This document shows positions 1 to 64,000 of a DNA stretch of 64,000 bases, one piece after another. This stretch comes from Occallatibacter savannae. Lineage in GTDB: Bacteria; Acidobacteriota; Terriglobia; Terriglobales; Acidobacteriaceae. A program made the translations under genes and the position numbers. The DNA lies in the NCBI RefSeq assembly GCF_003131205.1, contig NZ_QFFY01000001.1:124001-188000 (forward strand). The letters run 5' to 3'. Within the stretch, counting starts at the first letter, position 1; the number at the start of each line of letters is the position of its first letter. Below the pieces are notes generated by a model. That model saw only the letters and a program-made list of their open reading frames with translations. It had not been told where the DNA came from and did not search any database.

Positions 1-1027
1 CTTTGTAGTAGCCGAGTGTCTGACGCGCGATGTGAGAGACGCGCTCCAACTCCTGCTCCGCCGTGAGCAGAAGTTGATTCACGCGGCTCTCCGGTGCGGA
101 GTGCTGGCGGGCCAAAAAGATGACGTTTATCAGCGACTCGAGCGGATTGTTGATCTCGTGCGCAATCGCGGCAGCCATGCGGCCGGTTGCCGCCAGCTTC
201 TCTGACTGAATGAGCAACTGCTCAACGCGCTTCTTGTCGGAGATGTCACGGGCAATCTTGGAAGCGCCTATGACTCTGCCGGAGTGATCCACGATCGGCG
301 AAATCGTCACCGAGACCTGGAAGAGCTCGCCGCTCTTCTTTTTGCGCGTAGTCTCATAGTGATCGATGCGCTCGCCGGCTCTGAGCTTGCGGAGAATCTC
401 ATCTTCTTCGTACTGGAGGCCCTCGGGAATCAGGCGAAGGATGGATTGGCCGATCATCTCGTCGGCGGTGTAACCGAAGATGCGTTCAGCTGACCGGTTC
501 CAGCTGGTCACGATGCCGTTCAAAGTTTTGCCGATGATAGCGTCATCCGCGGAGTCCACAATGGCCGCCAGGCGCGAGAGGCTCTCCTGGTTCCTGCGGC
601 CCTCGGAAATATCGTGCGCGATCTTCGAGGCAGCCACGATCCGTCCGGAGGCGTCGCGGATAGGCGAGATCGTCACCGAGATCGGGAAGCGTTCGCCGTT
701 CTTCCGCATGCGGGTGGTTTCGAAGTGCTCAATGCGCTCGCCGCCGCGGAGTTTGCGAAGAATCTCAGTCTCCTCGTGCTGCAGTTCAGGAGGAATGAGC
801 GTGAGGATCGACTTGCCGATGATCTCGCTGGGCTGGTATCCGAAGACTCGGGTTGCCGCCGCGTTCCAACTTATGATCGTCCCGTCGAGACGCTTGCTGA
901 TGATTGGTTCATCGGAGCAATCGACAAGGGCAGCCAGGTGCTGGTGCGGGTCGGGCGCTGTTGCAGGTTCGGCGAACTCGAGCACCTTTGCGGTTGAGGC
1001 GGCGGATTGATTGAATTCAGCGGCCAT
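1..1027 (-). CDS. PAS-PAS sensor histidine kinase (3' part beyond the window)
   Basis: The minus-strand frame opens at an ATG at 1027 and runs off the left edge, so about 342 N-terminal residues are visible. Two PAS domains (about residues 28-130 and 150-255) are close copies of each other; both carry an ERI(E/D)H(F/Y)ETTR block and end in SKIA(H/R)DIS. A HisKA H-box follows near residue 289 (AAAIAHEINNPLESL), where the His is the expected phosphoacceptor. The ATPase domain lies outside the window. No transmembrane segment is seen, so this is probably a cytoplasmic sensor. The signal is unknown: neither PAS domain has a recognisable ligand motif. The near-identical PAS pair points to an internal duplication. 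Confidence 0.88.
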   Translation of the reverse strand, partial: MAAEFNQSAASTAKVLEFAEPATAPDPHQHLAALVDCSDEPIISKRLDGTIISWNAAATRVFGYQPSEIIGKSILTLIPPELQHEETEILRKLRGGERIEHFETTRMRKNGERFPISVTISPIRDASGRIVAASKIAHDISEGRRNQESLSRLAAIVDSADDAIIGKTLNGIVTSWNRSAERIFGYTADEMIGQSILRLIPEGLQYEEDEILRKLRAGERIDHYETTRKKKSGELFQVSVTISPIVDHSGRVIGASKIARDISDKKRVEQLLIQSEKLAATGRMAAAIAHEINNPLESLINVIFLARQHSAPESRVNQLLLTAEQELERVSHIARQTLGYYK

Positions 1028-1332
1028 GGGAGCTGCTCCGGAACGAAACCCGCTGGCGGATTCTGGTCAGATGAGGCGTTTTGACAGGCGCTGCGAAGAA
1101 GAGGCCGGACGGCCGGTCGAAGGAGAGAATCACTCGAACTTCCAGTTCTAGATTTTGGGGGCCCAGTATTGCGTAGGTGCAGGACGCCTTAAGAACTTGG
1201 ATGCGTTTGATTAGACGAAGGTTTGAAGCTGATCCTTTCCATTGTGTGGAGCGACTCGGAACGGAGGCTTGCCTCCCGAAGGGATCGGCCGCCGGGAACT
1301 TATCAGCGGGCCGAAACGTACAATTGAGTGCG
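1028..1332. other. intergenic region, divergent promoters expected
   Basis: This gap lies between two divergently read genes and so must hold both promoters. I see no convincing -35/-10 pair, RNA gene or coding frame. An in-frame GTG at 1177 would extend the TPM gene, but it would add about 52 residues ahead of a well-formed signal peptide, so I do not use it. Confidence 0.5.
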
Positions 1333-2163
1333 ATGGAAGCTTTTCACCGCAACTCAAGGCTGCTCAGCCGGATAATGCTGGCGGCGATTGTTTTCATTCC
1401 TCTCCAGATGCTGGTGGCCGAGCAGGTCAGCCAGCTTCCCAAGCCCACTGACTACGTAAGTGACTTTGCCCATGTGCTTTCGCCCGAGGCGGTAGAGAAG
1501 CTGGATCGCGTCTGCGCGGAGCTGGACCACTCGAAGGCAAACGCGCAGATTGCAGTTGTTACGGTCCGCAACACCGACGGCGATGACATTGCCAGCTGGG
1601 CGACCCAACTGGAAGACAAGTGGCACATGGCCACCAAGGGCTCGGACCGGGGCGTGCTGGTGTTGCTCGCTGTCGACGACCGCAAGTACCGGATCGATGT
1701 GGCTTACGGGCTCGAAGGGATCCTGAACGACGCACGCGTCGGCGACATCGGCCGGTCCATGGTTCCAGAACTACGCGCGAAAGACTACGACGGGGCCGTG
1801 GTGGGCGCAGTCGGGCAGGTCGCCAAGGTGATCGCTGACGACGCACACATCACGCTGAGCGACACGTTGCCGAATCCGCCCCCGGTTCACCATCGGCAGC
1901 AGAACGGCTCGCCGGCCGGGGCAATCCTGCTGTTCCTGATTCTGTTTCTGATGTTCGGCGGGTTCGGAATCTTCCGGATTCTGTTCTGGCTGGGCTTGTT
2001 CAACAGTGCGCTCGGCGGGCGCCGTTACACTGGCGGCTCCGGTCCCTTCATAGGAGGCGGTGGCTGGGGTGGCGGTGGCGGAGGCGGCGACTCAGGGGGT
2101 GGCGGCTTCGGCGGGTTTGGCGGCGGAGACTTTGGCGGTGGCGGAGCCGGAGGAAGCTGGTGA
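1333..2163 (+). CDS. TPM-domain (YgcG-like) membrane protein with glycine-rich tail
   Basis: The ATG at 1333 is chosen because it gives a signal peptide or membrane anchor at once (residues 14-30); an upstream GTG only adds residues with no family support. A TPM domain covers roughly residues 35-175, from YVSDFAHVLSPEAVEKLD to a DYDGAVVGAV stretch. A hydrophobic helix follows (about 195-222), then about 40 residues of Gly repeats ending in GGAGGSW. TPM proteins are exported or membrane-tethered and are tied to envelope and photosystem maintenance; their enzymology is unsettled. The next gene encodes LemA, the usual partner of this family, which supports a shared envelope role. Length (276 aa) is normal. 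Confidence 0.88.
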   Translation: MEAFHRNSRLLSRIMLAAIVFIPLQMLVAEQVSQLPKPTDYVSDFAHVLSPEAVEKLDRVCAELDHSKANAQIAVVTVRNTDGDDIASWATQLEDKWHMATKGSDRGVLVLLAVDDRKYRIDVAYGLEGILNDARVGDIGRSMVPELRAKDYDGAVVGAVGQVAKVIADDAHITLSDTLPNPPPVHHRQQNGSPAGAILLFLILFLMFGGFGIFRILFWLGLFNSALGGRRYTGGSGPFIGGGGWGGGGGGGDSGGGGFGGFGGGDFGGGGAGGSW

Positions 2164-2170
2164 AGAACAG

Positions 2171-2198
2171 GGATTAGGGAGTAGGGACTAGGGATTCG
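2171..2198. repeat. heptamer array, GGANTAG-like units
   Basis: Four consecutive 7-bp units (GGATTAG, GGAGTAG, GGACTAG, GGATTCG) start 8 nt after the TPM stop codon. Less regular 7-phase remnants continue to about 2270. This is one member of a family of period-7 arrays seen after many stop codons in the window. Confidence 0.7.
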
Positions 2199-2302
2199 TA
2201 TAGGCAGTGGGTATCAGGCATGAGGACATTCAAGTCAGGGACCCGGAACTAGAGACGTAAGGACTAGGACGGGCCCTCTGGAACCGAAGGAGAAGCGAGT
2301 TT

Positions 2303-2875
2303 ATGGGCAAGTTGGTTGGTTTAGGTGTGGTGGGCGTAATCATTGTGGCATTGCTGCTGGTCGGCGGCAGCTACGTGAGCGCCAAGAACCAGATGGTAGC
2401 CAAAGATCAGACCGTGAAGTCGGCATGGTCTGAGGTGGACGTGCAGCTGGAACGGCGCGCGGACTTGATTCCGAACCTTGTCGAAACCGTAAAAGGCTTC
2501 ACCAAGGAAGAGAACTCGGTGTTCTCTGAGATCGCGAATGCCCGCGCCGGCATGCTGAATGCGCAGACACCGCAGTCAAAGATCGCGGCGAACAACCAAC
2601 TGGACGGCGCACTGGGACGCCTGCTGCTGTTGACCGAGAATTATCCGAATCTTCGATCGAGCGAGCAGTTCATGCGCCTGCAGGATGAGCTTGCCGGAAC
2701 GGAAAACCGCATCAGCGTATCGCGGCTGCATTACAACCGAGCCATCCAGGACTACAACACCTTCATCCAGCAGTTCCCGAACAGCATCTGGGCGGGGATG
2801 GCGGGTTATCACGTCAACGACGCGTACTTCAAGGCAAGCGAGAAGGCGCAGCAAGTTCCGAACGTGAAGTTCTAA
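2303..2875 (+). CDS. lemA: LemA family protein
   Basis: This 190-residue protein is typical of LemA in length and layout. An N-terminal membrane helix (residues 4-26) is followed by a helical domain with the family's signature, ERRADLIPNLVETVKGF, around residues 49-66. Late helices carry NRAIQDYNTFIQQFPN. LemA is a membrane-anchored helical bundle of unclear biochemical role that recurs with TPM/YgcG proteins. Here the TPM gene is 139 nt upstream on the same strand, and the gap holds a heptamer array. The ATG at 2303 has an AAGGAGAAG ribosome-binding site. Nothing is missing. Confidence 0.93.
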   Translation: MGKLVGLGVVGVIIVALLLVGGSYVSAKNQMVAKDQTVKSAWSEVDVQLERRADLIPNLVETVKGFTKEENSVFSEIANARAGMLNAQTPQSKIAANNQLDGALGRLLLLTENYPNLRSSEQFMRLQDELAGTENRISVSRLHYNRAIQDYNTFIQQFPNSIWAGMAGYHVNDAYFKASEKAQQVPNVKF

Positions 2876-2885
2876 AGACAGCCAG

Positions 2886-2970
2886 GTAGCTGGAAGCCTG
2901 TAGCTCGTAGCCTTTCTCCGATCTACATCGTTCTCAGCTACAGGCTACGGGCTCCAAGCTACGAGCTGTT
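2886..2970. repeat. inverted pair of heptamer arrays
   Basis: Four GTAGCNN-type heptamers (2886-2913) and five AGCTACN-type heptamers (2936-2970) face each other across a 22-nt loop. The second array reads as the approximate reverse complement of the first, so the RNA could fold into a long imperfect hairpin. It starts 11 nt after the lemA stop and may act as a terminator or 3'-end stabiliser. Confidence 0.65.
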
Positions 2971-3070
2971 TCGGGCTGAGTACCTTGGATTCGGGCCGAG
3001 TGCGTTTCGTCACCGTAGACGTGGCGGACCTCAGGCAGAGTGGAGGTATCCCTCTCGCTGGTGGTCCGCT

Positions 3071-3289
3071 GTGTTTCGGTTAGATTATTTGTCCTGTTGC
3101 CTCACGGTTCTCTCCACAATCCTGGTCGGGCGCAAGCGGTGGACGGGGCTTGCTGTCGCGGGCGTGAATAGCGCCATCATCTGCGTGATCGGACTCCGGA
3201 CCGGGCAACTCGGGTTCATACCGGCAAACCTGTTCTGCATCGGCGTATACGTGTTCAGCATTCGGTCGTGGGTGAAGGAGAGCCTGTAA
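3071..3289 (+). CDS. small membrane protein, two to three helices
   Basis: This 72-residue hydrophobic protein has an LSCCLTVLSTILVG helix, a basic RRKRW-like turn, a helix around AVAGVNSAIICVIGL, and a third around GFIPANLFCIGVYVFSI. The layout (helix, basic loop, helix, FIPAN, helix) looks like a conserved short integral-membrane family, but I cannot name a function. The GTG at 3071 lacks a good ribosome-binding site at normal spacing; a GGAGG lies about 25 nt upstream, so the true start may differ by a few codons. A heptamer array begins 3 nt after its stop. It could be a distant fragment of a transporter fold, but it looks intact. Confidence 0.6.
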   Translation: MFRLDYLSCCLTVLSTILVGRKRWTGLAVAGVNSAIICVIGLRTGQLGFIPANLFCIGVYVFSIRSWVKESL

Positions 3290-3292
3290 CTC

Positions 3293-3392
3293 TCAGCTCA
3301 CAGCCGGGAGCCTGTAGCCGGTAGCTTGAGTCGATTGCATCGGGCTTTACCTACCCCAGCTACATGCTCCTGGCTCTAGGCTAAAGGCTATA
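3293..3392. repeat. inverted pair of heptamer arrays
   Basis: Five units (TCAGCTC, ACAGCCG, GGAGCCT, GTAGCCG, GTAGCTT) at 3293-3327 are answered by five units of opposite sense (AGCTACA, TGCTCCT, GGCTCTA and others) at 3358-3392. The arrangement matches the one after lemA, and it starts 3 nt after a stop codon. Confidence 0.65.
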
Positions 3393-3468
3393 GCCCCAAA
3401 TACCCTTCTCGAACCGCGGCACCTTCGAGCGCCCGAGCGCCATCCAAGCGAGAAACTGGAGTGTGTGC

Positions 3469-4503
3469 ATGGTGGAGATCAATCGGCGAGATTTTGTGAA
3501 GACGGCAGGGACGGTAGCGGGAGCGGCGGCAGCGAGCCAGCTGATCGGCCAAGACGACCAGGCTCAGACCCCTGGAAGTCAGGCTCAGACGACGAGCGGC
3601 GGGATGATTTACCGCACGCTGGGCCGGACGGGCGAAAAGATTTCGGCCATCGGCCTTGGCGGATACCACATCGGAGAACCCATTATCCCCGAGCCGGACT
3701 CGATTGCCCTGATCCGCAAGGCGATCGACAGCGGCATCACCTTCCTCGATAACTGCTGGGACTATAACGACGGCCAGAGTGAGATCCGCATGGGAAAGGC
3801 GCTTCGCGACGGCTACCGCAACAAAGTGCTGCTGATGACGAAGATCGACGGCCGAACCAGGGCCTCCGCCGCCCAGCAGATCGACGAATCCCTGCAGAGG
3901 CTTCAGACGGATCACGTGGACCTGATGCAGTTTCACGAGGTGATCCGGCTCGAAGATCCGGACCGCATCTTCGCCGAAGGCGGCGCAATGGAGGCAATGC
4001 TCGAGGCGAAGAAAGCAGGCAAGGTGCGCTTCGTCGGCTTCACCGGACACAAAGATCCCTACGTGCATCTGCGCATGCTCGAGGTTGCAAAGAAGCACAG
4101 CTTTCACTTCGACGCGGTGCAGATGCCGCTGAACGTCATGGATGCTCACTTCCGCAGCTTCGCGCAGCAGGTAGTTCCGGTGCTGAATCGCGAAGGGATC
4201 GCGCCGCTCGGGATGAAGTGTTTCGGCGACCACAAAATTCTCGACAGCAACACGGTCAAGCCCATTGAAGCGCTGCACTATTGCCTGAACCTCCCGATCG
4301 CCGTGCAGATCACCGGCATCGACAGCGATCAGATCCTCAATCAGGCGCTTGAAGCGGCACGCACCTTCAAGCCGATGAACGAGTCGGAGATCGCGAGCCT
4401 GCTGGACAGGACGAGTGCAGCCGCTCAGGAAGGGAAGTTCGAGCTTTACAAAACGACATCGAACTTCGACGGCACCGCGCACAAGCCGCAGTCTCTCGGC
4501 TGA
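3469..4503 (+). CDS. aldo/keto reductase with Tat-type leader
   Basis: The ATG at 3469 is preceded by GGAG at good spacing, so I prefer it to a GTG two codons upstream. The N-terminus (MVEINRRDFVKTAGTVAGAA) has a twin-arginine leader, pointing to folded export. The reductase barrel follows from about residue 45 (YRTLGRTGEKISAIGLGG). The catalytic tetrad is visible: Asp in FLDNCWDYN, Tyr in the same block, Lys in LLMTKID and His in LMQFHEV. Family members reduce carbonyls with NADPH; the substrate is unknown. Exported reductases with RRDF leaders are common in sugar-degrading soil bacteria. A strong bidirectional terminator separates it from the convergent STAS gene. Confidence 0.92.
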   Translation: MVEINRRDFVKTAGTVAGAAAASQLIGQDDQAQTPGSQAQTTSGGMIYRTLGRTGEKISAIGLGGYHIGEPIIPEPDSIALIRKAIDSGITFLDNCWDYNDGQSEIRMGKALRDGYRNKVLLMTKIDGRTRASAAQQIDESLQRLQTDHVDLMQFHEVIRLEDPDRIFAEGGAMEAMLEAKKAGKVRFVGFTGHKDPYVHLRMLEVAKKHSFHFDAVQMPLNVMDAHFRSFAQQVVPVLNREGIAPLGMKCFGDHKILDSNTVKPIEALHYCLNLPIAVQITGIDSDQILNQALEAARTFKPMNESEIASLLDRTSAAAQEGKFELYKTTSNFDGTAHKPQSLG

Positions 4504-4532
4504 TGCTTGCGACCCCGTTCATTGCAAAGCAA

Positions 4533-4558
4533 AAGGGCCATCCGCGTGGATGGCCCTT
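4533..4558. terminator. bidirectional rho-independent terminator
   Basis: A perfect 11-bp stem AAGGGCCATCC / GGATGGCCCTT with a 4-nt GCGT loop lies between the convergent aldo/keto reductase and STAS genes. A-rich bases on the left and CTT on the right let it work in both directions. Confidence 0.85.
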
Positions 4559-4612
4559 CGTTCAGAATGGATTGTTCAACCGACTCACCTGGGAGAGGTG
4601 TCGCGCGTTCGG

Positions 4613-4957
4613 CTACTTGAAGGAGGCGATGGCGCTGGCTTCGTCGTCGTACACGTCGAAGACGGTGTAGAGCTTGGTGAGCTGCAGAACGTCCTTCACC
4701 TTCTTGGTCAGGTTCAGGAGCTTCAGGTTCGCGCCCTGGTTCTTGGCAGTGGTGTAGGCGCCTACGAGTTCGCCCAGGCCCGAGCTGTCGATGTAGTTCA
4801 CGTCGCCGAGGTTGAGCAGGATGCTCTTCGAGCCCTTGCTGATCAGGTCACGAATGGCCTCCCGCAGCTGCACACTCCCCTCGCCGAGGGTGATCCGCCC
4901 GCTGAGGTCCAGGACAGTGACTCCGTCCAATTCACGGGAAGCGATTGTTAGTGCCAC
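4613..4957 (-). CDS. STAS-domain anti-sigma factor antagonist (SpoIIAA/RsbV type)
   Basis: The 114-residue protein is a single STAS domain. The phosphorylation-site block NYIDSSGLGELVGAY (about residues 54-68) contains the Ser that a partner-switching kinase would modify. The segment before it (SILLNLGDV) is the usual strand. The ATG at 4957 has AAGGAGGAAA upstream. Such proteins, when unphosphorylated, bind the anti-sigma kinase and free the sigma factor or another target. The kinase partner is probably the HATPase protein encoded 119 nt upstream on the same strand. No sigma factor or phosphatase gene is adjacent, so the output is unknown. Confidence 0.93.
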   Translation of the reverse strand: MALTIASRELDGVTVLDLSGRITLGEGSVQLREAIRDLISKGSKSILLNLGDVNYIDSSGLGELVGAYTTAKNQGANLKLLNLTKKVKDVLQLTKLYTVFDVYDDEASAIASFK

Positions 4958-5076
4958 GGATGTTTCCTCCTTTGTGAGTCATACAAGTTATAGCATCTGA
5001 TGCCGGACTGCAAGCCAGCGAAACTGAAGGAGATCTGTGGATCGGTTCTGTTGCGATCCAGGGATTTCTGCAACGG

Positions 5077-5559
5077 TCAGGATGCCTGCGACTGTTCTGG
5101 TGCCGGGGTGATGTGTTTGACGAGCGTGAGTTCGGTGCCGGGCTGGAGTTGACGAAAGTGAACCTCATCCATGAACGAGCGGATGAGGAAGATACCGCGG
5201 CCGGTGCCGCGGAGAAGGTTCTCGGGGGCAAGCGGATCGGGGAGGTTCTCCCAGTCGACGCCCTTGCCTTGGTCGGCGAGGGTAAAGATCAGCGACTTGC
5301 CGTTGTTCTCAAAGCTGGCTGTGACCTGCTTCGCCGGATCGTAGTCGTTGCCGTGAAGGACCGCGTTGACGGCCGCCTCGCGAACGGCCATCGTGATGCG
5401 GAAGCGCTCATCTTCATCGATGCCGGCCTCCGCGGCGAGTTTCTCTGCGGCAGCCTCAATTTCGCTGACGCTCTCCATCGTGGAGGGTAGCGAGAAGCTC
5501 AATTTTCCAGCCTTCGGATTGGTCACCGGCTTCGTCTCCGCCTCTACCGGGAATGGCAA
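5077..5559 (-). CDS. anti-sigma regulatory factor, RsbW-type serine kinase
   Basis: The 160-residue protein is a GHKL ATPase domain with short tails. The N-box is REAAVNAVLHGND (about residues 65-77), the G1 box is DQGKGVDW, and the G2 box is GTGRGIFLIRSFMDEV (about 119-134). This layout is typical of RsbW/SpoIIAB kinases that phosphorylate a STAS antagonist and sequester a sigma factor or other partner. The STAS gene follows 119 nt downstream, which supports a partner-switching pair. Gene order (kinase first, antagonist second) is the reverse of the classic rsbV-rsbW order. No cognate sigma gene is visible nearby. Confidence 0.9.
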   Translation of the reverse strand: MPFPVEAETKPVTNPKAGKLSFSLPSTMESVSEIEAAAEKLAAEAGIDEDERFRITMAVREAAVNAVLHGNDYDPAKQVTASFENNGKSLIFTLADQGKGVDWENLPDPLAPENLLRGTGRGIFLIRSFMDEVHFRQLQPGTELTLVKHITPAPEQSQAS

Positions 5560-5813
5560 AGCCTACGCCTTACCGCGAGAGGAAGTTGTCGTCTTTGGGA
5601 ATTGTGGAAAAAGACGCTATGTAGGGCAGTTTCATTGTTGGAACGGATTGTGTCAAGGATTGCTTTGAGTTGGAGCAAGCCGAGGCGATGCACCTGCGTC
5701 GAGCGATACGAACGTGGCGCCGAACAGCAAGCAAGAAGTTGTCGATCAGCCATCCGGCTCCTTCGCCCGGTCAGGTCCTGCGGGACGTCTCGTGAGCGCA
5801 GTACACTCGACGT

Positions 5814-7073
5814 ATGAACCACCGCACGACAACCCGCGTCAGTTTAACTGCGCTGCTCGGCACGCCAGTCACCGACGCGCAGGGTGCCGTGTGCGGCAGG
5901 TTGAAAGACATTGCGGTCGCCACTGGAGCCGACGCCGGAAAGGTCGCAGGACTGGTTCTGAAGACGCGCGCGGGGCTGGCGCTGGTTCCGTCGCAAGAGG
6001 TTAGGGAAACCGCAGCCGGGACGCTTCAGGTTCTGTCGACCAGCGCGATTACCCCGCTGAACGGCGAGCAGGGGACGTACATCTACCTGCAGCAGGATCT
6101 TGTCGACCGGCAGATCATCGACATCCATGGCCGCAAAGTTGTTCGCGTGAACGATGTCGACCTGGAATGGATGGGAGAAGGACAGGCTCATCTGCTTCGC
6201 GTTGCCGAGGTTGAAGTCGGACTTCGCGGGGCGTTTCGAAGAGTCTTCAAAGGAGTGCTGCCGAAAACGACGCTCGATCAACTGGCGCGGCGGTTCAAGG
6301 AGCGCGGAATTCCCTGGCAGTTCGTCGACGTGATCGAAGTAGACCCCGCCCGGCGCGTGAAGCTGCGCATAGAATACGAGCGGCTCGCCGAGATGCATCC
6401 GTCCGATCTGGCGGAGATCCTCGAGGATCTGAGCCCTGCAGAGCGCGAGGCGGTCTTCACCTCGCTCGATGAAGAGGTGGCGGCAGAGACGCTGGAAGAG
6501 GTCGATCCAAAGCTGCAGGTTTCGCTCCTTGAAAAGCTCGACGAAGAAAAGATCGCCGACATCGTCGAAGAGATGGATCCGGGTGCGGCAGCCGATCTGC
6601 TGGCCGAGCTGCCGGAAGATCGATCCGACGCCATTCTCGAGGAGATGGAGCCGGAGGAGCGGCAAGAGGTCGAGGAACTGCTGGAGTTCGACGAGAACTC
6701 TGCGGCAGGCGCCATGACCACAGACTTCGTTTATCTGGGCACAGACGCGGTGGTATCGCAGGTGGGTCCGGCGCTGCGCAGCTACGACGGCGATGTGGAA
6801 GCAGTGACCGAGATTTACCTGCTCGACGAGAAGCGAGTGGTGCGCGGGGCAGTGCCGCTGGCGCGGCTCATCGTTGCGCAGCCCGACACGAAGCTCACGG
6901 TGCTCGCCGATGCCCGGGTGCTGTCGTGTCCGGCGGATATGAGGCAGCTGGATCTGGCGGAAATGTTCGATAAGTACAACCTGCACGCGCTGCCTGTGGT
7001 GGACAAAGCGGGACGCATGGTGGGCGTGGTGCAGGCCGATCACGTGATCAGCTTCCTGCGGGAGAAGCTGTAA
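5814..7073 (+). CDS. PRC-barrel / MgtE N-domain / CBS protein lacking a channel
   Basis: The 419-residue protein starts with two PRC-barrel-like segments (about residues 7-75 and 85-160; LLGTPVTDAQGAVCGRLKDI opens the first). An MgtE intracellular N domain follows (about 185-300), with the acidic repeats LAEILEDLSPAEREAVF and IVEEMDPGAAADLLAELPED. Two CBS motifs come next (about 300-419, ending HALPVVDKAGRMVGVV). The transmembrane Mg2+ channel domain of MgtE is absent and the protein ends cleanly after CBS. In MgtE these cytosolic domains sense Mg2+; a free-standing copy could regulate another metal transporter. The following gene encodes a membrane protein of unknown function, a possible partner. 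Confidence 0.88.
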   Translation: MNHRTTTRVSLTALLGTPVTDAQGAVCGRLKDIAVATGADAGKVAGLVLKTRAGLALVPSQEVRETAAGTLQVLSTSAITPLNGEQGTYIYLQQDLVDRQIIDIHGRKVVRVNDVDLEWMGEGQAHLLRVAEVEVGLRGAFRRVFKGVLPKTTLDQLARRFKERGIPWQFVDVIEVDPARRVKLRIEYERLAEMHPSDLAEILEDLSPAEREAVFTSLDEEVAAETLEEVDPKLQVSLLEKLDEEKIADIVEEMDPGAAADLLAELPEDRSDAILEEMEPEERQEVEELLEFDENSAAGAMTTDFVYLGTDAVVSQVGPALRSYDGDVEAVTEIYLLDEKRVVRGAVPLARLIVAQPDTKLTVLADARVLSCPADMRQLDLAEMFDKYNLHALPVVDKAGRMVGVVQADHVISFLREKL

Positions 7074-7076
7074 GAA

Positions 7077-7107
7077 CAGTTGTCAGTGCTCAGTTGTCAG
7101 TGATCAG
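7077..7107. repeat. heptamer array, CAGTTGT/CAGTGNT units
   Basis: Units CAGTTGT, CAGTGCT, CAGTTGT and CAGTGAT followed by a partial CAG begin 3 nt after the stop codon of the MgtE_N/CBS gene. Confidence 0.7.
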
Positions 7108-7165
7108 AAAGTAGCGGACTGCTCTTTTTGGGTGAGAGCTTTACCGTTTGGAGGAGGAGATACCT

Positions 7166-7696
7166 GTGCCGCCGAGGGATGGGATTCGGACGTATGTTCC
7201 GAGGGAGGAGCAGAAGGGTCCGCGCACCGATCGGGGTGACTGGGTCGATCCGGTCAAGCTGCCGGTTCTAATCAAGCTGTTTGTCTGGCTGCTTGTCTTT
7301 CGGGCCGCAGCGAACCTCATCTTTGCGCTCATTGTGGGTCTCGCACCGGAGACCGGCGTGGCCACGTTCATCTCGAACAACTTCGACGCGTGGCCCAGGC
7401 AGATGCCGCCCGAAGGCGTGTTCTATCTCAGCGCGGCGCTCTACGCGATCACGGCCTGGCGTTGGTACACGCGCGACTGGCGCGCGCGGTGGTTCGTCAT
7501 GTTTCTGTCGGGTGCGACGGCAGCGAAGATGCTGGGCAATTATGTGGCAGATCACGCTTCAGGATCTCCGACCCCGATGGCCCCCGCTCAAACGGCATCC
7601 TTCTTCACGACCATCGCGATGAATCTCATCATCTGCGGATATCTGGCGTTCTACCCCGGAATGGCCCAGGCCTTTAAAGAAACGCCGTGGGATTGA
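7166..7696 (+). CDS. four-helix membrane protein of unknown function
   Basis: A TTG at 7148 would open the same frame, but the bases just after it (GGAGGAGG at about 7150-7157) are an excellent ribosome-binding site for the GTG at 7166, so I start there. The 176-residue product begins with a polar segment, then shows hydrophobic segments near LIKLFVWLLVFRAAANLIFAL, FYLSAALYAITAW, WFVMFLSGATAAKML and FFTTIAMNLIICGYLAF. No catalytic motif is recognised. It sits about 90 nt after the PRC-MgtE_N-CBS gene, separated by a heptamer array, so co-transcription is plausible. Confidence 0.75.
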   Translation: MPPRDGIRTYVPREEQKGPRTDRGDWVDPVKLPVLIKLFVWLLVFRAAANLIFALIVGLAPETGVATFISNNFDAWPRQMPPEGVFYLSAALYAITAWRWYTRDWRARWFVMFLSGATAAKMLGNYVADHASGSPTPMAPAQTASFFTTIAMNLIICGYLAFYPGMAQAFKETPWD

Positions 7697-7748
7697 AACG
7701 TCAGATTCTTTGAGGATCAGCACGAAGAAATCGCCGTGCTCGGCGTAA

Positions 7749-8105
7749 GGTCAAGAGCTTGCGATTCAGAAACCGATCTAAGCTCCTGATTCCAAACGAA
7801 AGAAAAACTTCGTCCCGTTTGCAGTCTGATTCGACAATTTCGTCATACTTGAACTATGAGAGCAGAGAAGAACATTGTGGGCAGGGAACTCACGATGCTC
7901 TCTGTTGCCGTGTTCACTCGCTCCCTCGTCCCTCGTCCCTCGTTCGCTTGTCCGCTGTCCTCTCGTCCCCTGCTCTAAGTCTTTTGTCATGAAACACCTT
8001 GTGCGTAAGTCCAATCACTCGATACACTCGGAGTAACCTCCCCCTCCGTATGCTGTTGAAAGCAGGGAACTTGCTCACAAGATGTATGGGGGTAGGGATA
8101 CCCCT
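7749..8105 (-). repeat. dispersed intergenic element, copy A
   Basis: Read on the minus strand, this region aligns along most of its length with 27556-27870 on the plus strand. Shared landmarks, in order, are a C-rich start with ACCC-CATA-ATCTTG, GTGTTTCAT-ACAAA, CTTAG/GTTAG-AGCAGGG, a TATGACGAAAT...ACTGCAAA block, AATCAGGAGCTTA and CTCTTGACCT. Short open frames inside differ in phase between the copies, so I treat it as non-coding. A heptamer array of CCCTCGT-type units (7923-7971) sits inside this copy. The rest of the 7697-8339 gap shows nothing I can support. Confidence 0.7.
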
Positions 8106-8339
8106 CGAGACCTGTGCATCACAGATTGAGCAAACGTCAGCAGCAGCGAGCCGATGTACCTCCGATCGTCGGCTTGCCTTTGTAAGTGGTCCTCGCTGCG
8201 TAAGTCTCCTTCTGGTCGTCCGGCCTCAATGACTCCGCGACTCGACGCTTTTGACCGGCAGAGAAAAGACATTGCAACAAGCCGTTCTTTGGGTTGAATG
8301 TCACTGACCTTCGCTTGCCAGATGTGAAAGAATGCGCCG

Positions 8340-9767
8340 ATGTTTCAATTGCCAAAGATCATTCAGGGCGGCATGGGGGTTGGTGTGTCGAACTGGAGGC
8401 TCGCCCAGGCCGTGTCGCGGCTTGGGCAGCTTGGCGTCGTGTCCGGCACGGCGCTCGATCAGGTGCTGGTTCGCCGGCTCGCCGACGGTGATGAAGGTGG
8501 CCACATGCGCCGCGGCTTCGACGCGTTTCCATTTCCGGAGATGGCGAAGCGGATCTGGACTGAGTACTTTCAAGCAGGCGGCAAGCCCTCGGGAACCGCA
8601 TATCCCACGACGCCCATGCACCAGCGGAACGACTCGCGCAAGCTGATCGAACTGCTGATGGTCAGCAACTTCGTCGAGATATTTCTGGCTCGCGAAGGGC
8701 ACCTGAACAAGGTCGGCGTGAATTTTCTGGAGAAGGTCCAATTGCCGCATCTCGCTTCAATCTACGGAGCGATGCTCGCCGGTGTCGGATACGTGCTGAT
8801 GGGCGCAGGAATTCCTCTGCACATCCCCGGCGTCCTTGACGATTTCGCCGCAGGCAAACCCGCCGAATACAAGCTGGCAGTCACCGGAGCGCCTTCGGAT
8901 GCCGACACGATGATGCGGTTCGATCCGCAGGAATACGCCGAGGGCCCCCTGCCGCAGTTGGAGCGGCCCAAGTTTCTGGCGATCGTCTCCTCCAACACGC
9001 TTGCTTCGACGATGCTGCGTCGTGCTTCGGGCCACGTTGACGGATTCATCATCGAGAGCCCGACCGCAGGCGGCCACAATGCTCCGCCGCGTGGCAAAGG
9101 CGCGCTGGATTCGACAGGCCAGCCGGTTTACGGAGAGCGCGATCGCGTCGATCTCGCGGAGTTGAGAAAGCTTGGCGTTCCATTCTGGATGGCAGGTGGA
9201 TATGGAAGCGCCGAGAAGCTCAGTGAGGCATTAGCTGAAGGTGCCGCCGGCGTACAAGTTGGGACTGCCTTCGCGTTCAGCGAAGAATCCGGACTGCGGC
9301 ACGATCTCAAAAAGATGCTTGTAAGTCAGGCTGCTCAGGGAAGTTCGAAGGTGTTTACCGATCCGGTAGCATCGCCGACGGGCTTCCCGTTCAAGGTGGC
9401 GCAGCTCCCCGGCACCTACTCCGAGGCAGGAGTGGCCGCCGCCCGCACCCGGGTCTGCGACCTTGGCTATCTCCGCGAAGCCTACTGGACCGAAGACGGC
9501 AAGATCGCGTATCGCTGCGCGGCGGAACCCGAAAGCTCCTTCGTCGCGAAGGGCGGAAAGATCGAGGAGACTGTCGGAAGAAAGTGCCTCTGCAACGCGC
9601 TGCTGGCGAACATCGGCCATCCTCAAACTCGTGCCGACGGAGTGGCCGAGCCCCCCTTGGTCACGGTAGGCGATGACGTGAACCGGGTTGCCGCTTTCCT
9701 TGACCCCGGCGCCGAGAGCTACCGGGCTGCGGACGTGGTGAATGCTTTAGTCCGCAAGCCTGTTTGA
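8340..9767 (+). CDS. nitronate monooxygenase-like FMN enzyme
   Basis: The 475-residue protein opens with a substrate-channel strand typical of the 2-nitropropane dioxygenase/nitronate monooxygenase fold (PKIIQGGMGVGVSNWRLAQA). It has a GHVDGFIIESPTAGGHNAPP block (about residues 235-255) in which the His and neighbouring residues match the family active site. The FMN phosphate loop follows (VPFWMAGGYGSAEKL and GAAGVQVGTAFAFSEES). The C-terminal 150 residues contain a CxC pair (GRKCLCNALLANIG) and are longer than in classic nitronate monooxygenases; they resemble the longer PfaD-like branch. The true substrate is uncertain. The ATG at 8340 is the natural start. No neighbour suggests a pathway. 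Confidence 0.82.
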   Translation: MFQLPKIIQGGMGVGVSNWRLAQAVSRLGQLGVVSGTALDQVLVRRLADGDEGGHMRRGFDAFPFPEMAKRIWTEYFQAGGKPSGTAYPTTPMHQRNDSRKLIELLMVSNFVEIFLAREGHLNKVGVNFLEKVQLPHLASIYGAMLAGVGYVLMGAGIPLHIPGVLDDFAAGKPAEYKLAVTGAPSDADTMMRFDPQEYAEGPLPQLERPKFLAIVSSNTLASTMLRRASGHVDGFIIESPTAGGHNAPPRGKGALDSTGQPVYGERDRVDLAELRKLGVPFWMAGGYGSAEKLSEALAEGAAGVQVGTAFAFSEESGLRHDLKKMLVSQAAQGSSKVFTDPVASPTGFPFKVAQLPGTYSEAGVAAARTRVCDLGYLREAYWTEDGKIAYRCAAEPESSFVAKGGKIEETVGRKCLCNALLANIGHPQTRADGVAEPPLVTVGDDVNRVAAFLDPGAESYRAADVVNALVRKPV

Positions 9768-9928
9768 GGCTGTCTGCGGCGTCGCGAAAACGCCCAAGAT
9801 TGCTTCGCGTGAATACCCAGCGGAATCACAACATTTCCTTAGGTGCACCTTAACGGGGCAAATGCACGTTTCCTTGTCGCTCTGCATCCGATGTAGCTGG
9901 AGTGAAATTCAATGGATGGAGAGCGGAT

Positions 9929-10600
9929 GTGAAGAGAGCTACATTTCTGGCGAGCCTATGTGCCGCCCTGGTCTTAACGCCATCGGTACTTGTTGCTCAG
10001 AACGGGAACGCAACAGCGCAGAGCAACGCCGCAGCCGAGCAAGATAACAGCAACACCTGGTCGCCTGAACTGGCAGCCAATATCGTCAAGCAGATTCGAA
10101 GCAAACTCACCAGCCTTCCCGACTACAGCGTTTTCGATTCGCTGAGGTTTGCATTCAAGGGCAAAACGGTCGTGCTGAAGGGCTATGCGTCACGGCCGAC
10201 TCTGAAGTCGGAAGCGGAAAAGGTTGTGAAGGGGATTGAAGGCGTCGAAGGAGTCGATAACGAGATCCAGGTCCTGCCGCCATCTCCCAATGATGACCGC
10301 ATCCGGTGGTCGGTGTATCGAAGGATCTACTCGCAGCCGACGCTGCGAAAGTACACGAGCGCGCCTCCGGGATTTGGCGAAGGCCCCTCGGTGGCGAGAG
10401 AAGCTGGCGGCATTACCGCTGATCCTCCGATCGGGTACAACGCGATCCATATCATCGTGAATAACGGGAACGTCATACTGACCGGAGTCGTGGACAGCAA
10501 GACCGATGCGGATATTGCAGCGATCCAGGCAAACTCGACCTCGGGAGTTTTTTCGGTCGATAACGACCTGCAGGTTGCCGGCAAAGACAACGGTAAGTAG
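9929..10600 (+). CDS. secreted protein with two BON domains
   Basis: The GTG at 9929 is preferred to the GTG at 9902 because it begins a clean signal peptide (KRATFLASLCAALVLTPSVLV then AQ) and has GGAGAG just upstream. After cleavage come two BON domains. The first (about residues 45-115) includes KTVVLKGYASRPTLKSEAEK. The second (about 165-220) includes GNVILTGVVDSKTDADIA. BON proteins such as OsmY work in the periplasm and are thought to bind membranes or stabilise the envelope under stress. A 50-residue linker with RWSVYRRIYSQPTL separates the domains. The gene stands alone. Confidence 0.88.
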   Translation: MKRATFLASLCAALVLTPSVLVAQNGNATAQSNAAAEQDNSNTWSPELAANIVKQIRSKLTSLPDYSVFDSLRFAFKGKTVVLKGYASRPTLKSEAEKVVKGIEGVEGVDNEIQVLPPSPNDDRIRWSVYRRIYSQPTLRKYTSAPPGFGEGPSVAREAGGITADPPIGYNAIHIIVNNGNVILTGVVDSKTDADIAAIQANSTSGVFSVDNDLQVAGKDNGK

Positions 10601-10696
10601 CTCTTGCAAGGATGGGAATTCGGGACGGGACTGAACGGGAAAGCCGAGGCGAAGGGGCACTCGCCTGCTGAGGTTTGCAGCGGATACAATGCAGGC

Positions 10697-11230
10697 ATGT
10701 TGTCCCGTCGCTTTCATCGTTATCTGACGGTCATGGTCGCTCTGCTGGTCATGGCCGGAGCCAGTCTTTGTGCGCAAGAAAAGACCCGCCGTGGCCGGAA
10801 GTACAAACCGCCACCGCCTACCGCGAAGATTGAAGTCACCGTTCTGCGCGCCTCGGATTCTCAACCCATCGAGAACGCCGCCGTGATCTTTCATGTGGAC
10901 ATGGATGGCGATAAAGGCAACATGGAGCTGAAGACGAATGAGGATGGCAAGTCCGTAATCGACGTGCTGCCCATCGGCTCCGTGATGCGGCTCCAGATCA
11001 TCGCGAAGGGTTTTCAGACTTACGGGCAGGATTACAAAATCGACAAGCCGGAGATGGCGTTCGATGTGAAGATGAAGCGCCCGACCGAGCAGTACTCCAT
11101 CTATAAGGAACACGACGGCAAGGACGGAAACGCCCCTGTCGAGCCTGACCAGGACAAAGATAAGCAGGACCAGCAGAAGGATAAGCCTGCCCCGCCTGCC
11201 GCTCCCGATCCGAAGCCGCAGTCGAAGTAG
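10697..11230 (+). CDS. secreted protein with one carboxypeptidase-regulatory-like beta sandwich
   Basis: The ATG at 10697 starts a signal peptide (RRFHRYLTVMVALLVMAGAS, cleavage near CAQ); an earlier ATG would only add an unsupported 31-residue leader. Residues 43-135 form a beta-sandwich of the regulatory-domain or Cna-B-like type (IEVTVLRASDSQPIENAAVI, then the short strand IDVLPIGSVMRLQIIAKGF). The last 40 residues are a disordered Lys/Asp/Gln/Pro tail. Such domains are very abundant in Acidobacteriota secreted proteins, with unknown partners. It follows the BON gene by about 100 nt. Confidence 0.75.
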   Translation: MLSRRFHRYLTVMVALLVMAGASLCAQEKTRRGRKYKPPPPTAKIEVTVLRASDSQPIENAAVIFHVDMDGDKGNMELKTNEDGKSVIDVLPIGSVMRLQIIAKGFQTYGQDYKIDKPEMAFDVKMKRPTEQYSIYKEHDGKDGNAPVEPDQDKDKQDQQKDKPAPPAAPDPKPQSK

Positions 11231-11261
11231 CAGAACCCAGGCACGATCTCAGAGGGAACCC

Positions 11262-11999
11262 ATGACCAGCGAACCACTTCTTGGAAAGTCGGCGCTGGTC
11301 ACGGGAGGAGCGCGCCGCATAGGCCGTGAGATCGCACTCAACCTCGCCGCTGCCGGTGCAGAGGTTACGATCACCTACCTTAAGTCGCGGCACGAAGCAG
11401 AAGAGACAATCAGGGAAATCAAGGACCTCGGACGCCTGGCTATCGCGGTCGAGTGCGATGTGCGTACGGAACAGTCGGTGAGGGATGCAGTTGTCGCGGC
11501 TGTTAACTTCCACGGGCATCTGGACGTGGTGGTCAATAATGCCGGTGTGTTTCAGTCCGTTCCGCTGGACCAGCTGACGCTCGAGCAATGGGATGACGTG
11601 TTTGCGACGAATGCGCGCGGGCCGTTTCTGCTCGCGCGGCAGGCAATTTCGCACCTTCGTAAGACACACGGACGCATCATCAATATCGGATCGCTTGGCG
11701 GCATTCACGCATGGGCAAGCCACGCGCACTACTGTTCATCGAAAGCCGCGCTGCACATGCTCACGCAGACGATGGCAAGGGCTTTTGCGCCAGAGGTGGC
11801 CGTCAATTGCGTAGCTCCCGGCTATATTGATCTGGGCGAAGCGGAAACCCGACAAGAGGCCGAACACTTCGCCGCAAAGACACCGTTGAAGCGCAATGGG
11901 ACTGCACGGGATGTCGCGGACGCGGTGCTGTTTTTTGCGACAGCGACGAACTTCATCACCGGCCAAGTTCTGGCGGTTGACGGTGGGCTCGGGCTTTAG
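11262..11999 (+). CDS. short-chain dehydrogenase/reductase
   Basis: This is a classic SDR of 245 residues. The dinucleotide motif is TGGARRIGREIA (about residues 14-25), where the Arg-Arg is typical of NADPH-preferring pteridine-reductase-like SDRs. NNAG is at about residues 91-94. The catalytic Ser lies in NIGSLGG, and Tyr/Lys in YCSSKAAL. The C-terminal FITGQVLAVDGGLGL is the family signature. Reduction of a carbonyl or a pteridine is likely; substrate is not decidable from sequence. The gene starts 31 nt after the preceding secreted-protein gene, so the two may share a transcript, and it converges with the CpsB-like gene. Confidence 0.9.
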   Translation: MTSEPLLGKSALVTGGARRIGREIALNLAAAGAEVTITYLKSRHEAEETIREIKDLGRLAIAVECDVRTEQSVRDAVVAAVNFHGHLDVVVNNAGVFQSVPLDQLTLEQWDDVFATNARGPFLLARQAISHLRKTHGRIINIGSLGGIHAWASHAHYCSSKAALHMLTQTMARAFAPEVAVNCVAPGYIDLGEAETRQEAEHFAAKTPLKRNGTARDVADAVLFFATATNFITGQVLAVDGGLGL

Positions 12000-12009
12000 C
12001 TTCCGGTCC

Positions 12010-12846
12010 CTATCCTCGGCCGAATAGACGGCTGAAGAATCCTTTTTCCGATGCGTTCTTCCTGCTCGACCGACTTTTTCCCGCGGCATCGAACTCAAGC
12101 GGCGCGTCCTGCCACAGACCGGTTGGCTCAGGCTGCACCGGCCACTTCGCGCCTTCGACTGCAGCTTGGGGATTCGTGATGTAAAGCCTGCGCGCGGTTT
12201 CCTCCCCGGCTTTCTCGGCCACGTAGTTGTAACCCTTCTTCATGTGCAGAGGACGCCACTCGGGGTGATGCGCGTCGCTGGCCATGAAGTGAATCCAGTT
12301 TCGCTCGAGCAGCGCGTCAGCGAACGCCTTGGCGACCTTGCCGAAGCGTCCATAGATGGATGCGGAAGTCACCTGGACAAGGCATCCGTCGCGCATGAAG
12401 TCGGCAAGGCGCTCCGGGTTCTGCTGAAGGACGGTGTTCCGCTCGGGGTGCGTAATGATGAGCGTATATCCGGCCGCCCGCAGGTGGCGCATGGCATCGA
12501 CAAGCTGATTGGGGATAAGCAGGTCAGGGAATTCGATGAGGAGATAGCCCTTGCCGTCGATCGAGTAGCGAAGCGGGTTTGCGATGGCGTCCTCGATGTT
12601 GGCGGCGTTCATGTGGAAGTCGCACGCTAGGCTGAAGGCGATCTGCCCGGCAAATTCCGATCGAAGCTCCTCAAGGCGAATCTGGTTGATCTCGGGCTGG
12701 TATGGGTATCGATCGCTGGCGTGAGGAGTGCAGACGAGGTGCGTGACGCCCTCGTCGATTGCCATCTGGGTGAGTTCCATCGCGGTCTTCAGATCAGGAG
12801 CACCGTCGTCTACGCCGTAGATGAGGTGCGTGTGGATGTCGATCAT
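12010..12846 (-). CDS. CpsB/CapC-type PHP-domain tyrosine-protein phosphatase
   Basis: The 278-residue protein starts with the PHP metal-binding motif [15 protein letters not shown]. Further metal ligands are visible in VCTPHAS (about residue 40), ITHPERN (about 135) and SDAHH (about 200). This arrangement belongs to the manganese-dependent tyrosine phosphatases that dephosphorylate bacterial tyrosine kinases controlling capsule and exopolysaccharide synthesis. No tyrosine-kinase or polysaccharide gene is nearby, so the target is elsewhere. The C-terminus carries about 40 extra basic and Ser-rich residues ending FFSRLFGRG. purQ is directly upstream (27 nt), so the two may be co-transcribed. 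Confidence 0.9.
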
Positions 12847-12873
12847 GAATGCCGGGCCCTCGCTTTCATGGGC

Positions 12874-13569
12874 CTAGTGAGTCGCCAGAGCTTCGATCAT
12901 GGACTCGAAGATTTTCCACCCATCGCTCGAGCCAAGCAAGTTTTCGCTGGAGCGATCGGGGTGGGGCATCATGCCGAGAACGTTGCGCCCTTCGTTAAGG
13001 ATGCCCGCAATGTTTGAAAGTGATCCGTTAGGGTTTGCTTCGGGGGTGATTTCGCCTTGAGGAGTGGAGTAGCGGAAGGCGATACGGTCTTCCGACTCGA
13101 GCCTGCTGAGTTCTTCCGGCGTGCAGAAGTAATTGCCTTCCATATGGCCGATAGGAATTTGAAGAACCTGCCCTTTGTTGAGCTTGTTGGTGAAAGGGCT
13201 GTTGGTTGTCTCGGTGCGAAGGTGGACCTGCTTGCAGATGTACTTGAGTCCGGCGTTGCGCATGAGCGCCCCGGGCAGCAGACCGGACTCCGCAAGGATT
13301 TGGAAGCCGTTGCAGATGCCGAGGACGAGACCGCCTCCGGCAGCGAACTTCTGGACTGCACCCATGACCGGCGAGAAGCGCGCGATGGCGCCTGTCCGAA
13401 GATAGTCGCCGTAGGCGAAACCGCCGGGCACCAGCACCGCGTCAACTCCCTGGAGATCGTCGGAGTCGTGCCAGAGGAAAGTGACGGGCTGGTGGGCGAT
13501 TTCGGCGATGACGTTGTAGGTGTCGTGGTCGCAGTTGGATCCCGGGAAGACGAGGACGCCGAATTTCAT
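12874..13569 (-). CDS. purQ: phosphoribosylformylglycinamidine synthase subunit I
   Basis: This is the glutaminase subunit of the FGAM synthase complex in de novo purine synthesis; it passes ammonia to PurL. The N-terminus [19 protein letters not shown] is diagnostic. The nucleophile Cys lies in [13 protein letters not shown] (about residue 86) and the His/Glu side of the triad is around [15 protein letters not shown] (about 196-210). Length (231 aa) is standard for the small PurQ of PurSQL systems. purS and purL are not adjacent, so the pathway genes are scattered. The ATG at 13569 is unambiguous. Confidence 0.95.
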
Positions 13570-13653
13570 ACCTTCTAGGGTATCAGTTTGTTGAACGAGG
13601 AGAGCGTTGCAGCTACAGGCGGGAACCCGCTGGATAAGGCTCCCGCGTGGATG

Positions 13654-16218
13654 TCAGTACGTCAGCTGCAGCTGTACTCCTTTCGGGTCGTCGCTAACGA
13701 GTGCGGTGACGCGATGGTGCTCAGCGTCGAAGTTGGTGGTGACCGGGCTGGCGGCGGGGTGATCGAGAAGCGTTACGCTCGCGCTCGTGTAGGGCTTGGC
13801 GGCCCCGTAGACCTCGATGGATAACAATTTCCACCAGGGCTGGAAAGTGCCTTCGCGTGGCGCAACTGTGACAATGAGCCCTTGTGCGCTGAGGCGGCAG
13901 GCGAAGTTAACACGCAGAAAGTCGCCCTTCTTAAAGTCGTAGCTGATGCCATCGTCGAGATAGAGGGATCCGCTGCACTCGGCTCCGAATGTGGTGGGCG
14001 GGTAGACGCGCAAAGTGAGAGGACCTTGAGGCTGTTCTTCCGTGCTCTGGACCAGAGGCTGTTCGGGGATGACGGAGCCAGCACGCACGAAGATAGGCAG
14101 GGTTTCGAGGGTGCGATGGATATGAACCTCGGGCTGAGAGATCGCAGCGTTGTCGATACCTTTGCGGCCTGAGGTTGGATCGATGCGGGACCCGGTCCAG
14201 TAGTCGTACCAAGTGGATGGCGGCAGGGCTACCGCGTAGTCATCGACTTCGTCGGGATAAGGGCTTTGTGCGACGAGAAGGTCCGAACCGACCATGAAGG
14301 CATTGCCTGTACTGAGATCGATCGGGCCGCCGTCGGCTGCGCCGTGAGGAAATTCCATGAAGAGGGGACGCATGATCGGGAGGCCGGTTCTGCTCATCTC
14401 TTCGGTGGTGGTGTAGAGGTACGGCATGAGGCGATAGCGCTCTTCGATATAGCGGCGGCGGAGGCTCACGTCTTCGGCGGTGCCGTTTTCCCAGGGCTCC
14501 TGCGGGTTGGTTCCGGTGGCGGTGTGATCGCGGTCGATGGGATGGAAGGCTGCCACCTCGATCCAGCGCGTGAGCAGTTCTGATTGAGGTGATCCGGCGA
14601 ATCCGCCGACATCGGCGCCCGTCATGGCGAAACCGCTGAGGCCGAGGTTCACGATCTGGGGCGTTGTCTGGCGGAGATGGTCCCATGTGCTGGAGTTGTC
14701 GCCCGTCCAGGTTGCGGCGTAGCGGTGGCCTCCGGCGAAGCTGGCTCGGGTCATCACAAAGGGGCGGAGATTCGGCTGGAGTTTGAGCAGACCTTCAAAG
14801 GTGCCGCGCGAATTTTCCAAGCCGAAGATGTTGTGCACTTCCAGGTGATTGGTGGTTCGTGTGGTGAAGCCGGGTTCCTCGATGCGGTGCTGCGTGTCGT
14901 CCGGCATGGTTTTGGAGGGAACGAGGAATACGGCAGGCTCGTTCATGTCATTCCAGAAGCCAGCGACTCCTTTTTTCACGAAGTCGGCATAGAGGGTGCC
15001 CCACCAGTCGCGTGAGGGCTTGTGCGTGAAATCCGGGAAGACGGCCTTGCCCGGCCAGACCACACCCTCGTAGATAGAGCCGTCCGGATTCTTGACGAAG
15101 TGGTCGCCGGCGATGCCTTCGTCGAAGGGCTTGTAGTGGGCAAGGGGCTGGTCGGCGATGTGGAGATCGGTGATGACGACGGTGCGGATGTGCTCTGCGC
15201 GGAGGTCCTTGATCATCTGCTCGAAGGTGGGAAAACGTTCGGGGTCGACCGTGAAGGGCCAGTTTTTGTACTGAAAGTCGATGTCGAGCCAGATGACGTC
15301 CGCCGGTATTCGCTCGCTGCGAAGACGGCCAACAATGCGCTTCACTTCGGCTTCGGGGTAATAGCTGTATCGCGATTGCTGATAACCGAGCGCCCACATT
15401 GGCGGCATCGGAGTGGTGCCGACGAGCCACGCCCAGTTTTCGAGCACTTGTTTGGGTTCCGGACCGTAGACGAGATAGAAGTCGAGGGGCCCGCCTTCGG
15501 AGCCGAAGGAGTAAGCGTCGCGATATTCCTTGTTGAATTCGAAGCTGGAACGGAAGGTATTGTCGAGGAAAATGCCCGCGCAGACACCTTTGCGAAAGGT
15601 GATGAACCATGGGATGGACTTGTAGATGGGATCGGTGGACTGCTGCCACCCGAACGCGTCGGTATTCCAGTCGGTGAAGGCCTCGCTGCGTCGGTCGAGC
15701 GGGCCGGGCTTGTCGCCAAGACCGAAGTAGTGCTCGTCTTCGGGCGACTTCATGTACACCCGAAAAGAAGCGCCGTGAAACTCGATTGCGCGGCTGGGCA
15801 GATCCTGAATGATGACGTGTCCAGCGCTATCTGTGACGTTGATGCCGAAGGGGTCTTTGTGGATCGCAACGTGGAGTTTGGCGGTCTTGAAGCCGACTGT
15901 TGCGCCTGTCGACTCAGACGTGACGTTTGTGGTCGCGGTGCGGGAGGCGGGAAGGACGGCCCACGATGCGTCTTCGGGCAACTGGCCTGAGGTGCCCACA
16001 CGCATGCGGAGGACGTCATCGCGGAGCGCGGTGATCTGAATGATTGCCGTGGCAGATCGAAGTTCGATGCCATTGGGAAGCGGGTGGGATGCTGTGACAC
16101 GCTCCAGGCGAACGGAGCCGGTTCTTGGTTGGGCGACTGCATGGACGGTGAGTTGCGCGGTTGCGGCTGACAGCAGGGTTACAAGAACAGCAAAAGACGA
16201 GCACTTCGCTCTGATCAC
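13654..16218 (-). CDS. secreted glycoside hydrolase family 31 alpha-glycosidase
   Basis: The 854-residue protein has a signal peptide (residues 1-30) and the family 31 layout: N-terminal beta sandwich, catalytic barrel and C-terminal sheets. In the barrel, WALGYQQSRYSYY and DVIWLDIDF are typical substrate strands. The nucleophile is the Asp in GFWNDMNEPAVF (about residue 425). GADVGGFAG is at about residue 530. Family members hydrolyse alpha-glucosides or alpha-xylosides; the exact specificity is unresolved. Only 75 nt separate it from the PD-(D/E)XK-like gene upstream. The GntR/LacI regulator and the GH3 enzyme further right make this a sugar-degradation neighbourhood. Confidence 0.93.
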   Translation of the reverse strand: MIRAKCSSFAVLVTLLSAATAQLTVHAVAQPRTGSVRLERVTASHPLPNGIELRSATAIIQITALRDDVLRMRVGTSGQLPEDASWAVLPASRTATTNVTSESTGATVGFKTAKLHVAIHKDPFGINVTDSAGHVIIQDLPSRAIEFHGASFRVYMKSPEDEHYFGLGDKPGPLDRRSEAFTDWNTDAFGWQQSTDPIYKSIPWFITFRKGVCAGIFLDNTFRSSFEFNKEYRDAYSFGSEGGPLDFYLVYGPEPKQVLENWAWLVGTTPMPPMWALGYQQSRYSYYPEAEVKRIVGRLRSERIPADVIWLDIDFQYKNWPFTVDPERFPTFEQMIKDLRAEHIRTVVITDLHIADQPLAHYKPFDEGIAGDHFVKNPDGSIYEGVVWPGKAVFPDFTHKPSRDWWGTLYADFVKKGVAGFWNDMNEPAVFLVPSKTMPDDTQHRIEEPGFTTRTTNHLEVHNIFGLENSRGTFEGLLKLQPNLRPFVMTRASFAGGHRYAATWTGDNSSTWDHLRQTTPQIVNLGLSGFAMTGADVGGFAGSPQSELLTRWIEVAAFHPIDRDHTATGTNPQEPWENGTAEDVSLRRRYIEERYRLMPYLYTTTEEMSRTGLPIMRPLFMEFPHGAADGGPIDLSTGNAFMVGSDLLVAQSPYPDEVDDYAVALPPSTWYDYWTGSRIDPTSGRKGIDNAAISQPEVHIHRTLETLPIFVRAGSVIPEQPLVQSTEEQPQGPLTLRVYPPTTFGAECSGSLYLDDGISYDFKKGDFLRVNFACRLSAQGLIVTVAPREGTFQPWWKLLSIEVYGAAKPYTSASVTLLDHPAASPVTTNFDAEHHRVTALVSDDPKGVQLQLTY

Positions 16219-16290
16219 TCAGCACCTCTTGGGAGCCAGTTGATGGTCGGTAGCAAGGATAAAGGGTGACCGGAGCCTCTGAGAACCGCT

Positions 16291-17307
16291 TCAAAGTCGA
16301 AGGGAATCGCCGGCCGGTCCTGCAGCGAGGCTGCCGGGTGCAGCGATTCCGTATTTCGAATCAAGGAAATTGCGAAGCTCCGCAGGTAGCAATGGAACCA
16401 GTTCCTGCCAGGTGAGCACCTTACAGCGAGTTCGCATCTCCGCCGTTCGGACGGCGCGCATCACCGAGAACCACGCCTCGCGCAGATCTGGTCTGCGTGC
16501 ATCGTGGATGACGCAGAAGCTATACCCGGTGGCATACGCTGCAAGGACGTTCCGGATGAGCTGATAACCGGCGTATCCCGGGTCCCAGGGCTGCTGCGCA
16601 TCGGCGTCCGACTCGAGCTGTGCGTGGAATGCCCGGGCCACATCCTCGGCACCCTCGACGGGCGCCTCCCACTCCTGAGTGAACTGCTCGGCGAATTCGA
16701 TAGCGGCGCGGCGACGTCTCGTTCGGATCTGAGTTTTCGGAAGCAGGTCGCGGTCAAAGACTTCATCGAGATCGCGATACCCCTCGACGATGGTCGCTTC
16801 GCGGCATTGAAAATCAGACTCAGTGAGCTTCGCCTCGACCACGAGGTCGCCCCAGCACATGTCAACCTCGGTACGGTCGACTCTGCCGCTGCGGAGGGGG
16901 ACGCGCGCTTTCCAGCCGAAATCGGGTCGCGCATCCGTCGTAACACCAAGCATGGAGTGAATCGCGGGAGAGTTCGCAACCTCAGGTGTGCAGAAGACAT
17001 TCATCAGCAGCGCATCGGAACTCATGGATGAGTCGAGTTCGCGCCACTTGCGCGACAAGTCGAAGGGCTTGGGCAGAGAGCGTCCGTGCGAGTGAATCTT
17101 GTCGAAGCGACGGAACCAATCGGGAGAGCCGAGGATGGCCTCGTACGCCGGTGGGAAGAAGTTGCCGTGTCTGCCTTCTTCGGGCGCATATACAACGACG
17201 GGTTCGCTGCCGTAGCTCTCGACGTGCAGATGAGCGCGGGCGTGAAGGCGGTTTCGTTCGGCGAGCTCAGCCCGGAGTTGGGCCGCGAAGGAGAATGCGC
17301 CGCTCAT
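16291..17307 (-). CDS. PD-(D/E)XK nuclease-like protein, possible orphan restriction-type endonuclease
   Basis: The 338-residue soluble protein contains a compact VDMCWGDLVVEAKL motif near residue 155, which fits the D-(n)-ExK core of the PD-(D/E)XK nuclease fold. An upstream Glu/Asp pair (RTEVDM) and a following TESDFQ fit the usual helices. It may belong to a family of putative restriction endonucleases, but this rests on one motif and is tentative. No methyltransferase gene is adjacent, so it would be solitary. The ATG at 17307 gives MSGAFSFAAQLRAELAERN, a soluble start. If the motif is a coincidence, the protein is simply uncharacterised. Confidence 0.6.
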   Translation of the reverse strand: MSGAFSFAAQLRAELAERNRLHARAHLHVESYGSEPVVVYAPEEGRHGNFFPPAYEAILGSPDWFRRFDKIHSHGRSLPKPFDLSRKWRELDSSMSSDALLMNVFCTPEVANSPAIHSMLGVTTDARPDFGWKARVPLRSGRVDRTEVDMCWGDLVVEAKLTESDFQCREATIVEGYRDLDEVFDRDLLPKTQIRTRRRRAAIEFAEQFTQEWEAPVEGAEDVARAFHAQLESDADAQQPWDPGYAGYQLIRNVLAAYATGYSFCVIHDARRPDLREAWFSVMRAVRTAEMRTRCKVLTWQELVPLLPAELRNFLDSKYGIAAPGSLAAGPAGDSLRL

Positions 17308-17436
17308 CCTCTCAGATTACGTGAGGTGCTGACACGGAGAGTCGAGGTTGTGCTTCGACGATTCCCTGCGTTGCGATGCGCCGCGCGCCGGCTGGGCTTC
17401 TTCGGAAGGAACAACTTACCTATCTGTAGATCAGTG

Positions 17437-17450
17437 AATGTATAGACATT
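17437..17450. promoter_or_regulatory. possible regulator operator (AATGT-N4-ACATT)
   Basis: The inverted repeat AATGT-ATAG-ACATT is centred about 85 nt before the start of the GntR-LacI-type gene. Short AT-rich palindromes of this size are typical operators of GntR-family proteins, so autoregulation is a fair guess. No second copy was found in the window. Confidence 0.4.
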
Positions 17451-17528
17451 TGGATCGACAAAGAGTAAGGCATTCTTCTAAGGTTCTGGAAGAGGACGGC
17501 AGGGAAGCTGCTGTTTCGAAGAGAGCGA

Positions 17529-18710
17529 ATGTCACGATCACGAAAGGCGTCCAGCAATTTAGTACCCCCTGCTGAACATGAAGGAAGCGGCCGCGTTTCG
17601 AAACATCGGCGGGTGTATGAACACCTGCTGGCGAACATTGAGTCGGGTGTGTTGAAGTCCGGGGATCGGCTGCCGAGCGAAGCAGAACTGGGCAAGCTGT
17701 TTGAAGCTTCGCGGATCACTGTGGCGAAGGCTGTGCACGATTTGCAGCGGATGGGCTTGGTAACGCGGCGACCGGGCGCAGGGACGCATGTACTAGGAGA
17801 GAAGAAGCAAAGCGGGCGAACTTTCGGACTGTTGATTCCGGAGTTGGGACTGACGGAGATCTTCGAGCCCATCTGCAACGGCATGATGCGCGCGCAGTTC
17901 GCGAAACCGGATGCGCTGCTGTGGGGGAACTCGTCGACTTCGGTCGAGGACAGCGCGAAGGCTGCAGAGCAAGTGGCGGAATCATTCATAGAAAAGAGGG
18001 TGTCAGGCGTTTTCTTTGCGCCGCTCGAACTGGCGAGCGAGAAGGATGCGGCAAACCGGCGCATCGCGCGGATTCTGGACCGGGCTCAGGTTCCATTCGT
18101 GTTGCTGGACCGCTGCTATATGCCATATCCCGAGCGGTCTGCGCACGACCTGGTTGGAGTGGACAACCGGCGAGCTGGCTATATTGCGACGTCGCATTTG
18201 CTCGAGCACGGAGCGCGGCGACCCGTATTCGTGGGAGAAGAGCGGGCCGCGAACACGGTAGATGCCCGAATCACCGGATTCTACGAAGCCCTGCGCGTGC
18301 ATGAGGTGAAGCTGGATTGTGATCCGGTGTATCGGGGGAGCGCTGCAGATGAGGCATTCGTTCGCAAAGTGCTGGACTCGGCGCGGCCGGACGGGATTGT
18401 GTGCGCAAACGATCTAACTGCCGCGAGGCTGATGCAGGTCCTGATCGGATTCGGTGTACAGATTCCAAGCGAGATCAGGATCATTGGCGTGGATGATGTG
18501 CGTTATGCGAGTTTGTTGCCCGTGCCGCTGACAACGGTTCACCAGGACTGCGCGGGGATTGGAGCCGCGGCAATTGCGACGATGCTGCAGCGGCTCGATC
18601 AACCGAAGCTTCCGATACGGGATGTACTGGTCCCGGTGCGGCTTGTGGTGCGTCGATCTTGCGGGGCGCACCTGGATGCAAGCACAAATCGGGCCAACGG
18701 CGGCGAGTGA
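17529..18710 (+). CDS. GntR-type DNA-binding domain fused to LacI-type sugar-binding domain
   Basis: The 393-residue regulator has an N-terminal GntR winged helix (about residues 25-92), with LKSGDRLPSEAELGKLFEAS and the recognition-helix stretch RITVAKAVHDLQRMGLVTRR. The rest is a periplasmic-binding-protein/LacI-like effector domain (about 105-385), with FGLLIPELGL at its start and GIVCANDLTAARLMQVL near the end. This AraR-like architecture usually binds a sugar as inducer. The genes on either side (GH31 and GH3) are the obvious targets. The ATG at 17529 follows a weak ribosome-binding site. The inducer is unknown. Confidence 0.93.
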   Translation: MSRSRKASSNLVPPAEHEGSGRVSKHRRVYEHLLANIESGVLKSGDRLPSEAELGKLFEASRITVAKAVHDLQRMGLVTRRPGAGTHVLGEKKQSGRTFGLLIPELGLTEIFEPICNGMMRAQFAKPDALLWGNSSTSVEDSAKAAEQVAESFIEKRVSGVFFAPLELASEKDAANRRIARILDRAQVPFVLLDRCYMPYPERSAHDLVGVDNRRAGYIATSHLLEHGARRPVFVGEERAANTVDARITGFYEALRVHEVKLDCDPVYRGSAADEAFVRKVLDSARPDGIVCANDLTAARLMQVLIGFGVQIPSEIRIIGVDDVRYASLLPVPLTTVHQDCAGIGAAAIATMLQRLDQPKLPIRDVLVPVRLVVRRSCGAHLDASTNRANGGE

Positions 18711-18820
18711 CTTTCCATGTGCATTTGACGGCGAGTTGCTTGCCTTGTTCTCTCGGGATCGCGCACAGCGCTGGCGAGCCCGGCTGCTATACACTTGCTT
18801 GCCGTGAACCTAATAGGGGC

Positions 18821-18830
18821 CGGTCGACCG
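18821..18830. promoter_or_regulatory. 10-bp palindrome before the GH3 gene
   Basis: CGGTCGACCG is a perfect palindrome 38 nt before the chosen GH3 start. It is a candidate operator, but it differs from the palindrome before the regulator gene, so a shared regulon is not shown. Confidence 0.3.
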
Positions 18831-18867
18831 CTCGTTGATCGGCTTCAAATGCAGCGAGGGGACAAGA

Positions 18868-21591
18868 GTGCTTCTGAATAATCTATTCCGCATCGGGCGA
18901 ACTTTGCCGGCAAGTAGCGGTGTACTGCTGGCCGGGAGTCTGGCTGTGATGGGCGCAACCTGCCTGGTAGCGCAGAACGTCCCCGTTGTAACCGGTGATT
19001 CACGTGTGGACAAGCTCCTAAGCCAGATGACGCTTGAGGAAAAGCTGACGCTGATCCACGGTACTCAGGAGGATCCGAAGGTATACCAGGGGCAGGCGGG
19101 ATATCTCGCGGGCGTTCCCAGGCTGGGGATACCGGGATTGCGATTTGCGGACGGGCCGCCGGGAGTTTTGACTCGTCATCCCTCGCAAGGTGAGACGGCG
19201 ACCATGGGGGTCGCAGCGACGTTCAGCGTGAAAGATGCGCAGGATAACGGTGTCGTTATCGGCCGCGAAGATCGTGCGCTGGGGATCGATGTCTCGCTGC
19301 AGCCCTTTGTGAATATCGACAGGGATCTGCAGTTCGGCCGCGGCTACAACACGTTCGGCGAAGACCCATTCCTGACCTCGCAGATGGGAGTAGCCGAGGT
19401 GAAGGGCATTCAGTCGCAACACGTAATGGCGCAGATCAAGCACTATGTGGGCTACGACTCCGATAACGAGAATACGTTCATTGACGACCAGACGCTTCAT
19501 GAGGTGTATGTGGCGCCGTTCGACGCGGCGATCAAAGCCGGCGTGGCATCGATTATGTGCTCTTACAACCGTCTGAACGGCACATTCGCGTGCGGCAATA
19601 AAGAGACACTGACGACGATTCTTCGCGATCAATTAGGGTTCAAGGGATTCGTAACGTCGGACTGGGGCGCAGTGCACGCGGTGGACTTCATCAAGGCGGG
19701 GCTGGACATGGAGATGCCTGGGGAGCCCGATCCGAACAACCACGGGTTCACGATTTCGTCATTCTTCGATTCGCGTCCTGTGCCGCCTCCTCCTTCTCCT
19801 TCGGCGTTTCAGGACAATGCTGACATGTTCGGCGGCCATATCCCCGAAGAGCCGGTGGAGAAGCGTGATTTCAGCGGTGGAAATTGGGGCGTGAAGCTAA
19901 GCCCGAAGAAGATGCCGGAGGCGCTGAAAGACGGAACTGTGACCGAGGCTGACGTGAATCGCGCGGCAGGCCGCGTGCTCTATGAGATCGTTCATTTCGG
20001 TTATCTCGATGGACAGTCGAAACATGAGGTAACAAAACAGGCGATTGAAGAGAATGCAAAGATCATTGAGAAGACCGGCGAAGATGCGGCCGTGCTGCTG
20101 AAGAACGAAGGAAGCATTCTGCCGCTGAAGCACGAGGATCTGGATTCGGTGGTGTTGATCGGGCCGACGGCAGCACAGGTGGATTCGATCGGAATCAACG
20201 GGGAGCGTTCAGTTGGTCTGCCGGAGCGGCAGGTGGGTCCGCTTGCAGTAATGAAGAAGATCTCCGGAGTCTCAGACATAGCTTTCGCGGTGGACGACGA
20301 TATGACGGGCTCGCCTGTGCCTGCAAGCGTGCTGAGCCATGACGGACAACAAGGCCTGCTGCGAAGCACAAAATCAGGAGAAACACGGACGGATGCGACG
20401 CTTGATTTCACGCTGAAAGGCCACAACGCGCTGCCCCCCAACTCGATTGTGACCTGGAAGGGAATATTGACCCCGCCGCATGCTGGAACGTACTGGTTCT
20501 ACCTCCAGGCGCTCGGCACGAATGCCGTGATCAAGCTCGATGGGAAGCGACTAGCTGCCACGGGGGCATTTCAGGGTGGTGTTCACGGAGATATTCTTCA
20601 GGCAAATCAGGATAACGCGATTCCGACGACCGACAGTCTTGATAATGTGCGGCGAGCAGTAGACCTGAGCGCCGGGCCGCACGCGATCGAGGTCAGCACA
20701 TCATTGGATACTTCAGGAGCGCCGGTGCAGGTGCGGTTGAACTGGTACACGCCTGAGCAGCGGAAGGCTGATCACGATCATGCGATCGAATCGGCAAAGC
20801 ACGCGGAGATCGCGGTAGTGTTTGTGTGGACCCGGCTACAGCCCGTCTTCGGGATTCCGGGCGATCAGGACAAGCTTGTGGAGGAGGTCGCGGCGGCAAA
20901 TCCGAACACAGTGGTGGTTTTGAATACGAGCCAGCCTGTGGCCCTGCCGTGGGTGGACAAGGTGAAGGCTGTGCTGCAGATGTGGTGGCCGGGCGATGAA
21001 GGCGGATGGTCGACCGCAAACATCCTGCTCGGCAAAACGAGCCCGGCGGGACGCCTTCCCGTGACCTGGGGCAAACGCCTCGAGGACTACCCGGCTACGG
21101 ACCCGAAGCATCCCGAGCGCAGCAAGAAGCCGCCTGAGAAGAAGACCATCTACAGCGAAGGCGTGAACGTCGGGTATCGGTGGTTCGACAAGGAGGGTAT
21201 CGAGCCGCTTTTCGCGTTTGGACATGGCCTGAGCTATACGACGTTCGACTACTCGGGCCTTGCGGTCTCAAAGGCTTCCGATGGCGGGCTCGATGTGAAG
21301 GTGAACATCAAGAATAAGGGGCCTGTGGCGTCAGACGAGGTGCCGCAGGTTTACCTCGGCGCGCCAAGTGACGCTCCGGATGGGGTGCAGTTTCCAGTTC
21401 GGGCGCTGGTGGCGTTCGACCGGATTCACTTCGGCCCCAACGAGAGCAAAACTGTCACTCTGCATGTGGCTCAGCGGCAGCTGCAGTACTGGTCGACGAA
21501 AGAGCAGAAGTGGATTACAGCTAGCGGCAAGCGTACTGTGAGCATTGGAGGCTCGTCTCGCGACCTGCGGTTGAATCAGGCGATCGAGTAG
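18868..21591 (+). CDS. secreted glycoside hydrolase family 3 with inserted PA14 domain
   Basis: The GTG at 18868 has GAGGGG upstream and begins directly before a signal peptide (about residues 12-38); a start at 18835 would add only a short polar leader. The N-terminal GH3 barrel (about 45-290) contains VKGIQSQHVMAQIKHYVGYD and the nucleophile Asp in FVTSDWGA (about residue 264). The second alpha/beta domain is interrupted by a PA14-like insert (about 510-625; the segment GTYWFYLQALGTNAVIKLDG). A fibronectin-III-like domain closes the protein (about 800-905). Family members are beta-glucosidases or beta-xylosidases. The regulator gene immediately upstream suggests inducible expression. Length (907 aa) is normal for PA14-bearing GH3. 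Confidence 0.93.
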   Translation: MLLNNLFRIGRTLPASSGVLLAGSLAVMGATCLVAQNVPVVTGDSRVDKLLSQMTLEEKLTLIHGTQEDPKVYQGQAGYLAGVPRLGIPGLRFADGPPGVLTRHPSQGETATMGVAATFSVKDAQDNGVVIGREDRALGIDVSLQPFVNIDRDLQFGRGYNTFGEDPFLTSQMGVAEVKGIQSQHVMAQIKHYVGYDSDNENTFIDDQTLHEVYVAPFDAAIKAGVASIMCSYNRLNGTFACGNKETLTTILRDQLGFKGFVTSDWGAVHAVDFIKAGLDMEMPGEPDPNNHGFTISSFFDSRPVPPPPSPSAFQDNADMFGGHIPEEPVEKRDFSGGNWGVKLSPKKMPEALKDGTVTEADVNRAAGRVLYEIVHFGYLDGQSKHEVTKQAIEENAKIIEKTGEDAAVLLKNEGSILPLKHEDLDSVVLIGPTAAQVDSIGINGERSVGLPERQVGPLAVMKKISGVSDIAFAVDDDMTGSPVPASVLSHDGQQGLLRSTKSGETRTDATLDFTLKGHNALPPNSIVTWKGILTPPHAGTYWFYLQALGTNAVIKLDGKRLAATGAFQGGVHGDILQANQDNAIPTTDSLDNVRRAVDLSAGPHAIEVSTSLDTSGAPVQVRLNWYTPEQRKADHDHAIESAKHAEIAVVFVWTRLQPVFGIPGDQDKLVEEVAAANPNTVVVLNTSQPVALPWVDKVKAVLQMWWPGDEGGWSTANILLGKTSPAGRLPVTWGKRLEDYPATDPKHPERSKKPPEKKTIYSEGVNVGYRWFDKEGIEPLFAFGHGLSYTTFDYSGLAVSKASDGGLDVKVNIKNKGPVASDEVPQVYLGAPSDAPDGVQFPVRALVAFDRIHFGPNESKTVTLHVAQRQLQYWSTKEQKWITASGKRTVSIGGSSRDLRLNQAIE

Positions 21592-21637
21592 ATTTCGTTT
21601 GGGAGGCCGGAGTGCGGCGCTCCGGCGTTTTCGTGGT

Positions 21638-22309
21638 TCAATCGTCAGCAGCCTGTGTCGCCATTCGCGTATCGTCTCCGCGATCAGGGTTGGCTGCGCG
21701 CGCTGTGCTCAGCGTGTGCAGAAGCAGTATGACGATGAGTGTCCAAGGCAGAGCAATCGGCAGCATGAATCTGAAGATCTGCGAAAGCGGCCAGAACTGA
21801 GGCTCATCCCAATAGGCGCGGAACATCATGAAAGTCGTGTTTGCCAGCGAGCAGATGAGCGCCACGCAGCAGGCGAGGGAGCCGATCTCCGCTCGATTGC
21901 TGGTTCGCTCTAACCTGTGAAAGGCCCACTGCAGAAACCCGATTACAACGGTGAACACCCACAGGCGTTCGGGCCAAATCCCAGACGCGGCTGCCATCAA
22001 TACCGGGATCGAACCTGCCAAGGCGACATAGATCCAGCGGTTGACGTTCGGCAGAATTTGACTCAACCCATCGATTGCGAGCAGAACGGAAGCAGCAATG
22101 GTGACGGGCGCCCACACGGTCATCTCCGGCGGATTCGAGCTGCGGAGAATACCGAGCAAGGACTCGGCTGCAGCGAGTATTCCGACCATGAGTTTGTAAA
22201 CGCCCCAGAACTTCAATGCCTTCTCCGTGGTCTCAAAGTCTCGCAGATGTGGCCGAGACGTGGTCGGCGGATTGCGCAGCCGCGCATCGACCATCGTATT
22301 TTGCCGCAC
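21638..22309 (-). CDS. multi-pass membrane protein of unknown function
   Basis: The 223-residue protein has about six hydrophobic segments. They include FWGVYKLMVGILAAAESLLG, VTIAASVLLAIDGLSQIL, IYVALAGSIPVLMAAASGI, WVFTVVIGFLQWAFHRL and PIALPWTLIVILLLHTL. The N-terminus is polar (about 30 residues) and a second Met six residues in may be the start. No catalytic motif is visible and I cannot assign a family. It converges with the GH3 gene and is divergent from rdgB, so it is probably a single-gene unit. Confidence 0.7.
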   Translation of the reverse strand: MRQNTMVDARLRNPPTTSRPHLRDFETTEKALKFWGVYKLMVGILAAAESLLGILRSSNPPEMTVWAPVTIAASVLLAIDGLSQILPNVNRWIYVALAGSIPVLMAAASGIWPERLWVFTVVIGFLQWAFHRLERTSNRAEIGSLACCVALICSLANTTFMMFRAYWDEPQFWPLSQIFRFMLPIALPWTLIVILLLHTLSTARAANPDRGDDTRMATQAADD

Positions 22310-22369
22310 CGCTTGTCGCGAGAACTGGTAGCGGCGGAATGGCGAGATTAGGGCGGTTACACTCCTGAT

Positions 22370-22993
22370 ATGGGCCTACGCCTGTACGTTGCAACTACAA
22401 ATCCAGGAAAACTGCGCGATTTTCAGACTGCCGCTCAAGCGCATCGGGTCTGTCTGGAGCCCCTGCCTGGCCTGGCGGAAATCGAAGCTCCGGAGGAAGA
22501 CGGGGATTCTTTCGCTGCGAATGCCACGATCAAGGCGGTTTACTATTCGCAGTTCGCGCCTGGCGAACTGGTGCTTGCGGATGATTCCGGTCTGGAGGTC
22601 GACGCACTCGATGGGGCCCCGGGCGTGCGCTCTGCCCGGTTTGCGGCAGATGCCGGGCTCGTCGATTCACCCGATGCAAACGACAATACCGATGTCTGGA
22701 ACAATATGGTTCTGTTGCAACGGTTGGGAGACTTGGGTGCGGAGCAGCGAGGTGCTCGATATCATTGCGTTCTCGTTGCCGCAAGGGATGGCCGTGTCGA
22801 GCACACAAGTGACGGCTCGGTTGAGGGTGTAGTTCTGAATGCGCCTCGTGGGACTGGAGGTTTCGGTTATGACCCTCTTTTCTATCTTCCAGATCTCGAG
22901 CGAACCATGGCAGAAATCGACCTCGAGACGAAACTCACGCTGAGCCACCGCGGAAGGGCGTTGGAGGATCTACTACGACAACTACGTCTCTGA
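22370..22993 (+). CDS. rdgB: non-canonical purine NTP pyrophosphatase, RdgB/HAM1 family
   Basis: The 207-residue enzyme hydrolyses dITP, ITP and XTP to monophosphates, keeping deaminated purines out of nucleic acids. The N-terminal YVATTNPGKLRDF is the phosphate-binding signature (SerThrAsn-Lys). Catalytic acidic residues lie in EEDGDSFAANATIKA and ADDSGLEVDAL. The late block GTGGFGYDPLFYLPD and the ending TKLTLSHRGRALEDL are diagnostic. The ATG at 22370 follows a short AT-richer stretch. It stands alone, divergent from the membrane-protein gene and upstream of the sdh operon. Confidence 0.95.
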   Translation: MGLRLYVATTNPGKLRDFQTAAQAHRVCLEPLPGLAEIEAPEEDGDSFAANATIKAVYYSQFAPGELVLADDSGLEVDALDGAPGVRSARFAADAGLVDSPDANDNTDVWNNMVLLQRLGDLGAEQRGARYHCVLVAARDGRVEHTSDGSVEGVVLNAPRGTGGFGYDPLFYLPDLERTMAEIDLETKLTLSHRGRALEDLLRQLRL

Positions 22994-23108
22994 TATTCAC
23001 GCTCTCAACCCCACTGCCGAGAGCAGCGGGTTGAGAGCGAATTATCCCTGCTTCCGCTCACAGCAGTACGGAAAGTTTCATCTGCCGAATAGAGCAGGGC
23101 CCGCGTGC

Positions 23109-23138
23109 TTGACGATCCTTATCTGCGTTACGAATAAT
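23109..23138 (+). promoter_or_regulatory. possible sigma-70 promoter of the sdh operon
   Basis: TTGACG at 23109-23114 and AATAAT at 23133-23138, separated by 18 bp, make a -35/-10 pair about 90 nt before the sdhC start. Both boxes are close to consensus and stand out in a GC-rich background. Confidence 0.5.
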
Positions 23139-23230
23139 GCCCTTGGAATTGGAAGAGATACGCCGTCCCTCAATCTGATACAGGCACCGCTCCGGATTCT
23201 GCACCCGAAGCACTTAGGAGACCCTTCTTC

Positions 23231-23986
23231 ATGGCAACAGCCCAAAATCCTGCCACGCCCAAGGTTCGCGCAGGCGTGCAGCCGATTCGCGCCGCGAAGG
23301 GAACAAGCTTTATATGGCGCAAACTCCACTCGCTGCTCGGCATTATTCCGATCGGCGCATTCTTCATCGAGCATCTGCTTTCTAACTTTGAAGCGCTCAA
23401 GGGACCATCGGCGTACGGCGCCCAGGTGAAGTTCCTCAATGCGCTTCCACTTGTTCGCGTGCTCGAGTGGACTTTCATTTTCATTCCTATTGCCTATCAT
23501 GCGTTTTACGGCCTCTACATCTGGTTCCGCGGCAAGTCGAACGTGGTGTATTACCCGTGGGCGGGGAACTGGATGTATGTCGCACAGCGCTGGACCGGGC
23601 TGATTGCGACCGCGTACATCATCCAGCACGTGCTGAGGCAGCGCTTCATGGGCATCAGTCTGCCGGAGAACCCAGGCGCGGCATTTCACAAAGTGCAGGT
23701 CGAACTCAGTAACCCGGTGATGCTCGCTGTCTACGTGATCGCGATGATCGCCATCTGCTGGCACTTCGCATACGGCATCTGGCTGTTCGCGGCGAAGTGG
23801 GGCATTACTCCCGGCGAGGTCGCGCGCAAGCGGTTCGGCTATATATGCGCAGCCTTCGGAGTGATCCTGCTCTTCATGGGACTGGCAAGCATCTGGGCGT
23901 TCGTCAGGCCGGAAGCTCGCAATGCTCCGGAGATCGCTCCGGTCGCAGTGTTGCGAACAGCCGCGTTAACACCAGCCGCGGTCTGA
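23231..23986 (+). CDS. sdhC: succinate dehydrogenase cytochrome b subunit
   Basis: The 251-residue protein is the single large membrane anchor of a B. subtilis-type (b558-like) succinate:quinone reductase. Five helices can be drawn, beginning near KLHSLLGIIPIGAFFIEHLL. Histidine candidates for haem ligation are in HSLLG, FFIEHLL, AYHAFYG, YIIQHVL and CWHFAYGIW. AGGAGA lies upstream of the ATG. There is no separate sdhD, as expected for this class. It is the first gene of sdhC-AhpD-like-sdhA-YciI-sdhB, reading into the next gene after only 10 nt. It anchors SdhAB and passes electrons to quinone. Confidence 0.92.
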   Translation: MATAQNPATPKVRAGVQPIRAAKGTSFIWRKLHSLLGIIPIGAFFIEHLLSNFEALKGPSAYGAQVKFLNALPLVRVLEWTFIFIPIAYHAFYGLYIWFRGKSNVVYYPWAGNWMYVAQRWTGLIATAYIIQHVLRQRFMGISLPENPGAAFHKVQVELSNPVMLAVYVIAMIAICWHFAYGIWLFAAKWGITPGEVARKRFGYICAAFGVILLFMGLASIWAFVRPEARNAPEIAPVAVLRTAALTPAAV

Positions 23987-23996
23987 AAAGGACTCA

Positions 23997-24473
23997 ATGC
24001 TCGAAACTGCAAGTAACGCGCGGATCGACTACAAGACGTTCCAGAGCATCATTCCCGAGATGGGCACAGGGATGGCCGCCATCAGCCATGCCTTGCGCAA
24101 GTCGGGGCTCGAGCCTGAACTCATCGAATTGCTGAAGATTCGGGCCTCGCAACTGAACGGATGCGCGTTCTGCGTGCAGTACCACCTGAACGACGCGCGA
24201 AAGCTGAACATTCCGGCTGCCAAACTCGACCTTCTTGCGACTTGGAGAGAGGCGGACATCTACAACGAGCGCGAGACTGCCGCACTTGACTGGGCAGAAC
24301 ACGTCACGTTGCTGGCGCGGCACCATATCGATGATGAAGCGTTCGCACGCGTGGCGGCGCAGTTCTCGGAACGTGAAGTAGCTTTCCTAACCACGGCCAT
24401 CGGCCAGATCAACTTCTGGAACCGGGTAGCGGCTCCGCTGCGTTTTGCGCCGCCGATTCCTGCTGGTTCCTAG
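23997..24473 (+). CDS. AhpD-like / carboxymuconolactone-decarboxylase-family protein
   Basis: The 158-residue protein contains the alkylhydroperoxidase core RASQLNGCAFCVQYHLNDAR (about residues 46-65), with the CxxC pair and the following His that form the redox active site. A second part of the fold appears in EREVAFLTTAIGQINFWNRV. Such proteins reduce peroxides with a thiol donor, or have related redox roles. It sits inside the sdh operon between sdhC and sdhA, 10 nt after sdhC and 51 nt before sdhA, so co-expression is likely. Protection against peroxide made by the flavoprotein is an inference from position only. Confidence 0.9.
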   Translation: MLETASNARIDYKTFQSIIPEMGTGMAAISHALRKSGLEPELIELLKIRASQLNGCAFCVQYHLNDARKLNIPAAKLDLLATWREADIYNERETAALDWAEHVTLLARHHIDDEAFARVAAQFSEREVAFLTTAIGQINFWNRVAAPLRFAPPIPAGS

Positions 24474-24524
24474 CTTTGTTTCGCAGGCGGCAGTGCGCTG
24501 GCCGCCAGCTTTGAAAGGACTTCA

Positions 24525-26303
24525 ATGGCAGCACCCAGAATCATCGTGGTTGGCGGAGGTTTGGCCGGGCTCGCAGCAGTGATCAAGATTGCCGAAGCCG
24601 GCGGTCACGTAGATCTGTTTTCTATCGTTCCGGTGAAGCGCTCGCATTCGGTCTGCGCGCAGGGGGGCATCAACGCGGCGAAGAACCTGAAGGGCGAAGG
24701 CGACACAACCTGGCAGCACTTTGACGACACAATTTACGGTGGAGACTTTCTTGCCAATCAGACGCCGGTAAAGGCAATGTGCGAAGCGGCTCCGGGCATC
24801 ATCGATCTGCTGGATCGCATGGGCGTTCCGTTCAATCGCACTCCAGAGGGGCTTCTCGATTTCCGCCGGTTTGGCGGGACGCTCTATCACCGCACGGCTT
24901 TTGCAGGCGCCACCACCGGACAGCAGTTGCTGTACGCCTTGGATGAGCAGGTACGCCGTTACGAAGTTGATGGGCACGTGCACAAGTACGAGGGTTGGGA
25001 GTTCCTTTCCGCGATCGTTGACGGAAAGGGAGCCTGCCGGGGCATCGTTGCCATGAACCTGCGCACGATGGAGGTTCGCGCATTCCAGGCTGAAGCGGTG
25101 ATCCTCGCGACTGGCGGCAACGGAGCTATTTTCGGCAAGAGCACCAATTCGGTGGTCTGCACGGGATCGGCGCAGTCGGCCGTGTTCCAGCAGGGCGCCT
25201 ACTACGCCAATGGCGAATTCATTCAGGTGCATCCGACGTCCATACCTGGGGAAGACAAGCTGCGCCTCATGTCTGAGTCGGCGCGCGGCGAGGGCGGACG
25301 GGTCTGGGTTCCGCGTACGCCGGGAGACAAGCGGCCGGTCAAGCAGATTCCGGAGTCGGAGCGCTATTACTTCCTTGAGGAGTGGTATCCGAAGTACGGC
25401 AACCTGGTTCCGCGCGACGTTGCGACGCGAGCTATCCACGAGATCGTTTACGAGCATGGGCTGGGGATCGATGGGCAGCCGATGGTCTACCTGGACCTGA
25501 CGCATATCGATCGCGAGACGCTGAACCGCAAGTTGGAAGGCATTCTCGAGATCTACGAGAAGTTTGTTGGCGACGATCCGCGCGAAGTTCCGATGAAGAT
25601 TTTCCCAGGCATGCACTACACCATGGGCGGGCTCTGGGTGGACAACAACCAAATGACGAACATTCCAGGCTTGTTCGCGTGCGGCGAGTGCGAGTACCAA
25701 TATCACGGCGCGAATCGACTGGGCGCAAACTCACTGGTGAGTTGCATATTCGGCGGATTTTCGGTGGGGCCGATCGCGCTGAAGTACGCGAAGAACGTCG
25801 ATGCGGCCGAGGGAGACGGTGGCGCTGCTGCCGAAATTGCGCGGCAGACCGAGATGAACCAGCAGTTGCTGAAGAACGAAGGCAACGAGAATCCCTTCCG
25901 CATCTGGCGCGAACTCGGCGTGACGATGACCGAGCACGCAACGGTGATCCGTTATAACAAAGGTCTCAAGCAGGCCGACGAAAAGATCGTCGAGCTGCTC
26001 GATCGGTTCCAGAACGTAAGCCTTGCGGATCGGACGCAGTGGGCGAACACGAGTTTCGCGTTCACACGCCAGCTCTACAACATGCTGGAACTCTCACGCG
26101 TGATCGTGCAAGGCGCGCTGCTGCGCGACGAGTCGCGGGGCGCGCACTACAAGCCGGATTTCCCGGAGCGCAACGACGAGAAGTTCCTGAAGACAACCAA
26201 AGCCAGCTTTACCGGCGCACCTGAGGGACCGCGCTTCGAGTATGAAGACGTGGACACTCAATTCATCAAACCAAGGCCGCGCCGTTACGACGCAGCCAAA
26301 TAG
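24525..26303 (+). CDS. sdhA: succinate dehydrogenase flavoprotein subunit
   Basis: The 592-residue protein binds covalent FAD and oxidises succinate. IIVVGGGLAGLAAVIKIAEA (residues 5-24) is the Rossmann motif. The His for covalent FAD and its block is SVCAQGGINAAKNLKGEGD (about 43-61; the expected His is just before, in RSHSVCAQ). The capping/catalytic region includes QVHPTSIPG and the HxxxxGG-type segment MHYTMGGLWVD. The substrate Arg side is seen in ANRLGANSLVSCIFGG. A fumarate-reductase/succinate-dehydrogenase helical domain closes the protein. ATG at 24525 follows GAAAGGAC. YciI-like and iron-sulfur genes follow directly. Confidence 0.97.
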   Translation: MAAPRIIVVGGGLAGLAAVIKIAEAGGHVDLFSIVPVKRSHSVCAQGGINAAKNLKGEGDTTWQHFDDTIYGGDFLANQTPVKAMCEAAPGIIDLLDRMGVPFNRTPEGLLDFRRFGGTLYHRTAFAGATTGQQLLYALDEQVRRYEVDGHVHKYEGWEFLSAIVDGKGACRGIVAMNLRTMEVRAFQAEAVILATGGNGAIFGKSTNSVVCTGSAQSAVFQQGAYYANGEFIQVHPTSIPGEDKLRLMSESARGEGGRVWVPRTPGDKRPVKQIPESERYYFLEEWYPKYGNLVPRDVATRAIHEIVYEHGLGIDGQPMVYLDLTHIDRETLNRKLEGILEIYEKFVGDDPREVPMKIFPGMHYTMGGLWVDNNQMTNIPGLFACGECEYQYHGANRLGANSLVSCIFGGFSVGPIALKYAKNVDAAEGDGGAAAEIARQTEMNQQLLKNEGNENPFRIWRELGVTMTEHATVIRYNKGLKQADEKIVELLDRFQNVSLADRTQWANTSFAFTRQLYNMLELSRVIVQGALLRDESRGAHYKPDFPERNDEKFLKTTKASFTGAPEGPRFEYEDVDTQFIKPRPRRYDAAK

Positions 26304-26312
26304 AGGAACGCT

Positions 26313-26612
26313 TTGAGTGAGCATTTCTTTCTGAAACTAACTCCGCCGCGTCCGACATTCTCGCAGGATATGAGCCCCGAGGAACGCCAGATCATGCAGC
26401 AACATGTTGGCTACTGGACCGATCTGATGCAGAAGGGAACTGCAATCGTGTTTGGTCCGGTGATGGATCCGTCGGGTGTGTACGGCATCGGAGTCGTCCA
26501 CGCGGAAAGCGAAAATCAACTTCGCGCGCTGATCGATGGCGATCCCGCGAAAACAATCAACCACTACGATTACTGGCCCATGCGCGCAGTGCACTCGGGT
26601 CTAAAAGGCTGA
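26313..26612 (+). CDS. YciI-like protein in the sdh operon
   Basis: The 99-residue protein is a single YCII dimeric alpha/beta-barrel domain. HFFLKLTPPRPTFSQDMSPE opens the fold, and a TAIVFGPVMDPSGVYGIGVV strand pair and a HYDYWPMRAV end follow. A TTG start is used, with GAGGAA 5 nt upstream. Family members act as small enzymes or cofactor-binding proteins, mostly of unknown substrate. The gene sits 9 nt after sdhA and 38 nt before sdhB. A heptamer array overlaps its stop codon and fills the gap. Placement inside sdhA-sdhB is unusual and suggests co-expression. Confidence 0.85.
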   Translation: MSEHFFLKLTPPRPTFSQDMSPEERQIMQQHVGYWTDLMQKGTAIVFGPVMDPSGVYGIGVVHAESENQLRALIDGDPAKTINHYDYWPMRAVHSGLKG

Positions 26613-26634
26613 AAGCTGATCGCTAAGAGCTGAA
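26607..26634. repeat. heptamer array between the YciI gene and sdhB
   Basis: Units GGCTGAA, AGCTGAT, CGCTAAG and AGCTGAA run in phase and overlap the stop codon of the YciI-like gene. They fill most of the 38-nt gap to sdhB. Confidence 0.6.
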
Positions 26635-26650
26635 GCTGTATTGAGGAACA

Positions 26651-27397
26651 ATGGCAAAGACCGTCAAATTCGAAATCAAGCGACAGGCCGGACCCGAAGC
26701 GCCGGCAGTGTGGGAAAACTTCGAACTCGAGTGGCGCCAGGGGATGAACGTCATTTCGGCGATGATGGAGATTGCCGCCAATCCCGTCACGGCGGACGGC
26801 AAGGCAACGACGCCGATCACGTACGACTCCAACTGCCTCGAGGAGATCTGCGGCTCGTGCGCGATGAGGATCAACGGCAAAGCACGCATGGCGTGCTCGG
26901 CTCTGGTCGAGAATCTCGAGCAGCCCATCAAGATCGAGCCGCTTTCGAAGTTCCCACTGGTGCGCGATCTGCAGGTCGATCGTTCGGTGCTGTTCGAAAA
27001 CCTGATGCGGGTGAAGGCGTGGGTTCCCGTCGACGGCACTTATGATCTTGGATCTGGTCCGCGCGTTTTCCCGCAGCAGCAGGAAGCGAATTATCCGCTG
27101 TCGAACTGCATTTCGTGCACCTGCTGCATGGAAGTGTGTCCGCAGTTCAATGAAGCTACCGGGTTCGTTGGCGCTGCGACGATCGCCCAGGTGAAACTCT
27201 TCAACAACCATCCAACCGGGAAGGTCTTCAAGGAAGAACGGCTTCGCGCACTGGCCGGGGACGGCGGCATCCAGGAGTGCGGGTATGCGCAGAACTGCGT
27301 TGAGGCCTGTCCGAAGCAGATTCCGCTGACGAATGCGATTTCGGATGTCGGCCGGGATGTCGTGGTGCAAAAGATGAAGGACTTCCTGCGCGGATAA
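26651..27397 (+). CDS. sdhB: succinate dehydrogenase iron-sulfur subunit
   Basis: The 248-residue protein carries three iron-sulfur clusters from SdhA to the membrane. The 2Fe-2S plant-type region is NCLEEICGSCAMRINGKARM (about residues 59-78). The 4Fe-4S and 3Fe-4S ligands are in CISCTCCMEVCP (about 155-166) and CGYAQNCVEACPKQIP (about 214-229). The start ATG at 26651 has GAGGAACA upstream. The gene ends the operon, and a strong terminator lies 22 nt downstream. Length and motifs are normal for the B. subtilis-type complex. Confidence 0.96.
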   Translation: MAKTVKFEIKRQAGPEAPAVWENFELEWRQGMNVISAMMEIAANPVTADGKATTPITYDSNCLEEICGSCAMRINGKARMACSALVENLEQPIKIEPLSKFPLVRDLQVDRSVLFENLMRVKAWVPVDGTYDLGSGPRVFPQQQEANYPLSNCISCTCCMEVCPQFNEATGFVGAATIAQVKLFNNHPTGKVFKEERLRALAGDGGIQECGYAQNCVEACPKQIPLTNAISDVGRDVVVQKMKDFLRG

Positions 27398-27418
27398 TTC
27401 AAGGATCAAGAAACAACC

Positions 27419-27449
27419 AAGGGCACAGGGGGACCTGTGCCCTTTCATT
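27419..27449 (+). terminator. rho-independent terminator of the sdh operon
   Basis: An 11-bp perfect stem AAGGGCACAGG / CCTGTGCCCTT with a 4-nt loop (GGGA) is followed by TCATTTTTC. It lies 22 nt after the sdhB stop. Confidence 0.88.
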
Positions 27450-27555
27450 TTTCTGATTCGGTTGGCTGCACAACGCTCGCAGTGCGGTTGTGAGAATTTT
27501 AGGGGCCTCGTTGTATGGCGCGATGCTCGGTTACAAGTATGTCTGTAGCGCTTCG

Positions 27556-27870
27556 CCTACCCCCTCCCCCACCCATATATCTTGATGACAAGTGTGCTGC
27601 TTTCTTCGGCTTAGGGCGGGGCTATGGCTCTAAGTGTGTCTTAGGATTGGAGTAACTCGCAAGCTGTTTCATTACAAAGGAGTTAGGAGCAGGGATGAAG
27701 GCGGAGAGGACTGAGCGACGAGAGATTCGCTGGTATGGGCGGATTTGGTCAGGTTCGCGTGCATAGATTCAGTATGACGAAATGGGCGAATTGGACTGCA
27801 AAACGGGCGAAGGATTTTTCTGTTTGTAATCAGGAGCTTAAGGGGGGTCGCGTTCGGCGGCTCTTGACCT
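27556..27870 (+). repeat. dispersed intergenic element, copy B
   Basis: This is the plus-strand partner of the copy at 7749-8105. Both keep ACCC-CATA-ATCTTG, the GTTTCAT-ACAAA segment, AGCAGGG, the TATGACGAAAT...ACTGCAAA block, AATCAGGAGCTTA and CTCTTGACCT in the same order and spacing over more than 300 bp. A short frame could start at 27777, but its reading frame is not kept relative to the other copy. The rest of the 27398-28073 gap beyond the terminator and this element shows nothing I can support. Confidence 0.7.
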
Positions 27871-28073
27871 CTGGCGGAGAGAGGTTTGCAGGAATTGTTC
27901 TAGCACGCTCCCGCGACTCTAAGGAGAGAGGCCAAGTGTCCTTGAACACCGGCGACATTTCGGTGTCGATCAAAAAGACTCGCCAAGAAAGTGGCCTCAG
28001 TGTCTCAGTCGCCGACCATCCAGACATTACGCAGAAAACCCCGTAAAATGAGGCACCGGAGAAACACCGCAAA

Positions 28074-28397
28074 ATGCGAATGTGGCGTTCACATCCTGTG
28101 TTGTTCACATTTGCCATCGGCGCGGCCCTCGGCTTCTTCTGCGCCGTCTATCTGATGTTCGCAGTGGGGATGGACGGCGTTCTGCTGACGCATCCTCGCC
28201 TAGTCATGCTGTGGCCCACCATAATCGTGGCAATGGCAGACCTCGGTGGGCCGTCTGCCGGATTCAGCCTTTTCATCAGCTTTGTAAGCAATGCCATACT
28301 CTACGGGTTTGTATCCGCCACTCCAGTAGGTTTGGTGGTCGCGATCCGCCGTTCGTTGGGTCCGCCGGAGAAACCAACTTCGATTGGCAGGATGTGA
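28074..28397 (+). CDS. small membrane protein, three helices
   Basis: The 107-residue protein has hydrophobic segments LFTFAIGAALGFFCAVYLMF, LVMLWPTIIVAMADL and LFISFVSNAILYGFVSA. The N-terminus is short and basic, the C-terminus polar. I recognise no family. The ATG at 28074 follows an A-rich stretch. It lies between dispersed element B and a hairpin-repeat block, and has no near neighbour on the same strand. Composition and helix spacing suggest a real gene rather than a chance frame. Confidence 0.5.
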   Translation: MRMWRSHPVLFTFAIGAALGFFCAVYLMFAVGMDGVLLTHPRLVMLWPTIIVAMADLGGPSAGFSLFISFVSNAILYGFVSATPVGLVVAIRRSLGPPEKPTSIGRM

Positions 28398-28440
28398 GTT
28401 CCGGTTTCAAGTGAACTCGTGCTCAGCGCGAGTGACCGGC

Positions 28441-28947
28441 GATGCGGAAGTTGAGAGCAAGAACTTGCGCATTCCACACGTGGACAGCGAGAAATACAAA
28501 CGCAGATTCTTCGCTTACCACCCCCACGCTGAAAAGCGCGTGGGGCCCGTGCGCTCAGAATGACAGCCTGATTTGAAGAAGTGTGTTCCAGCGCGGTCGA
28601 CCTAAGAACAGTCAGTTAGCGACCAACCGGCCATGCGGAACTTGAGAGCAAGAACTTGCTCGTTTCGCGTTGGCCAGCTAAAAACAACTGCGGATCCTTC
28701 GACTCACCACCCCCAAGCTGAACTGCGCTTGGGGCCCCGTTCGCTCAGGATGACACCCATTTTTGGCGCTCTGGCTGTGTTGCCGGCTGTGTGAAAGTAG
28801 AACTTGCTTTTTCCAAGCTTCAAAAGCGAGAAAGACAACCCCGGATCCTTCGACTCACGACCCCCACGTTCTGCGCCGAAGAGCAAACATCGCTCTTTGG
28901 GGACCCCCTGAGGAAAACGCGTGGGCCCCGTTCGCTCTGGGTGACAG
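28441..28947. repeat. three tandem copies of a hairpin element (TTCGACTC...TTCGCTCAGRATGACA)
   Basis: Units lie at 28441-28567, 28633-28755 and 28790-28947. Each has a left arm with a GAACTTGC core, then a CTTCGACTCAC-like flank, a hairpin, and a GCTCAGAATGACA-like flank. The stems differ but stay paired: CCCCACGC/GCGTGGGG in unit 1, CCCCAAGC/GCTTGGGG in unit 2, and CCCCCACG/CGTGGG with an inner AAGAGC/GCTCTT stem in unit 3. A single further copy is at 58063-58119. This fills the gap before pncB; no gene is seen. Confidence 0.75.
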
Positions 28948-29012
28948 CGGTTTCTGCTGGTGTTTCGTTGCTGGCTCCTCAATCGCTGACTGTTTAATAG
29001 AATAGCGGGAAC

Positions 29013-30398
29013 GTGATTATCAATCTGGCACGACGCGCGCATGACCATAACTGGGAGCTCGATCCGATTACGCGATCGCTTCTGGATACGGACTTCTACA
29101 AGCTGCTGATGCTGCAGTTTATCTGGAAGCATTTCAACCGGACGCGGGCGACGTTCACGCTGATGAACCGGTCGCAGGATGTGCGGCTGGGCGAGGTGGT
29201 GGATGTGGATGAGCTGCGGGAGCAGCTTGAGTCGACGCGGAAGCTGCGAATGCACAAGTCAGAGATGATCTGGCTGGCGGGCAATACTTTTTATGGGAAG
29301 CGGGGAATTTTTGAGCCGGCGTTTCTGCATTGGCTCGAGCATGATTTCCGGCTGTCGGATTTTGAGCTCGGTGTGAAGGACGGGCAGATCTCGCTGCAGT
29401 TTGAGGGGCTGTGGGTCGAGACGACGATGTGGGAGATTTATGCGCTGTCGGCCATTGATGAGCTGAAGACGCGGGCGAGCTTGAAGAAACTGACGGAGCT
29501 TGAGCTGGACATCCTGTATGCGCGGGCGAAGACGCGGCTCTGGGAAAAGATGGCGAAGCTATATGGCGTGCCGGGGCTGACGGTGAGCGACTTTGGGACG
29601 CGGCGGCGGCACAGCTTTCTGTGGCAGGACTACGTGGTAACGGCGATGCGCGATGTGCTGGGCAAGACGTTCGTGGGGAGTTCGAATACGTATCTGGCGT
29701 ACACGCACGATCTGGAAGCGATTGGAACGAATGCGCATGAGTTGCCGATGGCGATGGCGGCGCTCGCAGACAGCGATGAGGAACTGAGGGAATCGCAGTA
29801 CAAGATGCTGGAGATGTGGCAGCAGACGTACCAGGGCGAGCTGCTGATCATGCTGCCGGATACGTTTGGGACGACGCAGTTTCTGGAAGGCGCGCCGGAT
29901 TGGGTGGCGAACTGGACGGGGCAGCGCATCGACAGCAAGAATCCGTATGTTGCCGGCGATGAGTACATCGCGTGGCTGGAGCGGCGCGGGCGCGATCCGC
30001 GGACGAAGAGGCTGATCGCATCGGATGCGCTGGATGTGGATTCAATTGTGGCGCTGCATGCTTACTTCGGCGGACGTCTACAGAATGGGGCTAAGGCTGG
30101 GGATTTTCGTAGCGCGGTGGACTTTTCGGACCCGAAGCGCTGGCTGCCGGAGCATCGGATCCGGTTCAGTTCGGGCTGGGGAACGTATCTGACGAATGAT
30201 TTCCGGGACTGCAATCCGCAGGGGAACGACGGCTTCAATCCGATAAGCCTGGTGTGCAAGCTGAGCGAGGTGGATGGCAGGCCGGCGGTGAAGCTTTCAG
30301 ACAATTACCAGAAGGCGATGGGTCCGCAGAAGGAAATTGAGCGGTACAGAAAGGTGTTTGGGACGGCGGGAGTTGCGAACGCGCCGGTTTCGGTGTGA
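29013..30398 (+). CDS. pncB: nicotinate phosphoribosyltransferase
   Basis: The 461-residue enzyme converts nicotinate and PRPP to nicotinate mononucleotide in the NAD salvage pathway. LLDTDFYKLLMLQF (about residues 24-37) is the family N-terminal signature. The block YTHDLEAIGTNAHELPMAM (about 229-247) holds the conserved His of the phosphorylation site, and SSNTYLAY lies just before it. The late block RIRFSSGWGTYLTNDF is typical. The GTG at 29013 is the only good start; its ribosome-binding site is weak. A triple hairpin repeat fills the upstream gap, and an inverted repeat follows the stop. Confidence 0.95.
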   Translation: MIINLARRAHDHNWELDPITRSLLDTDFYKLLMLQFIWKHFNRTRATFTLMNRSQDVRLGEVVDVDELREQLESTRKLRMHKSEMIWLAGNTFYGKRGIFEPAFLHWLEHDFRLSDFELGVKDGQISLQFEGLWVETTMWEIYALSAIDELKTRASLKKLTELELDILYARAKTRLWEKMAKLYGVPGLTVSDFGTRRRHSFLWQDYVVTAMRDVLGKTFVGSSNTYLAYTHDLEAIGTNAHELPMAMAALADSDEELRESQYKMLEMWQQTYQGELLIMLPDTFGTTQFLEGAPDWVANWTGQRIDSKNPYVAGDEYIAWLERRGRDPRTKRLIASDALDVDSIVALHAYFGGRLQNGAKAGDFRSAVDFSDPKRWLPEHRIRFSSGWGTYLTNDFRDCNPQGNDGFNPISLVCKLSEVDGRPAVKLSDNYQKAMGPQKEIERYRKVFGTAGVANAPVSV

Positions 30399-30405
30399 GC
30401 AGGCG

Positions 30406-30442
30406 TCACAATTTCAACTGGCGGGGGTTGACGAAATTGTGA
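30406..30442 (+). terminator. inverted repeat after pncB
   Basis: TCACAATTTC and GAAATTGTGA are perfect 10-bp arms separated by 17 nt; inner CAAC/GTTG can extend the pairing. It starts 8 nt after the pncB stop. It lacks a clear T-tract, so it may be a weak terminator or a protein-binding site. Confidence 0.4.
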
Positions 30443-30487
30443 GTTCCAGAAGAGGCTAGATGAAATCCCCTTGAAGGAGAACGGATC

Positions 30488-30919
30488 TTGAAGAAGCTTC
30501 TGGTAGTGGCCGCGGCCGTGGTTTGTCTAATGATGGGCACGTCGTTTGTGCATGCGCAGGATGCTGGAATCGCAGGGAAGTGGCACTTTGTGCTTTCGAC
30601 ACCGGGCGGAGACCGGGAGGTCGATGCAGACCTGACGGTGGACAACGACGGGAATGTGACAGGGAAGTGGGGACCGGCGGATGTGGCGGGCACCTACAAG
30701 GAAGGGAAGCTGGCGCTGAAGTTTCCGTTCACTTCAGAAGAGGTGAGCACGACAGCGGATATGAGCATCGACGGAAAGCTGAACGATGCCGGGGCGCTGG
30801 CGGGAGACTGGTCGTTCTCGGAATACAACGGGACGTTTGAGGCGAAGCGGCCTGCGGCGACGCCGGCGGGTGAGACTCCGGCGGCTCCGACGGGGACGGA
30901 AGCAAAGCCGCAGTACTGA
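30488..30919 (+). CDS. secreted protein of about 120 residues, beta-rich
   Basis: The TTG at 30488 has GAAGGAG 8 nt upstream. The signal peptide is KKLLVVAAAVVCLMMGTSFV then HAQ. The mature part has alternating polar and hydrophobic strands, such as GKWHFVLSTPGGDREVDADL, GKLALKFPFTSEEV and GDWSFSEYNGTFEAKR. It ends in a Pro/Ala/Thr-rich tail. The repeated G-x-W pattern suggests a lipocalin-like or META-like sandwich, but no family is secure. It lies 90 nt after pncB and before a tandem repeat block. Confidence 0.7.
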   Translation: MKKLLVVAAAVVCLMMGTSFVHAQDAGIAGKWHFVLSTPGGDREVDADLTVDNDGNVTGKWGPADVAGTYKEGKLALKFPFTSEEVSTTADMSIDGKLNDAGALAGDWSFSEYNGTFEAKRPAATPAGETPAAPTGTEAKPQY

Positions 30920-30954
30920 GACCGTCCCACCGATCCGTGGTGAAGCCACGGATT

Positions 30955-31240
30955 GTGGACGTGATGAGGACGTTCTTGTTTCCCACCCTAAGCCCCAAGA
31001 AGCCGCGGTTTAGGATGGGGCACCCGGAGTCCCATGTTCACCTGTGATCATCCCCGGTGCCCAAATGCGAGGCACCGGGAGCACTCGAGTCGTGATTCAG
31101 CTTCGTGGTTGTGACGCGGACATTCTTGTTTCCTACCCTAAACCGCAAGGAGCCGCGGTTTAGGATGGGGCACCCGAAGTCCCATGTTCGCTTGTGATGA
31201 CCCCCGGTGCCCAAAGCGAGGCACCGGGAGCACACGAGTC
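30955..31240. repeat. tandem duplication of a 137-bp double-hairpin element
   Basis: Two copies, 30955-31091 and 31105-31240, are separated by 13 bp. Each contains two hairpins. The first is around the CCTAAACCGC / GCGGTTTAGG stem (31137-31164, decayed in copy 1) and is followed by ATGGGGCACCC. The second is a CCCGGTGCC / GGCACCGGG stem followed by AGCAC. The stem types and GGGGCACCC tail recur at other loci in the window. The rest of the gap to 31349 has no gene. Confidence 0.75.
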
Positions 31241-31349
31241 CGAGTTTGAGTGAAAGACTCCCGCTGGACCCCGATCTGCTTCGAATTGCAAATTGTTACA
31301 GAGCGATGAATAAAGTTGTTGCCCAGTTTTGATGTTCTACTTACAATAA

Positions 31350-31949
31350 ATGAGTGAGCAGTCGCTTATAGGAGAACGTTTGGCTCGACCCAAAAGCGAC
31401 ATAAAGCGGAAGGCGATTCTCGACGCGGCGGTGGAGTTGTTCGCGGAACGTGGCATCGCTCATGCTCCGACTTCGGCTATCTCATCAAGAGCTGGTGTGG
31501 CCGAGGGAACTCTTTTTACCTATTTCAAAACGAAGGATGAGTTACTGAACGAGTTGTACCGCGAGATGCGGAAGGAGATCGACCAGGAGATGGCCGACTT
31601 TCCGTTCTCGGCGGATGTTCGCGCGCGGCTTCGTTTCGTGTGGGATCGATTTCTGGATTTGGCGGAGCGGCATCCGAAGCAGCTGAAGGTGCAGCAGCAG
31701 CTGCGGTCATCGGGAAGGCTGCTGAAGGATGCGGAGGCTCCGAACATGGTGATCACGGAGCTGTTGCGCGCATCGCGCGAGGGCGCCAAAGTCGGGGGAC
31801 TCCATGAGGCTTCGCCGGAGTACCTCGTCCTGATGTTTCGAGCGCAGGCCGAGGCGACGGCGGAGTTCATCGCGGCGCACGAGGAGATGCGGTCGGAGAG
31901 CAGGGAACTTGGGTTCAAATTGGTTTGGAGAGCATTGATCGGGCAATAG
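31350..31949 (+). CDS. TetR-family transcriptional regulator
   Basis: The 199-residue protein has an N-terminal helix-turn-helix (about residues 18-65): KRKAILDAAVELFAERGIAH then SAISSRAGVAEGTLFTYFKT. The C-terminal helical domain (about 75-199) is the effector pocket and has no recognisable ligand motif. Divergence is absent: the SDR gene follows on the same strand after 65 nt. TetR proteins usually repress the neighbour, so the SDR is the likely target, with a small lipophilic ligand as possible inducer. A GGAG lies inside the start region. Confidence 0.9.
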   Translation: MSEQSLIGERLARPKSDIKRKAILDAAVELFAERGIAHAPTSAISSRAGVAEGTLFTYFKTKDELLNELYREMRKEIDQEMADFPFSADVRARLRFVWDRFLDLAERHPKQLKVQQQLRSSGRLLKDAEAPNMVITELLRASREGAKVGGLHEASPEYLVLMFRAQAEATAEFIAAHEEMRSESRELGFKLVWRALIGQ

Positions 31950-32014
31950 GTATCGGGCTTTACGTGAGTGTCCCAACCCTCATGAATTCGTAAGATGCAG
32001 GAGCTGTAAACAAC

Positions 32015-33001
32015 GTGCAAGAGAACAACGGGCCGCAGCGCCAGGCTGCGGCGAACTTCCCTCCTGAAACGGGAAAACTGGCTGTCATCACCTGTTCTAC
32101 GAATGGGATTGGATTTGATATTGCATTAGCGCTTGCGCGCGCGGGCGCGGATGTTGTGCTGACGGGGCGGCAGAGTCCGGATGGGCATGAGGCGCTGGCG
32201 AGGATTCGACCGTTTGCACCGCATGCGCTGGTTCGATTCGAGAAGCTGGATGTTGCGAGCCTGAGTTCAGTAGCCGACTTCGCCAACCGGATGATGCAGG
32301 CGGGCAGGCCGGTGGATCTGCTTATCAATAACGCGAACACGCTGGTGTTGCAGAACCGGCAGCAGACGGGCGAAGGCTTTGAGCTGCACTTTGCGACGAA
32401 TTTTCTGGGGCATTTTGCGCTGACGGCGCGATTGCTGCCTCTGTTGCGGGCAAGCAAGCAGGCTAAGGTGGTGCAGTTGACGAGCACGGGACGGCACCAT
32501 GGAGAGATCCACGTGCACGACCTGCAACTGCAGAGCGACTACACGCCGCTGAGGGCATACAGCCAGTCGAAGCTGGCGATGATGATCTTCGCGGTGGAAC
32601 TGCAGCGGAAGAGCGATGAGTACGGATGGGGAATCACCGGAACTTCGTCGCAACCGATTGGGACACACGCGGCAATGCTGGCGAACGCGACGGAGGTGAC
32701 TCCCTCGATGAGCTGGTATCGGCGAGCGCTTGGGCTTGTGCCGAATCAGGCGTCGGCTAAGGGCGGAAACGGCGTGGTGGAGAACCTGCTGGCGAAAACG
32801 CCCGAGCCGCCTGCGAAGAGTCTGGCTGAGCTGATTGGGCCGCCTGCTCCAGAGGCCGTGGATATGCGGGTGCTGGATCGCCTGATGGGTAAGAAAGTGT
32901 GGGATTTGGCCACGCAGCTGACCGGGGTACAGTGGCCGCAGAGCCACGGCGCGGGGGGAGAGACGGTCGCAAACCAGGCAGGCGACGGTACGGCGAGCTA
33001 A
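32015..33001 (+). CDS. SDR-family oxidoreductase of the long retinol-dehydrogenase-like type
   Basis: The 328-residue protein starts at a GTG. The dinucleotide motif is CSTNGIGFDIALALARAGAD (about residues 30-49), with TG replaced by CS. The NNAG position reads NNAN. The catalytic Ser lies in TSTGRHHG and Tyr/Lys in YSQSKLA. HFATNFLGHFALTARLLPLL is a typical core block. The extra 50 C-terminal residues include RVLDRLMGKKVWDLATQLTG. Family members oxidise or reduce alcohols and carbonyls. The TetR gene immediately upstream suggests inducible expression. The two altered motif residues are unusual but do not abolish the core. Confidence 0.85.
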   Translation: MQENNGPQRQAAANFPPETGKLAVITCSTNGIGFDIALALARAGADVVLTGRQSPDGHEALARIRPFAPHALVRFEKLDVASLSSVADFANRMMQAGRPVDLLINNANTLVLQNRQQTGEGFELHFATNFLGHFALTARLLPLLRASKQAKVVQLTSTGRHHGEIHVHDLQLQSDYTPLRAYSQSKLAMMIFAVELQRKSDEYGWGITGTSSQPIGTHAAMLANATEVTPSMSWYRRALGLVPNQASAKGGNGVVENLLAKTPEPPAKSLAELIGPPAPEAVDMRVLDRLMGKKVWDLATQLTGVQWPQSHGAGGETVANQAGDGTAS

Positions 33002-33129
33002 GTTGCTGGTTTGACTGTGGTGCCGTTTGCGGCAATAGTTCTTTGGTAATGTCGAGGGACCTAGAGCGTCCCAGGCGCCATGCCGATAGACGCTAGAGTA
33101 GATCCATAGCTCCTGAAGCCGAGCGAGAT

Positions 33130-33978
33130 GTGGAGTTACGGCCGCGTGGTAACTGCTGTCCTTTTCATGTTTGTGGGAGCTATAGCCTGGATACCTATCT
33201 AACAATTGTGTCTGCATCTGTGCAGGCGTTAGTTCTGATTCTGCTGATGCGAAAGCGGATCTATCGGGACTTTCCGCTTTTTACGGCTTATCAGGTCTGG
33301 ATCTTCGCTCTGGCGATGGGTTCGACGGTCGCGTCGGCAAGGCTGGCCAACGACGCTTATAACCGGCTGTTTTTCATCTCTTCGGTTGTGGATGCGTTGT
33401 TCCTGTTTGTGATTCTTGTCGAGATGTCGATGTCGGTGCTGAAGCCGGTGAGAGCAATGCTGCCGCGATGGACGATTGTGGCTGTTGCCGCGGCACTGGG
33501 GGCGGTTGCGGTTGCGGTGTGGCGGATTGCCAGCCCGCCGGGAGCTGGGAAGCTGTCGAGTATGTCGCAGCACATCATTCACCTGGACATCACGATGTCC
33601 GTGCTGCGGATTGCGTTTTTTGTGACGCTGGCGGCGCTGAGCCAACTGCTGTGCCTGGGATGGCGCGACCGGGTGGTGCAGATTTCAACGGGGCTGGGAT
33701 TCTTTTCGCTTGTGAGCCTCGGGGTGACGTTTCTGCACATGAACCAAGGCGTGGGCGCGGTGCATCTGAACGAGCTTTATCACGTGCTCGACCGCGTCGT
33801 AGTGTGTGCCTACATTGCGTCGATGCTGTATTGGGGGGTCTGTTTCGCGCGGGATGTGCGAGAGAGACAGGAGTTCACGCCGCAGATGCAGAAGTTCATT
33901 GAGGCGCTGGCGCAGAACGCGCGGAGTACGCAGCTGGCGATGCGCAGCACTGACGCGAAGAGAGGCGAGTCCTACTGA
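33130..33978 (+). CDS. seven-helix membrane protein of unknown function
   Basis: The 282-residue frame from a GTG at 33130 has about seven hydrophobic segments, from YLTIVSASVQALVLILLMR through DRVVVCAYIASMLYWGVCF. The start is doubtful: the first 20 residues (ELRPRGNCCPFHVCGSYS) are polar and Cys-rich and look non-native, so the true start may be near 33190. An out-of-phase ATG at 33128 encodes a short hydrophobic peptide (MWSYGRVVTAVLFMFVGAIA, then about four residues) that stops inside this gene. The C-terminal 40 residues are soluble. I cannot name a family. The last 7 nt overlap the convergent cytochrome gene. Confidence 0.7.
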   Translation: MELRPRGNCCPFHVCGSYSLDTYLTIVSASVQALVLILLMRKRIYRDFPLFTAYQVWIFALAMGSTVASARLANDAYNRLFFISSVVDALFLFVILVEMSMSVLKPVRAMLPRWTIVAVAAALGAVAVAVWRIASPPGAGKLSSMSQHIIHLDITMSVLRIAFFVTLAALSQLLCLGWRDRVVQISTGLGFFSLVSLGVTFLHMNQGVGAVHLNELYHVLDRVVVCAYIASMLYWGVCFARDVRERQEFTPQMQKFIEALAQNARSTQLAMRSTDAKRGESY

Positions 33979-34364
33979 GGCCCGGAGATTGGGGCTGAGT
34001 CCTGCGGCGGCGCGGCCGGCGGAGCGGGCTTGTTTTTGGCGCGGAGCCAGGCGATCAGATCTTTCACTTCATCGTCAGTCACCGAATCCTGAAAGGGGGG
34101 CATCTTCTGTCCACCGTTCAGGATCTGGCTGGTGAGTTTCTCGTCGGTCCAGGTTTTGTCTTTCCAGATGTCGGTGAGGGCGGGGCCTTTCTTTGCGCCC
34201 TGTCCGACGGAGCCGTGGCAGTAGGTGCAGCCCTTGTCGCTGAAGAGGGTGGCGCCGGCTTTGACGTGTTCGTCGGGCTTGGCGGGGGCGGCGTAAGCGG
34301 GAAGAGCGGTGGCTACGGTCAGGCCCAGGGAAAAAATGGGAAAGAGAAGGACGCGCGAGATCAC
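33972..34364 (-). CDS. secreted mono-haem cytochrome c
   Basis: The 130-residue protein has a signal peptide (MISRVLLFPIFSLGLTVATA) and one CXXCH haem site in GCTYCHGSVGQG (about residues 45-56). The axial Met is in GGQKMPPFQDSVTDDEV. The C-terminus is a Pro/Ala-rich tail. It is a class I c-type cytochrome, acting as a periplasmic electron carrier. It overlaps the end of the convergent membrane-protein gene by 7 nt, so the two 3' ends are antisense to each other. The multihaem cytochrome cluster lies 6 kb downstream on the other strand, a possible partner but not shown. Confidence 0.9.
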   Translation of the reverse strand: MISRVLLFPIFSLGLTVATALPAYAAPAKPDEHVKAGATLFSDKGCTYCHGSVGQGAKKGPALTDIWKDKTWTDEKLTSQILNGGQKMPPFQDSVTDDEVKDLIAWLRAKNKPAPPAAPPQDSAPISGPQ

Positions 34365-34462
34365 AGGGTTATTTTCTCATGGGGCCTGCAGGAGATTCGA
34401 GAGCGGCTTTCGGTTCTGTCGAACGCTGGGGTATACTTTCGCAGCCTTCCGGAGCCATGGGA

Positions 34463-35608
34463 ATGAGACAGCGGTTCCTTACAGTGATTGTTCTTTGCTC
34501 GGTCGTAAGGGCAGCGCAACAGGCGCCCGATTGCAAAAGCGCGGACGGTCTTGGCCAAGCTGCTGCAAACGGCACCGTGATGGGACACGTCTACCTGGAT
34601 GATGCAAAGAGCCCTGGCAGAAAAGCGACGGTGTCTCTGGAACCTGCCGCCCCTTTTGAAGCTGACGAGCAGCCAAAACGGGGAGCGGATCGCTATGCTG
34701 GCCCGATCACGCTGGGCGTCGAAGCGGAGTTTGATGGAAGCTACAGATTTACGCACGTACCGGCTGGATCGTACTTCGTCGTGGCAACCTGTCCAGGGTA
34801 CATTTCGCCGTATATATCTCTTTCAATAGCAGAGTCGCGTTCCGGGTATGGCCAGTCGGCACCTCTTGGGCTTGAACAGAGGGCGGAGAAGGAGCGTGTG
34901 CTGGCGGCATTGCCGAAAGTGAATGTGCAGTCGGATCTTCCCGTATCGGCTGATGTGATGCTTGAGCGCGGTGCTGCTGTGAGCGGAACAGTGACGTATG
35001 ACGATGGCGGACCTGCGGCAGGACTGAACGTGGAGGTTCTTGCGCGCGCGAAACGAGATGGTAAGGAAAGCTGGGAGCAAATCGGGTTATCAAGGCATGG
35101 CGCCTCCGGTTTTCTGCCGCCTCGTACGGACGATCGCGGTAACTATCGGATCAGCGGGCTGCCGCCGGGCAAATATATGGTCGAGGTCAGCGTCGAGTTT
35201 TCGGATACGAAGAGTTATTCGTCGCCGTCGGGTGGAGGAGGATTCGGTTCCAACGCGCACAGGGCCTTTTTACCGATCTATTCAGGGAGTACGCCGCGAA
35301 AGAAGGATGCCGCGGTGTTCTTACTCCAACAACGGGAGGAGCGCACCGGCGAAGACATCCTTATCCCGATGTCGAGGCTGCACACCATCAGGGGAGACAT
35401 TGTGTCTGCGCGCGACGGTCACGTTGTGAACGCCGGTCAAGTCGACCTTTTGAATGCTGACGATCATATGTTCGTCGCGTCGCAGAATTTGACGGAGGAC
35501 GATCCGAGCTTCACGTTCAGCTTGATCTTTGAAGGGAAGTACATCCTCTCCAGCACGGTGTCTTCAGATGTGGACTACCTACAGGATCCCGGGATCCAAA
35601 CTCAGTGA
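34463..35608 (+). CDS. secreted carboxypeptidase-regulatory-like protein, frameshifted near the end
   Basis: The ATG at 34463 has GGAG 8 nt upstream and begins a signal peptide (RQRFLTVIVLCSVVRAAQQ). Three beta-sandwich domains follow (about residues 40-120, 160-280 and 305-380), the second with GNYRISGLPPGKYMVEVSVE. The frame ends in TGA at 35606-35608 right after YLQDPGIQTQ. A second frame starting inside the stop (35605) encodes QYSAKVRHLYGRAAMPLHVA and then strands that fit the end of the last domain. A frameshift, natural or from sequencing, is the simplest reading. Function is unknown; such proteins are probably exported adhesion or polymer-binding proteins. Confidence 0.75.
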   Translation: MRQRFLTVIVLCSVVRAAQQAPDCKSADGLGQAAANGTVMGHVYLDDAKSPGRKATVSLEPAAPFEADEQPKRGADRYAGPITLGVEAEFDGSYRFTHVPAGSYFVVATCPGYISPYISLSIAESRSGYGQSAPLGLEQRAEKERVLAALPKVNVQSDLPVSADVMLERGAAVSGTVTYDDGGPAAGLNVEVLARAKRDGKESWEQIGLSRHGASGFLPPRTDDRGNYRISGLPPGKYMVEVSVEFSDTKSYSSPSGGGGFGSNAHRAFLPIYSGSTPRKKDAAVFLLQQREERTGEDILIPMSRLHTIRGDIVSARDGHVVNAGQVDLLNADDHMFVASQNLTEDDPSFTFSLIFEGKYILSSTVSSDVDYLQDPGIQTQ

Positions 35609-35790
35609 TTCCGCAATACAGCGCGAAAGTACGGCACCTCTATGGGAGAGCGGCCATGCCGCTTCATGTCGCAGGCGATATGGACAGGGTGACGATCCGA
35701 GTTCCAGAGCCGACGGCGAAGGAAGCGCAGATGTTCAGCAATGCGCTACGACAGCAGGAGGAGCAGAATCGTACAGCGGGTGATCAATAG
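35605..35790 (+). pseudogene. displaced C-terminal end of the preceding secreted protein
   Basis: This 61-codon frame overlaps the preceding stop (GTGA) and carries the YGRAAMPLHVAGDMDRVTIR strand pair expected at the end of a regulatory-like domain. A helical Gln/Glu tail follows. It has no signal peptide or start context of its own other than the overlap. Translational coupling is possible, but a one-base shift in one gene is more likely. Confidence 0.55.
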
Positions 35791-35859
35791 GTTGTGACTG
35801 CAGCAAATCCGCGGAACTAAGCACTTAATTCGGGGAGGGGTGAGAATTTCATTTCAAAT

Positions 35860-35876
35860 ATGACATGGTTTGTCAT
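35860..35876. promoter_or_regulatory. inverted repeat before the DinB gene
   Basis: ATGACA-TGGTT-TGTCAT lies about 55 nt before the DinB-family gene in an AT-richer stretch. It could be an operator; no second copy was found. Confidence 0.3.
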
Positions 35877-35928
35877 GTATGGAATCGTACTTTGGTGGTG
35901 AGCTCAGATTTGGGCGGAGGAGATTGAC

Positions 35929-36414
35929 ATGACAACTGCAGTGGCTGAAGTAGGCGTTGTGACCGCGAGCGATGTGTTGAAGAACTGGCAGGGGCACCGG
36001 AGACTGACGCGCAAGGTGATTGAGGCGTTCCCGGAGGATAAGCTCTTTGCGTTTTCGGTGGGCGGGATGCGGCCGTTTTCAGAGCTGGCGTGGGAGTTTA
36101 TCCGCATGGCTGTGCCGATTGCGGAGGGTGTGGCTACGGGCAAGTGGCGGGAGTTCGACATGTCGAAGGCGTCGGTGACGACCAAGAGCGAACTGCTGCG
36201 CGTGTGGGATGAGCAGACTGCGCGACTGGATGAGGTGTTTGCGCAGATTCCGGCGCATCGCTTCACCGAGGTCGATAAGGCGTTCGGGCAGTGGGAGGGA
36301 CGCGGGATCGATACGATTCAGTATGCGATCGATAACGAGATTCACCATCGCGGACAGGGGTATGTGTATCTGAGAGCTCTGGGGATGGAGCCGCCGCCGT
36401 TCTGGGAGAGGTGA
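35929..36414 (+). CDS. DinB-family four-helix protein
   Basis: The 161-residue protein has the DinB/YfiT helical bundle. HRRLTRKVIEAFPEDKL opens the first helix, and the metal-binding end is EIHHRGQGYVYLRALG (about residues 138-153). The third ligand His may be in the first helix (WQGHRR). Such proteins are metal-dependent, often thiol-transfer or damage-inducible enzymes; the function of this one is unknown. The ATG at 35929 has GGAGGAG upstream. An inverted repeat (35860-35876) may control it. It is transcribed away from the repeat region and converges with the NtrC-type gene. Confidence 0.88.
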   Translation: MTTAVAEVGVVTASDVLKNWQGHRRLTRKVIEAFPEDKLFAFSVGGMRPFSELAWEFIRMAVPIAEGVATGKWREFDMSKASVTTKSELLRVWDEQTARLDEVFAQIPAHRFTEVDKAFGQWEGRGIDTIQYAIDNEIHHRGQGYVYLRALGMEPPPFWER

Positions 36415-36519
36415 TTTACTGTTCCGTTTGAGGCTCGGTGTTATGCCGCCCACTCATCCAGGGTGAGGCTACGGATGAATAGGGCACAGCCGGGGTTTTC
36501 GCTTAGCTGCGGTGTAGCT

Positions 36520-36554
36520 CCCATGTCTCCAAAATCGGGAGACATGGGGCACCC
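36520..36554. repeat. GGGGCACCC-type hairpin element
   Basis: Stem CCCATGTCTCC / GGAGACATGGG (11 bp, 7-nt loop) with tail GGGGCACCC, between the convergent DinB and response-regulator genes. It could double as their terminator. Confidence 0.7.
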
Positions 36555-36558
36555 TATG

Positions 36559-38007
36559 CTAGTCGTCGAGGTCGGAGGGGACGAGGGCGAACTTTTTCAG
36601 CTTGTAGCGGAGGGCGTCGCGGCTGATGTCGAGGAGGCGTGCGGCGTTGGACTGGTTTCCGTTTGCCTGGGTCATGGCGAGCTCGACCATGGAGTGTTCG
36701 ACTTCTTCAAGAGAGGTTCCGCCTTCGGGGATGTAGAGGCGCGGGAGCGAGCGGCCGTTGGGAAGGCGGCGGCCGGCGTCGGGCGGGGAGGTCTGCTCGA
36801 AAGCTGTGCGTCCGTTCGATTCGCCGACAGAGAAGGGAAGATAGATGGGGCGCAGGTAGGACTCCTCTTCGAGGATCATGCCGCGCTCGATGGTGTTTTT
36901 GAGCTCGCGGACATTGCCGGGCCAGTTGTGGCTGAGGATGAGGCTGCGGGTTTCGCCGGTGAGGCCGCGGACGGATTTCTTAAAGCGGCGATTGTAGCGA
37001 TCGATGAAGAAGTCGACGAGGGGGAGGATGTCTTCTTTGCGATCGCGGAGCGGCGGGATGAAGATGGCGATGATGGCTAGCCTGTAGAAGAGGTCCTGGC
37101 GGAACTGGGATTCGCGGACGGCTTTCTCGAGATCGCGGTTCGAGGCCGCGATGACGCGGACGTCGACCTGGATATCGCGAAGTCCGCCGACGCGGCGCAC
37201 GACCTGGTCCTCAAGGACGCGGAGCAGTTTGGCCTGGAGGACGGGAGAGAGCTCGCCAATTTCGTCGAGGAAGAGGGTACCGCCGTCGGCTGCTTCGAAG
37301 AGGCCCTTCTTCATCTGCTTCGCGTCAGTGAATGCGCCTTTCTCGTGGCCGAAGAGCTCAGCTTCCATGAGGGTTTCGGGGATGGCGGAGCAGTTGATGG
37401 CGATGAATGGCTTGTCTCGGCGGGCGCTTTCATAGTGGAGAGCTTTAGCGATGAGGTCTTTGCCAGTGCCGCTCTCGCCCTGGATGAGGATCGTAGAGGC
37501 TTCGCAGGAGGCTACCTTGCGGACGAAGTGCATCAGCTCGGTCATCTTTGGCGATGCGCTGACGATGCTTTCGAAGCCGATGCCGGTTCGCGGCCGAGCA
37601 CGGGATGACTGCGGGTCGTTGCGGCGGGCGGCGGACTCTTCGAGCGTGTTCTGAATGAGTTCGTGGAGAAGTTCGAAATCGATCGGCTTGCCGACGAAGT
37701 CGACTGCGCCGAGCTTAATGGCGGCTTTAACGTCATCGAGCTGCGGATCGGCAGTGATCATGATGACGGCGGGCTGCTCGGGACCCTTTTTCAGCTGGAC
37801 GAGCTGATCGAGGACTTCGATTCCGGTGATGTCGGGGAGACGTACATCGAGGAGGACAAGGTCAGGGGATTCGGCTTCGGCGAGACGGAGAGCGGGTTCG
37901 CCGGCTTCGGCTTCCAGGACGTGGAAGCCCCATTCTTCACATTTCTGACGAAGCGACCACCTTACGAGGCGTTCGTCGTCGACGATGAGGATTTTTTCTG
38001 CTTGCAT
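36559..38007 (-). CDS. NtrC-family sigma-54-dependent response regulator
   Basis: The 482-residue protein has a receiver domain (about 1-120; phospho-Asp in LVLLDVRLPDI, Lys in AVDFVGKPID), an AAA+ sigma-54 activation domain (about 150-390) and a Fis-type helix-turn-helix (about 440-478; GNQSNAARLLDISRDALRYK). The AAA+ part has Walker A GESGTGKDLIAKALHY and the sigma-54 contact loop GAFTDA. It activates promoters of the -24/-12 type when phosphorylated. The likely kinase is the HAMP histidine kinase at 39423-40547. The rpoN gene lies at the far right end of the window. A TGTGA-N6-TCACG site lies 154 nt upstream. Confidence 0.96.
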   Translation of the reverse strand: MQAEKILIVDDERLVRWSLRQKCEEWGFHVLEAEAGEPALRLAEAESPDLVLLDVRLPDITGIEVLDQLVQLKKGPEQPAVIMITADPQLDDVKAAIKLGAVDFVGKPIDFELLHELIQNTLEESAARRNDPQSSRARPRTGIGFESIVSASPKMTELMHFVRKVASCEASTILIQGESGTGKDLIAKALHYESARRDKPFIAINCSAIPETLMEAELFGHEKGAFTDAKQMKKGLFEAADGGTLFLDEIGELSPVLQAKLLRVLEDQVVRRVGGLRDIQVDVRVIAASNRDLEKAVRESQFRQDLFYRLAIIAIFIPPLRDRKEDILPLVDFFIDRYNRRFKKSVRGLTGETRSLILSHNWPGNVRELKNTIERGMILEEESYLRPIYLPFSVGESNGRTAFEQTSPPDAGRRLPNGRSLPRLYIPEGGTSLEEVEHSMVELAMTQANGNQSNAARLLDISRDALRYKLKKFALVPSDLDD

Positions 38008-38160
38008 CGGTTCTCTCGTGTACCGCTGACTTCGACCGTTGTGGGCGGCTGCCGTTCTTTATGCATGCGTGGTGTTGGGGATCTTTTGTGAGCGGGACCC
38101 TGGGTGAGTGATCCCCGATACAACGCTGGAGTTATTAGAGGCTGTTAATCCGCCGAAGAA

Positions 38161-38176
38161 TGTGATGTATGTCACG
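38161..38176. promoter_or_regulatory. CRP/FNR-family-like operator
   Basis: TGTGA-TGTATG-TCACG has the half-sites and 6-nt spacing of CRP-type operators (TGTGA-N6-TCACA), with the last base changed. It lies between the divergent response-regulator and TPR genes. A site with the same half-sites is at 40746. Confidence 0.5.
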
Positions 38177-38378
38177 GGAGGGTGGTGAGGAGATCAGCGC
38201 CGGGCTAGCGGGTTTACGGATGGCTCTTCGTCGCACTTGGGATAAGCGGTTCTCAGGCGAGCAGACAATTTCGAGTGCGAATTTTGTTGATCTTGAATGA
38301 AACGCGACATAAACTCGGACAACTATTCCTCCAGATAAAGTCTTCCCCGGGCCCTTCCACTAAGGCGAGGAGGTTGCC

Positions 38379-39215
38379 GTGTCTGTCTTCTTCCCCATAG
38401 CAGTCGTCCGTTCATGGACTGCTCTGAACTGCATTCTGCTTTTGATTTGTGCGTCTGGTGCTGCCAGAGCTGATGTGGGCGAGAGGAACTCGTACGCGGA
38501 CGGCTGGCAGTCTTCGGCGAAGCTCTCAGCTGAGGACGACGCACGGCTGACAGATCTCATGAGCCGTCTAAAAGTTGCCGAGAGAGGAAGCGACTTGTCC
38601 GGCGAGGCCGATCTGCTCAATTCCATCGGACTCATCCATTACAAGGCCGAGGAGTTCGACGATGCCATCGAGGCATTCACGCAGGCACTGGACTTGCGTC
38701 GAGGGCTAGGTGACGAGCGCGGACAAGCTACAGAGCTTGCTGAGCTTGGGAGCACGTACGGGCAAAAGGGAATGGCCCGGGAGGCGATTGAGGTCTACCA
38801 GAAATGCGTTCCGTTATGGAAGAGACTGGACGTTGCTCAAGAGGCGGCGATCCTTGGACGCATTGCTGAGATTTTCCGCCAGCTTGGAGATCGTGGAGGC
38901 GCGCTGCATTTCAACCAGCAGGCGGAGGCAGCGTTTGAGCAGGCCGGTGACAAGGCAGGACGTGCGGCAGTCTTGAACAACATGGGACTCGCCTATTTCG
39001 TGACAGGCGACAAGAAAAGAGGAAGAGAGTACTTTGGCAAGGCGTTGGCTGCTTATCACGACGCGGGGAACAGCCTGGGGGAGGCGGCAGCACAGATGAA
39101 TCTTGCTGCCGGCTACAGTCTGTCGGGGGACCAGGCGAAGGACTGGCATTGTTCGAGAGCGCAGCGTCGGTGCAACGTCAGCGGGGAGATCGAGCGGGAG
39201 AGGCGGCGGTGCTGA
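38379..39215 (+). CDS. secreted TPR-repeat protein, frameshifted in the last third
   Basis: The GTG at 38379 has GAGGAGG upstream and begins a signal peptide (residues 1-31). About four TPR motifs follow, each with the alternating helix pattern: NSIGLIHYKAEEFDDAIEAF, LGSTYGQKGMAREAIEVYQK, ILGRIAEIFRQLGDRGGALH and LNNMGLAYFVTGDKKRGREY. After SLSGDQAK the frame continues as DWHCSRAQRRC and stops. At 39141-39142 two bases (GA) stand where three are needed; the other phase then reads LALFESAASVQRQRGDRAGE and carries on the next TPR. A single missing base explains this. TPR proteins mediate protein contacts; the neighbours are a kinase and a response regulator. Confidence 0.8.
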   Translation: MSVFFPIAVVRSWTALNCILLLICASGAARADVGERNSYADGWQSSAKLSAEDDARLTDLMSRLKVAERGSDLSGEADLLNSIGLIHYKAEEFDDAIEAFTQALDLRRGLGDERGQATELAELGSTYGQKGMAREAIEVYQKCVPLWKRLDVAQEAAILGRIAEIFRQLGDRGGALHFNQQAEAAFEQAGDKAGRAAVLNNMGLAYFVTGDKKRGREYFGKALAAYHDAGNSLGEAAAQMNLAAGYSLSGDQAKDWHCSRAQRRCNVSGEIERERRRC

Positions 39216-39439
39216 GGGATATTGGGTTGGTCTACGCGCGCCTGGGGCAGAATCAACGAGCCGAAAGCTATTGCGACCTCGCACTTTCGATTTATCGCGA
39301 ACTGGGGAATCGAGAGGCTGAGAAGAGTACGCTCGCGACACTTACCTCTCTGGACAATCGGCGACGCGGGAAATCGAAAGTGAAGCTCGAAGGGCAGATC
39401 GAGATGGCTTCCTCTCCGCCACTTAGCCCACCGCGGTAG
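39143..39439 (+). pseudogene. displaced C-terminal TPRs of the preceding gene
   Basis: In this phase LALFESA joins directly to the QAK of the preceding frame and then shows a full TPR (VLRDIGLVYARLGQNQRAES, then YCDLALSIYRELGNREAEKS). It lacks a start codon and ribosome-binding site of its own. The end overlaps the 3' end of the convergent histidine-kinase gene by 17 nt. Together the two frames would make one TPR protein of about 350 residues. Confidence 0.6.
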
Positions 39440-40547
39440 CGATCGGCAGGTTGTCGATCTCGGTCGAGGACTGCACGAAGGGCAGGAGCACTTCGAAAGT
39501 GCTGCCCTTGCCGGGTTCGCTGGTGACGGTGATGAGTCCGTTGTGCTCGTCGACGATCCGGTTCACGAGGGAGAGGCCCAGGCCTGTGCCGGTGGGTTTC
39601 GTTGTGTAGAACGGGCGAAAAATCTGCGCGATCTGTTGCGGAGTCATGCCCCGGCCGGTATCGGTGACACGGATCGCAGCGCGATCGTCGTTTGAACCGA
39701 GGGTGACAATGACGGAACCCTTGCCGTCGATGGCCTGCACGGCATTGAGCAGGAGGTTGAGGACGACCTGGTGGATTTGATCGCTGTCGTGCTCGACCTC
39801 GTCGAGCCCAGGTGCGGTGATGACGTCGATGCGAATCGGTTTGGATAGCACCTGCTGACGGGCGAGCATCACGGCGTGCTCGATGGTGGTGTTGAGGTTG
39901 CTCTTCATCATGCGGGAGGGATGAGGGCGCGCAGTCTGCAGGAGGTCGGTGAGAATGCGGTTGATCTGATCGATCTCGAGGCGCACGTCTTTCACCATGG
40001 CGCGAGCGGGGCTGGTGGAAGGGAGATCGCGACCGATGATGTCGATGACGCCGGCGATTCCAGCGAGAGGATTTCGGATCTCGTGAGCAAGCCCGGTCGC
40101 CAACTCGCCGAGTGTGGCCAGGTGTTCGGCGCGCGACATCTGTGTGCGATGCATGGTTTCTATCTCCTGACGGCTTTCTTTTAACTGCTGCACCATGTAA
40201 TTGAAGTTGCGACCGAGGTCTCCGATTTCGTCGTTGCTGCGGCAGAAGGAGACGGTGGTGTCGAGATTTCCGCGGCTGACGAGGGCCATCTTCTCCTGAA
40301 GCTCGACCATGGGGCGCTGGATGAGGTAGGCGAGGACGGCGATGGTGACTCCGCAAACGATGACGGAGCCCGCCCCTGCCAGGAGAAGGAGGGCGTCGCG
40401 ATCGGGATCGCGCAGGGTCAGGGTCGCGATGGTGAAGAGAACCAGGCCCGCAAGGAGCACGCAGACGACGGGCAGAAGTGCTTTGATCTGCCAGTTGACG
40501 CGAACTCTGGGCACGTTGGACGTCCTCCCGATCAGCCGGTTCAGCAA
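39423..40547 (-). CDS. HAMP-domain sensor histidine kinase
   Basis: The 374-residue kinase has two transmembrane helices (about 22-48 and 52-78), a HAMP-like linker (about 78-132; RGNLDTTVSFCRSNDEIGD) and a HisKA domain whose H-box is LATGLAHEIRNPLAGIAG (about 150-167). The HATPase_c domain has the N-box QVVLNLLLNAVQAIDG, a DTGRGM block and TGLGLSLVNRIVDEHNG. Length and order resemble NtrB/ZraS/AtoS-type partners of NtrC-family regulators. The response regulator 2.5 kb away on the same strand is the likely partner, although a TPR gene lies between. Very little periplasmic domain is present, so the signal may be sensed within the membrane. Confidence 0.94.
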   Translation of the reverse strand: MLNRLIGRTSNVPRVRVNWQIKALLPVVCVLLAGLVLFTIATLTLRDPDRDALLLLAGAGSVIVCGVTIAVLAYLIQRPMVELQEKMALVSRGNLDTTVSFCRSNDEIGDLGRNFNYMVQQLKESRQEIETMHRTQMSRAEHLATLGELATGLAHEIRNPLAGIAGVIDIIGRDLPSTSPARAMVKDVRLEIDQINRILTDLLQTARPHPSRMMKSNLNTTIEHAVMLARQQVLSKPIRIDVITAPGLDEVEHDSDQIHQVVLNLLLNAVQAIDGKGSVIVTLGSNDDRAAIRVTDTGRGMTPQQIAQIFRPFYTTKPTGTGLGLSLVNRIVDEHNGLITVTSEPGKGSTFEVLLPFVQSSTEIDNLPIATAVG

Positions 40548-40745
40548 GTAATTAGCACGTTGTTTTCCAGAGGTACACGAGAGGCGGAGAATGCGTCCGG
40601 AAAGGACTTATGGGGGGTGAGCGCGGCGAGGATGGGGTAAATGGCGCATGAAGAGATGAGATTTCGCCCAATATCTAGGCTGCGTCGCGGGGAGGCTCGC
40701 TGCGGTGAGCTTATTCACATGCGGGTTGCGGGAGGCGCAGCAAGG

Positions 40746-40761
40746 TGTGATCCAAATCACG
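40746..40761. promoter_or_regulatory. CRP/FNR-family-like operator before the cytochrome gene
   Basis: TGTGA-TCCAAA-TCACG matches the half-sites of the site at 38161 and lies about 145 nt before the multihaem cytochrome start. CRP/FNR/DNR-type regulators use such sites. Both flank the same regulatory block, so shared control is possible. Confidence 0.5.
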
Positions 40762-40868
40762 GATTGGAGATGAGTACAGATTTCTAATCGATTTGCGAAG
40801 CCCCACATCCGAGCCGGTTTAGGAGGGGTGGGGAGATCGCGGCAGGGGTCGCGGCGGGATTGGTAGAA

Positions 40869-40884
40869 AGGCGAGACGCTTGCT
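40869..40884 (+). promoter_or_regulatory. weak sigma-54 promoter match
   Basis: AGGCGA-GACGC-TTGCT keeps the GG and GC dinucleotides at exactly 10-bp spacing and the TTGC of the -12 box. The -24 box is poor (only GGC fits TGGCAC). It lies 22 nt before the cytochrome ATG, leaving a short leader. It is worth testing because an NtrC-type regulator and rpoN are in the window. Confidence 0.3.
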
Positions 40885-40905
40885 AGAGATCGGTTTAGAG
40901 TCCGT

Positions 40906-41376
40906 ATGAAACTGCTTCCTCTTGTTCGGTCGCGACGCTTTCCGGGCAGTGCGGTGTTGGCTGCCGGTCTCCTGGTGTTTTGCATCCTTTCCGGGACGAG
41001 CGTTCATGCGGCGGTGCACCCTGTGCCGCTGGACAAGAACGTTGACGCGAAGAAGTGCCTGGAATGTCACGAGGAGAAGACGAAACACAAGTTCGTCCAC
41101 TCGGCGATGCAGGGCGGATGTCTGACGTGTCACGAGGTGCGGGTCAGCAAAGACGTGACGCGGGTAAAGCTGACGACGGCGACGACCTCGGCGCTGTGCT
41201 TGTCGTGCCATGAAGACAAGACGGCGAAGAACATCAAGGGCGTGGTGCATCCGCCGGCGGTGCGCGATTGCCTGACGTGCCACGATGCGCACGCGAGCGA
41301 AAACAAGAATCAATTGCTGAAGCCGGCTTCCGGAGACGGAAAAGAGAATCTGTGCCTGAGCTGTCACGCGACCTGA
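40906..41376 (+). CDS. multihaem cytochrome c, N-terminal part, ends at an in-frame TGA
   Basis: The ATG at 40906 begins a signal peptide (about residues 8-38; AAGLLVFCILSGTSVHA). Five haem sites follow: CLECH, CLTCH, CLSCH, CLTCH and CLSCH, in the doubled-CXXCH style. The frame stops at TGA (41374-41376) after CLSCHAT. The same frame is open again after the TGA and gives THVGEKGSRHAALDAGCDTC with eleven more haem sites. This looks like one 16-haem gene broken by a single codon. A normal product here would be an exported electron-transfer protein. A CRP-like site and a weak sigma-54 match lie upstream. Confidence 0.8.
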   Translation: MKLLPLVRSRRFPGSAVLAAGLLVFCILSGTSVHAAVHPVPLDKNVDAKKCLECHEEKTKHKFVHSAMQGGCLTCHEVRVSKDVTRVKLTTATTSALCLSCHEDKTAKNIKGVVHPPAVRDCLTCHDAHASENKNQLLKPASGDGKENLCLSCHAT

Positions 41377-42387
41377 ACGCATGTGGGGGAGAAGGGGAGC
41401 CGTCATGCGGCGCTCGATGCGGGTTGTGACACCTGCCACACGACACATAAGACGGGAGCGGAGCCGACTGCGGAGAACCGGTTCCACTTGACCAAGGCCG
41501 CGCCGGCGCTATGCGTGGATTGCCACGATGTGAAGGATTCAGAGCTACAGAAGAAGCACAACAATCAGCCGTTTGGGACCGCGAATTGTCTGCAGTGCCA
41601 CGATCCGCACCAGTCGGATCAGCCGAAGCTGATAGTGAAATTCCAGCATGCGCCGTTCCAGGGAAATGGATGCGACACGTGCCATCAACCGGCGAAGGAC
41701 GGGAAGGTCGTCTTGACGCAGACAGACGCGAAGCTGTTGTGCGTGACCTGCCACGAGGACAAGGCCAAGGAGATTGAGTCGGCAAAGGTGCCGCATCCGG
41801 GCGCGGCGGGAGATTGCACGGACTGCCACAATCCCCATGCGAGCAGTCAGCCGGGACTGCCGAAGACGGATTCGGTGACGATCTGCCTGGGATGCCACAG
41901 CGATATCGAGGAGCTTCAGAAGAAGCCCGCGCATCACCAGCCGGCGTTCGCGCAGGGGTGTTCGACGTGTCACACGCCACACGGTGGAGAGAACGATCAT
42001 TTGCTGCGAGCGAAGGGGAACGCGCTGTGCCTGGAGTGCCACGGGCCCGAGTCGCAGGCGCAGAAGGACGCGGCGAATCATCTGCTGACGATCTTCAACG
42101 GCAAGGTCCGGCTGCCGGAGGACTATTACCAGACGAACAAGGTTCCGATTCTGCCGCTGCGCTACGGGCTGGGTCACCCGGTGGAGTATCACCCGGTTTC
42201 GGACGTGATGGATCCCACGAACCAAGCGAAGGTAAAGACGCCGCTGAGTTGCCTTTCATGCCATCAGCCGCACGCTTCGAGCCAGGCCGGGTTGCTGGTG
42301 AAGGATCAGGCGAACAATATGGCTTTTTGCGACAACTGCCACAAGAACCGGCTGAACATGAAGGAGACGGTGCTGCCTGGCAAATAG
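41377..42387 (+). CDS. multihaem cytochrome c, C-terminal part, downstream of an in-frame TGA
   Basis: This part continues the same reading phase as the preceding cytochrome and holds eleven CXXCH sites, including CDTCH, CVDCH, CLQCH, CVTCH, CTDCH, CLGCH, CSTCH, CLECH and CDNCH. A GTG at 41383 could restart translation, but it has no signal peptide, and haem can only be attached outside the cytoplasm. The piece is therefore best read as the rest of the broken gene. The full product would be about 493 residues with 16 haems. The C-terminus has a non-haem stretch (about 42090-42230), then two last haem sites. The NHL-protein gene follows after 26 nt. Confidence 0.75.
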   Translation, partial: THVGEKGSRHAALDAGCDTCHTTHKTGAEPTAENRFHLTKAAPALCVDCHDVKDSELQKKHNNQPFGTANCLQCHDPHQSDQPKLIVKFQHAPFQGNGCDTCHQPAKDGKVVLTQTDAKLLCVTCHEDKAKEIESAKVPHPGAAGDCTDCHNPHASSQPGLPKTDSVTICLGCHSDIEELQKKPAHHQPAFAQGCSTCHTPHGGENDHLLRAKGNALCLECHGPESQAQKDAANHLLTIFNGKVRLPEDYYQTNKVPILPLRYGLGHPVEYHPVSDVMDPTNQAKVKTPLSCLSCHQPHASSQAGLLVKDQANNMAFCDNCHKNRLNMKETVLPGK

Positions 42388-42413
42388 GGGTTTCCGGAGT
42401 TGGGAGATCAGGA

Positions 42414-43709
42414 ATGTTTAGCTTCCTCTACAAATCGATGCGAATGCGGAAAGTGCTGGGGCTGGTGCTGCTGGGGAGTGCGTGCGGGTTCATGCTCGCT
42501 CCGACGGTCCATGCGGACAAGAAGAAGAAGGCCGCGACGGCTGAGCCGGTGCTGGGGCCGCGGAAATTCAATTTCGATCCGACGAAGCTGGTGTGGCCGA
42601 GCCCGCCGAATGTCGCGCGCGTTAAGTGGCTGAACTACTTCGCCGGACAGAAGATCGATTACCGGCAGAGCGAGAAGACGAAGTCGAAGGCAAGCTGGAT
42701 GGATCGGCTGGCGGGGGGGCAGACAGAGGAAGAGAAGTTCAACCCGAAGGATTTTCCGTTCCAGATGATCGGGCCGTATGGGATCGCGATCGATTCAAAG
42801 GGCCTGGTGTATGTGGCGGATCAGAGGGTCGGAGCTGTGTTCATCTTCAACACGGAGACCCAGGATGTGCAGATGATCCGGAACGGCTTTGAGGCGCATT
42901 TCGGGTGGGTGAATGGGCTTGCGATTGACGATGACGACCGGTTGTTTGTCTCAGACGGGAAGCTGCACAAGGTGCTGATTTTCAACGCGAAGCATGAGGT
43001 GGAGAACCAGATCACGGAGGGATTGCAGGATCCGGTGGGGCTGGCGATCGATACGACAAACCGCTTTCTGTATGTCGTGGACACGCAACAGGACCAGGTG
43101 ATCGTGTATGACGCGGATACGCTGAAGCTGTTGCGGAGGATCGGAACGGGTGGGAAGAACCACTTTCTGACCACGCCGGGAGATTTCGGCGCGCCCCAGG
43201 GAGTTGCGGTGGATGCGGACGGAAACGTGTATGTGACGGACACGATGAACAATCGGGTGGAGATCTTCGATGCCGATGGGGAGTTCATCAGCGAGTTTGG
43301 AAAGCACGGAGATGGACCGGGATATTTTGCGCGTCCGAAAGGGATCGCCATCGATGCGGATGGTCACATCTGGGTAGCAGACCAGATGCAGGACAGACTG
43401 CAGGTGTTCAATCGCGAAGGAAAATTGCTGACGTATGTCGGGATGGGGCACGGCGAGCTTCCGGGTCAGTTCAAAACGCTGATGGGCGTGGCAATCGACA
43501 AGAGGAACCGGGTATTCACGACAGAGCAGGAGCCGGGACGGCTGCAGGTGTTCCGATACGTGACGGAAGCCGAAGCCGTGGAGGCGAAGAAGCAGCGAGA
43601 CGAGGAGTTGGAGAAGGCAGCGGCGCGCAGGCAGAAGGCAGCCGCTGCTGCGCCGGAGAGCAAGCCGGCAGAGGCCTCTCCAAAAGGGGCTGAGACTAAG
43701 CCGAACTGA
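42414..43709 (+). CDS. exported NHL-repeat beta-propeller protein
   Basis: The ATG at 42414 has GGGAGATCAGGA upstream and begins a signal peptide (MRKVLGLVLLGSACGFMLAP, cleaved near VHA). Six NHL-type blades follow: IGPYGIAIDSKGLVYVADQR, WVNGLAIDDDDRLFVSDGKL, DPVGLAIDTTNRFLYVVDTQ, APQGVAVDADGNVYVTDTMN, RPKGIAIDADGHIWVADQMQ and TLMGVAIDKRNRVFTTEQEP. The last 50 residues are a charged Glu/Lys/Ala/Pro tail. NHL propellers are scaffolds or redox-complex parts. It follows the multihaem cytochrome gene by only 26 nt, so the two probably form one exported electron-transfer unit. Confidence 0.9.
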   Translation: MFSFLYKSMRMRKVLGLVLLGSACGFMLAPTVHADKKKKAATAEPVLGPRKFNFDPTKLVWPSPPNVARVKWLNYFAGQKIDYRQSEKTKSKASWMDRLAGGQTEEEKFNPKDFPFQMIGPYGIAIDSKGLVYVADQRVGAVFIFNTETQDVQMIRNGFEAHFGWVNGLAIDDDDRLFVSDGKLHKVLIFNAKHEVENQITEGLQDPVGLAIDTTNRFLYVVDTQQDQVIVYDADTLKLLRRIGTGGKNHFLTTPGDFGAPQGVAVDADGNVYVTDTMNNRVEIFDADGEFISEFGKHGDGPGYFARPKGIAIDADGHIWVADQMQDRLQVFNREGKLLTYVGMGHGELPGQFKTLMGVAIDKRNRVFTTEQEPGRLQVFRYVTEAEAVEAKKQRDEELEKAAARRQKAAAAAPESKPAEASPKGAETKPN

Positions 43710-43744
43710 ATACTTCCGTAATCCGGGAGATACGGGCAGTTTGC

Positions 43745-43775
43745 ATGGGCTTGATGCGAATCAAGCCCATTTTTT
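43745..43775 (+). terminator. rho-independent terminator after the NHL gene
   Basis: Perfect 11-bp stem ATGGGCTTGAT / ATCAAGCCCAT, 4-nt loop GCGA, followed by TTTTT. It closes the cytochrome-NHL unit. Confidence 0.9.
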
Positions 43776-43780
43776 GTGCC

Positions 43781-43860
43781 TGTTGCGGCGCACCTGCGTA
43801 ACTGCGGGACAGGGAGCATCGGTAACCGACCGCAAAGTCGAAGTAGCCACGGGGTTTCCA
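43781..43860 (+). ncRNA. possible GEMM-type (c-di-GMP class I-like) riboswitch leader
   Basis: The 5' leader of the PilZ gene contains GGCGCACC, a hairpin (CCTGCG-TAAC-TGCGGG), GGGACAGGGAGC, a second hairpin (TCGG-TAA-CCGA) and TAGCCACGGGGTTTCC. The order and the ends resemble GEMM RNAs (GGCAAACC ... GGGACGCAAAGC ... AGC-GGGGTTACC), but several conserved bases differ, including the GCAAAGC core. The downstream gene encodes a PilZ protein, a c-di-GMP effector, which adds weight. I cannot prove the pseudoknot-like core, so this is a candidate only. Confidence 0.4.
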
Positions 43861-44037
43861 CTCTCGATGGATGTTCGTAGAGGGCTGCCGGGAATAGTGT
43901 CTGGGTATAGAGCAGTGATCCGGGTGTTTCCGAGGCTTCGATACGGTCCGCAGAGACCAGGCGCGGAGAAAAGATTCCGGTTGGATGCGGCAGTCGATTG
44001 TTTTGATTTGAATCCTCAGTTGCGTTGGAGAACGGCC

Positions 44038-44619
44038 ATGTACGAGAACGAGCAGGCTTGGGAAGGTTCAGCTTCAGAGAACAGCAATCAGGTGAGGAGC
44101 GGCGCGAAAGAGTCGCTGTTCAAGAGGATGCTGAGGAGGGTGTTTCCGGATCAGCGCAGGCAGCCGCGTTACCCGGCGCCAGCATTGGTGGGCTACCTGG
44201 GAACGATGAAGGGATCACGGCCGTTTGCGGTGGGGGATGTGGGGCTGGGTGGTTTCAGCCTGGTGACAGCAGAGCGCTGGGAACCGGGCACGGAGATGCC
44301 GGTCACGCTTGAGCGGATGAATGTGGCTGAAGGCGAGCCGGAAGATCGATTCACGGTACAGGCAACAGCGGTTCGGTGGACGGAGGATGGAGTGGGTTTC
44401 TCAATCGTGCTGTTTGAAGAAGAATCGAACGCGGTGTTCGATAATCCACTGCATGCGGTGTGGGCCAGCAGGGAAGACATGAAGCTGTTCCTCGAACGGT
44501 TGAAGAGCCCGGAGGAGATGAAGGCAAACGGCGCGGTCTCGGCACCGACGAGGGCGAACGAGGGTTCGCTGCAGGCGGCTTTCAGCGCGCGCTTGTCGCC
44601 GCATACGGCGGGGGACTAG
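44038..44619 (+). CDS. PilZ-domain protein (c-di-GMP effector)
   Basis: The ATG at 44038 has GGAG upstream; the frame is open further up but only over the leader. The 193-residue protein has a PilZ domain (about residues 38-135). The c-di-GMP motif RRQPR (RxxxR form) is near residue 40. The (D/N)xSxxG motif reads DVGLGG, with Gly in place of Ser, near residue 63. A long C-terminal tail (about 55 residues) is helical and polar. PilZ proteins bind c-di-GMP and alter motility, secretion or polysaccharide output. The Ser-to-Gly change may weaken binding. A diguanylate cyclase lies 4 kb downstream on the other strand. Confidence 0.85.
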   Translation: MYENEQAWEGSASENSNQVRSGAKESLFKRMLRRVFPDQRRQPRYPAPALVGYLGTMKGSRPFAVGDVGLGGFSLVTAERWEPGTEMPVTLERMNVAEGEPEDRFTVQATAVRWTEDGVGFSIVLFEEESNAVFDNPLHAVWASREDMKLFLERLKSPEEMKANGAVSAPTRANEGSLQAAFSARLSPHTAGD

Positions 44620-44853
44620 GGAAAGTCTCTGTGAGGGGACGAGGAGACACGGGAACAAGGTGACGAGGAAGAATCTCAAGCGTCTGCGAGATTCGGAACA
44701 CCCTGATCCGCTTCTTCCGTCGTTTTTGTCTCCCTCCCTACATCGGTGGGACGAGCGATTTAGAGCGCGGCACCCACATTCTGTTTGAGCTGAATCGTGA
44801 ACGGGGAACCGCTTCCAAACTTGCGGGAGGGATAGTGCATCTAAAATGGCACT

Positions 44854-45168
44854 ATGACTCCTGCGATTCCTACGCGCCGGCACGCGAAGACTCCTCCGCC
44901 CGGCGAAACGGGCCAAGAGGCACTTTATCTTCGCTCTTTGAGCGAGCGCCAGGTTCCGGTCTCGGTGAAGCTGCGCGGCGGCGAAACGGTGCGCGGCTGG
45001 ATTGAGTATTTCGACGACGGCATGCTGCGCCTGACCCGGGAGGGCAAGCCGAATCTCTTCATCTACAAGCACCAGATCGAGACGATCACGGAGGCGGGAA
45101 AGCGCCGGGCGCCGCGTAACGGCGCGGGTGTGCCGCAGACGCCAGGTGCGGTAAAGGCAGGCGAGTGA
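44854..45168 (+). CDS. Hfq-like Sm-fold RNA-binding protein
   Basis: The 104-residue protein has an Sm1 stretch (EALYLRSLSERQVPVSVKLR) and an Sm2 stretch (LFIYKHQIETITEAG) that match the layout of Hfq, including the YKH motif at about residues 72-74. Between them, GGETVRGWIEYFDDGMLRLT is the usual middle strand, with the Gly and Phe-Asp positions kept. A 25-residue N-terminal extension and a 25-residue Ala/Gly/Pro tail are extra. Hfq proteins are RNA chaperones. The sequence is divergent, so its RNA-binding surface may differ. The last 4 nt overlap the next gene (GTGA), so translation is coupled. Confidence 0.78.
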   Translation: MTPAIPTRRHAKTPPPGETGQEALYLRSLSERQVPVSVKLRGGETVRGWIEYFDDGMLRLTREGKPNLFIYKHQIETITEAGKRRAPRNGAGVPQTPGAVKAGE

Positions 45169-46040
45169 CGACTGCCGGAAGCAAACAGACCAATACGTGG
45201 ACGGCGAAGGCTTCGGAGATTGCACGCGAGGCCGGGGCGCGGCTGCGGGAGTTTTTTGCGCAGGGTGTCGAGACCGAATACAAAGGCGACGTCGATGTCG
45301 TGACGGTGGCGGACCGGACAGTGGAGAAGCTGATCCGGATGCGGCTCGGCGAGGCGTTTCCCGAGCACGGAATCTACGGCGAGGAGGGCACCCGCGAGCG
45401 GCTGGACGGGGAGTTTCGCTGGTATGTGGATCCGTTGGACGGGACGACAAACTTCGCGCACGGGTTTCCGCAGTTCTGCGTGTCGATGGGGCTGGAGCAG
45501 CGGGGAACCGGATTGACTGACGAGGTCGACGGGACACTGGTGGCCGCGGTGATCTACGATCCGATGCGCGATGAGCTATATGAGGCGGAACGCGGGAAGG
45601 GCGCGACGCTGAACGGGAAGACGATCGCGGTTTCGAAGATTGCGACTCTTGCCGAGTCGCTGGTGGCGACGGGTTTTCCGAGCAAGAAGCGGCACCAGAA
45701 TCCGAATATTCACTTTTACCACGAGATCACGCTGCGATCGCACGGAGTGCGACGGGCGGGCTCGGCTGCGCTTGATCTGGCCTATGTGGCGGCGGGAAGG
45801 CTGGAAGGGTTCTGGGAGTTCAATCTGAACCCGTGGGATACGGCGGCGGGGATTCTGCTAGTGGAAGAGGCCGGCGGGCGCGTTTCCAACTTTGGCGGGG
45901 GCCCGTTCAGGCTGAACAGCGAAGAGACTCTGGTATCAAACGGGCTGATCCATGAAGAGCTGGTGAGGGTATTCGAGAATTTGTTTGCGGGGCGAGATTT
46001 GACGGAGCTGCCGAACGCTAAAAGAAATCGGAACGGGTGA
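45165..46040 (+). CDS. inositol-monophosphatase-family enzyme
   Basis: The GTG at 45165 overlaps the Hfq-like gene by 4 nt (GTGA). The 291-residue protein has all family signatures: the metal/active-site EEGT, WYVDPLDGTTNFAHGFPQFC (about residues 86-105) and the C-terminal NPWDTAAGILLVEEAGGRV (about 222-240). The Asp/Glu ligands are present. It hydrolyses inositol monophosphates or related sugar phosphates; in bacteria, members (SuhB) also bind RNA polymerase and antitermination factors. The tight pairing with an Hfq-like protein is notable but the functional link is inferred. Confidence 0.93.
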   Translation: MTTAGSKQTNTWTAKASEIAREAGARLREFFAQGVETEYKGDVDVVTVADRTVEKLIRMRLGEAFPEHGIYGEEGTRERLDGEFRWYVDPLDGTTNFAHGFPQFCVSMGLEQRGTGLTDEVDGTLVAAVIYDPMRDELYEAERGKGATLNGKTIAVSKIATLAESLVATGFPSKKRHQNPNIHFYHEITLRSHGVRRAGSAALDLAYVAAGRLEGFWEFNLNPWDTAAGILLVEEAGGRVSNFGGGPFRLNSEETLVSNGLIHEELVRVFENLFAGRDLTELPNAKRNRNG

Positions 46041-46196
46041 ACAGGGTACCGCGGGAACAGGGGATAAGCCAACGGGGGGGTGAGGGTTCGATACTCTCCC
46101 GCATGGCAAAACTGGGTTGATGGGCGTAGAGGTCAGCGATAAGGGCCGTATGCTACTATCAGCGTCGAGACTTCAACTCTTCGGAGACATCAAGAA

Positions 46197-46457
46197 ATGG
46201 CCTATGTAATCGCAGAACCCTGTATCGGCACGAAGGACACCGCTTGCGTAGATGCGTGTCCGGTTGACTGCATCCACCCCAAGAAGGACGAGGCCGATCA
46301 CGGGACGGCCGATCAGCTGTTTATCGATCCCGTTGAGTGCATCGACTGCGGCGCATGCGTTCCGGCGTGCCCGGTTTCGGCGATCTTCGCGCAGGATGAT
46401 GTGCCGGAGAAGTGGGCGCACTTTACGCAGAAGAACGCGGAGCATTTCGGACGGTAG
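46197..46457 (+). CDS. ferredoxin with two iron-sulfur cluster motifs
   Basis: The 86-residue protein has a first cluster region (EPCIGTKDTACVDACPVDC, residues 8-26) and a second (CIDCGACVPACPVSAIF, about residues 48-64). The first has an extra spacer between Cys residues, typical of 7Fe ferredoxins with one 3Fe-4S and one 4Fe-4S cluster. It carries electrons for cytoplasmic enzymes. The ATG at 46197 is preceded by GGAGAC. A strong terminator follows at 46481. Confidence 0.93.
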   Translation: MAYVIAEPCIGTKDTACVDACPVDCIHPKKDEADHGTADQLFIDPVECIDCGACVPACPVSAIFAQDDVPEKWAHFTQKNAEHFGR

Positions 46458-46480
46458 TTCGAGGTCGAGCGAGGTTGGAG

Positions 46481-46510
46481 AACGCGTCCGCTTTGGCGGG
46501 CGCGTTTTTT
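46481..46510 (+). terminator. rho-independent terminator after the ferredoxin gene
   Basis: An 11-bp stem (AACGCGTCCGC / GCGGGCGCGTT, one G-T pair) with a TTTG loop is followed by a run of T. It lies 24 nt after the ferredoxin stop. Confidence 0.88.
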
Positions 46511-46525
46511 GTGTCTGGGAGAAGA

Positions 46526-46560
46526 AGCTCTAGCCGCTAGCCACTAGCTTCTGGCTTGTT
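46526..46560. repeat. heptamer array
   Basis: Five 7-bp units (AGCTCTA, GCCGCTA, GCCACTA, GCTTCTG, GCTTGTT) run in phase just after the ferredoxin terminator. Confidence 0.6.
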
Positions 46561-46584
46561 CTTGGTCGGTAGACTTTCTCGTCT

Positions 46585-46618
46585 CCCACGTCCCCAACTG
46601 CGGGGACATGGGGCACCC
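46585..46618. repeat. GGGGCACCC-type hairpin element
   Basis: CCCACGTCCCC / GGGGACATGGG (one mismatch) with 6-nt loop and GGGGCACCC tail, ahead of recO. Confidence 0.65.
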
Positions 46619-46649
46619 GGCATTTTTGAAATGCGGTTGAGGGAAGATT

Positions 46650-47387
46650 TTGGCGGTGTTGACTTCAGAAGCCGTGGTGTTGCGGACGTGGCCGTTGCGT
46701 GAGGCTGACCTGGTGGTGAGCTTCTTTACGCGCGACTACGGGAAGATGAAGGGCGTTGCCAAGGCGGCATTGAAAAGCCGCAAGCGATTTGGCGGGGCGC
46801 TGGAGCCGATGACGCTGGCGCGGGCGTGGTTTGTCGAAAAGCCGAAGCAGGAGCTGGTGAGGCTGGATCAGCTGGAAATTGTGAGGTCGCCGCTGTCGAT
46901 GCCCGTAGATGCGGTGCGGCTGATGGTGTTGAGTCTGTACGCGGAGGTGCTGGAGCAAGCACTGCCGGAGCACGATCCGCAGGAGACGGTGTTTCGGCTT
47001 GTTGCCTCGGTGCTGGAGCAGACGACGGTGGAGCAGCCCTGGATGCCGTTGACGTATTTCGAGCTTTGGATGACGCGGCTGATGGGATTGCTGCCGGATT
47101 TAGCGCACTGCATCGCGTGCGGAGAAGCGCTCGTGGCGGGCGAGACGAGCTTTAATGCGTATGCGGACGGGTTGTTCTGCCGGGTGCACAGGCCGGGGAA
47201 CGCGAGCGAGTTGTCGGGCGACTCGTGGCAGCTGGCGCTGAAGATGTTGCGCGCCCCGGTGGGAGCGTTTGCGGGTGAGGATTGGCCGCGGCGGAGAGGC
47301 CAGGATCTGCGGCGGTTTGCGCTGCAGGCGCTGGAGCGGCATCTGGAGCGGAAGATGCGCGCGGGGGAGATGCTGGCGAGGTTTTGA
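46650..47387 (+). CDS. recO: DNA repair protein RecO
   Basis: The TTG at 46650 has GAGGGAAG upstream. The 245-residue protein has an N-terminal OB fold (MAVLTSEAVVLRTWPLREAD, then GKMKGVAKAALKSRKRFGGA) and a C-terminal zinc-like finger region (about 152-180; HCIACGEALVAGETSFNAYA, CRVHRPG). RecO loads RecA on SSB-coated single-stranded DNA with RecR and takes part in gap repair. The layout and length are normal. It stands between two hairpin elements and converges with the GNAT gene. Confidence 0.92.
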   Translation: MAVLTSEAVVLRTWPLREADLVVSFFTRDYGKMKGVAKAALKSRKRFGGALEPMTLARAWFVEKPKQELVRLDQLEIVRSPLSMPVDAVRLMVLSLYAEVLEQALPEHDPQETVFRLVASVLEQTTVEQPWMPLTYFELWMTRLMGLLPDLAHCIACGEALVAGETSFNAYADGLFCRVHRPGNASELSGDSWQLALKMLRAPVGAFAGEDWPRRRGQDLRRFALQALERHLERKMRAGEMLARF

Positions 47388-47403
47388 AGGGCGGGGGACG
47401 AGG

Positions 47404-47438
47404 CCCCGATCCCCAAGTGCGAGGGATCGGGGGCACCC
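47404..47438. repeat. GGGGCACCC-type hairpin element
   Basis: Stem CCCCGATCCC / GGGATCGGGG with 9-nt loop (CAAGTGCGA) and GGGGCACCC tail, 17 nt after the recO stop. Confidence 0.7.
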
Positions 47439-47469
47439 GTCAAATTTCGAGTCGACGAGGGAACTGGTT

Positions 47470-47504
47470 CCCACATCTCCAACACCGGGAGATGTGGGGC
47501 ACCC
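47470..47504. repeat. GGGGCACCC-type hairpin element
   Basis: Stem CCCACATCTCC / GGAGATGTGGG with 7-nt loop and GGGGCACCC tail, next to the previous copy. Two copies in 100 bp sit in the convergent recO/GNAT gap. Confidence 0.7.
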
Positions 47505-47527
47505 AGATGTGTATTCGAGTGCGGGAG

Positions 47528-48397
47528 CTAGAAGAGGATGGAGGGGAGCCAGGCGCCGGCGGGGTTGTTGTAAAGACCAGCGGACATGAGGTTGAGGGGT
47601 TCGACGACGCGGAGGCCGTTGGAGAGGCACCAGCGGAAGAGCTCGGCGTTGCGGGTAGGGATGATGACGCCGGGGCCGCCGTAGGAGTCGACGGAGCAGA
47701 GGAGAGCCTGGAGGTCCTGGTTCGATTCGGCGGTGGTGTGTCCGAAGAAGGCGAGTGCGCTGGAGTAGCCGGTGATGCGGCCCGCGAGTTCGACGACGAG
47801 GGCGGCGCCTTGCTGGGTGGAGAATGCGAGGTCGACGCCACGGTCGAAGCCGTGAATCCGATGAGAGAGGGCGTTGCATGCGTCGAGGTCGGCAGAGGTT
47901 GCGGGCCGAACGGTGCAGCCGGGGACCGAACGCTGTTGCGTGCGGCCCTGCATGACGGCGAGAGGTTCGCGGACGTCGAAGCCGAGCGAGGCGTAGAGCG
48001 AGAGGGAGCGGCTGTTGAAGGCTGCCTGGACGAGGCGGATTCCGGCTGCGTTGCGTTCCCGGGAGCGGTCCATTACGGCTTGCATGAGGCGGCGACCCAC
48101 ACCGCGGTTCTGCGTGTTCGGGTCGACGGTAATGGGACCGACTCCGTGGACGATGGCGCGCTCGTCGAGGCAGTTGGAGCCCAGAATTTTTCCGATAGAT
48201 TCTGCAACAACGCTATAGACCCCCGGAGCATTGAACATGCCCTGGATGAGGCGGTCGGCGTATTCCGCGTTGGGGAAGTCGCAGGGGAAATTGTGAGCTG
48301 CGTTGATCGCGGAGAAGGCGTTGTAGCAGATCTTGCTGCATGCGGGAGCGTCGGCGGGGGTGGCTTGACGGATGAGGATTTCGGAATCGGATGACAT
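47528..48397 (-). CDS. GNAT-family acetyltransferase, possibly two-domain
   Basis: The 289-residue protein begins with a clear GNAT domain: ILIRQATPADAPACSKICYN opens it, and the acetyl-CoA loop is TVDPNTQNRGVGRRLMQAVM (about residues 92-111). LYASLGFDVREP (about 134-145) ends the first fold. The second half (about 160-289) repeats the pattern weakly (CTVRPATSADLDACNALSHR) and may be a degenerate second GNAT. The substrate is unknown. The gene converges with recO across two hairpin elements. Confidence 0.88.
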   Translation of the reverse strand: MSSDSEILIRQATPADAPACSKICYNAFSAINAAHNFPCDFPNAEYADRLIQGMFNAPGVYSVVAESIGKILGSNCLDERAIVHGVGPITVDPNTQNRGVGRRLMQAVMDRSRERNAAGIRLVQAAFNSRSLSLYASLGFDVREPLAVMQGRTQQRSVPGCTVRPATSADLDACNALSHRIHGFDRGVDLAFSTQQGAALVVELAGRITGYSSALAFFGHTTAESNQDLQALLCSVDSYGGPGVIIPTRNAELFRWCLSNGLRVVEPLNLMSAGLYNNPAGAWLPSILF

Positions 48398-48450
48398 GTG
48401 GGGAAGAACTCCTGGGGCGGGGGAAGTATAGCAGGGCGGCTTTCAGATGC

Positions 48451-48555
48451 CAGTTGTCAGTTGTCAGTTGTCAGTTCTCGGCTGTCAGCTGTCAGCCGTC
48501 AGCTATCAGCCGTCAGCTATTAGCTATTAGCTATTAGCTATTAGCTATTAGCTCT
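48451..48555. repeat. large heptamer array, 15 units
   Basis: Fifteen consecutive 7-bp units can be cut with no gap. They drift from CAGTTGT (three copies) through CAGCTGT and CAGCCGT to TAGCTAT (four copies), ending TAGCTCT. It lies 75 nt beyond the 3' end of the diguanylate cyclase gene and before the GNAT start. It is the longest array of its family in the window. Confidence 0.85.
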
Positions 48556-48630
48556 GGATTGGGAAGGGTTGCTTGGCTCAGGGCGGGCGCGGGGACACCC
48601 ATTCTGCTCGAGTTTCCTATTGGGCGCGTG

Positions 48631-50307
48631 CTACTTGGGGGATTCGAGGAGTTTGTCCTGGTCGAGGTTGGCCGATTGGATGAGGGATTCGGAGATGGAG
48701 TCGGAGATTGTGACAGGGTTTGCGCCCTCGTCGGAGCGGACCATTCCGATTGCCTGGTTTTTGCCAGCCTTCTTGGCGCGGTAGAGGGCGCGATCCGCGT
48801 ATTTGAGGACGCCTTCGTAGTTGATGGCGCGGATGTCGTTTTCGTGCCAGGGGAATGCTGCCCAGCCGATGGAGCAGGTTTGAATGGTCGGTTCGGCCGA
48901 GTCGATTTGGAATGGCTTGGTGCGGAAGGCGTTGAGAATGCGGTTGGCGAGGATCGCGGCCTGATTGCGATCGGTATATCGCGAGACGACGAGAAACTCT
49001 TCACCGCCCCAGCGGACGAGAAGGTCAGAATTGCGGATGGCAGAGGAGATGCGGCGGGCGGACTCGATGAGCATGCGATCGCCGCCATCGTGCCCGAAGC
49101 GGTCGTTGACCTTCTTGAAGTTGTCGAGATCGATGAGGTAGAAGACGATGTCGCGTTCGGCGCTGTCGCCGCTCTCGAGGTGCGCACGGACAGATTGAGC
49201 GATGTCGCGCTGAATGTTCTCGAAGAAGAAGCGCCGATTTCGCGTGCCGGTGAGAGGGTCGGTGGTGGACGACCACTGCAGGACGAGGTTTGAGTGCCGG
49301 AGTTCGAGGTGAAGGATTTGCTGTTTGAGGAAGACCAGGCCTGCCATGGCGAACATGGCTAGCGCTGTGACGAGTACGCGGAAATGAATGATGGATAGAG
49401 AGGCGCCGGGCTCAAAGATGGCGAAGACGACCATGATGGGCAGCGACAGGACGGCGATGATGGAGAGAGCGGTGATCCAAGAGCGGTCGCGCTCGTGCTC
49501 GTCGGACTCCCGATCGAGGCGAAGGCTGGCGCCGAGAGCGGCAAGGACCAGGAAGAAGGCCCATGAGGCGAGGTAGGGGCCGTCGTACCAGCTTCCGACG
49601 AAGTAGGCGTATTTTTCGATGGCGCGGTTTTCGATGGCAAACCATGCGTAGTTGAAGAGGATGCCGAAACCGTAGAAGAGGTAGAAGCGACGCCAGTGGC
49701 CCGCGCTGTAGCGGATGAGCTGGGTGAGAACGCCGAGGACGACGATGATTTCGGCAAGGTAGAGATTGTCGTAGTTGCGGTTGTAGAGGAACTCGTTGGG
49801 GGAGACGTACTGCCAGCAGAAGACGAGGTAGGCGTAGAGGAAGACCCACCAGAGGACGAGAAGCAGGAAGTCGACGGCTCCGAGGCGGGCCCGATGAGGG
49901 GACTGTTGCAGGTGCGGGCGGAGCAGGAAGCCGGAAAGCATGAGCAGGCCGGGGATGAACATGAGAATGTCACCCGCGAAAAGCATCGGAACCTGCTTGT
50001 TGAGGACGACGTCGTAGTACATCCACCAGAGCTGGTTGACGAGGAAGACGGACCAGCCGATGCATTGCATCACCCAGAAGACGCGGAGGCGGCCGTGGGT
50101 GGGAACGGCGTTGCGGCCGAAGGCGATGATGAGGGCTAGGAAGAGCAGAGAGGACGCGATGTCGCTGACAGCGCTGAGGGCGACTCCGCGAGGGAGCAGT
50201 GCGGAGCCTGCGAACTGGGCGAAGGTGAGGGCTATCGCGATTGCGATCCAGAGTTTTGTGGTCTTGCGCACTGCGGCCTTCACTTCTCCAACATTGATTA
50301 TCGGCAA
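48631..50307 (-). CDS. membrane diguanylate cyclase (GGDEF)
   Basis: The 558-residue protein has about ten transmembrane helices (about residues 15-340), for example FWVMQCIGWSVFLVNQLWWM and AVDFLLLVLWWVFLYAYLVF. A GGDEF domain follows (about 375-535). The active-site motif is RWGGEEFLVV. An RxxD inhibitory site (RNSD) lies five residues before it, so product feedback is likely. DLDNFKKVNDRFGHDGGD is the substrate/metal block. It makes c-di-GMP from GTP. No EAL domain is present. A PilZ effector and a GEMM-like leader lie 4 kb away. The signal sensed by the membrane part is unknown. Confidence 0.94.
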   Translation of the reverse strand: MPIINVGEVKAAVRKTTKLWIAIAIALTFAQFAGSALLPRGVALSAVSDIASSLLFLALIIAFGRNAVPTHGRLRVFWVMQCIGWSVFLVNQLWWMYYDVVLNKQVPMLFAGDILMFIPGLLMLSGFLLRPHLQQSPHRARLGAVDFLLLVLWWVFLYAYLVFCWQYVSPNEFLYNRNYDNLYLAEIIVVLGVLTQLIRYSAGHWRRFYLFYGFGILFNYAWFAIENRAIEKYAYFVGSWYDGPYLASWAFFLVLAALGASLRLDRESDEHERDRSWITALSIIAVLSLPIMVVFAIFEPGASLSIIHFRVLVTALAMFAMAGLVFLKQQILHLELRHSNLVLQWSSTTDPLTGTRNRRFFFENIQRDIAQSVRAHLESGDSAERDIVFYLIDLDNFKKVNDRFGHDGGDRMLIESARRISSAIRNSDLLVRWGGEEFLVVSRYTDRNQAAILANRILNAFRTKPFQIDSAEPTIQTCSIGWAAFPWHENDIRAINYEGVLKYADRALYRAKKAGKNQAIGMVRSDEGANPVTISDSISESLIQSANLDQDKLLESPK

Positions 50308-50497
50308 TCAGGAGCGCGCCAGACAGGGGTAGAAGGTGGTAGTGAGATGGTACTTTTGGATCAACGCTTTGGGTTTGATTGTAAAGGACTTAAGCTTGGC
50401 CCTGCCCTCAGCGAGTTTGTAATGAACAGGCGATGGGTTCGAGGTGGCGTAAACCGAGTCGGCTGGTAGACTGGCGGTGAGTCCCTTTGAAAGAGAA

Positions 50498-51466
50498 ATG
50501 ATATTGGCATCTGAAGGATCTTGTTCTCAAAAATCAGCGTTGACGTTCCAGGAACTGTTGTTTCGACTGCAGGGATTCTGGGCAGAGCGCGGGTGTGTGC
50601 TGCAGCAGCCGTATGACGTGGAAGTGGGCGCGGGCACAATGGCTCCGGAGACGTTCTTGCGGGTGCTGGGGCCGAAGCCGTATCGCGTTGGCTACGCACA
50701 GCCTTCGCGCAGGCCGGCGGACGGGCGGTATGGCGAGAATCCGAACCGGCTGTTCAAGCACACGCAGTTTCAGCTGATTCTTAAGCCGCCTCCGGTGAAT
50801 GTTCAGGAGCTGTATCTGGAATCGCTCGAGGCGATCGGGATCGACCTGAAGAAGCACGACCTGAAGTTCGAAGAGGACAACTGGGAGTGGCCGGCGGGAG
50901 GCGCGTGGGGCGTGGGCTGGCAGGTGATGCTGGACGGGTTGGAGATTACGCAGTTCACGTATTTCCAGCAGTGCGGCGGTATGGATCTGGATCCGATGTG
51001 CGCGGAGCTGACGTACGGGATGGAGCGGATCGCGAAGTATCTGCAGGATGTGAATTCCATCTACGACATCGTGTGGGCGCGCGACCCGGAGACCGGCGCG
51101 GAGATGACGTACGGCGAAGTGAGGCTGGCTGAGGAGCTTCAGTTCTCGGTCTATAACTTCGAAGACGCCGATGTGCCGCGGTTGTGGGAACACTTCAACT
51201 CGTATGAGGCAGAGGCGCATGCGCTGCTTGTGAAAGCGGGCGAGCTTTTTGGGCGCGAAGATGCGAGCGCCACGGAGAAGAAGCGGTTCCCGCTACTGCC
51301 AACGTATGAGCTTGCGCTGAAGTGTTCGAACCTGTTCAACATTCTGGATGCGCGTGGAGCGATCAGCGTGACGGAACGAGTGGGCGTAATTGGACGCATT
51401 CGTGCGCTGGCGGTGGGAACGGCGAAGGCGTGGGCGGTACAGCAGGCTGCTGCTGCGAGCTCTTAA
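50498..51466 (+). CDS. glyQ: glycine--tRNA ligase alpha subunit
   Basis: This is the catalytic alpha subunit of the tetrameric (alpha2beta2) glycyl-tRNA synthetase. The class II motifs appear in [20 protein letters not shown], in [20 protein letters not shown] (about 60-80) and in [20 protein letters not shown]. The ATG at 50498 has AAAGAGAA upstream; a GTG at 50477 in the same frame is a possible alternative, adding seven residues. The C-terminal [12 protein letters not shown] block is normal. glyS follows, with heptamer arrays in the gap. No T-box leader is seen upstream. Confidence 0.95.
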
Positions 51467-51468
51467 CT

Positions 51469-51489
51469 AATAGCCTTTAGCTTTTAGCT
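51469..51489. repeat. heptamer array after glyQ
   Basis: AATAGCC, TTTAGCT and TTTAGCT run in phase from 3 nt after the glyQ stop. Confidence 0.55.
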
Positions 51490-51583
51490 GCGGATTGGCG
51501 GAAAACCTGCTCTCTGTTGAAACGGCGCAGCGCCATTCCACCGTCGATAATTTGCGAAGTTGGAAATACGAGAGAGAAAGTTG

Positions 51584-51611
51584 AAAAGCTAACAGCGGAA
51601 GGCTGATAGTT
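51584..51611. repeat. heptamer array before glyS
   Basis: AAAAGCT, AACAGCG, GAAGGCT and GATAGTT run in phase, ending 19 nt before the glyS start. It is the weakest of the arrays. Confidence 0.45.
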
Positions 51612-51630
51612 CTCAGGAAGAAAAAATTTC

Positions 51631-53712
51631 ATGGCGGAATTTTTGATTGAGATTGGGCTGGAGGAGATTCCGGCTCGGATGATTGCGGGGGCCGAAGCAG
51701 AACTCGGCAAGCGCGTGCAGGAATTCCTGACACGCGAACGGCTGCTCGAAAACGACGCGACGGTGAAGACGTATTCGACGCCCCGGCGGCTTGCGGTGCT
51801 GGTGAGCGGCGTGCGCGGTTCCCAGGCCGACGTGGAAGAGAAGCTCACGGGTCCATCTTGGGGCGTGGCATTCAAGGATGGAAGCCCGACGAAAGCTGCG
51901 GAGGCGTTTGCCAAGAAGGCAGGCGTGGCTGTCGCTTCGCTCGAGAAGGTGACGACGACGAAGGGCGATTATGTAGGCGCGACGGTGAAGCGCGCGGGGA
52001 AGGCGGCACCGGAGATCCTGGCGGGGGAGTTGCCAAAGGAAGTGCTGGCGATCTACTGGGCCAAAAACATGTATTGGCGCGCGGGGAAGCCAGAGCGATT
52101 TGTGCGGCCGGTGCGCTGGATTGTGGCGCTGCTGGACACCGCAGTAGTGCCGGTGGAGATTGCCGGGATTGCAGCGTCGAACATGAGCCGGGGCCATCGC
52201 ATTCTGCATGGGGCTGCTCCGGTGGTGATTGCATCGGGAGGCGCCTATCAAAGCGCGCTGCGCGATGCGAAGGTGATCGTGGACGTAGCGGAGAGACGCC
52301 AAATCATTCGGAAGGCGCTGGATAAAGTAACGCGCACGGTGGCTGGAGCGCGGTGGCGCGAGGATGCCGCACTGGTCGAGACGGTGACGCACCTTACGGA
52401 ATGGCCATCGGCGATTATCGGCGCATTCGAGGAAGAGTATCTGAGCCTTCCGGAAGAGGTGCTGGTGACGGTGATGCGCGATCACCAGAAATATTTCGCG
52501 GTGGAGGATGAGAACGGAAAGCTTGCCCCGCACTTTCTGGCAGTGCTCAACACGGAAGTCGATGAGGAAGGCCAGACGATTATCCGCAATGGAAATGCGC
52601 GAGAGTTGCGGGCGCGATTCAAGGATGCGCGGTTCTTCTGGGATGTGGATCAGAAGACGCCGCTGACGGAACGGGTGGAGAGTCTGAAGGCGGTGACTTT
52701 CCAGAAGGAGCTGGGAAGCTATCACTGGAAGACGGAAGAGAACCTGGAGACGGCGAGTTTTCTGGCGGAGTTGGCTTCGAAAGCAGGAGTGAAGTTCGAC
52801 GTGCATGCGCTGACGAGCGCGGTGCAACTGGCGAAGACGGATTTGACTACCGAGCTAGTGAAGGAATTCACGGAGTTGCAGGGTGTGGTCGGCGGGCTCT
52901 ATGCGCGGGCTCAGGGATTGGGTGAGCGCGTGACGCTGGCGATTTATGAGCAGTACACGCCGGCTTCGATTGAGGACAGCATTCCTGTATCGGTTGAGGG
53001 GCAACTCTTAGGGCTGGCGGATCGGATCCAGACGATTGCGGCGATGTTCGGTTTGGGCTTGCAGCCCACCGGGTCGAAAGATCCGTTCGCGCTGCGGCGC
53101 GCGGCGAATGCAATTGTGAAGATCCTTGCCGAGTCGGATCTACCGTTGAAGCTGAGCGAGGTTGCACACTCTGCGTTGACCGATGATGTGAACGAGCGCG
53201 AAGTGATGGCGTTCTTGCGCGAGCGATTGAGCTTCTATCTGAAGGATGTGCGCGGGTTCTCGTATGACGTCGTGAATGCTGTGCTGGCGGCGGATGCGGA
53301 CGATGTTCGCGATGCTGTGGCGCGTGCGGAAGCATTGACGGCGGCACGGGCTTCGGCGGACTTTGAGGCGGTGTCGGCGGCGTTCAAGCGGATCAACAAC
53401 ATCCTGCGGCAGGCGGTGGAGAAGGGGTTTGCTGTGGGATCGCCGGATGCGGTGAAGGCTCCCGAAGCGCAGAGGCTGAAGGATGCTGCGGGCGCGCTGG
53501 CTCCGGAAGTAGCGAAGCTGCGGCAGGATCGCGCGTATGGCGAGGCGCTGGGGAAGATCGCAACGCTGCGGCCAGTGGTGGATGCGTTCTTCGACAAGGT
53601 GATGGTGCTCGATCCGGACGAAGCGGTTCGTGGAGCGCATCTGGGACTGATTGACGGAGTGCTGAAGGGATTTTCGGGGATCGCGGATTTCTCGGAGATT
53701 GTTACCTCGTAG
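51631..53712 (+). CDS. glyS: glycine--tRNA ligase beta subunit
   Basis: The 693-residue beta subunit binds tRNA-Gly and works with GlyQ. It begins FLIEIGLEEIPARMIAGAEA, the standard start. The body contains VMRDHQKYFAVEDENGKLAP (about residues 285-305) and the HD-like helix region LGLQPTGSKDPFALRRAANA (about 470-490). The C-terminus is a tRNA-binding helical bundle with VLDPDEAVRGAHLGLIDGVL near the end. It follows glyQ by 164 nt and ends at a terminator 70 nt downstream. Length is normal. Confidence 0.95.
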   Translation: MAEFLIEIGLEEIPARMIAGAEAELGKRVQEFLTRERLLENDATVKTYSTPRRLAVLVSGVRGSQADVEEKLTGPSWGVAFKDGSPTKAAEAFAKKAGVAVASLEKVTTTKGDYVGATVKRAGKAAPEILAGELPKEVLAIYWAKNMYWRAGKPERFVRPVRWIVALLDTAVVPVEIAGIAASNMSRGHRILHGAAPVVIASGGAYQSALRDAKVIVDVAERRQIIRKALDKVTRTVAGARWREDAALVETVTHLTEWPSAIIGAFEEEYLSLPEEVLVTVMRDHQKYFAVEDENGKLAPHFLAVLNTEVDEEGQTIIRNGNARELRARFKDARFFWDVDQKTPLTERVESLKAVTFQKELGSYHWKTEENLETASFLAELASKAGVKFDVHALTSAVQLAKTDLTTELVKEFTELQGVVGGLYARAQGLGERVTLAIYEQYTPASIEDSIPVSVEGQLLGLADRIQTIAAMFGLGLQPTGSKDPFALRRAANAIVKILAESDLPLKLSEVAHSALTDDVNEREVMAFLRERLSFYLKDVRGFSYDVVNAVLAADADDVRDAVARAEALTAARASADFEAVSAAFKRINNILRQAVEKGFAVGSPDAVKAPEAQRLKDAAGALAPEVAKLRQDRAYGEALGKIATLRPVVDAFFDKVMVLDPDEAVRGAHLGLIDGVLKGFSGIADFSEIVTS

Positions 53713-53713
53713 T

Positions 53714-53748
53714 CGCCAGTTACCAGTCGCCAGTCACCACTTGCCAAG
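53714..53748. repeat. heptamer array after glyS
   Basis: CGCCAGT, TACCAGT, CGCCAGT, CACCACT and TGCCAAG run in phase from 2 nt after the glyS stop. Confidence 0.65.
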
Positions 53749-53781
53749 TGTAGTCCATTCTCAGGTTATGAGTACGATGAC

Positions 53782-53820
53782 AAAAAGCACCCTGTTCGAG
53801 TTCTCCGGCAGGGTGTTTTT
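53782..53820. terminator. rho-independent terminator after glyS
   Basis: CACCCTG / CAGGGTG with flanking AAAAAG and GTTTTT forms a bidirectional hairpin with a 14-nt loop. It lies about 70 nt after the glyS stop. Confidence 0.75.
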
Positions 53821-53961
53821 GTCTTTTCGCGAGTCAGCAGCGCTTCGCGCGGTTCGCAAGTTAGCAAGTTAGCGGGTTCGTGTTGACGCGAGCGTCCTGG
53901 CGGAGACGACCGAGTGGATCGTGTCCGGTCTGATAGGACAACCTGTTGGATAATGCAAATG

Positions 53962-54022
53962 CCCCCGATCCTCAAGTGCGATGCGCATTTGGATCCCGCT
54001 CAGTGCAGGCTCGGGGGCACCC
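53962..54022. repeat. GGGGCACCC-type hairpin element, long loop
   Basis: Stem CCCCCGA / TCGGGGG with a 42-nt loop and GGGGGCACCC tail, next to the 3' end of the first phosphoesterase. The rest of the 53713-54036 gap has an octamer-like AGTTAGCA repeat near 53858 and no gene. Confidence 0.6.
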
Positions 54023-54036
54023 ATGATTCTTCTAAT

Positions 54037-55479
54037 TTATTGGACGGAGTAGGAGACGTTGGTGCGATGGAGGACGTTGTAGTTCTGGTCGAGGTCGAGG
54101 ACGGTGACGTAGTGGCTGCCGGGAGAGAGGTTGTAGTACTGGTTGACGTCGGCGCCGAGGTAGCGGCCGAGTTTGTGGCCATTGTCCCAGACCTGAACCT
54201 GGCTGATCGGCACTGATTCGGTTGCGTGGGCGACGACGTGCACTGTGGTCATGTTGAAGACTTCGCTCGGCGTGGGAGAGATGATTTGCACGCCCTCGAT
54301 TGCAGCCTGCACCGTGTGGGTGACGGATGCCTGGTGAATGGGATTGTAAGACGAATCGTAATCAACGACGGTGGTAGTGTGCGTGCCGGGCGCGAGCGAG
54401 TAGACGGCGTCGATGTCGGTTCCGTAGACGCCAAGCTTCTTGCCGTTATCCCATACTTGCGTCTGGCTGACGGTTTTGGATTCTGAAGCGGAAGCGATGA
54501 AGCGCACGGAGCCGGTTTCGACGGAGCCGTTGCCGGGTGTGGAGATTATGATGCCGCTGGTTGATGGAGTGGTAGCGGACTTGAAGAAGTCGGCCATGGG
54601 AGCGGCGGTTGCGGCTGCTCCGGGGCAGGTGGAGAGACCCATGACGGCGCAGATGGTCTTGAGCACATTCTGGTTGTGATAGGTGATGGTGGATTTGTAT
54701 CCAGCCTTTACTTGCGGGCCGATGACGAGGTTGGCGGTGCGGCCGCCGCAGCCGGAAGACACGGTCGAGGAGCAGCGATTGTCGGTGTAGAGCGTGCCTT
54801 CATCCCAGAGGATGAAGAGAATGCCATCGCCGCCGGGAGCGAATTCGGGACGGGCGAGGATCGCGGGAACGTGGTCCTGAAGCCACTGGTCGGCGGATGA
54901 GAGCGTGCCGTTGTGCGCGTCTTCGTCGGAGTCCGGCGTGATGTAGATGTAGTTGGGCGTAGCGTTGTTGGCGATGTCGGTAGCTAACTGGGTATAGGGA
55001 ACGCTTTTGATGTCCTGCCCAGTGCCGGGGCAGACGTCGGAGAAGTCAATGAGTGGATTGTGGCGGCGGTAGTAGAGATTATTGGTGCCGCCGTAGACGC
55101 CCTGGAAACCGGCGTAGGGCATGTTTTCCTGATAGGTCTTCCATTTATAGCCGCTCTTCAGGAGTTCGCGAACGACATTGTCCTGCATGTGAGCGCAGGA
55201 GGTGGTGTCGTTGTTGAGTTCGACGGGAGCGCCCGCGACGAACCACATGAGCGCGGGAAGCGAGCTGTGTTGATTGGCGTAGAACTGAGTGGCAAGTCCG
55301 TACTGCTTTATGAGTTCGTTGTAATACGGCATTTGCGTATTGCCGACTACGTCTTCGTAACTATGGTTTTCTTCCGTAATGATCCAGACGTGCGAGGAAC
55401 GCGGCACGGTCTGCGCATAAGTGAATCCGGTGGAGAGAGCGAGTAAGAGCGCGGACACACGTAGAGCGAGCGACTGCAT
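54037..55479 (-). CDS. secreted phosphoesterase-family protein with two C-terminal Ig-like domains
   Basis: The 480-residue protein has a signal peptide (residues 1-22). The catalytic domain (about 25-300) is of the acid-phosphatase/phospholipase C type: HVWIITEENHSYEDVVGN carries the metal-ligand Glu-Asn-His start, and YANQHSSLPALMWFVAGAP, YRRHNPLIDFSDVCPGTGQD and FILWDEGTL follow. The C-terminal part (about 305-480) has two similar beta sandwiches (GSVRFIASASESKTVSQTQV and VHVVAHATESVPISQVQVWD), probably cell-surface or substrate-binding. Family members cleave phosphomonoesters or phospholipids. A close paralogue follows directly, on the same strand. Confidence 0.88.
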   Translation of the reverse strand: MQSLALRVSALLLALSTGFTYAQTVPRSSHVWIITEENHSYEDVVGNTQMPYYNELIKQYGLATQFYANQHSSLPALMWFVAGAPVELNNDTTSCAHMQDNVVRELLKSGYKWKTYQENMPYAGFQGVYGGTNNLYYRRHNPLIDFSDVCPGTGQDIKSVPYTQLATDIANNATPNYIYITPDSDEDAHNGTLSSADQWLQDHVPAILARPEFAPGGDGILFILWDEGTLYTDNRCSSTVSSGCGGRTANLVIGPQVKAGYKSTITYHNQNVLKTICAVMGLSTCPGAAATAAPMADFFKSATTPSTSGIIISTPGNGSVETGSVRFIASASESKTVSQTQVWDNGKKLGVYGTDIDAVYSLAPGTHTTTVVDYDSSYNPIHQASVTHTVQAAIEGVQIISPTPSEVFNMTTVHVVAHATESVPISQVQVWDNGHKLGRYLGADVNQYYNLSPGSHYVTVLDLDQNYNVLHRTNVSYSVQ

Positions 55480-55642
55480 AGAGTGGGGCCCCGATGTAGT
55501 TGAGTTATGGAACTGGCTCAGTTGTACATCGGAAGTTGTAATGGTGAATCCGTTACCAAGGAGTTTGCGGGTGACGAAGGTCGGGGGAGGGTTGGAGGAA
55601 GGCGGTTACCGGGTGATGCCTGAGTCGTGAGTAGGAGCTACG

Positions 55643-55691
55643 CCCGCTCATCGCGATGAAGCTGCGATGAACGGGGCACAGTTCGGGGCAC
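55643..55691. repeat. GGGGCACCC-type hairpin element
   Basis: Imperfect arms CCCGCTCATCGC and GCGATGAACGGGG around a 7-nt loop, followed by GTTCGGGGCACCC, between the two phosphoesterase genes. Confidence 0.5.
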
Positions 55692-55705
55692 CCGCTATGT
55701 TGTGT

Positions 55706-57139
55706 TTACTGGACGGAGTAGGTGATGTGGGTGCGGTGCAGGACGTTCCAGTTCTGGTCGAGGTCGAGGACGGTGATGTTGTGCGTGCCGGGATCGAGGC
55801 TGAAGTACTGGTTGACGTCGGTGCCGATGTAGCGGCCGAGCTTGACGCCATTGTCCCAGACTTGAACCTGGCTGACGGGAACGGACTCACTTGCATGAGC
55901 GACGACCTGCACGGTTGTCATGTTGAAGGATTGACCCGGAGCGGGCGATACGACCTGCACGCCATCGGTCGGGCTTTGCACCGTGTAGGTCACCGATGCC
56001 TGATGAAGCAGGTGTTGGGATGCATCGAAGTCCTTGACGACGGTGGTGTGCGGTCCGGGAGTGAGATTGAACGTGGCGTCGATTTGATTGGTGTAGACGC
56101 CGAGTTGCTGTCCGTTGTCCCAGACCTGAGTTGCGCTAACGGGTTGATCTTCGGATGCCGTGGCCAGAAGATGCACCGGACCTGTGATGTTGGATCCGTT
56201 GCCGGGCGTGGAGATGATGACGCTGTTGGACGGCGAGTCGGAAGACGACTTGAAGAAGTCAGACATGGGCTGCGCGTCTTGTGCCGCGCCGGGGCAGGGC
56301 GAGAGGCCCATGGCGGCGCAGACGGTTTTAAGCACGCTTTGATTGTGGTAGGTGATGGTGGATTGATATCCCGGCGTGACTTGCGGACCGATGACGAGGT
56401 TCGCGGTGCGGCCACCGCAACCGGTGGAGTCGGTGGCTGAGCAGCGATTGTCTGTGTAGAGGGTGCCTTCATCCCAGACGATGAAAAGGATGCCGTCGCC
56501 GCCGGGTGCGAATTCAGGAAGGGCGAGGATGGCGGGAAGATTGTCCTGGAGCCATTGATCCGCGGCTGGGAGGGTGCCGTTGTGGGCATCTTCGCCGACG
56601 TTGGGGGTGATGTAGGCGAAGTTGGGCGTGGTGTTGTTGGCGATGTCTTCGGCGAGCTGGGAATAGGGAACGCTGTTGGTTTCCTGGCCGGTGCCGGGGC
56701 AGACGTCGGAGAAGTCGATCAGAGGATTGTGGCGGCGATAGTAGGAGCCGTCATAGAGGCCGAGAAAGCCCGCCGAGGGCAGATCTCTCTGGTAGCTCTT
56801 CCATGTGTAGCCCTGCTTGAGGAGTTCGCGGACGACGTTGTCCTGATTGTGGGAGCAGGAGGTGGTGTTGTTATCGAGCTCAATTGGACCGCCGGCGACG
56901 AGCCACATCAGGGCAGGGAGAGAGCTGTGCTGATTGGCGTAGAACTGCGTGGCCAGTCCGTATTGCTGGATGAGCTGGTTGTAGTAGGGCATCTGCGGAT
57001 TGCCAACTACGGACTCATAGCTATGGTTTTCTTCGGTGATGATCCAGACGTGTTTCGATCTGGGGACGGACTGAGCGTTGAGCATTGCGGCAATGGCGAG
57101 GAGGGCGAGCAGAGCGATACGACCAGAATGCGACCTCAT
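55706..57139 (-). CDS. secreted phosphoesterase-family protein, paralogue of the neighbour
   Basis: The 477-residue protein matches the adjacent one along its whole length: signal peptide, then HVWIITEENHSYESVVGNPQ, YANQHSSLPALMWLVAGGPI, YRRHNPLIDFSDVCPGTGQE and FIVWDEGTLYTDNRC. Two Ig-like domains end it (about 300-477; AHASESVPVSQVQVWDNGVK). The two genes lie in tandem, 226 nt apart, and have clearly diverged in the Ig-like parts. A recent but not very recent duplication is likely. Both would be upstream-to-downstream on one transcript. Substrates are unknown; metal and active-site residues look intact in both. Confidence 0.88.
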   Translation of the reverse strand: MRSHSGRIALLALLAIAAMLNAQSVPRSKHVWIITEENHSYESVVGNPQMPYYNQLIQQYGLATQFYANQHSSLPALMWLVAGGPIELDNNTTSCSHNQDNVVRELLKQGYTWKSYQRDLPSAGFLGLYDGSYYRRHNPLIDFSDVCPGTGQETNSVPYSQLAEDIANNTTPNFAYITPNVGEDAHNGTLPAADQWLQDNLPAILALPEFAPGGDGILFIVWDEGTLYTDNRCSATDSTGCGGRTANLVIGPQVTPGYQSTITYHNQSVLKTVCAAMGLSPCPGAAQDAQPMSDFFKSSSDSPSNSVIISTPGNGSNITGPVHLLATASEDQPVSATQVWDNGQQLGVYTNQIDATFNLTPGPHTTVVKDFDASQHLLHQASVTYTVQSPTDGVQVVSPAPGQSFNMTTVQVVAHASESVPVSQVQVWDNGVKLGRYIGTDVNQYFSLDPGTHNITVLDLDQNWNVLHRTHITYSVQ

Positions 57140-57333
57140 TGAAGGTGCCTCGATACAAAGTGATTTGTCGTGCGGGCCAAGACAGGCGGGAGAGGAGCAG
57201 GGATTCAGGTTCGTGAGGAGTCGGGCGGAAGGCTTATTTGAGGAGGGCTTATGTCCGCCTTGGCGTGAGTGACAAGAAATTGCTATGGGATGAGATGCGG
57301 GATGTGAGACTTAGGTCGTCTACGAATCTGCTT

Positions 57334-57990
57334 TTACCGCGGAGGCGGGATGCGGATGATGACGGCGCGGCAGGCGCGGATGGGTCCACACTGGACGGGC
57401 TTGAGGTTCTTGTCGAGGCAGATTTCGACGGCGGTGAGGTAGTTGTTTCCGCAGCTTACGGCGAGGCTCTCGCGTGGAATCTTCGGATTGTCTTCCATGA
57501 AAAGATTCATGATCTGGTTGGGGGACATGGAGGTTTGCTGGGTAAGGGTCTGGAGTTTCTGCGGGATGACGACGGACTGATAGGCGGCGCGGGCGGTGGA
57601 GAGGAAGGCGTCTGCGGAGAGGCCGGAGCAGGTGCCGTGGGTGCGCCACTCATGCTGGAGAAGGCCCTGGTCGGGGTAGATGTCTTTGTAGGAACTCGGG
57701 TCGGAGGGGCCGGGGGCGGCGGAGCAGTTTTCGGGATAGGTGCCGTCGTAGTTCTGTGGCCAGAGGCCATGGAGGACGAAGGTGGAGTGATTGGCGCACT
57801 CGGGGGCGTCGCGGTGGGAGTAGCAGAATTCGGGAGACCAGGAGAGGTTGAGCAGGTAGTAGTCGAAGCCGGAGCCGATGGGGAGGGAGGCGCGCTGGGT
57901 GGTGGACGCCGGATTTGATGGGGCGCTGGGGGCGGAGGATTTGCAGGCGGTGAATGTGAGGAGGATGAGGATGAGGGCCGCGGGCTTCAT
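57334..57990 (-). CDS. secreted ribonuclease T2-family lipoprotein
   Basis: The ATG at 57990 begins a lipoprotein signal (MKPAALILILLTFTAC, Cys at residue 16); a TTG 24 nt upstream is an alternative. The catalytic motifs of RNase T2 are both present: FVLHGLWPQ (about residues 70-78) and HEWRTHGTCSG (about 112-122), with the active His in each. The Cys residues NLSWSPEFCYSHRDAPECAN fit the family's disulfides. The enzyme degrades RNA outside the cytoplasm, probably for phosphate or nucleotide scavenging, which fits the adjacent phosphoesterases. Bacterial RNase T2 proteins of this kind are uncommon compared with eukaryotic ones. Confidence 0.88.
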   Translation of the reverse strand: MKPAALILILLTFTACKSSAPSAPSNPASTTQRASLPIGSGFDYYLLNLSWSPEFCYSHRDAPECANHSTFVLHGLWPQNYDGTYPENCSAAPGPSDPSSYKDIYPDQGLLQHEWRTHGTCSGLSADAFLSTARAAYQSVVIPQKLQTLTQQTSMSPNQIMNLFMEDNPKIPRESLAVSCGNNYLTAVEICLDKNLKPVQCGPIRACRAVIIRIPPPR

Positions 57991-58062
57991 GGGGGGAAGG
58001 ATAGCAGGCGGCAAGAGTCTCAGGTTTCGAGGAGATCGACGAGAGCGTGAGCAAAACGCAGA

Positions 58063-58119
58063 CTGCAGGTTCTTCGACTACGCCGGTCCTGAACGGACCG
58101 GCTTCGCTCAGAGTGACAG
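58063..58119. repeat. single hairpin element (TTCGACT...TTCGCTCAGRGTGACA)
   Basis: Same flanks as the triple repeat at 28441-28947 but with its own perfect stem: GCCGGTCC / GGACCGGC around a TGAAC loop. The flanks CTTCGACTAC and TTCGCTCAGAGTGACAGT are kept. Confidence 0.75.
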
Positions 58120-58138
58120 TCATTCTTGAGATATTGGA

Positions 58139-59011
58139 TTAGCGGAGGACGGCGGGTGGGGCTTCGAAGCTAGAGAGTTCTTCGAAGAGATGGTCGGGGA
58201 GCTTGAGAGAGGCGGAGGCGATGTTCTCTTCGAGGTGGGCGACCGAGGACGTGCCAGGGATGGGGAGCATGATGCGGGAGCGGGAGAGGAGCCAGGCTAG
58301 GGCAACCTGCATGGGGGTTGCGTCGACTTCACCGGCGATGCGGGTTAGGAGGTCGTTGGCTTGTCTGTTCTGGCCTAGAGGAGCCCAGGGGATGAAGGCG
58401 ATTCCGTGTTTTTCGCAGTGGTCGAGCAGGTAGTCCCACTCGCGGTCGGCGAAGCTGTAGCGGTTCTGAACGGAGACGATGGGGACGATTTTGCGAGCGC
58501 GCTCGAGGTGTTCGAGGGTGACGTTAGAGAGGGCGGCGTATTGGATTTTGCCCTCTGAGCGGAGTTGAGCGAGGCACTCCATCGAGGCGTCAAAGGAGAC
58601 GGCGGGGTCGGGAATGTGGAGCTGGTACACGGCGATGCGGTCGAGGCGGAGGCGCTTGAGGCTGCCTTCGACGGCTTCGCGGAGGTGGTTGGGGCTGGCG
58701 TTGTGAATCCACTGGCCGGGGCCGACGCGCTGCCATCCCCCCTTCGTGGCGACAACGAGATCGGCGGGGTAGGGATGGAGGGCTTCGGCGATGAGTTCTT
58801 CTGAGACGTAGGGGCCGTAGGAGTCGGCGGTGTCGATGAAGTTGACGCCCAGCTCGACGGCGCGCCGGAGGGTGGCGATGCAGGCGTCGCGGTCGGCGGG
58901 AGGCCCCCAGACGCCTTTGCCGGTGATGCGCATGGCTCCGTAGCCGAGGCGGTTCACTGTAAGTTTGCCGAGAGAGACGGTTCCAGCGGCGGCGGCGGTG
59001 GATGAGGGCAT
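58139..59011 (-). CDS. aldo/keto reductase
   Basis: The 290-residue enzyme has the full catalytic tetrad: Asp and Tyr in FIDTADSYGPYVSEELIAEA, Lys in LVVATKGGW and His in YQLHIPD. The NADPH-binding C-terminal part includes VALAWLLSRSRIMLPIPGTS. It has no signal peptide, unlike the copy at 3469, so it is cytoplasmic. The substrate is unknown; close relatives reduce various sugars and aldehydes. It is on the same strand as the RNase T2 gene but a hairpin element separates them. Confidence 0.92.
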   Translation of the reverse strand: MPSSTAAAAGTVSLGKLTVNRLGYGAMRITGKGVWGPPADRDACIATLRRAVELGVNFIDTADSYGPYVSEELIAEALHPYPADLVVATKGGWQRVGPGQWIHNASPNHLREAVEGSLKRLRLDRIAVYQLHIPDPAVSFDASMECLAQLRSEGKIQYAALSNVTLEHLERARKIVPIVSVQNRYSFADREWDYLLDHCEKHGIAFIPWAPLGQNRQANDLLTRIAGEVDATPMQVALAWLLSRSRIMLPIPGTSSVAHLEENIASASLKLPDHLFEELSSFEAPPAVLR

Positions 59012-59066
59012 GAAGACTCCTTGGTAAAAGCTATCAGCTTAAGCCGCGCGACTAGAATTGATAGAG

Positions 59067-59681
59067 ATGGCAGATACGCTTTATTTGAGTTTGTGGTACC
59101 CGAACTTGCGTCTGGCGGGTTTGGCGGAGAAGCTTACGGCAGTGCTGAGTACGTTTGCGAAACATGGCGGCGAGGCGAAGGTGTATTCGGCAACGGTTTG
59201 GCCGGTGAGCTGGAGCGAAACTGCGGCGTTTCAGCGGGTGTATGGGCACGGCGAGCGGGGCGTTGAGCCGCGGATCGCTGTGGATGACGCGCTGGAACTG
59301 CTGCACGAGGACTACGCTTACGAGTTTCAGATTGGGTGGTCGCTCTGGGAGTACGAGCCCGGCGCCGACGGTCTGGATGCGCGGTGGGTGAAGCAGCCCA
59401 GGTTGGTAAGGGTGGTCGGATATGGTCCGCTCTTTGATTCGGGCGCTTACGAGCAGGACGGGCATGTGCGGATCGACTTTGGCAGCGATGCGCCGTTTCT
59501 GGATGAGGATCTCGAGCTCGACGCCGACACCGCGAAGCATGTGGAAGAGAATGTGCGGCAGCTGGTGGAGCTGACGGCGGCGGTGGAGAAGGAGTCAGGC
59601 GCGACGGCGCGGCTGCTGTGGAGCGAACTCGGGGAGAGTCTGGCGCAGAGGCTGGCGGCGCGGCTGGGCATGACGAACTAA
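59067..59681 (+). CDS. conserved-looking soluble protein of unknown function next to lptC/A
   Basis: The ATG at 59067 is preceded by TAGAG. The 204-residue protein is acidic and soluble, with no signal peptide or motif I recognise. It starts ADTLYLSLWYPNLRLAGLAE and has an unusually Trp/Tyr-rich middle (SLWEYEPGADGLDARWVKQP). The C-terminal 60 residues look helical (TAKHVEENVRQLVELTAAVE). It ends exactly one base before the ATG of the LptC/A gene, so the two are translationally coupled. Its place at the head of an lpt-rpoN operon hints at an envelope role, but that is inference. Confidence 0.75.
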   Translation: MADTLYLSLWYPNLRLAGLAEKLTAVLSTFAKHGGEAKVYSATVWPVSWSETAAFQRVYGHGERGVEPRIAVDDALELLHEDYAYEFQIGWSLWEYEPGADGLDARWVKQPRLVRVVGYGPLFDSGAYEQDGHVRIDFGSDAPFLDEDLELDADTAKHVEENVRQLVELTAAVEKESGATARLLWSELGESLAQRLAARLGMTN

Positions 59682-62123
59682 ATGCGCTTCACGATCGAGC
59701 GGCTGCGTACGTTGGTGCTGGTGGCTGGAGTGCTGCTGGTGATCGCGCTCGGTGTGTTTCTGGGAGTGGGGAAGTTTCGGAATCGCTCCAGCAAAAAAGA
59801 CATTCCTCATGCGCTGGGGCTTGGCATTCAGGAAGAGGCGAATGGGTTTGTGTATACGCACGATGTGCGGGGACACACGCTCTACCGGATTCGCGCGTCG
59901 AAGCAGATCCAATTGAAGAAAGATGGGAAGACGTTTCTGCAATTGCATGATGTTGCCATTGAATTGTTCGCCGAGGACGGCAGCCGGGTGGACAAGATTG
60001 AGGGCGGCGAGTTCGAGTACAACCCGGGCGTGGGAATTGCGAAGGCGATGGGGCCGGTGGAGATCACGCTCATGAAGCCGACGGTGGCTCCGGCAATCGC
60101 GCCGAATGCCGCGGCGGGAAAGGCGATCGGTTCAAAGCAGATGCCCGACAAGCTGGTGTCTGCTGCGCAGACCGCGGCAAGCGGCGAGATTCACGTGAAG
60201 ACGAGCGGGCTGATTTTCAATCGCGAGAGCGGAGAGGCTTCGACCGAGAACAAGGTTGAGTTCTCGCTGACGCAGGGAAACGGGAGCGCGATTGGCGCGA
60301 AGTACGTGGCGCAGGAAGGCGTGCTGGTGCTGGATCGGGATGTGGAGTTGAACATCGAGCGCGGGGCGCAGCCGCTGAAGATGTTTGCTCGTCATGCGGA
60401 GTTCAATCGCGACGATCAGGCGTGCACACTGCAGGCAGCTACGATTCGGTACGGAAGCGACGCTTCGAGCGCGGAAAGGGCGAAGATATATTTCCGCAAG
60501 GATGGATCGGCGGAGCGATTAGATGCAGCCGGAGGATTCTCGGCAACAAGCGCGGCAGGAGGGCGGATCGCGGCGCCATCAGCAAAGTTGAGTTTCGATG
60601 AGCACAACGAGCCGGTACACGGAAGACTCGAGGGCGGAACGACAGTTGATTCCGAGAGCAATGGTCGGAAGGTGCACGGAGCCGCGCCTTCGATGGAACT
60701 GGTGTTTGCAGGGAAGGGTGTGTTGCGAAGCGCGCACCTGGAGCAGGGTGTGCAGATCGCGAGCGATGAAGTTCAAGGCGCGGAGAGGTCGCATCGGGAG
60801 TGGACGTCGCCGGTGCTGGATATTGCGTTCAGGGAAGCGGGAAAAGGGAAGGTTGAACCTGCATCGATGCATGGTACCGGGGGCGTAGTGGTTGCGGCTT
60901 CAACCCAGCATGGAAGCGGGCCTGCGACGCCGGAGAGATTGACGGCAGATGACGTGACAGGTGATTTCGGACCGCATGGAGAGTTGAGCAGTTTCACGGG
61001 AAAAGGGCACACGGCGATTACGCAGATGACTGCGGACGGGGTGCAGCAGTCGACGAGCGGAGATGTGGTGCTGGCGCACCTGGCAACCGCCAAGACGGCC
61101 AGCGGAAAGAAATCAGCGCAGAGCGGCTTGCAGATCAGTTCAGCATCGATGGACGGGCATGTGGTGCTGGTGCAGCAGCCGGAACCGAAGAACGGGATTG
61201 CGCAGGCGGCAGTGAAGGCGACAGCGGGCCATGCGGAATACGGTGATGCAGGGACGTGGCTTCATCTGACGGGGAGCCCGTGGGTGCGCGATGGAGGGCT
61301 CGAGGTTTTTGCGGACAAGCTGGACGTTTCGCAGGAGTCAGGTGATGCGATGGCCCACGGGAATGTGAAGGGTACGTGGGCGGGGGATGGGAAACGGGCT
61401 AGAGGTGGCGACGCGAGCCTGGGCTTCGGCGCGCAAGGCCCGGTGCATGTTGTGGCGCAGGAGGCGGAGCTTAAGCGATCGAGCGGGGCAGCAACGTTCA
61501 AAGGCGGCGTGCGGCTGTGGCAGGAGGGGAATTCGATCCAAGCGCCGTTGGTGGTGCTGGACAGAACGAAGCAGATGTTGACCGCGCAGACGACCAGCGC
61601 GAAGAGTCCCGTACAGGTGGTGCTGGTGAGCGCGATGGCGGTGCTGTCGGGTGAGCAGGTGAAACCGAAACAGACGGAGCCTTCGGTGATCAGGGTGAGC
61701 GGAGGGGATCTGCGGTATTCAGGCGCGGAACGCAAGGCTGTGATGCATGCAGGTGCGGTGGGAAGCGTGGTGGCTAACGCGGCGGATGCTCAGACGACGT
61801 CAAATGAGGTTGAGCTGGTGCTGCTGCCGGCGGGAGAACACGCGCGCAGCGGCGGAGCAGGCGGGCAGGTAGATCGGATGACGTCTCGGGGCAATGTCGA
61901 GGTCTCTTCGGCCGGGCGTCGCGGGATTGGCGAGCAGCTTGTCTATTCGAATGACACGGGAGACTTCGTTCTGACGGGGCGTGAGGGAGCACCGCCTGAG
62001 TTGATCGATCCGGTGCATGGAACGGTGACGGGACAGGCTTTGATTTTCAATAGTCGCAGTGATAGCGTCAGAGTCGACGGTGAGGGCCGGAAGACGACGA
62101 CCATGACGAAGGCGCCGAAGTAG
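59682..62123 (+). CDS. very large LptC/LptA-like lipopolysaccharide transport protein
   Basis: The 813-residue protein has an N-terminal membrane anchor (residues 9-31) like LptC. It is followed by an LptC-like periplasmic domain (about 45-150; GFVYTHDVRGHTLYRIRASK, LELF-like strands) and then long runs of beta strands of the OstA/LptA type, for example GLIFNRESGEASTENKVEFS. Typical LptC is about 190 residues and LptA about 185, so this protein is over twice their sum and may replace both as one periplasmic bridge. lptB follows 162 nt downstream, and rpoN after that. The internal repeats are degenerate. The start is coupled to the preceding gene. Confidence 0.85.
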   Translation: MRFTIERLRTLVLVAGVLLVIALGVFLGVGKFRNRSSKKDIPHALGLGIQEEANGFVYTHDVRGHTLYRIRASKQIQLKKDGKTFLQLHDVAIELFAEDGSRVDKIEGGEFEYNPGVGIAKAMGPVEITLMKPTVAPAIAPNAAAGKAIGSKQMPDKLVSAAQTAASGEIHVKTSGLIFNRESGEASTENKVEFSLTQGNGSAIGAKYVAQEGVLVLDRDVELNIERGAQPLKMFARHAEFNRDDQACTLQAATIRYGSDASSAERAKIYFRKDGSAERLDAAGGFSATSAAGGRIAAPSAKLSFDEHNEPVHGRLEGGTTVDSESNGRKVHGAAPSMELVFAGKGVLRSAHLEQGVQIASDEVQGAERSHREWTSPVLDIAFREAGKGKVEPASMHGTGGVVVAASTQHGSGPATPERLTADDVTGDFGPHGELSSFTGKGHTAITQMTADGVQQSTSGDVVLAHLATAKTASGKKSAQSGLQISSASMDGHVVLVQQPEPKNGIAQAAVKATAGHAEYGDAGTWLHLTGSPWVRDGGLEVFADKLDVSQESGDAMAHGNVKGTWAGDGKRARGGDASLGFGAQGPVHVVAQEAELKRSSGAATFKGGVRLWQEGNSIQAPLVVLDRTKQMLTAQTTSAKSPVQVVLVSAMAVLSGEQVKPKQTEPSVIRVSGGDLRYSGAERKAVMHAGAVGSVVANAADAQTTSNEVELVLLPAGEHARSGGAGGQVDRMTSRGNVEVSSAGRRGIGEQLVYSNDTGDFVLTGREGAPPELIDPVHGTVTGQALIFNSRSDSVRVDGEGRKTTTMTKAPK

Positions 62124-62285
62124 TGGACTGACGCGAATCGGCTAAAGCCCCTCTTCTATTTTTAACGGGTTTGCGGCACGACCGGAGAACACCCCACCAG
62201 GCAAGAGCAGCCTGTCGGGGACCCCGGTGAAGTCGTGCCCTTACGCTTCAGGCAATCGGGAAGCTTGTTCGTGCTCGGGAGTTCG

Positions 62286-63014
62286 ATGGACACACTGATC
62301 GCTGAGGGAATTGGCAAGACATATAAGGGGCGGCAGGTTGTACGCGGAGTCACGCTGAAGATTTCGCGCGGCGAGGTTGTCGGCCTCCTGGGACCGAACG
62401 GCGCGGGGAAGACGACGAGCTTCTACATGATCGTTGGGCTTGTGCCGCCGGAGTCGGGGCGGATTCTGGTCGACCAGAATGACATCACGCACGTGCCGAT
62501 GTATCTGCGGGCGCGGAATTTCGGGATCAGCTATCTGCCGCAGGAGCCGTCGGTGTTTCGGAAGCTGACGGTTGAGGAGAACATTCTGGCGGTGCTGGAG
62601 GCTCAGGCTCTGGACACGCGCGAGCGCAAGGCGAGGACGGAGCGGCTGATTGCACAGTTGAACCTGGGGCATATTCGCGGAACGAAGGGCTATGCGCTTT
62701 CGGGTGGTGAGCGGCGGCGCGTGGAGATTGCGCGGTCGTTGTGCATCCAGCCAAACTTCATTCTGCTGGATGAGCCGTTCAGCGGGATCGATCCGATTGC
62801 GGTGGCGGAGCTGCAGAAGATCATCTTCGACTTGAAGTCGAGTGGCATTGGGATTCTGATTACGGATCACAATGTGCGGGAGACGCTGAGCGTGACGGAT
62901 CGCGCCTACATCATTTCGGAGGGGCTCATCTTCAGAGCCGGAACTCCGCATGAATTGGGGAATGATGTTGAGGTGCGAAGGATCTATCTGGGTGAGGGGT
63001 TCTCACTAAATTAG
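62286..63014 (+). CDS. lptB: LPS export ABC transporter ATP-binding protein
   Basis: The ATG at 62286 has GGGAG upstream; an in-frame GTG at 62235 would add 17 unsupported residues. The 242-residue ATPase has Walker [18 protein letters not shown] (about residues 34-50), the Q-loop in [11 protein letters not shown], the signature [16 protein letters not shown] (about 140-155), Walker [13 protein letters not shown] and the switch His in LITDHNV. It powers LptB2FGC lipopolysaccharide extraction. LptF/G are not in the window. The gene order lptC/A-lptB-rpoN is the one common in Gram-negative bacteria. A small hairpin (62192-62220) lies in the gap before it. Confidence 0.95.
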
Positions 63015-63016
63015 GC

Positions 63017-63051
63017 CAGCTTTCAGCTGTCGGCCGTCAGCTTTCAGTCTG
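63017..63051. repeat. heptamer array after lptB
   Basis: CAGCTTT, CAGCTGT, CGGCCGT, CAGCTTT and CAGTCTG run in phase from 3 nt after the lptB stop. Confidence 0.7.
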
Positions 63052-63189
63052 CGGCAGTGTTGATGGGTCCCGTTCATTCGACAGAAGGCGCTGAATGAAT
63101 GGTGCACGGCAGCTTCAACGCGGGTACAGGTCAGTCGATCTACAGTGCTAGCACCCCGGTTTGAGTCTCGATCCAACTGTCAGAATCTT

Positions 63190-63224
63190 CCCCGGTCCCC
63201 AAGTGCGAGGGACCGGGGGCACCC
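63190..63224. repeat. GGGGCACCC-type hairpin element
   Basis: Stem CCCCGGTCCC / GGGACCGGGG with 9-nt loop (CAAGTGCGA, the same loop as the copy at 47404) and GGGGGCACCC tail, in the lptB-rpoN gap. The remaining bases of the 63015-63355 gap show no gene. Confidence 0.7.
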
Positions 63225-63355
63225 CCGGCGCGGGCTTGGGACCTTCTCCTCCTGCGTAGGCACTCAGATTAGAAGGGTTTAACAAGTGAGCGGGTGCAGG
63301 GAATCTGCTACCCGATTACACTAGATGCAGTCCTAAAGGGAATCGAGTTGGCCGC

Positions 63356-64000
63356 ATGGCGCTGTTGCAACCCAAACTGAATTTGAAGGTGGCACAACGC
63401 CAGGTCCTTACGCCGGGCCTGATGCAGATGGTGAGCGTGCTTGCGCTCAACAAGCTCGAGCTGAAGGAGATGATCGATGCCGAGATGGTGGAGAACCCCG
63501 TCCTGGAAGAGATTGACGAATCGGTTCCAATGCTGGATGAGGTGGCAAGCAGGCAAGAACAGGATTTACTTCCCGAGCGGGTGGACGGACAGGCGGATGC
63601 CGCGACCGAGCCCAAGGATCCCTTCGCCGAGATCGATTTCGGGTCGTATTTTCAGGAGTACCTTGACCCGGGCTATCGCACCCAGCCGGAGTATGAGGAC
63701 AGCGAGAAGCCGTCGTTCGAGAACTTTCTTTCGCAACCTACCACGCTCACCGATCACCTGGCGTGGCAGCTGGGAGCATTGACGCTGGAGCCGGAGCTGG
63801 AGATCGCGGCAGATTTCGTGATCGGGAATCTGGATGAAGACGGTTATCTCTCGGTTAATCGCGATGAACTGATCGACTCTTTTGCTCAGTTCGCTGAGAA
63901 CAAGGAGAAGGACCGCGAGGCACTATGCGAGCAGATCAGGCGCGGGATCGACCTGGTACAGCATCTCGATCCAGCGGGAGTGGGGGCAGCGGATTTGAAG
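63356..64000 (+). CDS. rpoN: RNA polymerase sigma-54 factor (3' part beyond the window)
   Basis: The ATG at 63356 begins ALLQPKLNLKVAQRQVLTPG, the region I start of sigma-54 that contacts the activator and inhibits isomerisation. 215 residues are visible. A Gln-rich helix region (LMQMVSVLALNKLELKEMID) is followed by an acidic linker (region II; about 55-110) and the start of the core-binding domain (PTTLTDHLAWQLGALTLEPE). The RpoN box lies outside. It follows lptB, the usual place. It is the sigma factor needed by the NtrC-family regulator at 36559. Confidence 0.95.
   Translation, partial: MALLQPKLNLKVAQRQVLTPGLMQMVSVLALNKLELKEMIDAEMVENPVLEEIDESVPMLDEVASRQEQDLLPERVDGQADAATEPKDPFAEIDFGSYFQEYLDPGYRTQPEYEDSEKPSFENFLSQPTTLTDHLAWQLGALTLEPELEIAADFVIGNLDEDGYLSVNRDELIDSFAQFAENKEKDREALCEQIRRGIDLVQHLDPAGVGAADLK

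Follow-up and report, generated by a model that had tools for sequence, protein, structure and literature searches.

The 64,000-nucleotide stretch of the Occallatibacter savannae genome analysed here (hereafter the window, G000:C1:124001-188000, in an assembly of 6.28 Mb and 18 contigs) contains a multihaem c-type cytochrome gene interrupted by a TGA codon. This raises the question of whether the codon is decoded, is an error in the assembly, or truncates the gene. In the translation, an ATG at position 40906 of the window is in frame with the TGA at 41374..41376 (+ strand), and the same phase continues without a further stop to a TAG at 42385-42387. As the first-pass annotation described, the TGA splits a frame with 16 CXXCH motifs (40906-42387, counted by eye on the translation) into a first part with five (40906..41376, +, 156 codons) and a continuation with 11 (41377..42387, +). 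Its claim that only the first part has a signal peptide agrees with our inspection: the N-terminus, MKLLPLVRSRRFPGSAVLAAGLLVFCILSGTSVHAA, appears by eye to be a Sec-type signal peptide (40906..41013, +, 36 codons, with the cleavage site estimated by eye from the translation), and none is seen on the open reading frame downstream of the TGA, which starts at a GTG at 41383 and encodes 334 amino acids. Both parts match the Pfam doubled-CXXCH family (PF09699, E = 5.4e-18 for the first part and 8.1e-53 for the second).

When the frame is read through the TGA, the protein has eight doubled-CXXCH stretches (PF09699, E = 9.4e-67) and belongs to the doubled-CXXCH multihaem cytochromes, with a score of 220.9 bits against a cut-off of 20.6. 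It also exceeds the cut-off of TIGR01905 (189.1 against 25.2 bits). The score for the DmsE family (NCBIfam TIGR03508) is 168.1 bits, with the best stretch at 253-400, and is below the curated cut-off of 192.2, placing the protein outside this family. Over 273-386 it is similar to chain A of PDB entry 6r2q (E = 8.9e-22). The file labels this chain as cystathionine beta-synthase; we take it to be MtrA of the MtrCAB complex. Judged by these similarities, the read-through protein appears nearest to the DmsE/MtrA-type decahaem cytochromes, with which it shares the doubled-CXXCH stretches, the DmsE score and the similarity to 6r2q chain A, although it has 16 haem motifs where they have 10. A Pfam scan of 11 proteins encoded nearby, a subset of those in the window, recognised no porin partner. 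Nothing on this cytochrome gene was found in the literature consulted, which included passages of PMC9012536, PMC1088965, PMC1794560 and PMC8235581, and the word 'cytochrome' is absent from the main text of PMC5029168 and PMC2398784.

Full-length orthologues are present in seven of the 59 other genomes searched, all of the same genus (68-89% identity, none with an internal stop), and in many of the remaining genomes the query hits other cytochromes only weakly and over short stretches. The nearest relative (G001) encodes the same protein in one open frame of 521 codons, with 89% identity. With the sequence downstream of the TGA as the query, a search of GTDB contigs detected 19 loci, all in MAG records (Acidobacteria, Acidobacteriaceae and Terriglobia). 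Counting the seven as well, there are 26 sequences, each one open frame with 16 CXXCH motifs, and the removal of two duplicates leaves 24 distinct orthologues. The comparison at the TGA that the first-pass annotation had called for gives a sense codon in every relative found: the column is Gly in 24 of 24, encoded by GGC, GGG, GGA or GGT, and the residues at -2 and +1 are variable. Thus the proposed Gly codon is borne out and the alternative proposal of Arg is not. The split frame is not a chance arrangement, since the G001 protein is one open frame and all 24 orthologues are continuous at this point. Orthologues naturally split at the same place, the outcome named as contrary to the annotation's reading, were not found (0 of 24); together with the missing signal peptide on the second part, this leads us to reject a natural two-gene split.

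The gene is unevenly distributed among close relatives. A full-length match was detected in seven of 35 genomes of the same genus. Among the 19 of these with a completeness of 90% or more and a contamination of 5% or less, four have a full-length match and 15 do not, indicating that lacking the gene is common. In its own genome the next match is a single frame on contig C4 (34% identity across about 110 residues). No second strain was found among the 59 genomes or in the GTDB contig scan.

The genome should decode selenocysteine, and a reading of the TGA as this residue, giving a full-length 16-haem selenocytochrome, therefore had to be tested. A tRNA-Sec with anticodon TCA (C1:309206, 69.7 bits) and adjacent selA and selB genes on contig C2 all score above their cut-offs, and a selD-like frame, identified by eye, lies just upstream of selA/selB. 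Outside the window, a formate dehydrogenase gene (L070, G000:C1:52918-55932, -) has one in-frame TGA followed by a strong SECIS-like hairpin (SECIS_3 match of 31.9 bits, E = 2e-4, below the Rfam gathering score of 63) and is likely a genuine selenoprotein of this organism. There is also a precedent in print: ExtKL is listed as a selenocysteine cytochrome in passages of PMC13188914 and proposed as selenocysteine-containing for Geobacter in passages of PMC5877670, according to which the proposed joint product spans two locus tags (gsu2937-gsu2936). ExtKL, a multihaem cytochrome, thus looked like a split gene too. Conservation on both sides of the stop would also fit a decoded TGA. However, unlike ExtKL, the cytochrome described here has Gly in its orthologues, no SECIS element and no match to the ExtKL model (NF040886), which matches nothing in the genome at E 0.001 and is not listed for the read-through protein. 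Neither Cys nor a conserved TGA, either of which would be expected at a selenocysteine position, occurs in this column in any of the 24 orthologues.

The search for a SECIS element points the same way. Rfam gave no SECIS match at the cytochrome TGA. According to passages of PMC13188914, the bSECIS rules require a hairpin 16-37 nt after the TGA, a loop of 3-9 nt with G in its first two places, and an energy of at most -7.5 kcal/mol. As coded here, they fail at the cytochrome site, where the best hairpin reaches -4.7 kcal/mol, a value equalled or beaten at 542 of 1000 random window positions. The control hairpin of the formate dehydrogenase reaches -18.1 kcal/mol, and only 17 of 1000 random positions are as good. 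Since 357 of 1000 random positions pass these rules, they are loose, and the cytochrome site fails even so. Fold z-scores are +0.76 over 70 nt and at best -1.33 over 40 nt for the cytochrome site, and -0.2 to -0.9 at 45-60 nt and -1.86 at 40 nt for the control. Given this weak control on the longer segments, z-scores alone are indecisive and the rule-based test and Rfam decide. We therefore reject selenocysteine decoding on the basis of the orthologue residue, the SECIS search and the conservation pattern, and consider it very improbable. A lineage-specific change from Gly to selenocysteine just after the fifth haem site, with decoding through an atypical SECIS or through SelB acting without a standard hairpin, would be a touch less probable again.

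Non-specific readthrough, or a reassigned TGA, might yield enough full-length cytochrome, and the intact downstream frame would suit it. However, TGA terminates four of the 19 window genes checked, three exactly where the alignment to G001 ends and one seven codons past it, which shows that TGA does act as a stop. Among the 49 window genes compared with G001, it occurs internally nowhere else. A different meaning of TGA in this organism is rejected on these grounds, and the lack of both a SECIS and a Cys partner makes readthrough improbable; taken together, we give these routes to a full-length product very little credence. Of the three explanations that the first-pass annotation left side by side (nonsense mutation, sequencing error and readthrough), the first two stand and the third is unlikely.

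Both parts of the frame are under purifying selection. By a simple counting approach, and with synonymous sites close to saturation, dN/dS is 0.056 before the TGA and 0.043 after it in the comparison with G001, and 0.083 and 0.041, respectively, in the comparison with a second genome, G002. The window gene and that of G001 are 84.7% identical at the nucleotide level over the mature region. After the stop, parsimony assigns 12 amino-acid changes to the window's branch and 15 to that of G001 (6 and 12 under a stricter polarisation), whereas roughly 300-390 would be expected if the gene were neutral. Even if all 12 changes on the window's branch came from relaxation, the relaxed time would span less than about 5-7% of the branch (simple counting gives only a rough limit here), and a real stop would thus be recent. 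In the absence of relaxation after the TGA, either the stop arose very recently, or it is an artefact, or it is read through. The locus shares with pseudogenes a premature stop where the orthologues (24 of 24) have an open frame; relaxed selection and further lesions were looked for in the cytochrome gene and not found, and since only an old stop would be expected to show them, their absence is compatible with a young stop.

The same undiminished constraint after the stop is what an intact gene predicts, and thus the missing decay is explained equally well by an error in base calling or polishing, or by strain mixing, in which case the codon would really be Gly in the organism and its 16-haem cytochrome intact. 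Two further points are in favour of an error: all 19 relatives detected in the genome collection come from MAG records, and a gene 2.2 kb upstream appears to carry a one-base frameshift. In this TPR-repeat gene (38379-39439, +) the frame changes between 39131 and 39137 relative to a 45%-identical homologue in G002, and the repeats go on in another frame. The two frame-breaking differences are separated by an intact histidine kinase gene, and their proximity fits local assembly errors and local gene decay alike.

Against an error stands the rest of the window. At an identity of at least 55%, 49 window genes, the cytochrome included, could be aligned to G001 over 16,166 codons; three further comparison rows below this identity were left out, and the TPR gene is not among the 49 because nothing in the compared stretches of G001 matches it. 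The cytochrome alone has an internal stop (one of 49), and no gene has a frameshift in its aligned parts. A generally poor assembly is thus not supported by the remaining 48 genes, which are clean wherever they align. Moreover, random substitution errors seldom create stops, so that a single nonsense error would be accompanied by many more missense and silent errors. The other stops flagged in the comparison lie upstream of a gene start (1069), at and beyond a shorter, unalignable C-terminus (30917 and 30941), at the end of a 37%-identical match that is one of the three omitted rows (35606), and upstream of the cytochrome start (40864); a row in two frames at 54-57 kb is a tandem paralogue pair, each member being one open frame. 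We regard an error as a possible explanation, but a rather doubtful one.

We therefore rank a young nonsense mutation as the most likely explanation, followed by a base error, with a recoded codon far behind. Probably, a recent nonsense mutation at an invariant Gly codon has truncated an otherwise intact gene for a 16-haem MtrA/DmsE-like c-type cytochrome. The direct support for this consists of the stop itself, the sense codon in all orthologues found, the constraint on both sides, the lack of a second stop or frameshift in the gene and the lack of a recognisable SECIS; that the change is real in the DNA, that readthrough does not occur and that the product is useless or reduced is what we infer. 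In the proposed course of events, the mutation would have hit a Gly codon that is invariant among the orthologues found, and translation would end once the fifth CXXCH has been made. The truncated product would retain its signal peptide and five haem sites; at most, a short pentahaem protein would be exported. The maturation of c-type haem proteins takes place outside the cytoplasm. The remainder would stay without haem, because even a product from an internal start would have no export signal.

The nonsense mutation may have been part of a slightly larger change. The codons at -2 and +1 of the TGA also differ from those of the nearest relatives, so that the change may not be a single isolated substitution. 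The segment 41368-41379 has seven differences from G001 in 12 bases, a density that no other 12-base segment of the gene reaches; when segments of 15 to 24 bases are counted, the peak of divergence lies elsewhere in the gene. Aside from the site itself, no template for the changed patch with fewer than two mismatches was found in the genome.

Like ordinary bacterial pseudogenes with a premature stop, the locus combines a single stop in a conserved gene with intact relatives and a patchy distribution; unlike them, it has as yet undergone no further decay. If the mutation is real, it represents a very early stage in the loss of a patchily distributed cytochrome. The locus is also a warning, since a cytochrome frame split by an internal TGA, in a genome expected to decode selenocysteine, mimics a new selenoprotein of the kind proposed for ExtKL, and simple tests (the residue in orthologues, and a SECIS search with a control from the same genome) argue against that reading.

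Three neighbours of the cytochrome gene are intact and have conserved positions in G001 and G002. An NHL-repeat beta-propeller protein is encoded 26 bases downstream (42414..43709, +; Pfam NHL, E = 3.7e-29) and adjoins the cytochrome in G001 and G002 as well. Upstream, both syntenic in these two genomes, are the divergent sensor histidine kinase (39423..40547, -; Pfam HATPase_c, HAMP and HisKA) and a sigma-54 response regulator (36559..38007, -; Pfam Sigma54_activat and Response_reg). Elsewhere in the window, a small secreted-type protein (30488-30919, +) is about 36 residues shorter at its end than its G001 counterpart, and the two ends are unalignable. The paralogues at 54037-55479 and 55706-57139 (-) are tandem secreted phosphoesterases, the first of which matches Pfam Phosphoesterase and Big_7. 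Finally, 44854-45168 (+) encodes an Hfq-like protein of 104 residues (Pfam Hfq, E = 1.4e-9).
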